From contig JAHFLF010000001.1 in the NCBI GenBank assembly GCA_023255625.1, positions 251,233-290,964 on the forward strand: a DNA stretch of 39,732 nt, written 5' to 3'. The translations under genes and the position numbers were made by a program. The notes under the pieces are model-generated. The model did not search any database and had not been told where the DNA came from. It saw only the letters and a program-made list of their open reading frames with translations. This document shows positions 1 through 39,732 of this stretch, in pieces; the stretch's first letter is position 1, and each line of letters begins with the position of its first letter. The stretch comes from Candidatus Harrisonbacteria bacterium (GTDB lineage Bacteria; Patescibacteriota; Minisyncoccia; UBA6257; 1-14-0-10-44-23).

Positions 1-33
1 GCGATGGAGGCGGCATGCCACAGTAGCTGTGTG

Positions 34-123
34 GTTAATTAGTTAGTTGGTTGCTTAGTTAGTTAGCGGTAATTCTTTTTTCCTGTTTTTCTAAGTAACT
101 AACTAACCAGCTAACCAATTAAC
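34..123. repeat. Imperfect inverted repeat built of TTAG/TTGG tetranucleotide-like units (GTTAATTAGTTAGTTGG... / ...CTAACCAATTAAC)
   Basis: Left arm GTTAATTAGTTAGTTGGTTGCTTAGTTAGTTAG is approximately complementary to right arm CTAAGTAACTAACTAACCAGCTAACCAATTAAC. Confidence 0.7.
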
Positions 124-133
124 TCTTCATCCC

Positions 134-1144
134 CTACATTGTGCTCACCCTATAACTCGCCGGTGCTTTAGCCAAATAATCTAAAAGCTGCTTTTTAGTC
201 AGCAAACCTTTTTGTGCACCGGTGTATCGAACTACGCTCATCGACTCAATTGGAGCCCAAGAGAGGGCCTGTTCCACGGTAAATCCGCTCATTAGTGCGG
301 CGATAAAACCAGTCGAGAAAGCATCTCCTGCTCCAGTTCGCTCGAAAGGCGGCTTTGGATCAGGGTAGGCCGGTACGGTGTATTGGATTGGCGCAGCCGG
401 TCCCGTACCGTCGCTGGCGTAAGCGGCCTCCGGCCCGTCGGTAATAACCACGATCTTTGGGCCGAGCGCGTGCAATCTCTTTGAAAGCGCTTTAATATCT
501 CTTTCTTCAGTAGCTAAAATATGCTGTGCCTCCTCGCGGTTCACAAACAAGACATGAGTCCGTTTATAAATTCGGGCTAATCGTTCTGCCCCTAACTTAA
601 TTTGAAATGTGCCCGGATTAAAACCAATTTTAACAGACGGATGCTGCTCCAGGTAATCTGCGACCTCATCGTGCATGCCCACCGCGCTCTCGGCGATTGA
701 TGAAAAATAAATCCAGTGAGTATCGCCAATAGAGGAAACCGGCACATACTGATAACTATTGTGCTTAATTAAAATAGTCCGTTCGGCACCATAATTTAAA
801 ACAAAGTGATAGTTAGTTGCAACACCCGGATTAACTTTTAAAAATTCCTTGCTGACCCCCTCCTTGTCGTATTGTTCTAGAACCTGCTTACCGAAGAGAT
901 CATCGCCAATACCAGCCACCATTGCTGCTTTGAAGCCAAGCCGCGCTAAACCAACGGCAACATTTGATGCATTACCAACCGCCGGCACAACCTCTAAAGT
1001 TTCGTACGGGATTTTATCGGCAAAAGTCATGCAAATTTCGCACTTGGAGTGATTGATATTGCAATGCACACTCGCCTCATGCAAACGGATAAAAGCATCG
1101 ATAGTTGTGTCGCCGATGCAAACGACATCGTATTTAATGGCCAT
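134..1144 (-). CDS. PfkB-family carbohydrate kinase (ribokinase-like)
   Basis: ORF 336 aa with DTTIDAF N-terminus, VGNASNVAVGLARLG and the PfkB signature ERTGAGDAFSTGFIAAL. Confidence 0.9.
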   Translation of the reverse strand: MAIKYDVVCIGDTTIDAFIRLHEASVHCNINHSKCEICMTFADKIPYETLEVVPAVGNASNVAVGLARLGFKAAMVAGIGDDLFGKQVLEQYDKEGVSKEFLKVNPGVATNYHFVLNYGAERTILIKHNSYQYVPVSSIGDTHWIYFSSIAESAVGMHDEVADYLEQHPSVKIGFNPGTFQIKLGAERLARIYKRTHVLFVNREEAQHILATEERDIKALSKRLHALGPKIVVITDGPEAAYASDGTGPAAPIQYTVPAYPDPKPPFERTGAGDAFSTGFIAALMSGFTVEQALSWAPIESMSVVRYTGAQKGLLTKKQLLDYLAKAPASYRVSTM

Positions 1145-1169
1145 TACTTTATTCTATCATAATTGAGTA

Positions 1170-1215
1170 TAAAAACACGCGCGCCCGACCGGAGATCTTC
1201 TCCAATCGGGCTGCG
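1170..1215 (-). terminator. Hairpin terminator of ORFan unit A
   Basis: Minus strand CCCGATTGGAGAAGATCTCCGGTCGGG followed by GCGCGCGTGTTTTTAT. Confidence 0.6.
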
Positions 1216-1246
1216 GCGCTTGCCCTAGAATTATTTCCGACTAATT

Positions 1247-2280
1247 CTATTGCGTACTGACAAATGTTGCTGCGGAGCTCTTGCGGGCCCACTCTATGTG
1301 CTGGCGGATCCTGATCGCCGCAATCGGCATCTTGATCCATGTATGGAAGAACGCGTTCTTCGCCGCCTCCCTGCGGAAAAGCGCAACATCGTGATCCTCT
1401 TCGCTGATGAACTGCCCAGAAACGGCAAGATGCTCAAGAAGCTCTCCGGGATACTCGAATGCCGGCTCTGCAACGACGGAATGACCGTTCCCGTTTCCAT
1501 TTGCTCCGGCGGAAACCGCTTCCGGTTCGGCCACAGGAACTGGCTGCGGTGGAACCTTCTTTGACCGGCAACTCGGCCGGCTCTTCTGTGCTGACACAGC
1601 GACAGCCCGAGCAGCCAGTTCTTGGGCTATCTGGCGGCTCGCCAAGACATCCAGCAGCCGAAGAATCTGCTCCATCGGCTCCCGACATCCGGCTTTCTCC
1701 CTCATCTCCAGATACTTCAGCCAACGAACAATCTTCCGTATCGACTCTAGTTCAACGCGAAAGCCCAATGCTGTGAGCCGAGCCCTGATCCGGTCTACGG
1801 CACCGGCTTCAGAGAGTCCAGTGAGTTCTGGGAACTGATCCGCTATGAAACTCTCAAGATCCTCCGAAGACATCTTCGTCCACTTCTTCGGTGCCGGCTT
1901 TTGACGGCCGACAACCGTGACGGTCACATGGGGCGTCTGCGCCCAACGAGCCATGAACTCTTCGAGCAGCGGCCGCATCTCCGACTCTAGATCTTCAAGC
2001 GAGCAGCTCACAGTCGGGACGCCGGGAGATACACAACCGCTTAGGTCCATGTACATCTGATCGCCAATGCCCGCAAAGATCACGCACTTGAAACGCGTAC
2101 CGGCGAGCGACTCCGCGAGACCGCGATCACTGGGCGTGAAAAGTGCGACAACTGTACGACGGAGCCAGTCGACTTCCCGGCCACACGCCGGGACGACAAC
2201 TGCAATTTGAGAACCCTGGATGCTCGCATCCAGGGACTTGAAAACTCTGGCGAGTCTTCTGCGCTGGTTAGCGTCCATGA
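1247..2280 (-). CDS. ORFan A, hypothetical protein (MDANQRRRLARVFKSLD...)
   Basis: Start refined from the ORF track to the ATG preceded by AGCAGGGA; upstream TTGACC-17-TATTGT promoter; GC-rich codons; no recognised domain. Confidence 0.6.
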
Positions 2281-2309
2281 TTCCCTGCTCTTTCTGGGGT
2301 GTACCCATA

Positions 2310-2342
2310 TTCACAATATCCTTTAGTGCACAACTGGTCAAT
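2310..2342 (-). promoter_or_regulatory. Sigma70-like promoter of ORFan A (TTGACC N17 TATTGT)
   Basis: Minus strand TTGACCAGTTGTGCACTAAAGGATATTGTG. Confidence 0.55.
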
Positions 2343-2359
2343 TTTTTAATATTAAAAGA

Positions 2360-2393
2360 ACACCCGCCGTCGGCTTTTGGCCTAGGCGGGTGA
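2360..2393 (-). terminator. Hairpin terminator between ORFans B and A
   Basis: Minus strand CACCCGCC-TAGGCCAAAAGCCGAC-GGCGGGTG followed by TTCTTTTAAT. Confidence 0.7.
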
Positions 2394-2466
2394 ACAAAAG
2401 ATTGGTTTTTATTTTTAGGGAGGGCTCTTTCTTGCGCCTCCATTTTCCTCCTTCCGTTGTGACTGT

Positions 2467-3624
2467 CTAGGACTTCGGCCTATTCATCTTCGCGCGGCCC
2501 TTTGCGTTGGAGATGATCTGCGCGATCCCAGTCGGCTTGAACTTCAGCCCCTGCTTCCGTGCAAACCTCTTCAGCGTCTTCGGCCCCAACCTGTCCTGCG
2601 ACAGGAGCCAGTCAGCCAGCTGTCCGATCTTCTCGAACTTCGGCGGAGTCATCTTCGGCTTGGCTTGCCGCGTCTTCACCTTGACCAGCTTCGGCGATTC
2701 CACCACCCGCGGCCGTTGCGGCGACTTACCGGCTACGACAACCTTCTCCTCCGAACGACCCTTGAGCCGGTCAACCCTCCTCTCAAGCTGACGAATCCTG
2801 CGCTTGGCATCCTTCAGCGCCTCCCTGTACTCATCGGCCTTAGCACCCCTGCGAGAATCGGCGGCAAACTTCGCCAACTCATCTGCGAAATTCGCGCGAC
2901 CCTCCTCGATCGCCTGCTGCTTTGCAGCTTCAATGTCTCTGCCGATCTCTGCGATCCGCGCTTCGAGTCCCGCGATCTGGACCTGCGCGTCCTCTGCTCT
3001 GCCCTCGGCAGCGTCCTTCGCAAGTCGAAGCACCCTCTCCTCTTCACGCATGCGCTCGACTGAACGGGCGAGCTCGTCGCGCTGCGCAACTGCCGCCGCG
3101 CATTCTGCACGAGACACCCGCGCCCCCTCTTCGCTGGCCCGACACCGCCGCTCCAGCTCCTCACATTCCAGCGCCTTGGCGGCAAGCGCTTCTTGAACCT
3201 CCTGCCAGCAAACGAGCGCCTCGGCGTAATCGCCTACTGCCTGTCGGACATCATTGCGCAGAATTTCCGCCGCGTTGAGAACTGGACTCGCCGCCGATTC
3301 ATTCGGCAGCGCTGGCAGCCCAACCATGCGCCGAATCCTGACCTCAACAGCCAGCTCGCTCGAGAGAGGGAAGACGGTGGTGTCTCCTCGCTCTTGAGCG
3401 GCGTGCTTGAGCTCCCTGAAGCGCCCCTGACTGACCGCGCCAGCTATCGGGTGGATGAACCTGATATTCCCCGAGGGAATCCCTCCTTTCAATCTACCGG
3501 CAAGCTCCTCCTTCCCAACTGCAAGCACCAGTTCGTGCGAGGGCATACTGCCCAACGAACGATCTTTCGCGGTGCCAGGCACCCAGTGCCGACCACCACT
3601 ACTACTACGATCATTTATGGACAT
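2467..3624 (-). CDS. ORFan B, coiled-coil hypothetical protein with basic C-terminus
   Basis: 385 aa ORF; long Ala/Glu/Arg heptad-rich segment; SD TGGGAGGGAGCA-ATG; upstream TATAAT on the minus strand at about 3707-3712. Confidence 0.7.
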   Translation of the reverse strand: MSINDRSSSGGRHWVPGTAKDRSLGSMPSHELVLAVGKEELAGRLKGGIPSGNIRFIHPIAGAVSQGRFRELKHAAQERGDTTVFPLSSELAVEVRIRRMVGLPALPNESAASPVLNAAEILRNDVRQAVGDYAEALVCWQEVQEALAAKALECEELERRCRASEEGARVSRAECAAAVAQRDELARSVERMREEERVLRLAKDAAEGRAEDAQVQIAGLEARIAEIGRDIEAAKQQAIEEGRANFADELAKFAADSRRGAKADEYREALKDAKRRIRQLERRVDRLKGRSEEKVVVAGKSPQRPRVVESPKLVKVKTRQAKPKMTPPKFEKIGQLADWLLSQDRLGPKTLKRFARKQGLKFKPTGIAQIISNAKGRAKMNRPKS

Positions 3625-3750
3625 TGCTCCCTCCCAGGAACCTTTTTTGACCTGATATCGAAAATCGCCGTACGCAGGCGAATTTTCGTTTTCATATTCT
3701 AAAACTATTATAGCAAAAAGTCAAATTATCAAGTAAGTGCAACGGCCCAG

Positions 3751-3822
3751 CCAATCCAAACTTCCCGTCATAGGGAGCAGTAAAAGGTATCCCTGCTCAT
3801 CTTGACGGGAAGTTTGGATTGG
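3751..3822 (+). repeat. Apex-hairpin palindromic element E3 (20-bp outer stem, TAGG-hairpin-ATCT apex)
   Basis: CCAATCCAAACTTCCCGTCA / TGACGGGAAGTTTGGATTGG perfect arms; inner TAGG-GAGCAG-TAAAAGGTATCC-CTGCTC-ATCT. Confidence 0.85.
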
Positions 3823-3836
3823 AATAAACAAAGATT

Positions 3837-4841
3837 CTACCCCCGAATAGAAATCCTGCGCTCTGCCGCTCGCCGGACCGCCGCGATAATCGCCGAAACA
3901 TCCATGCCATATTTCTCCATCAGTTGAGCCGGCGTGCCACTCTCGCCAAAAGTATTTTGCATACCAATAAATTCCATTGGTGTCGGTAATTTTTTTGCCA
4001 AAACCTCCGCGACCGCGCCGCCAAGCCCGCCCATCACCTGGTGCTCCTCAATCGTCACCACCGCGCCGCATTTTGCCACAACCGCCAATAAAGTTTTTTC
4101 GTCTAATGGTTTAATCGTGTGCATATTCAAAACTACAACCTCCAATTTTTGCTTTTGCAATTCCTTGGCTGCAAGCAATGCGTTGTGTAAAAGCGGCCCG
4201 CAGCCAATAATGACAACCTGCGGTTTTTTGCCCTGCCAAAGAATCTGCGCGATCCCGGGGACAAAAGGCGTTTTTTCAGTAGTAAACACCGGCGTCTTTC
4301 CTCGTCCGAAGCGCAAATAGACCGGGCCGACAATCCGCGCAGCGGCAACTGTTGCTTTGCGCGCTTCAATTGCATCGCAGGGCACAATCACCCGCATATT
4401 GGCCATCACTCGCATTGTCGCAATGTCCTCAATCGCCTGATGCGTAGCGCCGTCAGGGCCGACTGAAATGCCGGCGTGATGTCCGGCGATTTTTACATTC
4501 GCGTCATTGTAAGAAATTGTTGTGCGAATCTGCTCCCAATTCCGGCCCGGCGAAAAAGTCGCATAAGAAGCAATAAAAGGAATCTTGCCGGAGACGGCCA
4601 GCCCGGCGGCAACCGTGGCCATATTTTGTTCGGCCACGCCCAGCTCAAAAAATCTGTCTGGAAACTCTTTTTCAAAAAAATTCGAGCGAGTTGATTCGCT
4701 TAGATCGGCCGTCAGAGCAACTACGCGCGGGTTAGCCCGCCCGGCCAAAACGATCCCCTCCCCGTAGCCGTCGCGGGTTGGCCGCTGGCTAATTTCCGGG
4801 GTAAATAGACTGTCGCTTAAGTGTGCCTCTTTATGTATCAT
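3837..4841 (-). CDS. tktC: Transketolase, C-terminal (pyrimidine-binding/TK-C) subunit
   Basis: RPTRDGYGEGIVLAG..VVALTADLSESTR, EQNMATVAAGLA, HHAGISVGPDGATHQAIEDIA. Confidence 0.92.
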   Translation of the reverse strand: MIHKEAHLSDSLFTPEISQRPTRDGYGEGIVLAGRANPRVVALTADLSESTRSNFFEKEFPDRFFELGVAEQNMATVAAGLAVSGKIPFIASYATFSPGRNWEQIRTTISYNDANVKIAGHHAGISVGPDGATHQAIEDIATMRVMANMRVIVPCDAIEARKATVAAARIVGPVYLRFGRGKTPVFTTEKTPFVPGIAQILWQGKKPQVVIIGCGPLLHNALLAAKELQKQKLEVVVLNMHTIKPLDEKTLLAVVAKCGAVVTIEEHQVMGGLGGAVAEVLAKKLPTPMEFIGMQNTFGESGTPAQLMEKYGMDVSAIIAAVRRAAERRISIRG

Positions 4842-4878
4842 GATTTAACTAATTAACTGACTAACCGATAACCGACAA

Positions 4879-5766
4879 CTATTCTAGGTGATGGCACTCA
4901 ATCGATCCGCCCAGAGTGCGTAAACTGCGCAAGGCATCCCGCTCCTGTTCTTTCTTCGGCGGCTCACCCGGCATATCCATAATGCCCGGCGGGTTGCCGT
5001 GCCATTTGTAATCGTTCTCCATGTAATCAACGCCCTTGCCCGGAATAGTGTGCGCAATAATGACCGTCGGCTTTTCGTAAATCGCCTTGGCCTCATTTAC
5101 GGCCGCAACAAATGCGGGAATGTCATGCCCATTTACCTCGAGCACATGCCAGTTGAAGGCCTCGTATTTTTCTCGTAGCGGCTCAAGCGGCATTATGTCT
5201 TCAGTATAACCGTCAATCTGAATATTATTGCGATCAATCACTGCGGTTAGATTATGCAGTTTTAATTTACCGGCCAGCATGACCGCCTCCCAAATATTGC
5301 CCTCATTGTGCTCGCCGTCAGAAAGTAAGGCATAAGTTCGATATGTTTTTTTGTCCATCCGTGCAGCCAGAGCCACGCCGATTGCCTGGGACAGACCCGA
5401 GCCAAGCGGCCCGGAGGTGGTTTCAATTCCCGGCAAAGATCCACGATGCGGATGGCCCTGCAAACGAGAATTTAATTTACGCAAAGTTAGCAGTTCCTGA
5501 ACCGGAAAATATCCGGCGTGCGCCAGGGTTACATATTGAACCGGACAGATATGCCCGTTACTCAAAATCAAACGATCGCGATCAGCCCAGGTTGGTTGTT
5601 TTGGCTTGTGCGCTAAAATATGGAAGTAGAAAGCCGTAAAAATATCGGCCATCCCGAGCGGCCCGGCACTGTGGCCACTACCGGCTTCAACCAAAGTCTC
5701 GATAATGTTGGCGCGAATAGCATTGGCCTCGAGCTCCATCTGTTTTATTTTAGTGGTGGTCAGCAT
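4879..5766 (-). CDS. tktN: Transketolase, N-terminal (TPP-binding) subunit
   Basis: GSGHSAGPLGMADIFTAFYF, GPLGSGLSQAIGVALA, LLSDGEHNEGNIWEAVMLAG. Confidence 0.92.
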   Translation of the reverse strand: MLTTTKIKQMELEANAIRANIIETLVEAGSGHSAGPLGMADIFTAFYFHILAHKPKQPTWADRDRLILSNGHICPVQYVTLAHAGYFPVQELLTLRKLNSRLQGHPHRGSLPGIETTSGPLGSGLSQAIGVALAARMDKKTYRTYALLSDGEHNEGNIWEAVMLAGKLKLHNLTAVIDRNNIQIDGYTEDIMPLEPLREKYEAFNWHVLEVNGHDIPAFVAAVNEAKAIYEKPTVIIAHTIPGKGVDYMENDYKWHGNPPGIMDMPGEPPKKEQERDALRSLRTLGGSIECHHLE

Positions 5767-5793
5767 TATATCAAGTATATCACGGTAAGATCT

Positions 5794-6435
5794 CTACAAC
5801 TGCTGAAATTGCTTGAACATTACAGCAGGATCGCTTGATTCCCACAATGCCGAACTAACCGAAAAACGCGTTGCTCCTGCGGCGATGCATCGTCTGGCCA
5901 CTTCGAGCGTCACTCCGCCATCTACGCTTATAGGCAATGCCGGGAAAGCAGCGCGCAGAGCGGCAATTTTCCCGATCTGCTCTTCTTTAAAAACCTGGCC
6001 CGATAAACCAGGAGAAACTGCAAGCACATGACAACCGGCGAACAATTCTAGATAAGGAATAGCGTGATCAGCAGAGGTCTCTGGGGCGATCCCTAGTACC
6101 ACCGGAACTTTCTTTTCTTCACACATCTGCACGATCGCTTCTACCGAAGTAATCGTCTCTAGGTGAACAATCAAACGGTTGATCCCGGCCGCAAGCCAGA
6201 GCGGCGCAGCCAACTCCGGCTCACGCACCATCAGGTGCAGCTCAATCTTTAAATCCGGGCCAACGAGTGCCCGCAGCCGCGCATGATCCCGCCAGGTCGC
6301 GTAACCGCCGGTAAATCCCCCGTCCGCAACATCAATACTCACCCAACCATCCTTACCAACTAATTCAGTAGCGGCGGCGGCTCGCTGCGCTACACAGCGC
6401 TCATCATCACAGTTAATAACCGGTAAAATTTCCAT
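5794..6435 (-). CDS. rpe: Ribulose-phosphate 3-epimerase family protein
   Basis: (beta/alpha)8 epimerase motifs: WVSIDVADGGFT, IELHLMV, VSPGLSGQVF, ISVDGGVTLEVA. Confidence 0.82.
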   Translation of the reverse strand: MEILPVINCDDERCVAQRAAAATELVGKDGWVSIDVADGGFTGGYATWRDHARLRALVGPDLKIELHLMVREPELAAPLWLAAGINRLIVHLETITSVEAIVQMCEEKKVPVVLGIAPETSADHAIPYLELFAGCHVLAVSPGLSGQVFKEEQIGKIAALRAAFPALPISVDGGVTLEVARRCIAAGATRFSVSSALWESSDPAVMFKQFQQL

Positions 6436-6444
6436 AAAAAATAT

Positions 6445-6927
6445 TTAAAACTTTCCGATCCGGCGGATATGCCGTTCTGCTCCGCTAAAAGGTGTCTCCA
6501 AAAAAATCCCGACCGCCTTAAACAGATCATCTTTGCTGACAAATCGCGCGCCAATCGATAACATATTTGCGTCATTATGCTGCCTCTCCAGTTTTACAAT
6601 TTCAAAAATATTGTCGCTGGTATGCCCCTCAATATCCACCGGTATCTTGGGCTGCATCGGCCCGTAAAATACAGCGCAGCGCACGCCCTTATAGCGATTT
6701 GCCGCCATGGCCTCGCCCTGGCCGGAGCCACCGATGACAATCCCCTTGCTTCCGGTATCTTGACTGACTAATTTGGCTTGCTTGCTAACAAAATCTGGAT
6801 AGTCGTCTACCGGCTCGTATAAAAAAGCACCGCAGTCAATAAATTTATACTGTTCTTTTTCCAAATATTTTTTCAGTTCTTCTTTCAGTTTGTATCCGGC
6901 GTGATCTGCGGCAACGTAGATGGTCAT
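6445..6927 (-). CDS. rpiB: Ribose-5-phosphate isomerase B / LacAB-RpiB family
   Basis: YVAADHAGYKLKEELKKYL, DYPDF, GIVIGGSGQGEAMAANRYKGVRCAV, HNDANMLSIGAR. Confidence 0.92.
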   Translation of the reverse strand: MTIYVAADHAGYKLKEELKKYLEKEQYKFIDCGAFLYEPVDDYPDFVSKQAKLVSQDTGSKGIVIGGSGQGEAMAANRYKGVRCAVFYGPMQPKIPVDIEGHTSDNIFEIVKLERQHNDANMLSIGARFVSKDDLFKAVGIFLETPFSGAERHIRRIGKF

Positions 6928-6994
6928 GCCGTAAGTATATCACTTTCCAATAGCCCGGTTGATTGTAAAAGCCAAATATAAGTATATCAAAAAG

Positions 6995-7025
6995 TAAGAC
7001 GGCCGGTCGCTTGCGCGACCGGCTG
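6995..7025 (-). terminator. GC-rich hairpin terminator of ORFan C
   Basis: GCCGGTCGC-TTGC-GCGACCGGC, then on the minus strand CGTCTTACTTTTTG. Confidence 0.75.
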
Positions 7026-7064
7026 AATGCGACTGACAAGGTAACGAGGGGTGAGGTTGAAGGG

Positions 7065-7805
7065 TTAGGAGGCCTTCTTCCCCCTCCTGACTGAACGAAC
7101 ACGCAGGTGCGGGCGGTGATCGCTGACGCTGCACCAGCCAGCGCACACGCCCACCCGACGATTCGCCGCACCGAAGCCCACGCCCGGGACGCTACTGCCG
7201 CCGCGGCTACGGGAACCGGCGCACAGCGTCACATTAACTTCGTCCAGGTGCCGCCCGTGCTGCTGGAAGTAGAGGCCCTCGTGAATGAGCCGCTCCTCCA
7301 CCGTCTCGCAGTCGGTCTGCTCGAAGCCAGTGGCCGGACGGTCCTGATTCTCCTCATCCGCCTCCGGCCGATCGCGGACCCAGACAGCGTAATCCTCGTC
7401 GGTGCTACGCACCGACACGATGGCCGCATCGAGATCGTCGTGCGAACGCCAGAGCGTGTCAGGCCCGCACTGACGCTGCAACGACTCATAGCCACGATTC
7501 GGCCTCATGCCAGCGGCCACGAAGAGAAGTCGGTCGAAACCCGGCTCCCGCTCCGGCATCACACGGATGATCCGCTCCGGCGTGACCGGCATGTCGAGCC
7601 CAGAGAACAGCCGGTACCAGCGAATGGTGCGGGCAATCTGCATGTCGGTTGCCATGCCGAGCGGCAGAGTCGCCGCGTAGACACGGGCTGCGATCTCGGG
7701 ATCGGCACCGATCGAGCAGAACTCGTCGACCGTGCAACCGACACCTTCGAGAACCGCCAGAACCGCGTCACGACGAGCCTCCTCAAGACTGACCAGGTGA
7801 CCCAT
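7065..7805 (-). CDS. ORFan C, hypothetical protein (MGHLVSLEEARRDAV...)
   Basis: Start refined to ATG after AAGAAAGGGGCCCC; own TTGACT...TATTAT promoter; GC-rich; Cys/Gly/Ser/Arg-rich C-terminus. Confidence 0.65.
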   Translation of the reverse strand: MGHLVSLEEARRDAVLAVLEGVGCTVDEFCSIGADPEIAARVYAATLPLGMATDMQIARTIRWYRLFSGLDMPVTPERIIRVMPEREPGFDRLLFVAAGMRPNRGYESLQRQCGPDTLWRSHDDLDAAIVSVRSTDEDYAVWVRDRPEADEENQDRPATGFEQTDCETVEERLIHEGLYFQQHGRHLDEVNVTLCAGSRSRGGSSVPGVGFGAANRRVGVCAGWCSVSDHRPHLRVRSVRRGKKAS

Positions 7806-7884
7806 GGGGCCCCTTTCTTGCGCCAAGGGCGCTGCAAACATGCCGGAATGCTGTCCGGCGGCAGGCCTCCCGCCGTGCGGGAAA

Positions 7885-7926
7885 CATATATGTATATAAT
7901 ACTAAAATTAAGGAATAGTCAATTTT
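7885..7926 (-). promoter_or_regulatory. Promoter of ORFan C
   Basis: Minus strand TTGACTATTCCTTAATTTTAGTATTATATAC. Confidence 0.55.
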
Positions 7927-7932
7927 TCTGCG

Positions 7933-9099
7933 TTACTGACCGGCCGAAAGATATGGTTGATACTCCGAAGTAAACTTAACCTCCAGCGGCTCTACTGCAC
8001 GGATCTTAGACCCCGCAAGCGTAACCCGCAGCATAAGCCCACGCCCGGTATCGGCTGAAAAATTTTGATCAAAAACAAAGTTGCCAAGTGAATAGGCAAT
8101 GTATCCTTCTCCCTTTCCTAAAGGGAGGGGACCGCTTGCGGTGAGGGATTTAGATTCCAAATCCCTCCCTCCTGCTGGAGTACTCCCTTTAGGAAAGGGA
8201 GAATAATACTCCACCTCCTGCGCAACATGCGGATGATGGCCAACGATCAAATCTGCACCGGCATCAATAAGCTGGTGGGCTAGCTGACGCTGTGCATTAT
8301 TAGAATGCGTCTCATACTCCTGCCCCCAATGCATACTCACTACAACAATGTCTGCGGCATATATTTTTTTCGCCTGCGCGATGAGAGCGCACATATCATA
8401 GTTACTGCGATCGCAGTAACTATGATATTTAACGCTCATACTCAATCCAGGAGTATCGCTCTTAGCCCGAGCTGACTCGCCGTAAAATTCCGTAAAACCC
8501 AAAAATGCTATTCTCGTGGTGCCTAATATTTTAATGACTGGTTCGTTGGTCTCGCTCCAATCTTTGCCGAAGCCAATATACGAAATTCCGGCCTCGCGCA
8601 GATATTGCATCGTATCACTCGCTGCAGTCAGTCCATAATCAAATATGTGATTATTCGCCAAATTCAAAACATCAAAACCAGCATGCTTCAACGCGTTTAT
8701 AGTGCTGGTTGGCGAAAACTCAAATGAGTACTCGCTCCCCTGATTTGTACCGCGAGCTGAAATTGGCCCCTCAAGATTACCGATCAACAAATCAGCGGCG
8801 CGAGTCGTGCTGGCAAGCAAAAGAAAGGGATATAACGGATTCTGCTCACGCTCAATGACTGTTCGGATAGAACGGTCAAACATCATATCGCCGACAAAAA
8901 GCAGTGTAGAGGGCTTAGACGAGATTGGCCCGGGTTTTTTATCGGCAGGCGGCACTTCGTTTACGAGGTCTCCGTGCCGATCGCCGATAAAAAACCCGGG
9001 CAGATAAAAATTCCTGGATAATACTATAAACCCAACAATCAAAATAACCCCAAAAAGACAAATTACTGAAAAATAAACTTTAGGGGATCGCCAGAACAT
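7933..9099 (-). CDS. CapA family (poly-gamma-glutamate capsule biosynthesis-like) metallophosphatase
   Basis: LLFVGDMMFDRSI, GNLEGPIS, LNLANNHIFDYG, VVVSMHWGQEY, ADLIVGHHPHVAQ, YSLGNFVFDQ. Confidence 0.92.
   Translation of the reverse strand: MFWRSPKVYFSVICLFGVILIVGFIVLSRNFYLPGFFIGDRHGDLVNEVPPADKKPGPISSKPSTLLFVGDMMFDRSIRTVIEREQNPLYPFLLLASTTRAADLLIGNLEGPISARGTNQGSEYSFEFSPTSTINALKHAGFDVLNLANNHIFDYGLTAASDTMQYLREAGISYIGFGKDWSETNEPVIKILGTTRIAFLGFTEFYGESARAKSDTPGLSMSVKYHSYCDRSNYDMCALIAQAKKIYAADIVVVSMHWGQEYETHSNNAQRQLAHQLIDAGADLIVGHHPHVAQEVEYYSPFPKGSTPAGGRDLESKSLTASGPLPLGKGEGYIAYSLGNFVFDQNFSADTGRGLMLRVTLAGSKIRAVEPLEVKFTSEYQPYLSAGQ
8107..8203 (-). repeat. 97-bp palindromic/MITE-like repeat, copy 1, in frame within capA
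   Basis: Terminal inverted repeats TTCTCCCTTTCCTAAAGGGAG / CTCCCTTTAGGAAAGGGAGAA; near-identical reverse complement of 26411-26507. Confidence 0.92.
8393..8428. repeat. 36-nt perfect palindrome inside capA
   Basis: ATATCATAGTTACTGCGA|TCGCAGTAACTATGATAT. Confidence 0.95.
8928..9001 (+). repeat. Apex-hairpin palindromic element E6 inside capA (19-bp outer stem, AGG-hairpin-ATC apex)
   Basis: GCCCGGGTTTTTTATCGGC / GCCGATAAAAAACCCGGGC; inner AGG-CGGCAC...GTGCCG-ATC. Confidence 0.85.
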
Positions 9100-10123
9100 G
9101 GCTGATGAGCGTCGTCACATACCCCCACTCGTTGTCATACCAGGCGAGCACCTTCACTAAGTCGCCGTCAATCACCTTTGTATATTCCAGATCGATGATA
9201 CAGGCATATGGCGAACCGATGATATCTCCAGAAACCGGCTGATCGCTGGAAACAGCCACGATACCGTGCCAACGGGATGAGCCGGCTGCTTTTTTAAAAA
9301 TGTTATTGATCTCTTCTGCGGTAGTTTTTCGTTTGGCCAAAAAAGTGATGTCATCCAGAGAACCGGTAATGACTGGAATACGCAGGGCCGTACCATCAAA
9401 TTTCCCTTTTAGCTCACTGATTGCCCGGGTTACTGAAACTGCAGCGCCGGTGGTTGAAGGAACAATGTTTTGAGCCGCCGCCCGGCCACGCCGGAAATCT
9501 TTGCCGCGTGTTGGCGAATCAGTCAGAGTTTGTGTCGCTGTATAAGCATGCACCGTAGAAAGCCCCGCCTTTAGAATGCCTATCTCCTCCTGCAGAATCT
9601 GCATCACTGGGGCGGTTGCGTTGGTGGTGCAGGAACCGTTTGAAGAGACATGACAGGTTTTTAGCTGCTCTTCGTTAATCCCAACGAGAATTGTCCGTCC
9701 GCCGGCCACACCTTCTTCGTCATGAGCCGGAGCTGTGATCACAACATGCTTTGCGCCGGCAGCCGCAGTATGCACGCTCGCCTTTTCAAATGACTCAAAA
9801 ATACCAGTTGACTCAATCACAACATCGATACCGAGCGAAGCCCAGGGTAGCTTAGTCGCATCTTTTTCTTGCAAAACTGTAATGTGCTTACCAGCCACGA
9901 TTAATTCACCGCCTATCCCGTTCTCATTTTTTGTGAAAGAAACTTCTTTGTCATAGCCGCGGTACACAGTATCGTGGCGAAGTAGATAGGCCAGATTTTC
10001 AATATCACCAAGATCATTTATGGCGACTATCTCAAACTCGCCGCGCCCAAAGGCCTGTCGAAAAAATAAACGCCCAATCCTGCCGAATCCGTTGATTGCA
10101 ATTTTCTTCTTTTGAGTAAACAT
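9080..10123 (-). CDS. gap: Type I glyceraldehyde-3-phosphate dehydrogenase
   Basis: INGFGRIGRLFFRQA, SNGSCTTNATAPV (catalytic SCTTN), AWYDNEWGYVTTLI. Confidence 0.96.
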   Translation of the reverse strand: MFTQKKKIAINGFGRIGRLFFRQAFGRGEFEIVAINDLGDIENLAYLLRHDTVYRGYDKEVSFTKNENGIGGELIVAGKHITVLQEKDATKLPWASLGIDVVIESTGIFESFEKASVHTAAAGAKHVVITAPAHDEEGVAGGRTILVGINEEQLKTCHVSSNGSCTTNATAPVMQILQEEIGILKAGLSTVHAYTATQTLTDSPTRGKDFRRGRAAAQNIVPSTTGAAVSVTRAISELKGKFDGTALRIPVITGSLDDITFLAKRKTTAEEINNIFKKAAGSSRWHGIVAVSSDQPVSGDIIGSPYACIIDLEYTKVIDGDLVKVLAWYDNEWGYVTTLISHVLAIP

Positions 10124-10154
10124 AATATTTAGTATACACGATTATGATAGATGT

Positions 10155-10273
10155 GATGAGTGGGTAGGTTGCTGCTAGGGGCGGCTCTCGCAGGCCGGCG
10201 GGCCGAGAGCGCAGGGCAATTTTCCAGCAGGAAAATATGCCTGGCGCCATCTGCGGCAACCTACCCACTCATC
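10155..10273 (+). repeat. Apex-hairpin palindromic element E1 (119 bp, multi-branched)
   Basis: Arms GATGAGTGGGTAGGTTGC / GCAACCTACCCACTCATC; apex TAGG...ATCT; inner hairpin CTCTCGCAGGCCGGCGGGCCGAGAGC shared with 18687-18805. Confidence 0.85.
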
Positions 10274-11465
10274 ATGCGACCTGCGGTCTATAATCAACCA
10301 GTGTAAAAATAAATAGGCCAAGCAGCATAAATCCTGCCCCGCCAAAAAGTGCGACGGCCGGCCCAAGCAAAGTCCAGGTAAGACCGCCAATAGTACCGGC
10401 GATTAGCGATGAAGTTCCAATAGCCGCCTGTAAGAGTCCGTGGCCGGCGCCAAGGTGATGATCGGCCAGCAGCTTACTCGCAAAGGCGCGCTGAATTCCG
10501 TCAGTGATTCCCGAATACGCACCAAGAAGCGCTATACCGATGCTCATAAGATAAATCGTCGCGCTCCCGGCCAACACAAAGTAGCTAAATATTGCCAGTG
10601 AAAAACCAAAAATTAAAGTCCGGCGCCGGCCGATATCGCTGGCGATTTTGCCTGCAAACATCGCGAAAATCCAACTGGCAACCGCGTAGACTAAATAAAG
10701 TGCTGGCACTCCTTCGATACTTGGTGCGCGTAAAACAATGATTGCAACCGGCATGCAACCAATTCCAAACATAAAAACAGAAATCAGATATAAACGGAAC
10801 CGCGCGTCAAAATGACGCAGAGAAAAAACAGTACCTAAAGAATTTTGCGGCCGCAATCCCGGAGCCGTCACGCGATCCTTCACAAAGAAAAAAGCCCAGA
10901 GCGCCAAAACTCCAAGGAGTGCAGCGATAATAAAAAATGTCCGGTAGTTGAAATTGATTATCGGCAGTAAAGCGAGCGCAAGTAACGGCCCGATAACCCC
11001 GCCAAAAGCATCCATTGCCCGTTGAAAACCAAAGGATTTGCTCGCCTCATGATCATCTACCGAGCCAGAGATAAGTGCGTCCCGCGGCGCCTCGCGGACT
11101 CCTTTGCCAACCCGGTCGATAATCCGCAGAAAAAATACCTGCCATATACCAGTAACAATAATCAGCACAGAACGAGTGAGTAATGAAAGCGTATATCCGC
11201 CGACCGCAAGCCGTTTGCGTCGACCGATATGATCCGAAAACCAACCCGAAAGCATGCGTAGTACGCTGGCAACGGCCTCCGAGCTACCATCTAAAAACCC
11301 GATAAAGGCCGGCGAAGCGCCAAGTACCGTCGTCAAAAATACCGGCATGATGGACCTCACCATCTCGTTGCTGACATCATTGAAAAAACTGACAACGCCC
11401 AAAAAAAACACGTTTGGTACTACTCCAAAAAATCTGCGCGACTTTGCAGCATTGAACTCTTCCAT
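10272..11465 (-). CDS. Major facilitator superfamily transporter
   Basis: About 12 hydrophobic segments; GWFSDHIGRRKRLAVGGY and GKIASDIGRRRTLIFG MFS loop motifs. Confidence 0.88.
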   Translation of the reverse strand: MEEFNAAKSRRFFGVVPNVFFLGVVSFFNDVSNEMVRSIMPVFLTTVLGASPAFIGFLDGSSEAVASVLRMLSGWFSDHIGRRKRLAVGGYTLSLLTRSVLIIVTGIWQVFFLRIIDRVGKGVREAPRDALISGSVDDHEASKSFGFQRAMDAFGGVIGPLLALALLPIINFNYRTFFIIAALLGVLALWAFFFVKDRVTAPGLRPQNSLGTVFSLRHFDARFRLYLISVFMFGIGCMPVAIIVLRAPSIEGVPALYLVYAVASWIFAMFAGKIASDIGRRRTLIFGFSLAIFSYFVLAGSATIYLMSIGIALLGAYSGITDGIQRAFASKLLADHHLGAGHGLLQAAIGTSSLIAGTIGGLTWTLLGPAVALFGGAGFMLLGLFIFTLVDYRPQVA

Positions 11466-11474
11466 TCTCTTATT

Positions 11475-11957
11475 CTATCGCAAAACCTGAACCTCTGCAC
11501 CCTCTACGATTCCATCATTTGCAACCGTACCAGCCGGCACTTCAAACACCATATCTGCCGGTCCGGGCGAATTTACTGTCGGCGGCATAAAATTGGCTGG
11601 TCCGCCAACTGGCGGAGGTACATCCTGTGCAAAACCAATTACCTTATTCTCATTGATCCAAATAATATCCAACGGAAACTTCATCTGATACATCCAAAAT
11701 GAACGCGGCGCGGAATCTTGAAAAATAAAAAGCATGCCGTGGCCCTGCGCTAGAGAATCTCTGCTAGAAAGCCCTTGGATCTGACTTGCCATTGTTTCTG
11801 CTATTTCAATAGAATATGCAGCATCGCCGATCGTAATCTGTGCAGATCCGCCCTTTGGAATTGATGCTACGCGCGGCGAGGCACGGAAGAACCATGCCAC
11901 TGTAACTAGCGCCAGAATAAAAACAATTGGAATAATCACTTTTTTATTATTTGCCAT
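11475..11957 (-). CDS. DUF192 family protein
   Basis: ETMASQIQGLSSRDSLAQGHGMLFIFQ, SFWMYQMKFPLDIIWI, FEVPAGTV. Confidence 0.9.
   Translation of the reverse strand: MANNKKVIIPIVFILALVTVAWFFRASPRVASIPKGGSAQITIGDAAYSIEIAETMASQIQGLSSRDSLAQGHGMLFIFQDSAPRSFWMYQMKFPLDIIWINENKVIGFAQDVPPPVGGPANFMPPTVNSPGPADMVFEVPAGTVANDGIVEGAEVQVLR
11601..11616. repeat. TCCGCCAACTGGCGGA palindrome inside the DUF192 gene
   Basis: Direct reading: 7-bp arms with 2-nt centre. Confidence 0.8.
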
Positions 11958-12423
11958 ATCTCAACCCATATGCGGCGATGCCAAAGGCCACGCTGACATT
12001 CAAAGATTCTTTAACTCCCAGCATCGGAATTTCAATAATCGTATCACATTTTTTGAGAATAGCCGGTGCGATACCCTCAACTTCAGCGCCGAGGACAAGA
12101 GCGACCCTATCAAGTGAGTAGTTGGTAGTTTGTAGTGAGTAGCATGGAACCGAATCTCTTGCTTGCTCAAGAGCGATAATTTTAAATCCCTGCTTCTTTA
12201 AACTCGTTACTAACCGACTCGTACTCATGACTTTCTCCCATGCAACCGTCTTTTCCGCACCCAGCGAAACCTTGGAGAGCTGCGGCTGCACCTCGCCAAA
12301 CCGATCCTTCGGCGCCGGCGTAACCCCGCACAGATATAATTTTTCTACCCCTACTCCATCAGCGGTGCGAAAAATGGAACCGACATTATGCAGACTGCGT
12401 ATGTTATCTAAAATAACTACCAT
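11947..12423 (-). CDS. SpoU/TrmH-family RNA 2'-O-methyltransferase
   Basis: VILDNIRSLHNVGSIFRTADGVGVEKLYLCG, VALVLGAEVEGI, IPMLGVKESLNVSVAFGIA. Confidence 0.9.
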   Translation of the reverse strand: MVVILDNIRSLHNVGSIFRTADGVGVEKLYLCGVTPAPKDRFGEVQPQLSKVSLGAEKTVAWEKVMSTSRLVTSLKKQGFKIIALEQARDSVPCYSLQTTNYSLDRVALVLGAEVEGIAPAILKKCDTIIEIPMLGVKESLNVSVAFGIAAYGLRYGK

Positions 12424-12476
12424 AGGAATAGCTTATCAGCTTTTTAGCTAGTTAGCTTGTCAGCTTTAAAACTGGT

Positions 12477-12567
12477 GGCGGCGGGTTTTGTGTTTCGAGG
12501 CCATCCGCTTGCCCTGCCTGCCGGCAGGCAGGGATGGGCCTGGCCTCGAAATACAAAACCCGCCGCC
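12477..12567 (-). repeat. Long palindromic element E4 (26-bp outer stem around CCTGCCTGCCGGCAGGCAGG core)
   Basis: GGCGGCGGGTTTTGTGTTTCGAGGCC / GGCCTCGAAATACAAAACCCGCCGCC, one G-T wobble; inner apex on the minus strand AGG...GGAT. Confidence 0.85.
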
Positions 12568-12618
12568 CCATCAACTATTCACAAAAAACCTAAAATGCAG
12601 TAATATATTCGCGTTAAT

Positions 12619-12689
12619 GCCCCTATAGCTCAATGGTCGAGCAAGCGACTCTTAATCGCCAGATAATGGTTCGATTCCATTTGGGGGCA
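12619..12689 (+). tRNA. tRNA-Lys (anticodon CTT)
   Basis: GCCCCTA acceptor pairs with TGGGGGC; anticodon loop CTCTTAA; T-arm AATGG-TTCGATT-CCATT; no encoded CCA. Confidence 0.88.
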
Positions 12690-12710
12690 CCGCACAACCA
12701 GCGATGCACA

Positions 12711-14939
12711 ATGCTAGCAAACATCATCACCCTGGAAACAAAACTGGCAGCAGTAAAAGGTGTGGCGCCAAAAATGGTGCTACATCTCAAAAAACTTTCC
12801 ATTGAAACCGTCCGCGACTTGCTCTGGCACTTTCCAACTCGGTACGAAGACTATTCAAAGGTTACAAAAATCGCCGATCTCAAAGTTGGCGAGATGGTTA
12901 CCGTGCGTGGCGAGGTCCGCCATGTTGCAGTAAAGCGCGCCTGGAAATCGTTTATGCCAATAGTTGAGGCGACCGTTACCGATGAAACCGGCGGCATTAC
13001 GCTGGTCTGGTTTAACCAGCCATTCATGAGTAAGGCGCTGTTTGTAGGCGCACATGCCAACTTTGCCGGCAAAGTGTTTGCAAATAAAACAGGCCTTCAT
13101 CTTTCTAATCCCAGTTACGAAATTTTACGTGGCACAACGGTTACAACGCATACCGCCGGCTTAATCCCCGTCTACCCGGAGACGCGCGGCCTGACCAGCA
13201 AAGGACTGCGATATTTAGTTAAACAATTTTTAGACATTATTCCGAAGATTGATGATTTTCTGCCAGAAGAAATTTTGAAAGCCAACAACCTGCCCTCGCT
13301 TGATTACGCCCTGCGCCATATTCACTTTCCACACAGCAGCGAGCAGGCCGCGCTTGCACGCACCCGCTTTGCCTTTGAGTATGTTTTCTTGCTGCAACTG
13401 CACACGGCACAACTCCGTCAGGAATTACTTCAAGAGCAGGCGCCGGCAATTGTGCTTAACAAGGCGCGGCTCGGCGCACTCCACACGCAACTTCCGTTCA
13501 CACTAACACAGAGCCAACAGATCTCATTAGATGAAATCATTGCGGACATAGCAAAACCAACGCCCATGAACCGCCTGCTTCAAGGCGATGTGGGAAGCGG
13601 CAAGACGGCCGTTGCAGCACTGGCAGCACTCGCAACCGCGCAGTGTGGCTACCAGGCGATTTTCATGGCACCAACAGAGGTTTTAGCACGGCAGCATTAT
13701 CATTCAATCACTAAAACATTCAGAACATTTGATGGCGGTGTTGCGCTACTCACCGGCTCTGAAGCTCGAATGTATCATGGCGAGCAATTAGAGGAAAAAA
13801 TTAGTAAAGCGCGGCTCGCTTCGCTCGCCGCATCCGGCAACATTTCTCTTGTCATAGGCACGCACGCGCTCCTAGCGCGTGACAAAAAATCAGCATTAAA
13901 GTTGTCCTTGCCGCGCCTTGGCCTGGTTATCATTGACGAGCAGCACCGATTTGGCGTTTCGCAACGCGCCGCCCTCCTTGGCAGTCGCACAGAAAATAAA
14001 TCCGGTTCCATCGCCCACCAACTAACCAAGCAACCAACTAACCAAGCAGCGACTCTTCCCCATTTCCTAAGCATGTCCGCCACCCCCATCCCCCGCACCT
14101 TATCACTCGTTGTCTTTGGTGACCTGGATGTCTCTACGATTAACGAACTACCCAAGGGCCGCAAAGCCATCATCACAAAAATTGTTGACCCGACAAACCG
14201 ACCAAAGGCATACGGATTTATTAAGCAGCAGATAGCCGCCGGCAGACAGGCCTTTTTTATCTACCCTCGCATCGAAGAATCTACTGCTCCCGAACAACAG
14301 ACCCTGACGCAAGAGCTCATGACCAAAGCAAAAACCTCCATATTCGCAGCCGAAATGAAAGCCGTCAAAGCCGAATACGAACGCCTCTCAAAAACCGTCT
14401 TCCCTGACCTGCGCGTCGCAATGCTCCACGGCAAAATGAAAGCAACTGAAAAAGCAAAGGTCATGGCGGACTTTAAATCAGGAAAAACAGATATTCTTGT
14501 TTCAACCTCGGTCATTGAGGTCGGTGTGGATGTGCCCAACGCAAGCATCATGGTTATTGAGGGCGCCGAGCGCTTTGGACTCGCGCAACTCTACCAGTTC
14601 CGCGGACGCGTGGGCCGCGGTGAACACCAGTCATTTTGCTTCTTGTTTACTGACTCAACCGCTGAAACAACTGCGGCGCGGCTCAACGCGTTAATTGATG
14701 CTAAAAACGGCTTTGAGCTTGCCGAAAAAGATTTAGAGCTGCGCGGCCCGGGACAGTTCCTTGGCGACAAGCAAACGGGCATTCCTGATACTGCCATGCA
14801 GTCGTTAAACGACATCCGGCTCGTCAAAGCAGCGCGGGACAGCGCACAGAAATTATTAGCTACTGACCCGCAACTCCTAACTTATATCCGACTTAAAGAA
14901 AAACTCGACCAGATGAAAAAAAATCTACACCTAGAATAA
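12711..14939 (+). CDS. recG: ATP-dependent DNA helicase RecG
   Basis: GDVGSGKTAVAALAAL (Walker A), IIDEQHRFGVSQR (DEQH), SMSATPIPRTL, QFRGRVGRGEHQSFC. Start moved to 12711 because the ORF-track start lies inside the tRNA. Confidence 0.95.
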   Translation: MLANIITLETKLAAVKGVAPKMVLHLKKLSIETVRDLLWHFPTRYEDYSKVTKIADLKVGEMVTVRGEVRHVAVKRAWKSFMPIVEATVTDETGGITLVWFNQPFMSKALFVGAHANFAGKVFANKTGLHLSNPSYEILRGTTVTTHTAGLIPVYPETRGLTSKGLRYLVKQFLDIIPKIDDFLPEEILKANNLPSLDYALRHIHFPHSSEQAALARTRFAFEYVFLLQLHTAQLRQELLQEQAPAIVLNKARLGALHTQLPFTLTQSQQISLDEIIADIAKPTPMNRLLQGDVGSGKTAVAALAALATAQCGYQAIFMAPTEVLARQHYHSITKTFRTFDGGVALLTGSEARMYHGEQLEEKISKARLASLAASGNISLVIGTHALLARDKKSALKLSLPRLGLVIIDEQHRFGVSQRAALLGSRTENKSGSIAHQLTKQPTNQAATLPHFLSMSATPIPRTLSLVVFGDLDVSTINELPKGRKAIITKIVDPTNRPKAYGFIKQQIAAGRQAFFIYPRIEESTAPEQQTLTQELMTKAKTSIFAAEMKAVKAEYERLSKTVFPDLRVAMLHGKMKATEKAKVMADFKSGKTDILVSTSVIEVGVDVPNASIMVIEGAERFGLAQLYQFRGRVGRGEHQSFCFLFTDSTAETTAARLNALIDAKNGFELAEKDLELRGPGQFLGDKQTGIPDTAMQSLNDIRLVKAARDSAQKLLATDPQLLTYIRLKEKLDQMKKNLHLE

Positions 14940-14944
14940 TGCAT

Positions 14945-15313
14945 CTATAATTTTACAAGTAATGCACGAACTTTGCCCAGTCTTTCAGAAATCGCATCTC
15001 TATCTTCTGCTGTTATTTCGATCAGTCCAGCAAGACGGTGTGCCTCCCGTAGTGTTTCATTCAGAGTGCGCACTGTCTCTACGCTAACGCGAAGCTCACG
15101 CAAACGACCCTTATTCCGTTGGGCCTCCAAAAAATCAGCCAGATCGGCAAGGGCAAATCCAACTTCGCGTTGATCCGCATCTGGCATCCCGGCAAAGAAT
15201 GGCACTATGTCTTTATCGAAAACATCTAAAGCATCAGCTGGCGAACTGATAAGTACCTCTGTATCAGCCCCAGAAATACCGCCAATGAATTCCTTGCTCT
15301 CAAAATTCGACAT
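14945..15313 (-). CDS. Hypothetical protein
   Basis: ORF of about 122 aa in a compact intergenic position (MSNFESKEFIGG...). Confidence 0.6.
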   Translation of the reverse strand: MSNFESKEFIGGISGADTEVLISSPADALDVFDKDIVPFFAGMPDADQREVGFALADLADFLEAQRNKGRLRELRVSVETVRTLNETLREAHRLAGLIEITAEDRDAISERLGKVRALLVKL

Positions 15314-15318
15314 AAACA

Positions 15319-15732
15319 CTATAAATTAATACCAAGTAAATTATTTAATGAAAAGAATCCGCTCCCCAGTGTCGCAAGCAGCAAAAGCGAGGCGAGCAAA
15401 ATCAAGTCCAGTTCTAAAAACTGGAAAAAGCTCTTTTTGGCGCGCAGGTTTGTTATTGCGGCAACGACCATGACGATGGCTAAGGCGAGTGCAGCTGGCG
15501 CAGTCCAAAAACCAATCAAGATAAAGAAGCCGCCGAGAAGCTCCGCCGCCATCGCGAGTCCAGCCCAAAAAGCGCCCGGCTTTAAGCCAATACCGCCAAA
15601 CCATCCTGCTACCGCGCTAAAACTTTTTGCCTTCCGAACTCCGTGAGCCAGAAAAATAACTCCCAGAACAATCCGAAGCGTTAAAATCGCCCAATCCGAC
15701 TGCGCAACCAATGCGTTTAAAATGTTTTGCAT
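15319..15732 (-). CDS. DoxX family membrane protein
   Basis: LRIVLGVIFLAHGVRKA, GWFGGIGLKPG, AELLGGFFILIGFWT. Confidence 0.85.
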   Translation of the reverse strand: MQNILNALVAQSDWAILTLRIVLGVIFLAHGVRKAKSFSAVAGWFGGIGLKPGAFWAGLAMAAELLGGFFILIGFWTAPAALALAIVMVVAAITNLRAKKSFFQFLELDLILLASLLLLATLGSGFFSLNNLLGINL

Positions 15733-15747
15733 ATTATTTTACAGTAT

Positions 15748-15834
15748 TCGCCAACATGCTAATACAGACGAATACACTAATGAATTCACATTCGCATATT
15801 AGGCCTTATTAGCGTGTTCGCGAATACTGCTGTA
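15748..15834. repeat. Imperfect long palindrome rich in ATTCGC/TTAGC units
   Basis: CAGTATTCGCCAACATGCTAATA... / ...TTATTAGCGTGTTCGCGAATACTG. Confidence 0.75.
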
Positions 15835-15868
15835 CATTATACCCGAAATACGATATTTTTGTAGCACT

Positions 15869-15943
15869 GCTCCTATCGTCTAGTCTGGCCTAGGACGCTG
15901 GATTTTCATTCCAGTAACTCGGGTTCAAATCCCGATGGGAGCG
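15869..15943 (+). tRNA. tRNA-Glu (anticodon TTC)
   Basis: GCTCCTA / TGGGAGC acceptor; anticodon stem-loop CTGGA-TTTTCAT-TCCAG; T-loop GGTTCAAATCC. Confidence 0.9.
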
Positions 15944-15998
15944 CAAAAAAATAATCACGCATCGGCCATCGAACCACGATATGTTATAATTAATATAT

Positions 15999-16700
15999 AT
16001 GTACAGATGGCGAGAGAAAGAAAAGATAATCGCTCTCAAACTTCGAGGGCTTGGTAAAAGCTATAGGGAGGTGCAAAGCAAGATACCGGGCATTTCACGC
16101 AGTACGCTTTCAATTTGGTTTCGTGATTTGAAACTATCACCAGCGGCAGCAAAAATTTTGGAAGCCAAAAAAGAACGGGCTGAAAACAATATTATCAAGT
16201 GGAGCAAGGAGCGTAGCGCAGCTGCGAAGACAAGAAATACTGAAACTACTCAAGAATACTCTGATGCAATTGGTAAACTTTCTCGGCGCGATCTTATGCT
16301 GGTCGGCGCATCTCTCTATTGGGGAGAGGGCTCATTGCAAATCCGAGGAGGACCATATCCACATCATAAAACTGAATTTTCAAATTCATCACCTGAAATG
16401 ACGCGAGTATTCATGCGTTTCGCCCGTGAGATATTAGGAGTACCAACAGAGCAATTTCGTCCGCATGTTCAAATTTATCCAAATCTTGATGCGCAGGAAA
16501 GTATTGCATTCTGGGCTAAAGTTACAGAAATCCCCGATTCCTATTTTCGCGCCTACACTCAAGTTAGTAGCGCAAGCAAACATAAACGCCCAATCAATTT
16601 TTTACCGCATGGTACCGTTCAAATTCGCATCAACAATCCAGTAAACTTCTACAAAATCCAGGGCTGCATTAATGGTATTATTAAGAACGCAAATTCATAG
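15999..16700 (+). CDS. HTH protein with putative LAGLIDADG-like C-terminal domain
   Basis: N-terminal RGLGKSYREVQSKIPGISRSTLSIWFRDL (HTH); C-terminal VGASLYWGEGS...FSNSSPEMTRVFMRFAREILGV pattern. TATAAT 8 nt before ATG. Confidence 0.6.
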   Translation: MYRWREKEKIIALKLRGLGKSYREVQSKIPGISRSTLSIWFRDLKLSPAAAKILEAKKERAENNIIKWSKERSAAAKTRNTETTQEYSDAIGKLSRRDLMLVGASLYWGEGSLQIRGGPYPHHKTEFSNSSPEMTRVFMRFAREILGVPTEQFRPHVQIYPNLDAQESIAFWAKVTEIPDSYFRAYTQVSSASKHKRPINFLPHGTVQIRINNPVNFYKIQGCINGIIKNANS

Positions 16701-16707
16701 TCAACCT

Positions 16708-17199
16708 ATGCCCCATCACCCAACCGTAGACACCATCAAAGAGTTGCTTGGAGAAAACGGCTGCCAGTACGACTGTTTTGAGCACGAACCGGTACGCACG
16801 AGCGAAGAAGCGGCAAAAGTCAGAACTGGCTATACTCTGGAGCAAGGTGCGAAAGCGATAATCGCCAGAGTGAAAGAGCCGGGCAAAGGCAAAAAATTCG
16901 TAATGCTTGTGATGCCTGGCAGCAAAAGGTTCGACGGCGCAAAGATTGAGTCAAATCTTGGTTTTAAAGAAATTCGATTCGCGACCGAAGATGAGGTGAA
17001 AGAAATCACCGGCGGAATACTGCCCGGTGGTGTGCCACCATTTGGAAATTTATTTAATCTTGAGGTATTTGCCGATAAATCTCTTTTCAAAAACGAACGG
17101 ATCATTTTCAACGCCGGCGACAGGTCGGTTTCTGTTGGAATCAAGTCAGCAGACTATCAGAGAATCGTGAGTCCGAGATTAGTAGATATTGTTGAGTAA
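16708..17199 (+). CDS. YbaK/EbsC-type aminoacyl-tRNA deacylase
   Basis: YDCFEHEPVRTSEEAAKV, LEQGAKAIIARV, GGILPGGVPPFGNLF. Confidence 0.88.
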   Translation: MPHHPTVDTIKELLGENGCQYDCFEHEPVRTSEEAAKVRTGYTLEQGAKAIIARVKEPGKGKKFVMLVMPGSKRFDGAKIESNLGFKEIRFATEDEVKEITGGILPGGVPPFGNLFNLEVFADKSLFKNERIIFNAGDRSVSVGIKSADYQRIVSPRLVDIVE

Positions 17200-17234
17200 G
17201 TAAGAGTGTAACCATCCGGTGCTACACTTAAAGG

Positions 17235-17720
17235 ATGCGCCACAAGTCCTTTACCCTCTTCGGACGCTCCTCCTCTCTCCTGCTTTTGATTTTCTACAAG
17301 CTACTCATGGCGCTCATTGAGATGCTCGCGGGCAGTTTGTGTTTACTCACGGCATTTTTTGCAAAACATATTTCTTTAATCACTGCGATTGATCGCGCGG
17401 CAACTGACGACCAGCTTGACCAGTTCGTCCGCTGGCTGGTGCATTACATCAACGACCTGAAGATAGATCACGAACTCATTCTGCATATCGGGCTAGTCTT
17501 AATCGCTTTGGGAATTTTTAAAATATTTGTAGCGATAGGGTTATGGTTCAAGAGCACCAAGATGCGCATACTGGCTCTCGTCATCTTCGGCGCACTGGCA
17601 ATTTACAGTATGTACCACCTGATTGTCGACTTCTCTACCATCAAACTACTCGCCCTTTTCGTCGACCTCTTTATCGTGTACTATTTCTGGAAAATTCTCC
17701 CAAAACACTTAGAACGTTAA
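17235..17720 (+). CDS. Membrane protein (DUF2127-like)
   Basis: Several hydrophobic segments; LIEMLAGSLCLLTAFF, HIGLVLIALGIFKIFVAIGLW. Confidence 0.6.
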   Translation: MRHKSFTLFGRSSSLLLLIFYKLLMALIEMLAGSLCLLTAFFAKHISLITAIDRAATDDQLDQFVRWLVHYINDLKIDHELILHIGLVLIALGIFKIFVAIGLWFKSTKMRILALVIFGALAIYSMYHLIVDFSTIKLLALFVDLFIVYYFWKILPKHLER

Positions 17721-17731
17721 AGTATAGAGTC

Positions 17732-18676
17732 ATGATAGCAAAAAAATACACTGGCTTGGTTCTGGTTCTTGGATTTCTTCTGATTCTCGGGGCGGTTGTT
17801 TGGAGCACGACTCGTTATTTCGAAGCGATTGCGCTGACCCAGCAGACTCAGGTTGATCTTTACACTAATCTTATAAACCAAGCCGAAGCTCGAGTCAGCA
17901 CACTGGAAAAACAAGTTGGCCTGCTGATTAACGATAACAAAAATGTACAAAAACAACTGACGGAAGAAGAGCAAAAAAGAAAATTGGTTGAACAGCAACG
18001 CACCGCCGAACAACTGAAGTCCCAACAACAAATCTCGCAGCTGACCAAAGATCTAGACGCGGCAAAGACACCAAATGTAATTGGACTAATCCAAACCTGG
18101 CGGCCGCGCGTTGCTATTGTGGCTTGCCGGGTTGAAACTCCGGACGGCCGGATAAGCGAAAGCCGTGGCTCGGGCGTTCTCCTTGCAACATCGCCGAACT
18201 ACATAATTACCACCAACCGACATGTAGTTAATTATTCCGGCTATGATGCCAAACATTGCTCAATTCAATTTCCGAATGACCCGGAAATAATCATCGCTTA
18301 TCGAGAGGACATCCACCCCTCTTCAGATGGAGTTGACTGGGCAACCATTATCATAAAACCAAGCGCTAAACTGGCAGCGGCTAATCTTGGCCCGGCTCTG
18401 CGCTGTGATCGAAAAGCAGCTCTTGGCGAAAATATTATCGTCCTCGGCTATCCGAATATCGGAGCGGTCGGCGATGTTACCGCCACCGAGGGCATCATCT
18501 CCGGACTGGAAGGACTTTATTACATTACCTCCGCCAAGGTAGAACGCGGTAACTCCGGTGGGGCAGCGATCTTAGCCAAAGAAAACTGCTATCTGGGCAC
18601 GCCAACTTATGTCGGAGCGGGGCAAATCGAAACCCTGGCCCGGATTTTAGATCAGGGCGTGATAGGCACACAATAG
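17732..18676 (+). CDS. Trypsin-like serine protease with N-terminal TM and coiled coil
   Basis: SRGSGVLLATSPNYIITTNRHVV, D..WATIIIK, KVERGNSGGAAI (GNSGG). Start refined to the internal ATG. Confidence 0.85.
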   Translation: MIAKKYTGLVLVLGFLLILGAVVWSTTRYFEAIALTQQTQVDLYTNLINQAEARVSTLEKQVGLLINDNKNVQKQLTEEEQKRKLVEQQRTAEQLKSQQQISQLTKDLDAAKTPNVIGLIQTWRPRVAIVACRVETPDGRISESRGSGVLLATSPNYIITTNRHVVNYSGYDAKHCSIQFPNDPEIIIAYREDIHPSSDGVDWATIIIKPSAKLAAANLGPALRCDRKAALGENIIVLGYPNIGAVGDVTATEGIISGLEGLYYITSAKVERGNSGGAAILAKENCYLGTPTYVGAGQIETLARILDQGVIGTQ

Positions 18677-18686
18677 TAAATCTGAA

Positions 18687-18805
18687 GCGCAGTCCGCGAT
18701 TTCTTGCTAGGCGGCCCTCTCGCAGGCCGAGGAGGCCGAGAGCAGTCGCTGCGCGAGCCGCGCGCAGATAGACGGGGCCGGTCTGCAGGAAAGCGCGGAC
18801 TGCGC
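18687..18805 (+). repeat. Apex-hairpin palindromic element E2 (119 bp, multi-branched)
   Basis: GCGCAGTCCGCGATTTCTTGC / GCAGGAAAGCGCGGACTGCGC; apex TAGG...GTCT; inner CTCTCGCAGGCCGAGGAGGCCGAGAGC. Confidence 0.85.
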
Positions 18806-18811
18806 GAACGG

Positions 18812-19996
18812 CTATTTCCTAAATGGCGCCTTACCCGCCAAAATCCGCCGCTTAGCAATCCGAATCGCCGCGTCCCGAGGCATGCCCGAACCCTTCCCGA
18901 CAGACAGAAGCATCTCCTTAACATTCGGAACAATCTTGCCCTCGACCAACTTGAACATCTTAACGGAATCATAGCCCATGTATTCGGCATAGCTAGAGAT
19001 GACTCCGCCGGCGTTGGCAACAAAATCCGGAATAATCAATACATTTTTCCGATGCAATATTTTTTCAAACTCCTCGCGCATCGGAATATTCGCACCCTCG
19101 ACAATAATTTTTGCCTTGACCCGATCAACATTGGTCGCGTTAATCACATCCGGCCCAGCCGCCGGAATCAGCACATCGGTAGAAAGTTCATAAATAATAT
19201 CGCGCGTTAACTTTTTACTGGTTGTACTGACCGGATAGCTAAGCACAGAGCCGGTTTTTGCTTTTGCCTTCATTAATTTTGCATAATTTAGACCGCTTCG
19301 ATCGTAAATCGTCCCGCTGCTATCAGAAACGGCCACCACGAGCGCACCCCACTCCTCTAAAAACTTGTGGGCAAACACCCCGACATTGCCGTAACCGGCA
19401 ATTGTAACCTCTGCCCCCTTTAGTTTCATCTCCAGATGTTCCAGCGCAACCTTAGCCGAAAGCGCAACGCCAAAACCCGTTGAGCCAAGCTCATGCGGCA
19501 ATCCACGGCGGGTCTTGCCGTTCTTACGCGATACATAATTCGCCGGCTTGCCAGTACACGACTCCCAGTCTCCGTGCGCGTCTGCAAACCACATCATCTC
19601 CCGCTCCGTTGTGTTAATGTCCGGTCCGGCAATATAATACTTCGGCACAAACGGCCGCAGCATCTTTGCAAAGCTCTCAATAATCGCTTTCTTTTTGTTT
19701 AAGCTCATCCCCTTTGGGTCAACCATAATTCCGCTTTTGCCACCGCCAAACGGCAGTCCGGCCATGGCATTCTTGTAACTCATGGCCCTGGCAAGGCGCG
19801 AGACCTCAATTGGGTTCACGGTGCCCGTCATGCGAATGCCACCCTTAGCAATACCAAGATTCAGGTTATCTAATACGGCAACGCCGCGAAAATTTAATTT
19901 CGGATCATAGACCTCAATAACATACTCCGGGCCCAGCTCGTCGTAGATAATTTCGGTTTGCGTTCCTTGAGCGGCGCTCTTTTTTGTCTCGTCCAT
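18812..19996 (-). CDS. Glu/Leu/Phe/Val dehydrogenase family (glutamate dehydrogenase-like)
   Basis: GIAKGGIRMTG, MSYKNAMAGLPFGGGKSGI, GYGNVGVFAHKFLEE, IVEGANIPM, DFVANAGGVI. Confidence 0.93.
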   Translation of the reverse strand: MDETKKSAAQGTQTEIIYDELGPEYVIEVYDPKLNFRGVAVLDNLNLGIAKGGIRMTGTVNPIEVSRLARAMSYKNAMAGLPFGGGKSGIMVDPKGMSLNKKKAIIESFAKMLRPFVPKYYIAGPDINTTEREMMWFADAHGDWESCTGKPANYVSRKNGKTRRGLPHELGSTGFGVALSAKVALEHLEMKLKGAEVTIAGYGNVGVFAHKFLEEWGALVVAVSDSSGTIYDRSGLNYAKLMKAKAKTGSVLSYPVSTTSKKLTRDIIYELSTDVLIPAAGPDVINATNVDRVKAKIIVEGANIPMREEFEKILHRKNVLIIPDFVANAGGVISSYAEYMGYDSVKMFKLVEGKIVPNVKEMLLSVGKGSGMPRDAAIRIAKRRILAGKAPFRK

Positions 19997-20046
19997 AAGA
20001 AAAATATAATAATAGTAATGCTAATCGACATCGCCGCTGCGATGTC

Positions 20047-20083
20047 ATCCCAGACCAGTCGTATTCGACTGTAGATCTGGGAT
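20047..20083. repeat. Nested inverted repeat ATCCCAGA-CC-AGTCG-TATT-CGACT-GTAGA-TCTGGGAT
   Basis: Direct reading. Confidence 0.75.
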
Positions 20084-20186
20084 CCAGTAAAAACCCTGTT
20101 ACCACCAATTATACGCTTCCACGAGAACAAAAGCTAATTTACAAGGTTCTATTTTTGGTTCAGAATATAGACGAAAGGAGCCAGCC

Positions 20187-20342
20187 GTGAAACCGGGTAA
20201 GACTAAAACCGTAGTCCCCAGCAAGAAGGAGGTTCGGGAAGCTGTCGCGGAACTCCGACGACGAATCGAGAGCGACCCCTTCCTTGCCGGTCTCCGCAAG
20301 ACGCGCCCGACGGCACACGGGCTGCTCAAACGGCTCGACTGA
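20187..20342 (+). CDS. Small ORFan (51 aa, MKPGKTKTVVPSKKEVREAVAELRRRIESDPFLAGLRKTRPTAHGLLKRLD)
   Basis: GTG start 8 nt after AAAGGAG; GC-rich; followed by hairpin ACGAGCCG...CGGCTCGT. Not in the ORF track because it starts with GTG and is short. Confidence 0.55.
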   Translation: MKPGKTKTVVPSKKEVREAVAELRRRIESDPFLAGLRKTRPTAHGLLKRLD

Positions 20343-20436
20343 AACAGCGAGCCCTCCTTCTACGCGAACGAGCCGGCGCACATGCGTTCGGCTCGTCTCT
20401 TATCCCGACCCCCAATGACCTTATCTAGAATCCAAG

Positions 20437-20474
20437 CTCTTCGGTGCTTATTCGCACGAATAAGCACCGAAGAG
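20437..20474. repeat. Perfect palindrome CTCTTCGGTGCTTATTCG-CA-CGAATAAGCACCGAAGAG
   Basis: 18-bp arms with 2-nt loop. Confidence 0.92.
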
Positions 20475-20515
20475 TACATTCTTAATTAAGAATTCATCAT
20501 TACAAAATTGCCGAG

Positions 20516-22015
20516 CTACTGCTCGGCAATTTTGTATACATCCCCCGCTCCCATCAGTACAATCATATTGTTCTCTTTGAGAAATTGTTTTACGAATTGT
20601 TTGCCGCTCTCCATTGTTGGCAAATAGGTAACATGTTTGTGAAACTTCTGTGTTTCATGTGCAAGGTCGGCACCATTTACCGGGCCGCTGGTTTCACGCG
20701 CTGAAGGAAAAATCTCCATAATTCCTACGATATCCGCAGGCGCAAAACATTTCGCAAACTCTTTCAACAACGCCTGCGTCCGGCTAAACATGTGGGGCTG
20801 GAATACGCAGATTATCTTCCTGCCAGGATACATCGCCCGAATACCCTCAAGCGTAATCGTAATCGCCGTTGGGTGGTGCGCATAGTCATCAATGATTATA
20901 TAGTTTTTTGTTTTCTTCAAAACCTCCATCCGGCGAGCTGTGCCCGGAAATGTTGCGATTGCCTTTGTCGCCTCCTCCAATCCTGCACCCGCCATAACGG
21001 CTGCGACAATGGCTGCTCCGGAATTTAACACATACTGTTTGCCGGGAAATGGCACACTTCCCTGAATTTTTCTGCCGTAAAACAAAATTGAAAACAATTG
21101 GCAAACACTTTGGATTTTGGCGTTATGCCTCGCGGGGGAGAGTGCGGGTTTTGGCGCGCGCGCCAAAACCCGCGGCCATATACCCTCATCAACTAACCGG
21201 CACATCTTATTTTCTGGAGAGAACCCGTAGGTCAACACCTTAAGCCCGCACTTTTTAGCATACTCCGAAAGTTTTACAGTTTGTTTGCCGTCGCCCTCTA
21301 TAACCAAAAAACCTTTTGGGTCAATATTATCCACCAGCTTCTTAAACGAATTGTAATACGCCGCCGGAGTTTTAAAATAATCCGGATGATCATAATCAAT
21401 ACTCGTAATAATCGCGGCAAACGGTTTGTAATTCAAAAATGCGTCGCGATACTCGTCCGCCTCAATAACCAAAAATGGCCCTGACCCTCGTCCTCCTAAT
21501 TTTCCTCCGGAAATTTTGGAGGATGAACGGGCGTTACTCTCCCAGCCATTCACTTTTGTGCCCACAAGCACATTGGGCTCAAAACCAATCTGTTCCAAAA
21601 TCCAGCCGAGCATCGCCGTCGTCGTTGACTTGCCGTGACTGCCGGCGACAGCAATGACTTGATACTCGTTGGCAAGTATTCCGAGCGCCTGCGGATATGT
21701 AAAAAGCGCGAGCTTTTTACCCTGAGCCAGCAGGCGAAGGGTCTCGGCAACTTCCGGATTACTTCCCAAAACTTTCCCGCCAAAGTAGTACGCAACCGAA
21801 CTCACGACCACATCCACATCAACAGGGATATTTTTTGCAGCAAATTTCTGCGCAACCGGAATCTTCAGCCACTTCAAGACGGCATCAGTAAAAAACTCCT
21901 CCGGCCCATCTGAACCAGTAACCTTACACCCGCGCGCAAGCAAAATCTGCGCCAAGGCGGTCATGCCCACACCCTTGATGCCGATGAGGTGCACTTTGTC
22001 TCCCTTTTTCATCAT
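20516..22015 (-). CDS. murC: UDP-N-acetylmuramate ligase (MurC/Mpl-type Mur ligase)
   Basis: HLIGIKGVGMTALAQIL, VAGSHGKSTTTAM, FLVIEADEYRD, IDDYAHHPTAI, VFQPHMFSRTQALL. Confidence 0.9.
   Translation of the reverse strand: MMKKGDKVHLIGIKGVGMTALAQILLARGCKVTGSDGPEEFFTDAVLKWLKIPVAQKFAAKNIPVDVDVVVSSVAYYFGGKVLGSNPEVAETLRLLAQGKKLALFTYPQALGILANEYQVIAVAGSHGKSTTTAMLGWILEQIGFEPNVLVGTKVNGWESNARSSSKISGGKLGGRGSGPFLVIEADEYRDAFLNYKPFAAIITSIDYDHPDYFKTPAAYYNSFKKLVDNIDPKGFLVIEGDGKQTVKLSEYAKKCGLKVLTYGFSPENKMCRLVDEGIWPRVLARAPKPALSPARHNAKIQSVCQLFSILFYGRKIQGSVPFPGKQYVLNSGAAIVAAVMAGAGLEEATKAIATFPGTARRMEVLKKTKNYIIIDDYAHHPTAITITLEGIRAMYPGRKIICVFQPHMFSRTQALLKEFAKCFAPADIVGIMEIFPSARETSGPVNGADLAHETQKFHKHVTYLPTMESGKQFVKQFLKENNMIVLMGAGDVYKIAEQ
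21144..21173. repeat. 30-nt perfect palindrome inside murC
   Basis: GCGGGTTTTGGCGCG|CGCGCCAAAACCCGC. Confidence 0.95.
21491..21523. repeat. Second (imperfect) palindrome inside murC
   Basis: TCCTCCTAATTTTCC-TCC-GGAAATTTTGGAGGA. Confidence 0.75.
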
Positions 22016-22049
22016 CCTCCTACCCTATCGCATTTCCAGAAATAGAGAA

Positions 22050-22085
22050 AGGCGGCGCACATCGAAGTGCAGACCGCCCTTCGGC
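22050..22085 (-). terminator. Terminator of ORFan D2
   Basis: Minus strand GGCGGTCTGCAC-TTCG-ATGTGCGCCGCC followed by TTTCTCTATTTC. Confidence 0.7.
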
Positions 22086-22138
22086 GTGATCGAAGTGGGG
22101 TTCTTCCCCACGGTGATCGGTTACTGCCTGCTTGCGCA

Positions 22139-22888
22139 CTATGCGGCGCCCGCCGCCGCAATAGGTGCAGAACCTGCCGGTCGCTGGTAGGCGGCTAGGA
22201 TCGCCGCCTCGAACAGATCAGCGGCGACAGTCAGCATGGCCGCCAGAACCTCGAGATCCTCATCCGGACCAACCATGCGCTTGAGTAGTTCACGGGCGTC
22301 TCGCGCGTGATTCGGATCTCCGCTGCAGTGGACCTTCGGCCACTGCGCCTGCTTGCTTGTCATCCCTCGCACGAGATGCGGCATCACCGCAGCGGTCAGC
22401 CGTGCGGCCACCGTCTCGATGAAATAATTGACGACGAGCACTGCGTGAACCAGAGAACCCTTCTCGGCGATCTCGGTCACGAAATGCGTCAACTCCGCTA
22501 CGATCGGGTTGATTTCGACGGTACCGAACTCCTCCGGCTTGACACCCCAGAAGCCAGCGAATCGTGTCCACCAGACATCGTGAAACTGCTCTTCACGAGC
22601 ATTTGCTGCCAGGAAGTCCTGGAGCAAGACGCAGACATCCGCGCCAAAGTTCTTCATCTGCGCGGAGACCCTATTGAGCATCAGGATCTCCCATCCATAG
22701 AACGGCTCGATCACGCAGACCCTGAACTGCTTCAGGAACTCGCGCATGGCCGCAAGGTCGAGCCCATCTGGGCCTCTCTGCGCTTCCCTGATGAGCGGCG
22801 TCTGCATGAGACGGGCGCCGCGATCTTCTAGCTTCACATCGAACGCCTTGATCCATTCAGGATCCGGCGTGTCTACAGTAAATCTCAC
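22139..22888 (-). CDS. ORFan D2, hypothetical protein (MRFTVDTPDPEWIKAFDVKLED...)
   Basis: Refined GTG start preceded by GGGAGG; GC-rich; no recognised family. Confidence 0.6.
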   Translation of the reverse strand: MRFTVDTPDPEWIKAFDVKLEDRGARLMQTPLIREAQRGPDGLDLAAMREFLKQFRVCVIEPFYGWEILMLNRVSAQMKNFGADVCVLLQDFLAANAREEQFHDVWWTRFAGFWGVKPEEFGTVEINPIVAELTHFVTEIAEKGSLVHAVLVVNYFIETVAARLTAAVMPHLVRGMTSKQAQWPKVHCSGDPNHARDARELLKRMVGPDEDLEVLAAMLTVAADLFEAAILAAYQRPAGSAPIAAAGAA

Positions 22889-23031
22889 TGAACCCTCCCG
22901 GTGCAGCGCACCTTCGTCGCCCAGACAAAACAAACAATGGCAGCTTCCCACTGCCGGAATATAGGACGAATCACCTCTTATCTTATTAAAAAACGAAACG
23001 GAGGTGTGGTCATGGAGGACACACACCCCGT

Positions 23032-23655
23032 TCACGCGGACATCGCTACGAGCTGCTGCGCGGGCTGACTGGGCCTCGGCAAAAGCACGTGCGAGTACTG
23101 TTGTATCTCAAATTGGCGGTACCGCCGCCAATCGGGAAAGGCGCGACGCGCGCGATCCCGCAGTTCGATTGCACGATCGATGGCGGCCCGAACCTCCTCG
23201 CGCAGGTGATCCACGCTGAAAGGCGCCTGCCCCGCGGTCACGTAAGCAAATCCGTGTCCGTAGAGAAGAGCCAATCTTGCCTGCCGATACCCCTGAAGCG
23301 CCAAAGGGCTGCGGGTACACAGGCAGTGCTCTAGTCGCCGATTGAAATCGGCCTGATCAAGTTTCCGCTTGATCTCGAGGAAGATGTCGAGCGGATCCTC
23401 CTCGGGCTCCCGGTCGCTTTCTGTGAGGTGGTAATCAGGCAGACCACCTTTCGTTCCCCAGGAACGAGTCGGGTCCCAGAGCAGACGCGCCTCGTACGCT
23501 ACTGCTACCTCGCCCCGCACGAAGGGATACTGCCAGTCATACAGTATCGACCCGACGAGACGCTCCTCTAGGTACCTGATCCTTCCGCTCCCCATGAATC
23601 TCCGCGACACACTACTCCCCGCCTCGTGGACGGGGACGGCTTGGAATTCAATCAT
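23032..23655 (-). CDS. ORFan D1, hypothetical protein
   Basis: ATG after AAGGAGGGGG, 33 nt downstream of tyrS stop; GC-rich; hairpin plus U-tract (CGTTTCGTTTTTT) downstream. Confidence 0.65.
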   Translation of the reverse strand: MIEFQAVPVHEAGSSVSRRFMGSGRIRYLEERLVGSILYDWQYPFVRGEVAVAYEARLLWDPTRSWGTKGGLPDYHLTESDREPEEDPLDIFLEIKRKLDQADFNRRLEHCLCTRSPLALQGYRQARLALLYGHGFAYVTAGQAPFSVDHLREEVRAAIDRAIELRDRARRAFPDWRRYRQFEIQQYSHVLLPRPSQPAQQLVAMSA

Positions 23656-23688
23656 CCGTTGCCCCCTCCTTAAGGTACTTTCAGTAGA

Positions 23689-24885
23689 CTACTTCCGCCG
23701 AATTTTTACAAACCTCCGCGGCCCCACCTGCACCACCATGCCGGTATCAATCGCGATTGTTTCGGCTGGATCGGTTTTTTTGACATCGTTAATTTGCACC
23801 CCTCCCTGCTCAATCAACCTACGAGCGGCTGTTTTACTTTCGGCCAGCTGCGTCACAACAAGCAGTTCGGCCAGATTCATCGCGTGCGCATCAATCTTAA
23901 CTTCCGGAATATCAGTTGGCGCATTGCCTTTTATGAAAACATTAACCCATTCCTCTTGTGCTTTTGCTGCAAGATGACCTCCGTGATACATTCTCACAAT
24001 TTCTAAAGCAAGAGATGCTTTTTTATCCATTGGATTTTTTGTTGCCAAAACAAGTGCCTCGGTCGATTCTGGAAAGTCTGTGCAGAGTTTAATATATTTA
24101 TCTACCAATTCATCTTTGACCGACATTACTTTACCAAACATATCATTCGGCTCATCCATGATATTGATCACATTACCCCAGCTGGTAGACATCTTGCGGC
24201 CGTCCGTGCCTTCAAGCATCTCGGTGGTTAGAATGTCCTGCGATGATAAACCAAAGTGCGGCTGAATAGTCCGGCCCGCCTGCAGATTAAATAATTGATC
24301 AGAACCGCCGATCTCAACATCCGCCTTCATCGGCACACTGTCGTAACCCTGCATAAGAGGATACGAAAGCTCGTGCAGCCCAATCACCTTCTTTTCTTTC
24401 GTGCGATCGGCGAAATTACGCCGCGACAGCATTTGATCAACGGTAAATAAAGACTGTAGGTCCAGAATGTCGGCAAAGGTAAGTTTTGACAACCATTTAC
24501 TATTAAACAAAAAATCTGCCTTTTTCAAATCAACAATCTTGCCGACCTGCTCCTTATAGGTTTTCAAATTCTCCTTGATCTGGGAATCGCTCAATGTTGG
24601 CCGTTTATCAAGCTTATCCGAAGGATCACCGATCTTAGCCGTGAAGTCCCCTACTAAAAACATCGCATGATGCCCCAAATTCTGAAATTCGCGCAGCTTA
24701 CGCAGGGCAATAGCCCGGCCGATATGAATATTGCCGCCCGTGGGGTCAAACCCTAACTTTACCCGCAGTTGTTTACCAGACAGCAATTGTTTACGCAAAT
24801 GCTCGCGGTCAATCACCTCGGCCACGCCGCGGGTAAGCAATCGCTCTATCTTTTCCGGATTTGTATCAATTTTTGATTTTGGCAT
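23689..24885 (-). CDS. tyrS: Tyrosyl-tRNA synthetase
   Basis: LGFDPTGGNIHIGRAIALRKLREFQ (HIGH-like), GSDQLFNLQAGR, GRKMSTSWGN (KMSKS-like), C-terminal S4 domain. Confidence 0.95.
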   Translation of the reverse strand: MPKSKIDTNPEKIERLLTRGVAEVIDREHLRKQLLSGKQLRVKLGFDPTGGNIHIGRAIALRKLREFQNLGHHAMFLVGDFTAKIGDPSDKLDKRPTLSDSQIKENLKTYKEQVGKIVDLKKADFLFNSKWLSKLTFADILDLQSLFTVDQMLSRRNFADRTKEKKVIGLHELSYPLMQGYDSVPMKADVEIGGSDQLFNLQAGRTIQPHFGLSSQDILTTEMLEGTDGRKMSTSWGNVINIMDEPNDMFGKVMSVKDELVDKYIKLCTDFPESTEALVLATKNPMDKKASLALEIVRMYHGGHLAAKAQEEWVNVFIKGNAPTDIPEVKIDAHAMNLAELLVVTQLAESKTAARRLIEQGGVQINDVKKTDPAETIAIDTGMVVQVGPRRFVKIRRK

Positions 24886-24889
24886 AGTT

Positions 24890-25135
24890 TTACTTGAAGT
24901 GCTGAATTATCTTAAAAATAACATAACAATCGTTAATGATCCTAAAATAGAATCGATATGATTGATCAACGCGCGCCTGAAATATGTCATCACTCCCGCC
25001 GTACTTTTTTGTCTGTAATGACGGATGGCGAAAATTCTTTAATAAATACCCAAGCTGCTTTTTGTATTTCTTTTGTATCGCGATCGGCAAAGATTCGTAC
25101 TGATTATTAAAATCTTCAGTAGTAATGTGCCGCAT
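24890..25135 (-). CDS. RelE/ParE-superfamily toxin-like protein
   Basis: KQLGYLLKNFRHPSLQTKKYGGSDDIFQARVDQSYRFYFRIINDCYVIFKIIQH pattern; paired with the upstream small ORF. Confidence 0.75.
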   Translation of the reverse strand: MRHITTEDFNNQYESLPIAIQKKYKKQLGYLLKNFRHPSLQTKKYGGSDDIFQARVDQSYRFYFRIINDCYVIFKIIQHFK

Positions 25136-25140
25136 AGATA

Positions 25141-25383
25141 CTAAGATTTCCTAGAACGAGCGCGAGCGTGCATGAATTTTTCAAATTCCGCGACGCTGTT
25201 AAATGGTCCCGAAGTTCGTCCTGCCCGAAAATCGGCCTCCGCTTTTTCAGCTGCCAGTAAAATTGGATCTGTTGGGCCGACTCTTTTTTTCTCAAACTTC
25301 AAAAACCGCTCGTACTGCTTCCGAGTTATCACCACAAGATCTTTTTCCTTCTCAAGTTTGTGAGGAATTGTGATAGTAGTCAT
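25141..25383 (-). CDS. Putative antitoxin
   Basis: Small ORF MTTITIPHKLEKEKDLVVITRKQYERFLKFEKK directly upstream of the toxin gene. Confidence 0.65.
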   Translation of the reverse strand: MTTITIPHKLEKEKDLVVITRKQYERFLKFEKKRVGPTDPILLAAEKAEADFRAGRTSGPFNSVAEFEKFMHARARSRKS

Positions 25384-25434
25384 AATGAGCATTTTAACAA
25401 AAAAATAATACTGCTGCAACCATCTGTAAAAGAG

Positions 25435-25468
25435 TTCTGGCCCGGTCGCTTGCGCGACCGGGCCAGAT
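25435..25468 (-). terminator. Terminator of ORFan E
   Basis: TCTGGCCCGGTCGC-TTGC-GCGACCGGGCCAGA. Confidence 0.75.
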
Positions 25469-25482
25469 GCGCGCTGCCTTCG

Positions 25483-26280
25483 CTAGAGGTTCAGCGTGAG
25501 AGACAGACCCAAGACCTCCTGATGCTCCAGCGTCGCCCGATCGTGCGGAGCGAAGGCGCTGTAGCCGATACCGAGAGACAGGTGACCCGAGACCTTGTAC
25601 TCCAGTCCGAGGATGCCTTTCCCAAGCGGCCCTCGATCTGTAGCCGGCGTGCCCCAGTCGTAGAGCCCACTGACTCCGGCCTTGAGCGAAAGCGGTCCGA
25701 CGATCGGCAACGCGTAGTCCAGGCCGAGAGTGACCGTTGAACGCCGCGTGAGATCCGGCAGGATCAGCCAGCACTCGGCCTGCAGATACGGCTTGAGCTT
25801 ACCCCACGCGCCGAGATCCATGTCGCGGCCCAGCTTCACCCGCGGCACGAAGGCATCCCCTGCGGACCTCCCGAGCGGCGTGAAATCCTTGTAGATGAGG
25901 TCAGCCGTGAGCCAACTCCCGTCATTCCACTTCCAGGTCTTGCCGACGGCGATGTCCACCTGCTCAGCCGGAGTCTGTTGCTGTTCATGCGCCAGCCCCG
26001 TAGACCACCAGATGCTGGCGTGCCAGCCGCTCGGTGCCACGACTGACAGATCGCTCTGCAGGCAGGGCTTGTCGGAGAGCAGCGGCCCCGGGTATCCGAC
26101 ATACTTGGAGACCCAGGTCTCCGTGAGCTTGAACTTCCACGGGTCAGACTCCACGACCGGCTCCGAAGCGACAACAGCGTCCACCGCCGCCTTCAGATCC
26201 TGCCCATCCTCTGCCTGCGCGACCGTCGCGCAGAAGCAGCAGAGAACGAGAACGATGAACGAATACACGGCCTGACGCAT
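25483..26280 (-). CDS. ORFan E, secreted beta-barrel-like protein
   Basis: Signal peptide (MRQAVYSFIVLVLCCFCATVAQA), alternating amphipathic strands, C-terminus GLSLTLNL; SD GGGAGGGAATC-ATG; resembles 31670-32455. Confidence 0.7.
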   Translation of the reverse strand: MRQAVYSFIVLVLCCFCATVAQAEDGQDLKAAVDAVVASEPVVESDPWKFKLTETWVSKYVGYPGPLLSDKPCLQSDLSVVAPSGWHASIWWSTGLAHEQQQTPAEQVDIAVGKTWKWNDGSWLTADLIYKDFTPLGRSAGDAFVPRVKLGRDMDLGAWGKLKPYLQAECWLILPDLTRRSTVTLGLDYALPIVGPLSLKAGVSGLYDWGTPATDRGPLGKGILGLEYKVSGHLSLGIGYSAFAPHDRATLEHQEVLGLSLTLNL

Positions 26281-26356
26281 GATTCCCTCCCGGGAATGTG
26301 TGCGGACATGGCGCTATGACGAGGAAATCTCGCCCTTGACGCCTCTAGCACCTTAG

Positions 26357-26409
26357 TATAATCTCAAAGAGTGGCCAATATCGCCTATGCGGCGATATCT
26401 AGCACCACT
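26357..26409 (+). promoter_or_regulatory. Promoter -10 (TATAAT) and adjacent inverted repeat AGTGG...CCACT upstream of trmB-like gene 1
   Basis: TTGACG...TATAAT then AGTGGCCAATATCGCCTATGCGGCGATATCTAGCACCACT; the AGTGGCCAA motif recurs before trmB-like gene 2. Confidence 0.55.
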
Positions 26410-26410
26410 A

Positions 26411-26507
26411 TTCTCCCTTTTCTAAAGGGAGTACTCCAGCAGGAGGGAGGGATTTCGCATTCAAATCCCTCACCGCAAGCGGTCCCCTCCCTTTAGGAAA
26501 GGGAGAA
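26411..26507 (+). repeat. 97-bp palindromic/MITE-like repeat, copy 2
   Basis: TTCTCCCTTTTCTAAAGGGAG...CTCCCTTTAGGAAAGGGAGAA. Confidence 0.93.
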
Positions 26508-26515
26508 TAAATACT

Positions 26516-27271
26516 ATGTACCAAGAAACCCTAGAAAAACTCGGTCTCTCCCCTAACGAGGCAAAGATCTATGAAACGCTCGTTGAACACGGCGAAATGG
26601 GCGTCAGCCAGGTTACGAGTCTGGCGCAGGTGCACCGGCGCAACGCCTACGATGCCATTCGCCGACTCATAGACAAGGGGTTATGTTTTGAAATTTTGTC
26701 AGCCAAAGAAAATATCTATAACGCAGTTGACCCGGGAAAATTGTCCGAGCTCGTCGCTGACCAGCAGTTGGAGGTTGATAAAATTCTGCCGGACCTCATG
26801 AAAAAATTTAACCGGCGGGTGGCTGGCGAAGAGGCCTATATCTATCGCGGTTATGAAGGCCAAAAAAACATCTGGCGCGAGATTTTACGCGTCAGTAAAG
26901 ATGTTTATATCATCGGAGCGAAAGCCCAATGGTTTGACCCAAAGCTGGACGCTTCACGGGCCGCCTTTTATCGTGAGACAAAAAGAAAAAAGATTAAATT
27001 TCATCTGCTGTATGACGCCGAAATCAAAACCAAGCTGCCAACATTTGCCCACGATTATCCGGGTCTCATGGAACACCGTTATCTTCCCAAAGAATCCTCC
27101 AGCACCGCAATCATCGTTACCTTCGGTGATTATGTCGTTATGTATGCCGGCGTGGGCATACTCAAAATGAGCGATAATACAGTCTTCTTTGTTATTAAAA
27201 GCGCTGAACTCGCAGAAGGTTATCGGGCTTGGTTCAAAAATATGTGGGAGCAGAGCAAGGAAAACAAATAG
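26516..27271 (+). CDS. TrmB-family transcriptional regulator 1
   Basis: N-terminal wHTH (LGLSPNEAKIYETLVEHGEMGVSQVTSLAQVHRRNAYDAIRRLIDKGL) plus TrmB-type C-terminal domain; paralogous to 30109-30867. Confidence 0.88.
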   Translation: MYQETLEKLGLSPNEAKIYETLVEHGEMGVSQVTSLAQVHRRNAYDAIRRLIDKGLCFEILSAKENIYNAVDPGKLSELVADQQLEVDKILPDLMKKFNRRVAGEEAYIYRGYEGQKNIWREILRVSKDVYIIGAKAQWFDPKLDASRAAFYRETKRKKIKFHLLYDAEIKTKLPTFAHDYPGLMEHRYLPKESSSTAIIVTFGDYVVMYAGVGILKMSDNTVFFVIKSAELAEGYRAWFKNMWEQSKENK

Positions 27272-27278
27272 ATTCCGC

Positions 27279-27310
27279 CCATTCAACAATTCAATTGAAT
27301 TGTTGAATGG
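27279..27310. repeat. 32-nt loopless perfect palindrome 3' of trmB-like gene 1
   Basis: CCATTCAACAATTCAA|TTGAATTGTTGAATGG. Confidence 0.95.
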
Positions 27311-27333
27311 CATCCCTCCCAATTCGCCTAAAC

Positions 27334-27363
27334 TATCATGTACTCCTGCAGGAGTACATGATA
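27334..27363. repeat. 30-nt loopless perfect palindrome
   Basis: TATCATGTACTCCTG|CAGGAGTACATGATA. Confidence 0.95.
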
Positions 27364-27522
27364 ACGGTAGCGAAAGATAATAAAAAAAATAGTCTAAAAA
27401 CTTCGATGGCCGCACTCGTGAGAGCCGGCCACCGGGCTTGCGCACGGACCACCCGCGCGACTGTCCGCCTCTGGCGGAACTTTCACGACGTGTTGTTGTA
27501 CATCATCGCCTCCTTGGTTGAA

Positions 27523-27954
27523 TTAGGAAGCGAGGCCGGCGATGTCGTCCTTGGACATCTCCAACCTCAATCCCTTGCGGCCGAGCTTCAGTTCGACTTC
27601 GCGTCGAGGGAACCTTGTGAAGCCTGGAACTCCCTCGAGCTCCTTAGCGGTCATCCGCACGAGCTGCCTCACCATGCTGATGCGCCCATCTCGCATGCAC
27701 CTCGACGCTCTGACCGAGAGGTCGAGCTCGTCGATCGAGAGCCGGAGCGACTCTCTGCCGGACGCGGGCTTCGGGAACGCCTTCGCCTGCCCGTTGGTGA
27801 CATTGACGACTGCGAGGACCTTCTCGACGGCTGCGATCGGGAGAGAGCCCTCGGCGGTCAGGACGATGGTTCTCTGGACTCCGACGCGCAAGAGCCCGAC
27901 GAGCTCTGCACGTCTTGCCTCCTCCTGCAACGTGCGCGACTTGCACTTACCCAC
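27523..27954 (-). CDS. ORFan F2, hypothetical protein
   Basis: Refined GTG start 4 nt after F1 stop, preceded by GAGAGGAAGGTGAG; GC-rich. Confidence 0.55.
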   Translation of the reverse strand: MGKCKSRTLQEEARRAELVGLLRVGVQRTIVLTAEGSLPIAAVEKVLAVVNVTNGQAKAFPKPASGRESLRLSIDELDLSVRASRCMRDGRISMVRQLVRMTAKELEGVPGFTRFPRREVELKLGRKGLRLEMSKDDIAGLAS

Positions 27955-27958
27955 GACC

Positions 27959-28522
27959 TCACCTTCCTCTCTGTAGTGAAGCACTATGTTTCTTGCGACG
28001 CAGGACGAAGAGTCTATTGCCCCTCTCGCCCATCGCGCCATGGCCCAGACCCGTCATGCACTTCTCCCACCTTCCCCAGCTATACTCTTCGGAAGTGTGG
28101 TGAAAGGTGCGGGCACAAAGCTCGCGGCGGTCATAGTAGTACCAGGCCGAGCCCGATATGAATCGGCCACGGCCTCCCCACCCCCACAGCGTCGCGGCGT
28201 AGAGATCGTAGAGGTACGGCAGATCTCGCAGAAGTGTGAGCCAGAAACGATCCCCCGCAAGAACGTCACCGCGGTCGACGCACTGCTGAAGTGCAACTCG
28301 GTAGTAGAGATCGCGATCCAGCTCGAAGGGCTCCCAGAGGGAGAGGTTGATTTCTCTGCCTCTCCGGAAGTCCTGCCCCTCCCAGTCGCGCGCCATTGCT
28401 TTGGCGAACTCCTGCGTGACGCTAGGAGGCTTGAACATGGGCGGGAGCGGATACCCGCAGGTGTCGTTCCGGACCTCCAGACGACACTCGGGCGCCGGTG
28501 TGGCGCATCCTTCTGTCGTCAT
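27959..28522 (-). CDS. ORFan F1, hypothetical protein
   Basis: ATG (MTTEGCATPAPE...) after GGAGGATTCC; GC-rich; Trp/Tyr/Arg-rich. Confidence 0.6.
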   Translation of the reverse strand: MTTEGCATPAPECRLEVRNDTCGYPLPPMFKPPSVTQEFAKAMARDWEGQDFRRGREINLSLWEPFELDRDLYYRVALQQCVDRGDVLAGDRFWLTLLRDLPYLYDLYAATLWGWGGRGRFISGSAWYYYDRRELCARTFHHTSEEYSWGRWEKCMTGLGHGAMGERGNRLFVLRRKKHSASLQRGR

Positions 28523-28621
28523 GGAATCCTCCGTAGACAAAACACCGTCTCGCCACCGTGGCAAGTTTCGGCCTGCAAACCTTACAACTTTTACCCTGCG
28601 GTGGTCAATGCCACCACAAAG

Positions 28622-29680
28622 CTATGCCTGACTCAATGACTTCACCTTTGCGCCGGTAATTTCACCGATATATTCGGCCAAAATCTGCTTGCGCACCTCG
28701 CCGATACTGTTTGCTCCTTGCGCGATAATCCACATCAATTTGATTTCGGTCATAACATCAGTCAGGTCGCCGGAGGGAATTGCGCCCGCCTCAACCGCGA
28801 GCACAGCGCACTCATCATTAACCTCTTTATATGAGTTACCTCCGAGAAACTTCGTTGAAACAACAACTGGAATCTTATAGTCGTGCACAGTGCGCTTGAT
28901 AAACGGAATAAAGTTATATGGGCCGTCAGTAGGCACTGAACCGGCACCATGCGATTTTAAAATAATCCCCTTACACTTTCCGGAGGTTACAATAGTCTCA
29001 AACAAATCCGGCAACTGCCCGGGCGTCATATCAATACTCAAAATACCCGGGATAAAGTGTGGCTTGATCTCAAACGGGATCTCCGGCTCGCGTTTGTGCG
29101 TATGATAGTTAAAATGCACGCCGGTTGAGGTAATGTCGGCAATTGTTGGAAACGCAGGCGATTGAAAGGCGCGAAATGCAGACTCGCTAATTTTCACTGC
29201 CCGGCTGCCGCGCAGCACTACATCGCTAAATACGATCATCACCTCGGCAACATTCTCTTCGCAGGCGGTCACGAGCACCTTCACCGCATTTTCAAAATTA
29301 AAACGGGCATCGTTACCATATACAGTGAGCGGCAATTGCGAACCGGTGAATGCAACCGGCTTCTGCAAACCGCGGCCAAGAGCGATTGAAAGCGCAGAGG
29401 CGGTATAGGCCATGGTATTGGTGCCGTGCGTAATCAAAAAAGCGTCATATTGGTCCATCTTTTTCGCAATTTCATAGGTAATGCGCGCCCAGTCGGCGTG
29501 GTTCACATTGGTACTGTCTTTGTTTGAAAGTACCTCAAACTCAATATCTGCTAACTGCGAAAGACTCGGCAAAAGTTTTAAAATTTCCTCCACATTTTCG
29601 GCGGGCATTACCTTATTGTCGCGCACGACCATGGCAATCGTTCCTCCGTAGCCGATAACGAGAATCTTTATTTTTTTCAT
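28622..29680 (-). CDS. L-asparaginase (type I)
   Basis: VIGYGGTIAMV, DSTNVNHADWARI, THGTNTMAYTASALS, ILKSHGAGSVPTD. Confidence 0.92.
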   Translation of the reverse strand: MKKIKILVIGYGGTIAMVVRDNKVMPAENVEEILKLLPSLSQLADIEFEVLSNKDSTNVNHADWARITYEIAKKMDQYDAFLITHGTNTMAYTASALSIALGRGLQKPVAFTGSQLPLTVYGNDARFNFENAVKVLVTACEENVAEVMIVFSDVVLRGSRAVKISESAFRAFQSPAFPTIADITSTGVHFNYHTHKREPEIPFEIKPHFIPGILSIDMTPGQLPDLFETIVTSGKCKGIILKSHGAGSVPTDGPYNFIPFIKRTVHDYKIPVVVSTKFLGGNSYKEVNDECAVLAVEAGAIPSGDLTDVMTEIKLMWIIAQGANSIGEVRKQILAEYIGEITGAKVKSLSQA

Positions 29681-29723
29681 GGATTTAAAATAGTGCAAAT
29701 AATTTGAAAATATTTTCCTTTCT

Positions 29724-29757
29724 GTCGCGGCGGAGACGCAGTCTCCGCCGCGACGGT
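29724..29757 (-). terminator. Terminator of ORFan G
   Basis: GTCGCGGCGGAGAC-(TGC)-GTCTCCGCCGCGAC stem-loop. Confidence 0.7.
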
Positions 29758-29773
29758 GCGAGTGGCTTGACGG

Positions 29774-29980
29774 TCACCCCGTGACACTACCTGCAATACG
29801 GGAAAGGTGTTCCATTCTGCCCATGGTCTTCAGAGCTCCTCGCTGAAAGATCCGTTCGCCGGGACTTGCAGCTTTCGGCCAGCCCACGAGACTTGCCAGA
29901 GAGACGCGCTCTCCGTCTTTGGCGCGCACTTCGAGCGCACGCCGTTCACGAGCCAGACGATCATAGGGACTGTTAATCAT
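29774..29980 (-). CDS. ORFan G, small hypothetical protein (68 aa)
   Basis: Refined ATG (MINSPYDRLARERRALEV...) after GAGGAGAAACC; GC-rich. Confidence 0.5.
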   Translation of the reverse strand: MINSPYDRLARERRALEVRAKDGERVSLASLVGWPKAASPGERIFQRGALKTMGRMEHLSRIAGSVTG

Positions 29981-30108
29981 TGTCGGTTTCTCCTCTTCTT
30001 GCCTGCACAACCACTCGGCTGCGCATATTTAACATAGTACAGTTTGAGTGAGTGGCCAACACTACCCTATGGTTGCGCTCGCTACCACAATATGCTAAGC
30101 TACAAGTC

Positions 30109-30867
30109 ATGTACCAAGAAACATTTGAAGGGCTCGGCCTCTCCCCTAACGAGGCAAAAATCTATGAAGTGCTCGTTGAACACGGCCAGTCCGGGGTCAG
30201 CGACATTGCCACGCACGCCCAAATTCACCGTCGTAATGCCTACGACGCCATTCGCCGGCTCGTAGACAAGGGGCTCTGCTTTGAAATATTTTCATCTAAA
30301 GAAAATCTATATAGCGCGGTTGACCCGGGCAAACTTTTGGAGCTCGCCGACGAAAAACGCCGTACAGTTGAGATAATTCTGCCGGAACTGAATAAAAAGT
30401 TTCATGCCACATCAGCAGATGAAGAGGCTTTTATCTACAAAGGTCTTGAAGGACAGAAAAATGTGTGGCGCGATGTGGTGCGCGTTGGCGGAGAAAACTT
30501 CTTTATCGGCGGCAAGGCCACCTGGTCTGATCCACGGCTTGTCTCTAGCCGAGCGGCATTTTTTAAAGAGGCCAACCGGAAAGGCATTACCTTCAAACAG
30601 CTGTATGATAGCGAGGTGATTGAAAAATTCCCCAATCACTTTAAGGATTACCCTGGAAAATCACAGAACCGCCTGCTGCCTAAGAAATACTCAACCACCT
30701 CGGCTATCCATATCTTCGGCGATTATGTCGTAACCTATACAGGGCTCACTCAAGTGAAAAATATCCCCGACGATGTGGTATTTTTTGTGCTCCATAGCGC
30801 CAGCTTAGCCGCAAGCTACCGAACCTGGTTTACCTACATGTGGGAACAGTCAAAGGAGATTAAATAG
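30109..30867 (+). CDS. TrmB-family transcriptional regulator 2
   Basis: Close paralogue of 26516-27271 (MYQETFEGLGLSPNEAKIYEVLVEHGQSGVSDIATHAQIHRRNAYDAIRRLVDKGLCFEIFSSKENLY). Confidence 0.88.
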   Translation: MYQETFEGLGLSPNEAKIYEVLVEHGQSGVSDIATHAQIHRRNAYDAIRRLVDKGLCFEIFSSKENLYSAVDPGKLLELADEKRRTVEIILPELNKKFHATSADEEAFIYKGLEGQKNVWRDVVRVGGENFFIGGKATWSDPRLVSSRAAFFKEANRKGITFKQLYDSEVIEKFPNHFKDYPGKSQNRLLPKKYSTTSAIHIFGDYVVTYTGLTQVKNIPDDVVFFVLHSASLAASYRTWFTYMWEQSKEIK

Positions 30868-30900
30868 CATTTAACAATTTCGCGAAATTGTTAAATGCTA
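30865..30900. repeat. 36-nt loopless perfect palindrome starting at the stop codon of trmB-like gene 2
   Basis: TAGCATTTAACAATTTCG|CGAAATTGTTAAATGCTA; first three bases are the TAG stop. Confidence 0.95.
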
Positions 30901-30954
30901 AGCTGCCGCACAGACTCATTGACATTGTAATTACATTGTATATACTAAAGCTAT

Positions 30955-31215
30955 ATGAACACAACCATCAATATCCGGATAGATAAAAAAACTAAAGTCG
31001 GAGCACAAAAGACGCTCGAGGCGATGGGCCTTGATTTGTCTTCGGGTATTAAAATTTTCTTAAAACAGGTAATCGTTGAAGACTGCCTCCCTTTCCGACC
31101 TAACAAAATCGGCGGACTCACTCGCGCCCAAATGGACAAAGAGGTTGAATATGCAATTAAACATGGTAAGCGATATGCTACAGCTAAGGAGATGATGGAT
31201 GATATACTAAACTAA
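30955..31215 (+). CDS. RelB/DinJ-type antitoxin
   Basis: MNTTINIRIDKKTKVGAQKTLEAMGLDLSSGIKIFLKQVI; TATACT 8 nt before ATG. Confidence 0.9.
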   Translation: MNTTINIRIDKKTKVGAQKTLEAMGLDLSSGIKIFLKQVIVEDCLPFRPNKIGGLTRAQMDKEVEYAIKHGKRYATAKEMMDDILN

Positions 31216-31496
31216 TGTATCAGAAGATTTACAATAGTAGATTTCGAAAATCGATTAAAAAGATAGTTAGGTCCGGGAGAATATCGCGCGAAGAAATTGA
31301 GTTATTTATTGACAACATCGCAGCTGGTAAACCATTTGAACAGCAGCACGAAGATCACGCTCTCATCGGCGAGTGGCTTAGCTTCCGCGAATGCCATATC
31401 AAGCCTGACCTGCTTTTGATCTACAAAATTGAAAAGAATATCCTCATTCTCCTGCTTGCGGATATTGGCAGCCATTCAAATTTGTTCGGGAAATAA
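31215..31496 (+). CDS. YafQ-type (RelE superfamily) toxin
   Basis: YNSRFRKSIKKIVRSGR, HALIGEWLSFRECHIKPDLLLIYKIE, LADIGSHSNLFG; start overlaps antitoxin stop (TAATG). Confidence 0.92.
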   Translation: MYQKIYNSRFRKSIKKIVRSGRISREEIELFIDNIAAGKPFEQQHEDHALIGEWLSFRECHIKPDLLLIYKIEKNILILLLADIGSHSNLFGK

Positions 31497-31526
31497 TCCC
31501 AATGCAATAATAACAAAATGAGCTAT

Positions 31527-31552
31527 GTTACAGTGTACTAGTACACTGTAAC
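31527..31552. repeat. 26-nt loopless perfect palindrome 3' of the toxin gene
   Basis: GTTACAGTGTACT|AGTACACTGTAAC. Confidence 0.95.
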
Positions 31553-31565
31553 GGTAGAAAAGAAA

Positions 31566-31596
31566 GCGGGCCGACTCAAGATAGAGTCGGCCCACG
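31566..31596 (-). terminator. Terminator of ORFan I
   Basis: Minus strand GGGCCGACTC-TATCTT-GAGTCGGCCC then GCTTTCTTTTC. Confidence 0.75.
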
Positions 31597-31669
31597 CGAG
31601 AGGAAGCTCCCCTGACTCACCACTATCGTAGGTGACACGCCTTTCATATACGCTGCCCTCTGCTGACCA

Positions 31670-32455
31670 CTAGAACTTGAAAGTCAGCGACATCTCGACG
31701 GAACCGACGTCCTCGCGGTCGCGGATGGAGTTCGCCATCCAGTACCGCTCGTAGCCGACGCCGAGAGTCACCGACTTGTCTTCGCAGAGCGGGACATCGA
31801 GTCCCACCCGCCAGCGGAGCAGCGCTCCACTGGCCGTTGCGCGCGTACCGTTGTCGTAGACCACCTTGACGGTGTTGGACAACATCGCACCCTGCCAGCC
31901 GAGGTCGAGACTGTGCGTCACGCCGGCGGTGAAGATCCACCGGTTGTCCCAGTCGGGCAGCGTGAATGCATTCTCCACCTTGACCATCGGAGTCAGCGAG
32001 TTGCCGGCACCGATGTCAAACATGTGCGACCAAGTCAGGGACGGGTCAAGAATGTCTCCCCTGCCCACACCCAGCTCGTGCAGGTCAAAGTACGAGATGG
32101 CGAGGTTGAAATCGCCCTTAGCGAAGCCGACCGTGTAGTCAACCTCGTCCGCGAACGACTCGTCCAGCTTCCGGTAGCTTCCACCGGAGTGCCAGAGATC
32201 GGCGTAGAAGCCGAATGACCAGGAGAAATTCAGATCCTCCTGGACCGCCGAGCCATTCGCGTAACCGTTGCCGGTCACATACTGCGATTTCGCAGTGAAA
32301 GACAGCGAGACAGCCGGCACCCACGGATTCTTGGCCTCCTGCGAGACGACAGCGTCAACCGCCGCCTGCAGATCGCTGGTCCCGTCCTCGCTGTACGCCA
32401 AGTTGGCGAACAGACCGAAGAAGGCCAGAACGACGCACACAATCGCGTTTCTCAT
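31670..32455 (-). CDS. ORFan I, secreted beta-barrel-like protein
   Basis: Signal peptide MRNAIVCVVLAFFGLFANLAYS; DLQAAVDAVVSQE shared with ORFan E; C-terminal VEMSLTFKF. Confidence 0.72.
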   Translation of the reverse strand: MRNAIVCVVLAFFGLFANLAYSEDGTSDLQAAVDAVVSQEAKNPWVPAVSLSFTAKSQYVTGNGYANGSAVQEDLNFSWSFGFYADLWHSGGSYRKLDESFADEVDYTVGFAKGDFNLAISYFDLHELGVGRGDILDPSLTWSHMFDIGAGNSLTPMVKVENAFTLPDWDNRWIFTAGVTHSLDLGWQGAMLSNTVKVVYDNGTRATASGALLRWRVGLDVPLCEDKSVTLGVGYERYWMANSIRDREDVGSVEMSLTFKF

Positions 32456-32544
32456 AAGTCACCGCTTCTCCCCCACCTGACCTTGTCCTAGCGCTACCGC
32501 ATGGCAGCAATTCTGGACTTGGTCACCACTGCGGAACTCTATAG

Positions 32545-32605
32545 GTTCCAGCAAAGGCATTGAGGCATCAATATTCCACTGATTCCCTAATGCCCTAGCT
32601 GGAAC
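32545..32605 (-). repeat. Nested inverted repeat upstream of ORFan I (possible weak apex-hairpin element E5)
   Basis: Minus strand GTTCCAGC-TAGG-GCATT...AATGC-CTTT-GCTGGAAC. Confidence 0.6.
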
Positions 32606-32672
32606 TTGTCAATGTTCTGAAAATATTATGCCATAATTCTTGACTTTTGTAAAATAATATAGTATCATTTTA

Positions 32673-32720
32673 TGTATCAACTACGATTAAATATTGCAAA
32701 ATATGCGATAATTTGATACA
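32673..32720. promoter_or_regulatory. Operator-like inverted repeat TGTATCAA...TTGATACA upstream of trmB-like gene 3
   Basis: 48-bp dyad just downstream of TTGACT-17-TATCAT. Confidence 0.6.
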
Positions 32721-32745
32721 TTTTAAATTAACAATATATACATAT

Positions 32746-33474
32746 ATGAATGTAGAAGAAAAACTTAAAAGTATCGGCCTGCATAAGTCTGAAATCAAGG
32801 TATACCTACACCTGCTTGAACGCGGCGTCTCTACCCCGCCCCAGATTGCTAAAGGTACAGGCATTGCACGCCCGCACTGCTATCACATCTTAAAAATGCT
32901 GGATGAAAAAGGCCTTATTCAGACACAAGAAAATAGAAAGCGCAAAAATTATATTGCACGCGACCCAGACTCGCTGATTGTCGCTGGGGAAAAACGCCAA
33001 GAGATGCTTAAACAGCTTGTTCCTGAACTGCGTGATTTTTATACAACGCAGAAAAACAAACCAAACATCCGTTTTTTTAGCGGGTGGGAGGAGGTCAAGG
33101 AACTTTTTCTAATGGTCCTTGGTGCAAAAAAACTATACGCACTTGGCTCCAGCGAAAAAGTGTCAAGTATTGACCGAAAATTTTGGGAGTACCTGGTGGG
33201 CGAAATAAAAAACCGAAAAATTGTCTTTGATGATATTTTGATGGCCAGTGCTAAAGAAAAGACGGCGCGGGAAATTAAAACTCTTCAAGGTGCTCTTTAT
33301 ACAGTAAAATTTCTCCCCGAAAAATTCGGCGACCGCCCCATGGATCTTTTTATCTGGGACAACAATATTGCTTTCATGGCACTAAACGAACCAATTTTCG
33401 GCACGCTCATTACCGACGAGGCGCTCGCCTCGGTTATTAAACTGATGTTTAGTGCCGTCTGGGAGAAACTCTAA
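32746..33474 (+). CDS. TrmB-family transcriptional regulator 3
   Basis: LKSIGLHKSEIKVYLHLLERGVSTPPQIAKGTGIARPHCYHILKMLDEKGL wHTH plus TrmB-like C-terminal domain. Confidence 0.82.
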   Translation: MNVEEKLKSIGLHKSEIKVYLHLLERGVSTPPQIAKGTGIARPHCYHILKMLDEKGLIQTQENRKRKNYIARDPDSLIVAGEKRQEMLKQLVPELRDFYTTQKNKPNIRFFSGWEEVKELFLMVLGAKKLYALGSSEKVSSIDRKFWEYLVGEIKNRKIVFDDILMASAKEKTAREIKTLQGALYTVKFLPEKFGDRPMDLFIWDNNIAFMALNEPIFGTLITDEALASVIKLMFSAVWEKL

Positions 33475-33514
33475 AAATATCATAGATGCTGCTATCGCAG
33501 CATCTATGATATTT
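33475..33514. repeat. 40-nt palindrome abutting the stop of trmB-like gene 3
   Basis: AAATATCATAGATGCTGC-TATC-GCAGCATCTATGATATTT; related to the capA palindrome at 8393-8428. Confidence 0.95.
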
Positions 33515-33545
33515 CGGGTATTAGGTATTAGTGCATAGAAACGCA

Positions 33546-33572
33546 CCGGGCGCCGCAGAAGCGGCGCCCGGA
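33546..33572. terminator. GC-rich hairpin between convergent genes
   Basis: CCGGGCGCCGC-AGAA-GCGGCGCCCGG. Confidence 0.7.
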
Positions 33573-33615
33573 TATCGTCTTCATTCCTTCCTATCTACCA
33601 ACTACTCACTACAAA

Positions 33616-34233
33616 CTACTTACTCTCTTTCTCTGCCCGACTATTCTTAATCATCTCATCAATAAGTCCGTACTCCTTTGCCTCGGCGGCAGAAAGATAG
33701 TAATCGCGGTCAGAGTCCTTTTCAACTTTAGCGACCGTCTGGCCGGTGTGCTTAGCCAAAATCTGATTGAGTTTCTCCTTCATCTTCAAAATCTGCTTGG
33801 CGGTAATCTCAATTTCTGTTGCCTGACCTTCAACGCCCCCCATCACCTGGTGGATTAAAATTTCAGAGTTTGGCAGTGCAAAACGCTTGCCTTTTGCACC
33901 AGCTGCCAAAATCACAGCGCCCATTGAGGCCGCCATACCTACGCAGATAGTAGAAACATCCGGCTTTACAAACTGCATGGTGTCATAAATTGCCATACCG
34001 GCAACTACTGACCCGCCCGGCGAGTTGATATACAGCTGAATATCTTTTTTGGGATCCTCATGCGCGAGAAAAAGCAGCTGTGCTACCACAAGATTGGCCG
34101 CAACATCGTTAATCGGCCCGGCCAAAAAAATGATTCTGTCCTTAAGCAGACGCGAATAAATATCGTAAGCCCGCTCGCCATACGCCGTTTTTTCTAATAC
34201 TGTCGGAATCAAGTACTGGTTGGTGGGTTCCAT
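33616..34233 (-). CDS. clpP: ATP-dependent Clp protease proteolytic subunit
   Basis: [64 protein letters not shown]. Confidence 0.96.
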
Positions 34234-34345
34234 AATTTTCAATTTACAATTTTTAATTTTCAAACAATGATTTAATTCTTTAATTTTAAAATTTCTAAAT
34301 TGGAAATTGTTGAGAAATTAGAAATTGAGAATTAAAAATTATCCT
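34234..34345. repeat. AT-rich interspersed repeat (AATTTTCAATTT/AAATTGAGAATT units)
   Basis: Low-complexity AATTTTCAATTTACAATTTTTAATTTTC...AAATTAGAAATTGAGAATTAAAAATT. Confidence 0.65.
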
Positions 34346-34354
34346 ACCGCTATC

Positions 34355-35635
34355 CTACGCTTTTTCAGCAAAACCTTCAAGAAACTCAAAAATTTTCTTA
34401 TTTTGGAGTGCTGAATAGATATACTCGTGCTCCTTTTCCGGGTCAACATTGTGCTTTTTTGCCTCCTGCTCAATTTCTTCTGCGGTTGGAGCCAACTGCT
34501 CAATTTGAGCTAGCTTATAGAGAACAAGATTGCCCCGAACACCGTGCTCTGCCCGCTCACGCAGTTTCTCTTTCATCTCGGCCATAAACTTCTCCTGCTC
34601 TTTGGCAGCGGTCTCTTTCGGCATCATCTTGGCATAGTCAGCCATCATGCCATTTAGCGTACGCTCAATCAGAATCTCCGGCACATCAATTTTTGAATCT
34701 TTTGTGATCTCCTCAATGACCTTAATCCGCAATTTTTCCATCTCCTTTTCCGTTTTTTCCATCGTGAGCCCCTCTTTGACGCTGGCCCGTAATTTTTCTA
34801 AAGGAGTCTTTCCGCCGGAGGCGGATCCGCCTTCGGCGGAGAACTGTGAGCCAAGCCCCTTGGCAAATTCATCGGTCAGTTCCGGGATTACGCGATCAAA
34901 AATACCGCGCATAGTTACAGTGAAATCAAGCTGCTTACCGCGCAACCCGACATTCCAATAATCATCGGGGGCGACAATGCTAAAGTGAACGACTTCATTC
35001 TCCGGCTTACCAACCAGCTGCGCATCAAAACCTTTGATAAAATTGCTCTCGCCTAGAACAAAACGATCACCTTGCAATGCGCCGCGTTCAACCGGCTTGC
35101 CGTCGTGCTCCGTATCAATATCCACCTCGACTAAATCTCCTAATTTAGCCGGTCGAATGGCGCGAGTTTCAACTGCGCGAGAACCGCGTACCCAATCGAT
35201 TGTTTTTTTTATCTCCTCTTCGGTAATTATAACCTCCGGTTTTTTGCTGAAAACTTTTTTCGCAATTTTCTTGTAATCACCAAGCGTGACCTCCGGAAAA
35301 ATAGTCAGAGTCGCCTTGTAGACAACCCCCTTGCCTGGCTCTCCTTCGACAACTTCAATATGCGGCGGAGCAATAAAAGTCCACTCCTTCTCCTGTTTGA
35401 TTGTATTCAGCGACCAACGAACGGCCTCGTTCATGGCCTCGTGAAAGACCTTGTCGTGATCAATAGCGCCGGCAATCATCTCTTTGGGCGCGGCCCCCTT
35501 GCGAAATCCTTTTATCGTAACCTCGCCAGCAGCTTTAGAATCAGCGGCTTCGTAATACCCGGCAAACTCTTTGTCTTCGAGCGTAACTTTTAACTCTATC
35601 TTCGAGCCCGGCAGGTTTTTAAAATCTTTTTTCAT
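34355..35635 (-). CDS. tig: Trigger factor
   Basis: PGSKIELKVTL, VTIKGFRKGAAPKEMI, FVLGESNFIKGFDAQLVGKPENEV, PELTDEFAKGLG. Confidence 0.93.
   Translation of the reverse strand: MKKDFKNLPGSKIELKVTLEDKEFAGYYEAADSKAAGEVTIKGFRKGAAPKEMIAGAIDHDKVFHEAMNEAVRWSLNTIKQEKEWTFIAPPHIEVVEGEPGKGVVYKATLTIFPEVTLGDYKKIAKKVFSKKPEVIITEEEIKKTIDWVRGSRAVETRAIRPAKLGDLVEVDIDTEHDGKPVERGALQGDRFVLGESNFIKGFDAQLVGKPENEVVHFSIVAPDDYWNVGLRGKQLDFTVTMRGIFDRVIPELTDEFAKGLGSQFSAEGGSASGGKTPLEKLRASVKEGLTMEKTEKEMEKLRIKVIEEITKDSKIDVPEILIERTLNGMMADYAKMMPKETAAKEQEKFMAEMKEKLRERAEHGVRGNLVLYKLAQIEQLAPTAEEIEQEAKKHNVDPEKEHEYIYSALQNKKIFEFLEGFAEKA
34811..34840. repeat. 30-nt near-perfect palindrome inside tig
   Basis: TCCGCCGGAGGCGGA|TCCGCCTTCGGCGGA (one mismatched position). 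Confidence 0.9.
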
Positions 35636-35720
35636 AGAGTAATCGCGAATATCGCTAGTTTAAGCGAAATATCGCAAATGGATCTTATTAATTCGCGTTA
35701 TTTTGAGCGCATTCGCATTA

Positions 35721-37700
35721 TTAGCGAATACTGGCGATCAGCGGCGCAATGAGCAAAGCCACAATATTGATAACCTTGATTAGCGGATTGATTGCCGGAC
35801 CGGCCGTATCTTTGTACGGATCCCCAACCGTGTCGCCCGTAACTGCGGCCTTGTGCCAATCAGTCCCCTTGTGACCGGCTGCTTCAATGTGTTTCTTAGC
35901 ATTATCCCAGGCCGCACCGCCGGTCGTCATGGAAATTCCTAGGAATAAGCCGGAAATAATTGCACCCATCAAGAGTCCGCCGAGCGCCTGTGGTCCAAGG
36001 AAGAAGCCAACTAATAAAACTGCAACAATTGGAATAATGGCCGGAGCGATCATCTTGCGTATCGCCGCCTTAGTAACAATGTCTACAGCGGCGCCATAAT
36101 CCGGCTTGGCCTTGCGCTCCATGATGCCTGGAATTGTTTTGAACTGGCGGCGCACCTCATCGACAACTGCCCCAGCCGCAGTGCCCACTGCGCGCATCGC
36201 CATTGAACCGAATAGGTATGGTAATGCGCCACCGATGAACAAGCCGGCGACTACAAATGGATCCTCGAGCTTAAAGACAATCGTGCTGCTGACCTTAAAT
36301 AATTCTTCAACATAACCGGAAAAAAGAACAACTGCGGCTAAACCAGCCGAAGCAATTGCATAGCCCTTAGTCACGGCCTTAGTCGTGTTGCCAACCGCGT
36401 CTAGCGCATCGGTAATTTTCCGCATCTCCTCTGGAGCACCACTCATCTCGGCAATCCCGCCGGCGTTATCCGTGATCGGACCAAAAGAATCGATTGCCAC
36501 AATAATACCGGCAACCGAAAGCATCGCTGCCGCCGCAATTGCGACACCAAGCACATTATATAGAGCAAACGCCCCAAGCATTGCGGCAATGATAATTGCA
36601 ATTGGCGCAGCGGTTGATTCCATGCCGACTGCCAGACCCATGATCACATTCGTACCATGACCGCTCTTAGAGGCCTCGGCGATTGAACGAACCGGCCGGA
36701 ATTTTTTGGCCGTATAGTAGTCAGTAACCAGAACCATAAGAATGGTAACTAGAAGGCCGATAGCGCTGCACAAGAAAACCTGCCAGGTCGCATCCGGGAA
36801 AAATTTCGCCGAGGCGAAATAAAAGAATACTGCAGAGACGCCTATTGCCGCCCAAAGCCCTTTATATAGAGCACCCATGATGTTCTGTTTCTTACCAATC
36901 TTTACAAAGAAGGCGCCAATCAACGAGGCGAACACACCGAGTCCGCCAAGAACCAGTGGAAACCAGATTTGTTCCGAGGTAAATGCGGCGTAACCGAGCA
37001 GCATGGCCGCGGTCAGAGTAACTACATATGTTTCAAACAAATCGGCCGCCATACCGGCGCAGTCGCCAACATTGTCGCCGACATTGTCGGCAATGACGGC
37101 CGGATTACGCTCATCATCCTCCGGAATTCCGGCTTCAACTTTACCAACTAAATCAGCGCCAACATCAGCGGCCTTAGTAAAAATGCCGCCGCCAAGCCGC
37201 GCGAAGATTGAAATCAAACTTGCGCCAAAGGCCAAACCAACCAGCGATTGCAGATCGTGGGTAATTGCAAAAAATCCGGCGATGGCCAGAAGTCCAAGGG
37301 CGCCAACCAAAAATCCGGTTACTGATCCGGCCTTGAATGCAAGTGAAAGTGAAGCTCCTAAACCAGAACGCGCGGCCTCTGCGCTTTTTGCATTATTGCG
37401 CACCGCTACATTCATGCCGATGTAACCGGCCAGACCCGAAAATATAGCTCCGACCAAAAATGCAATAGCCGTTTGCCACGCAAGGAAAATACCAATGACA
37501 AGAAAAAGCACTAGGGCGACAATGCCAATTGTTTTACTCTGCCGATTTAGATAAGCCCGCGATCCCTCTTGAATTGCCTTGCTGATCTGTTGCATCTTCT
37601 CGGTGCCGGCGGGCTGTTTGCGCAGCCAGAAAATAATATATGCACTGTAGCCGATCGCGAGGGCTATGGGAACAAAGATCAAAGAATATATTAACGACAT
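35721..37700 (-). CDS. hppA: Membrane-bound proton-translocating pyrophosphatase
   Basis: [63 protein letters not shown]; about 16 TM segments. Confidence 0.96.
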
Positions 37701-37737
37701 GAAATATAATTTTCAATTTTTAATTTCTGAATTTACG

Positions 37738-38922
37738 CTACTCTTTTGTCTCCCCTGCCTTTGCCTCTTCAGTTACCTCTATCTTCGCCTCCACCGGCGT
37801 ACTGCGCCCGCGCACATCAATCTTCCAACCAGAAAGTTTCACCGCCAGACGAACATTCTGACCGGCACGGCCAATCGCCAAAGAAAGTTGATCGTCAGGT
37901 ACAGTAACTTTGGCCTGGTGATCCGGTAAAATTTCCACCTCCTCAACGCTGGCCGGCGAAAGCGAGCTGGCGATAAAACGCGCCGGATCCTCGCTCCATT
38001 CAATAATATCAATTTTTTCCTGGCCGAGCTCGTTGCTAACCGCCATCACGCGAGTACCCCGCTGGCCGACACAGGCGCCAACTGGATCAACTCCCTCGGC
38101 CGAAGAGGCCACTGCAATTTTTGTCCGGCTGCCTGGCTCGCGAGCAATAGATTTAATCTCGACCGACCCGTCAGCGATCTCCGGAATTTCTAATTTGAAT
38201 AATTCTGTAACAAACTTTGGATGGCTGCGTGAAAGTAAAATACCGGGCATCCGCGCATCATCAGAGACACTGATAATATAAAACTTCAGACGCTCGCCAA
38301 TTCTATAGCGCTCATTCGGAATTACCTCGTTGAAAAGCATAATACCGACGGCGCGACCAATATCAACATACACATTGCCGCGCTCCATCCGTTGCACGAG
38401 TCCGGAAACAATCTCGCCCTCGCGGCCCTTAAATTCTTTAATGATCGATTCGCGCTCGGCTTCACGAAGCCGCTGCAAAACAACCTGTTTCGCCGCCTGC
38501 GCTGCGATGCGACCGAAATCGTCGTGAGTTTCTAGCGGAAATTCTATCTCATCACCAACGACCGTGCCCTTTTTCTCTTTCTTCGCATCTTCTAAGGTAA
38601 TGTGCCGATCGGCGTTGAAACGCGGCAAAACTTCCACCCCGTCTACTGATGGATTGGGATCGCTGGTCTCCTCCTCCTCTTCTCCCTCTGTCTTAAAACG
38701 AACAGTTGTTTCGTCAACAACGGTCTTAATCTGCCAAAATTTCAGCTCGCCGGTTTTCACATCAAATTTAGCGCGCACAATCTCGCCTTTCTTCTCATAT
38801 TCTTTTTTGTACGCAGCAGCAATGGCCGACTCAATTGCCTCTAGCACTTTGCCAGCATCAATCCCCTTTTCTTCTGCAACCTGATCAATCGCTTTTTTAA
38901 TAGTTTTTAAATCGAACAACAT
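37738..38922 (-). CDS. nusA: Transcription termination/antitermination factor NusA
   Basis: AIESAIAAAYKKEY, S1-like EIVSGLVQRMERGNVYVDIG, KH: VGACVGQRGTRVMAVSNELGQEKIDIIEW, QLSLAIGRAGQNVRLA. Confidence 0.95.
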   Translation of the reverse strand: MLFDLKTIKKAIDQVAEEKGIDAGKVLEAIESAIAAAYKKEYEKKGEIVRAKFDVKTGELKFWQIKTVVDETTVRFKTEGEEEEETSDPNPSVDGVEVLPRFNADRHITLEDAKKEKKGTVVGDEIEFPLETHDDFGRIAAQAAKQVVLQRLREAERESIIKEFKGREGEIVSGLVQRMERGNVYVDIGRAVGIMLFNEVIPNERYRIGERLKFYIISVSDDARMPGILLSRSHPKFVTELFKLEIPEIADGSVEIKSIAREPGSRTKIAVASSAEGVDPVGACVGQRGTRVMAVSNELGQEKIDIIEWSEDPARFIASSLSPASVEEVEILPDHQAKVTVPDDQLSLAIGRAGQNVRLAVKLSGWKIDVRGRSTPVEAKIEVTEEAKAGETKE

Positions 38923-39027
38923 GGAATTATTTTTATTAGCTCCGGCGCTTCGGCCGGAGTCCCGACTTACTGCGTCGGGGTTGGTTAGTTTGTTAATTAG
39001 TTGCTTAGTTTATTCCAAATATGGGAA

Positions 39028-39050
39028 CGGGTCGCTCATCGAGCGACCCA
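39028..39050. terminator. Hairpin GGGTCGCT-CATCG-AGCGACCC
   Basis: 8-bp GC-rich stem upstream of nusA, between nusA and ORFan J. Confidence 0.6.
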
Positions 39051-39102
39051 TCAGTACAAAAAATATAGCACGGATAAAAAAAATGGTCAAGAAAAATTTG
39101 AA

Positions 39103-39129
39103 CGGCCGGGCTCCCGAAGGAACCCGGCC
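39103..39129 (-). terminator. Terminator of ORFan J
   Basis: Minus strand GGCCGGG-TTCCTTCGGGAG-CCCGGCC then GTTCAAATTTTTC. Confidence 0.75.
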
Positions 39130-39152
39130 GAACGCTGTGACTTGTTCTTCGA

Positions 39153-39713
39153 CTAGCCCTTCCAGCCGAAGTGATGCAGGTAGAGAACAGTCATCGCCCA
39201 GCTTGCCGGTACGCAGAACACCTCGTAGCCAGCATGCACCCTGACTGAATCCGAATTGATCGTCTGCTGCGTGATGGTCTCCCACGGAAGAGCGGCTCCA
39301 GCACGGAACTCGGCTGTGTCGAGCGTCAGCATCGGATCCGGTCCGATCCGATGTGTCTTACTGAACCAGAAGAAGTTGTGCAACACCTCGTACGGCTCCA
39401 TGCCGACGATCTGGGCCACTTGGCTCAGCCATGTCCAGGAGCTCCACCCGCGAACCTGACTTCCTCCGCCGATGATGTCGCTCCGCGCCTTCCAGGGCGT
39501 CCGGAAGAACTCCGGAGTCTTGGGCAGAAGCGGCTTCTGTCCGAGCTCGCCCTTGTGAATTTGGCGAGCAGACCAGAAGCGGCGATGCCACTGCTCATGC
39601 TCTTCCCGACCGATGAAGAAGGTTTCCACAATACCGAACGGAACCGGAGAGACGGCGAGCAAGTCACAGCGACGATGGAAGCCGCCGATCGTGTCGCTCT
39701 CCCTTCGATCCAT
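39153..39713 (-). CDS. ORFan J, hypothetical protein
   Basis: 186 aa GC-rich ORF, Trp-rich, no recognised family; extent at window edge uncertain. Confidence 0.55.
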   Translation of the reverse strand: MDRRESDTIGGFHRRCDLLAVSPVPFGIVETFFIGREEHEQWHRRFWSARQIHKGELGQKPLLPKTPEFFRTPWKARSDIIGGGSQVRGWSSWTWLSQVAQIVGMEPYEVLHNFFWFSKTHRIGPDPMLTLDTAEFRAGAALPWETITQQTINSDSVRVHAGYEVFCVPASWAMTVLYLHHFGWKG

Positions 39714-39732
39714 CAGATACTCCTTCGCACTG

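Follow-up and report, generated by a model that had tools for sequence, protein, structure and literature searches.

A probably mobile, dispersed DNA palindrome with a branched core and apparently site-derived arms in Patescibacteria

Two branched palindromes at gene ends

The window analysed here, a 39,732-nucleotide stretch of the genome of a Candidatus Harrisonbacteria bacterium, contains two palindromic elements of equal length, E1 (10155–10273) and E2 (18687–18805), which the initial annotation of the sequence had located correctly. The outer end of E1 touches the stop codon (10272–10274, minus strand) of a neighbouring MFS-type open reading frame. E2 is positioned between the stop codon of a trypsin-like open reading frame (17543–18676), located 10 nt before its left arm, and that of a convergent glutamate-dehydrogenase-like open reading frame, located 6 nt from its right arm.

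Each element is composed of a conserved core, read on the plus strand, and two outer arms, to which no strand is assigned. The left arm of E1 (10154–10172) is a 19-bp perfect inverted repeat of the right arm (10256–10274). The 83 nt between these perfect arms constitute the core (10173–10255), which contains an internal loop TAGG/ATCT, an inner stem, and a three-way junction; the covariance model described below matches E1 at contig positions C8:261396-261499 of the plus strand. Hairpin A of E1 (10185–10209, plus strand; motif match C8:261417-261441) reads CTCTC[GCA]GGCC-GGCG-GGCCGAGAG and is conserved in an alignment of 73 copies. Hairpin B (10214–10241, plus strand), delimited from predicted folds, has an AGCA loop and a covarying stem. 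The left arm of E2 (18687–18703) is 17 bp long and has one mismatch to the right arm (18789–18805, from the comparison of perfect arms). The E2 core (18704–18788, plus strand; covariance-model match C8:269928-270031) belongs to the subtype of copies L006, L007, and L012, with core identities of 95–99%. Its hairpin A (18717–18742, plus strand; motif match C8:269949-269974) reads CTCTC[GCA]GGCC-GAGGA-GGCCGAGAG, and its hairpin B (18745–18773, plus strand) is again delimited from predicted folds and has a covarying stem.

The sequence TGCTAGG at position 19 of both elements and the hairpin formed by CTCTCGCAGGCC and GGCCGAGAG, together with a second hairpin, are present in both copies as the initial annotation had reported. 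Its description of the outer arms as self-complementary but unrelated between the copies is correct, except that the strictly perfect parts are shorter than proposed, with the lengths given above. The predicted folding energies are −85.7 kcal/mol for E1 (z-score −9.7) and −80.3 kcal/mol for E2 (z-score −6.0) relative to dinucleotide shuffles, and none of 200 shuffles matched the energy of either element.

Copies and their common fold in Patescibacteria

The motif CTCTCGCAGGCC-N-GGCCGAGAG occurs twelve times in the 932-kb source genome, and a reversed-pattern control had no occurrence. A mismatch-tolerant search added two further real copies, and a covariance model calculated from these 14 detected 24 copies in the source genome. 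In the sister species G001 from the same genus there are six copies, which form a subtype of their own, and a second genus of the family has a single copy. The element is present in 43 of 245 genomes of the order, in 68 of 387 genomes of the class, often in several copies and up to at least ten, and in 22 of 381 genomes of a phylum sample, including other classes; the copy numbers per genome are lower bounds, since the two largest searches considered ~10 candidates per genome. Structural homologues of E1 and E2 occur from the source genome to the level of the phylum. A strict-pattern scan of 85,462 GTDB species identified the element in Parcubacteria-group genomes only, all with the same fold. 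None of 4227 Rfam families matched above the gathering score, which agrees with the earlier suggestion that the family is uncatalogued, and a literature search, mostly outside subscription journals, found no description of comparable elements from Patescibacteria.

Nearly all copies of this family of ~120-nt elements share the same predicted fold, which combines an outer stem, usually an internal loop, an inner stem, and two hairpins at a three-way junction. The outer stem is long and its sequence is unique to each site; the exception is copy L001/L054, which has no matching arms. The internal loop is short, mostly TAGG/RTCT. The inner stem and the two hairpins are formed by the conserved core of ~76–85 nt. 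Hairpin A is conserved and contains a 3-nt GCA bulge, whereas hairpin B has a variable stem and a conserved AGCA-type loop. In a plain MAFFT alignment of the first 14 copies, 94.7% of the cells were paired and 26 of 39 pairs had changes on both sides, a result obtained with none of 500 shuffles. In an alignment of 73 copies from many genomes (A3), which was fitted to the covariance model, 92.7% of the cells were paired, 38 of 39 pairs had changes on both sides, and the covariation was 0.817, compared to 0.182 after shuffling and ~0.1 after sliding. All seven helices covary, including the inner stem and the second hairpin, for which covariation had been proposed from the two copies in the window. 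Several further palindrome families of the source genome are built on this plan, an indication that a general process is at work instead of one element alone.

The strong covariation in all helices and the nearly invariant bulge and loop bases are features expected from a structured functional RNA, either cis-regulatory or located at the 3′ end of a transcript, that is kept by selection on base pairing. Furthermore, imperfect arm pairs include 48 G.U but 13 A.C pairs, and selection on one folded strand is therefore possible, although the model itself favours that strand and contributes to the bias. Together with the nearly invariant bases, the bias is a hint that one of the strands is recognised in folded, single-stranded form, as either DNA or RNA. 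However, such stems can also be produced and preserved by template switching during replication (PMC8794818), and arm covariation is therefore not by itself proof of an RNA function. The absence of a match in Rfam and the orientation of the cores in the source genome also speak against the RNA: relative to the nearest gene end, ~14 cores are antisense, five are sense, and the rest are ambiguous. The 14:5 bias is not significant.

Intergenic copies in the source genome are mostly located just past stop codons, most of them within ~20 bp. This position would fit a transcription terminator or an mRNA-end stabiliser with an elaborate tip. Nevertheless, neither strand has a U-tract after E1 or E2, copy L052 is located between divergent genes, and other copies occupy rRNA spacers and the interior of reading frames. 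The initial annotation had argued against a plain terminator, and the evidence bears this out; we consider the terminator reading very unlikely. An assembly or amplification artefact in the form of inverted chimeras has a negligible probability. Palindromic reads are a known amplification artefact (PMC13265396), and a few copies are at contig ends, but the same core is present in many independently assembled genomes, and copies at orthologous sites of different species, in-frame copies, and covariation are incompatible with an artefact. The artefact explanation is refuted by the cross-genome homology.

Insertion sites and the origin of the arms

Among source-genome copies with core identity of at least 90%, the cores are on average 94% identical, the inner 10 bp of the arms 59%, and the outer arms 24%, which corresponds to chance. 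Core identity reaches 99% between copies that carry unrelated outer stems. The core has therefore been dispersed without the outer arms. The element is absent from the orthologous sites checked in the sister species G001, where the flanking genes are conserved and mostly end at the same codon or within a few residues of it. These filled and empty sites were compared at ~70% identity, which is too distant to define the exact junction or a direct target-site duplication. Two species contain independent copies with opposite orientations and unrelated arms in the same spacer, which we take from its flanks to be that between the 23S and 5S rRNA genes. The insertions are lineage-specific.

Some orthologous copies have been kept between species at 68–88% DNA identity, and one of them, upstream of a CIRCE-like heat-shock promoter, is kept in three species. 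Paired changes in the arms separate the orthologous copies in TsaD and in L225/L228. The persistence of orthologous copies at these distances exceeds that expected of a pure parasite. It counts against a mobile element and in favour of a functional RNA.

Copies are also present in frame within essential protein genes of other species, namely those for TsaD, UvrB, UvrD, RecG, DnaE, and cysteine desulfurase; none was seen within a gene among the 24 copies of the source genome. They represent approximately eight independent events in six gene families, and the reading frame is open in every copy found. Translation of the insert is therefore the simplest reading, as in Rickettsia palindromic elements (PMC10969869). 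In alignments of TsaD, UvrB, DnaE, and RecG, the stretch is extra relative to solved homologues. The TsaD and UvrB inserts each occur in two species. In UvrD, the insert has one orientation in L243 and L245 and the other in L308, and L246 and L247 are without it. The RecG inserts of L299 and L250 have opposite orientations, and RecG of the source genome contains none. A conserved short peptide was rejected as the cause of the conservation, because different genes contain the core in either orientation and in more than one reading frame, and no single peptide accounts for this. The in-frame copies in unrelated genes and in both orientations, the empty sites within the genus, and the near-identical cores in unrelated arms are difficult to reconcile with a functional RNA, which we regard as an improbable primary explanation. 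The initial annotation had proposed either a structured RNA or a DNA cruciform or single-stranded DNA substrate. Its premise of a conserved branched structure with variable sequence stands, and the DNA option fits better than RNA as the primary reading.

The sequences of several sites indicate where the arms come from. Copy L046 has the gene end GTGGGCTATTTC in its right arm and the inverted copy as its left arm, whereas G001 keeps GTGGGCTATTTC as a single copy without a palindrome. An arm of copy L060 spans the last codons of the neighbouring gene (LRV-stop), the end of which is conserved in the sister species, and an arm of copy L058 extends into the promoter-like sequence of the next gene. 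In the UvrD copy, the right arm encodes the native segment EEKST, which corresponds to DKGS or EKGT in insert-free homologues, and the left arm is complementary to it. In UvrB, by way of exception, neither arm is clearly native; the arms differ between the two species but match each other within each. Possibly, the UvrB insertion is old and for this reason has no arm that is clearly native. Comparison of the sequences at several sites thus supports the interpretation that the target itself provides one arm, of which the other is an inverted copy.

The arms could instead be old target palindromes, for example terminators, into which the core was inserted without any copying of flanking DNA. Plain long hairpins are frequent near the gene ends of the source genome, and the G001 site orthologous to copy L066 consists of a terminator-like hairpin of 18 bp. 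However, most other checked G001 sites do not contain a hairpin, insert-free homologues of TsaD, UvrB, and UvrD do not have a palindrome at the corresponding position, and a terminator is not expected between the 23S and 5S rRNA genes. Insertion into pre-existing hairpins is therefore unlikely. Template switching during replication has been shown to turn local sequence into perfect inverted repeats and to repair their pairing (PMC8794818), and the same process can explain both the birth and the upkeep of the arms.

A probably mobile DNA element and its closest known analogues

Near-identical cores in unrelated arms, their mixed orientation, the copies in the 23S–5S spacer and in reading frames, and the empty sites in the sister species indicate that the family is probably a dispersed and mobile palindromic DNA element. 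A structured RNA or a terminator explains less of the evidence. E1 and E2 are likely to be copies of such a non-autonomous element, with arms copied in inverted form from the flanking DNA. Against this reading, neither a transposase nor an excised form or a polymorphic insertion was observed.

Based on these comparisons, a mechanism of insertion can be proposed. The core would fold as single-stranded DNA, and its paired ends may serve as a fold-back primer or as a point of template switching. Either the insertion itself or the subsequent replication would copy ~10–25 nt of flanking DNA in inverted form to produce the arms, which may later be kept complementary by template switching, selection, or both. 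Insertions would survive where they cause little harm, at gene ends, in rRNA spacers, and in variable protein loops where the frame stays open. We speculate, more tentatively, that single-stranded hairpin elements form a class that extends throughout the phylum, and that the folded core joins the target strand and its paired 3′ end copies the flank, so that each element makes its own perfect inverted arms. Several unrelated cores of the source genome may use the same fold-back process. We know of no described bacterial element with a transposition signature of this kind, in which the target duplication is inverted rather than direct.

Transposases of the Y1/RAYT type were considered as mobilisers. 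Y1_Tnp is more common in element-bearing genomes (25 of 43, compared to 47 of 202; Fisher p = 1.4e-5). Nevertheless, the candidate was rejected, since no PF01797 (Y1_Tnp) match above the cut-off was found in the source genome or the genome from the same genus, and the Y1 genes of several Y1-bearing genomes are flanked by different, simple 16-bp REP-like hairpins of their own. REPs in general are simple hairpins of 20–40 bp with a GTAG or CGTC tag (PMC3733652); their recognised form is probably a single-stranded hairpin (PMC3116915, PMC2817692, PMC6006769). The element resembles REPs and REPINs with RAYT (Y1) in being small, palindromic, dispersed, and mostly extragenic, but its core is larger, branched, and without either tag, and no Y1_Tnp scores above the cut-off in its source genome.

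The element shares with MITEs its non-autonomous nature, inverted repeats, and dispersed occurrence. The terminal inverted repeats of MITEs are common to all copies and are flanked by direct target duplications, whereas the terminal repeats described here differ at every site (outer-arm identity 0.24 at a core identity of 0.94). Template-switch hairpins are likewise perfect inverted repeats derived from local sequence and kept perfect (PMC8794818), and palindromes of this type also occur inside coding regions (PMC6649704). However, such hairpins and coding palindromes have no conserved dispersed core, whereas here a repeated structured core is located at the apex.

Rickettsia palindromic elements are repeats of ~100–150 bp with many copies, both intergenic and in frame in housekeeping genes (PMC10969869). 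The likeness, which is one of description rather than alignment, includes the palindromic form, the many copies, and the in-frame insertions in unrelated protein genes. Families of Rickettsia palindromic elements are conserved along most of their length. The element described here differs in its phylum, its three-way-branched core, and the unique, apparently target-derived arms of each site. The element is best placed among the small palindromic mobile elements, the apparently site-derived arms being its unusual property and the Rickettsia elements its nearest analogue.

The strong covariation of the stems is a caution that such covariation alone does not prove a functional RNA. With arms that appear to come from the target, the element allows the question of how long perfect hairpins arise to be tested directly, through a comparison of filled with empty sites. 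The element would be a common repeat of Patescibacteria missed by current catalogues of RNAs and mobile elements, and it resides even in genes for DNA repair and tRNA modification, in organisms whose genomes are reduced.

Further palindromes in the window genome

Palindrome families other than the E elements, the branched palindromes with a three-way-branched core, occur in the window and in further stretches of the same genome (L102 to L121). The second family, which has the same TAG(G)/ATCT junction as the E elements, has a core of 30–36 nt (TAGGGAGCAGTAAAAGGTATCCCTGCTCATCT) at the apex of 16–22 bp arms that are unique to each site. Its copies are located at window 3751-3822, L102:1276-1341, L107:8487-8554, L113:11901-11974, L115:14546-14615, and, in L117, at both 1673-1740 and 3254-3329. 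In the fourth family, unique and mostly perfect arms of 21–31 bp enclose an 18–19 nt core (ATCCCGTAGGGTGAGCCC); copies are present at L103:18309, L105:15058, L107:1515, L112:5012, 9021, 10365 and 10492, L116:1457 and 10549, L118:10452, and L120:1598.

Perfect palindromes with stems of 16–25 bp and loops of 0–4 nt are numerous (window 8393-8428, 20437-20474, 30865-30900 and 33475-33514; L102:3112 and 17881; L116:8629; L120:6309). Several have a centre in common (for example, ACAGCGTACT|AGTACGCTGT), and their outer parts are site-specific. About 440 kb contained 25 zero-loop palindromes with stems of at least 13 bp.

Repeats within a CapA-like ORF

The third family, with unique arms around the core AGGCGGC..GCCG(G/A)TC, is represented at L104:17949-18023, L121:15997-16061, and window 8928-9001, where the copy lies in frame within a CapA-like ORF (7933-9099). 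The same ORF contains one copy of a MITE-like repeat, which is composed of a 55-nt multi-hairpin core and conserved arms (CTCCCTTTCCTAAAGGGAG) and is found at window 8107-8203 and 26409-26509, L103:19809, and L110:18931.

Hairpins and an E-element variant in related genomes

Stretches from related genomes (L284, L270, L271, L283 and L266) carry RAYT-like Y1 transposase genes of about 240 aa, which are accompanied by their own hairpins of 14–25 bp with loops of 1–3 nt, such as GCCACTGTTGGAAGTC-g-GACTTCCAACAGTGGC. Therefore, REP/RAYT systems exist in the order of the window genome. In three species of one genus (L220, L223 and L288), a CIRCE-like heat-shock promoter (TTAGCGCTTGACACTCCCGAGTGCTAA) is immediately preceded by a longer variant of the E element, which is kept there as if it had been co-opted.
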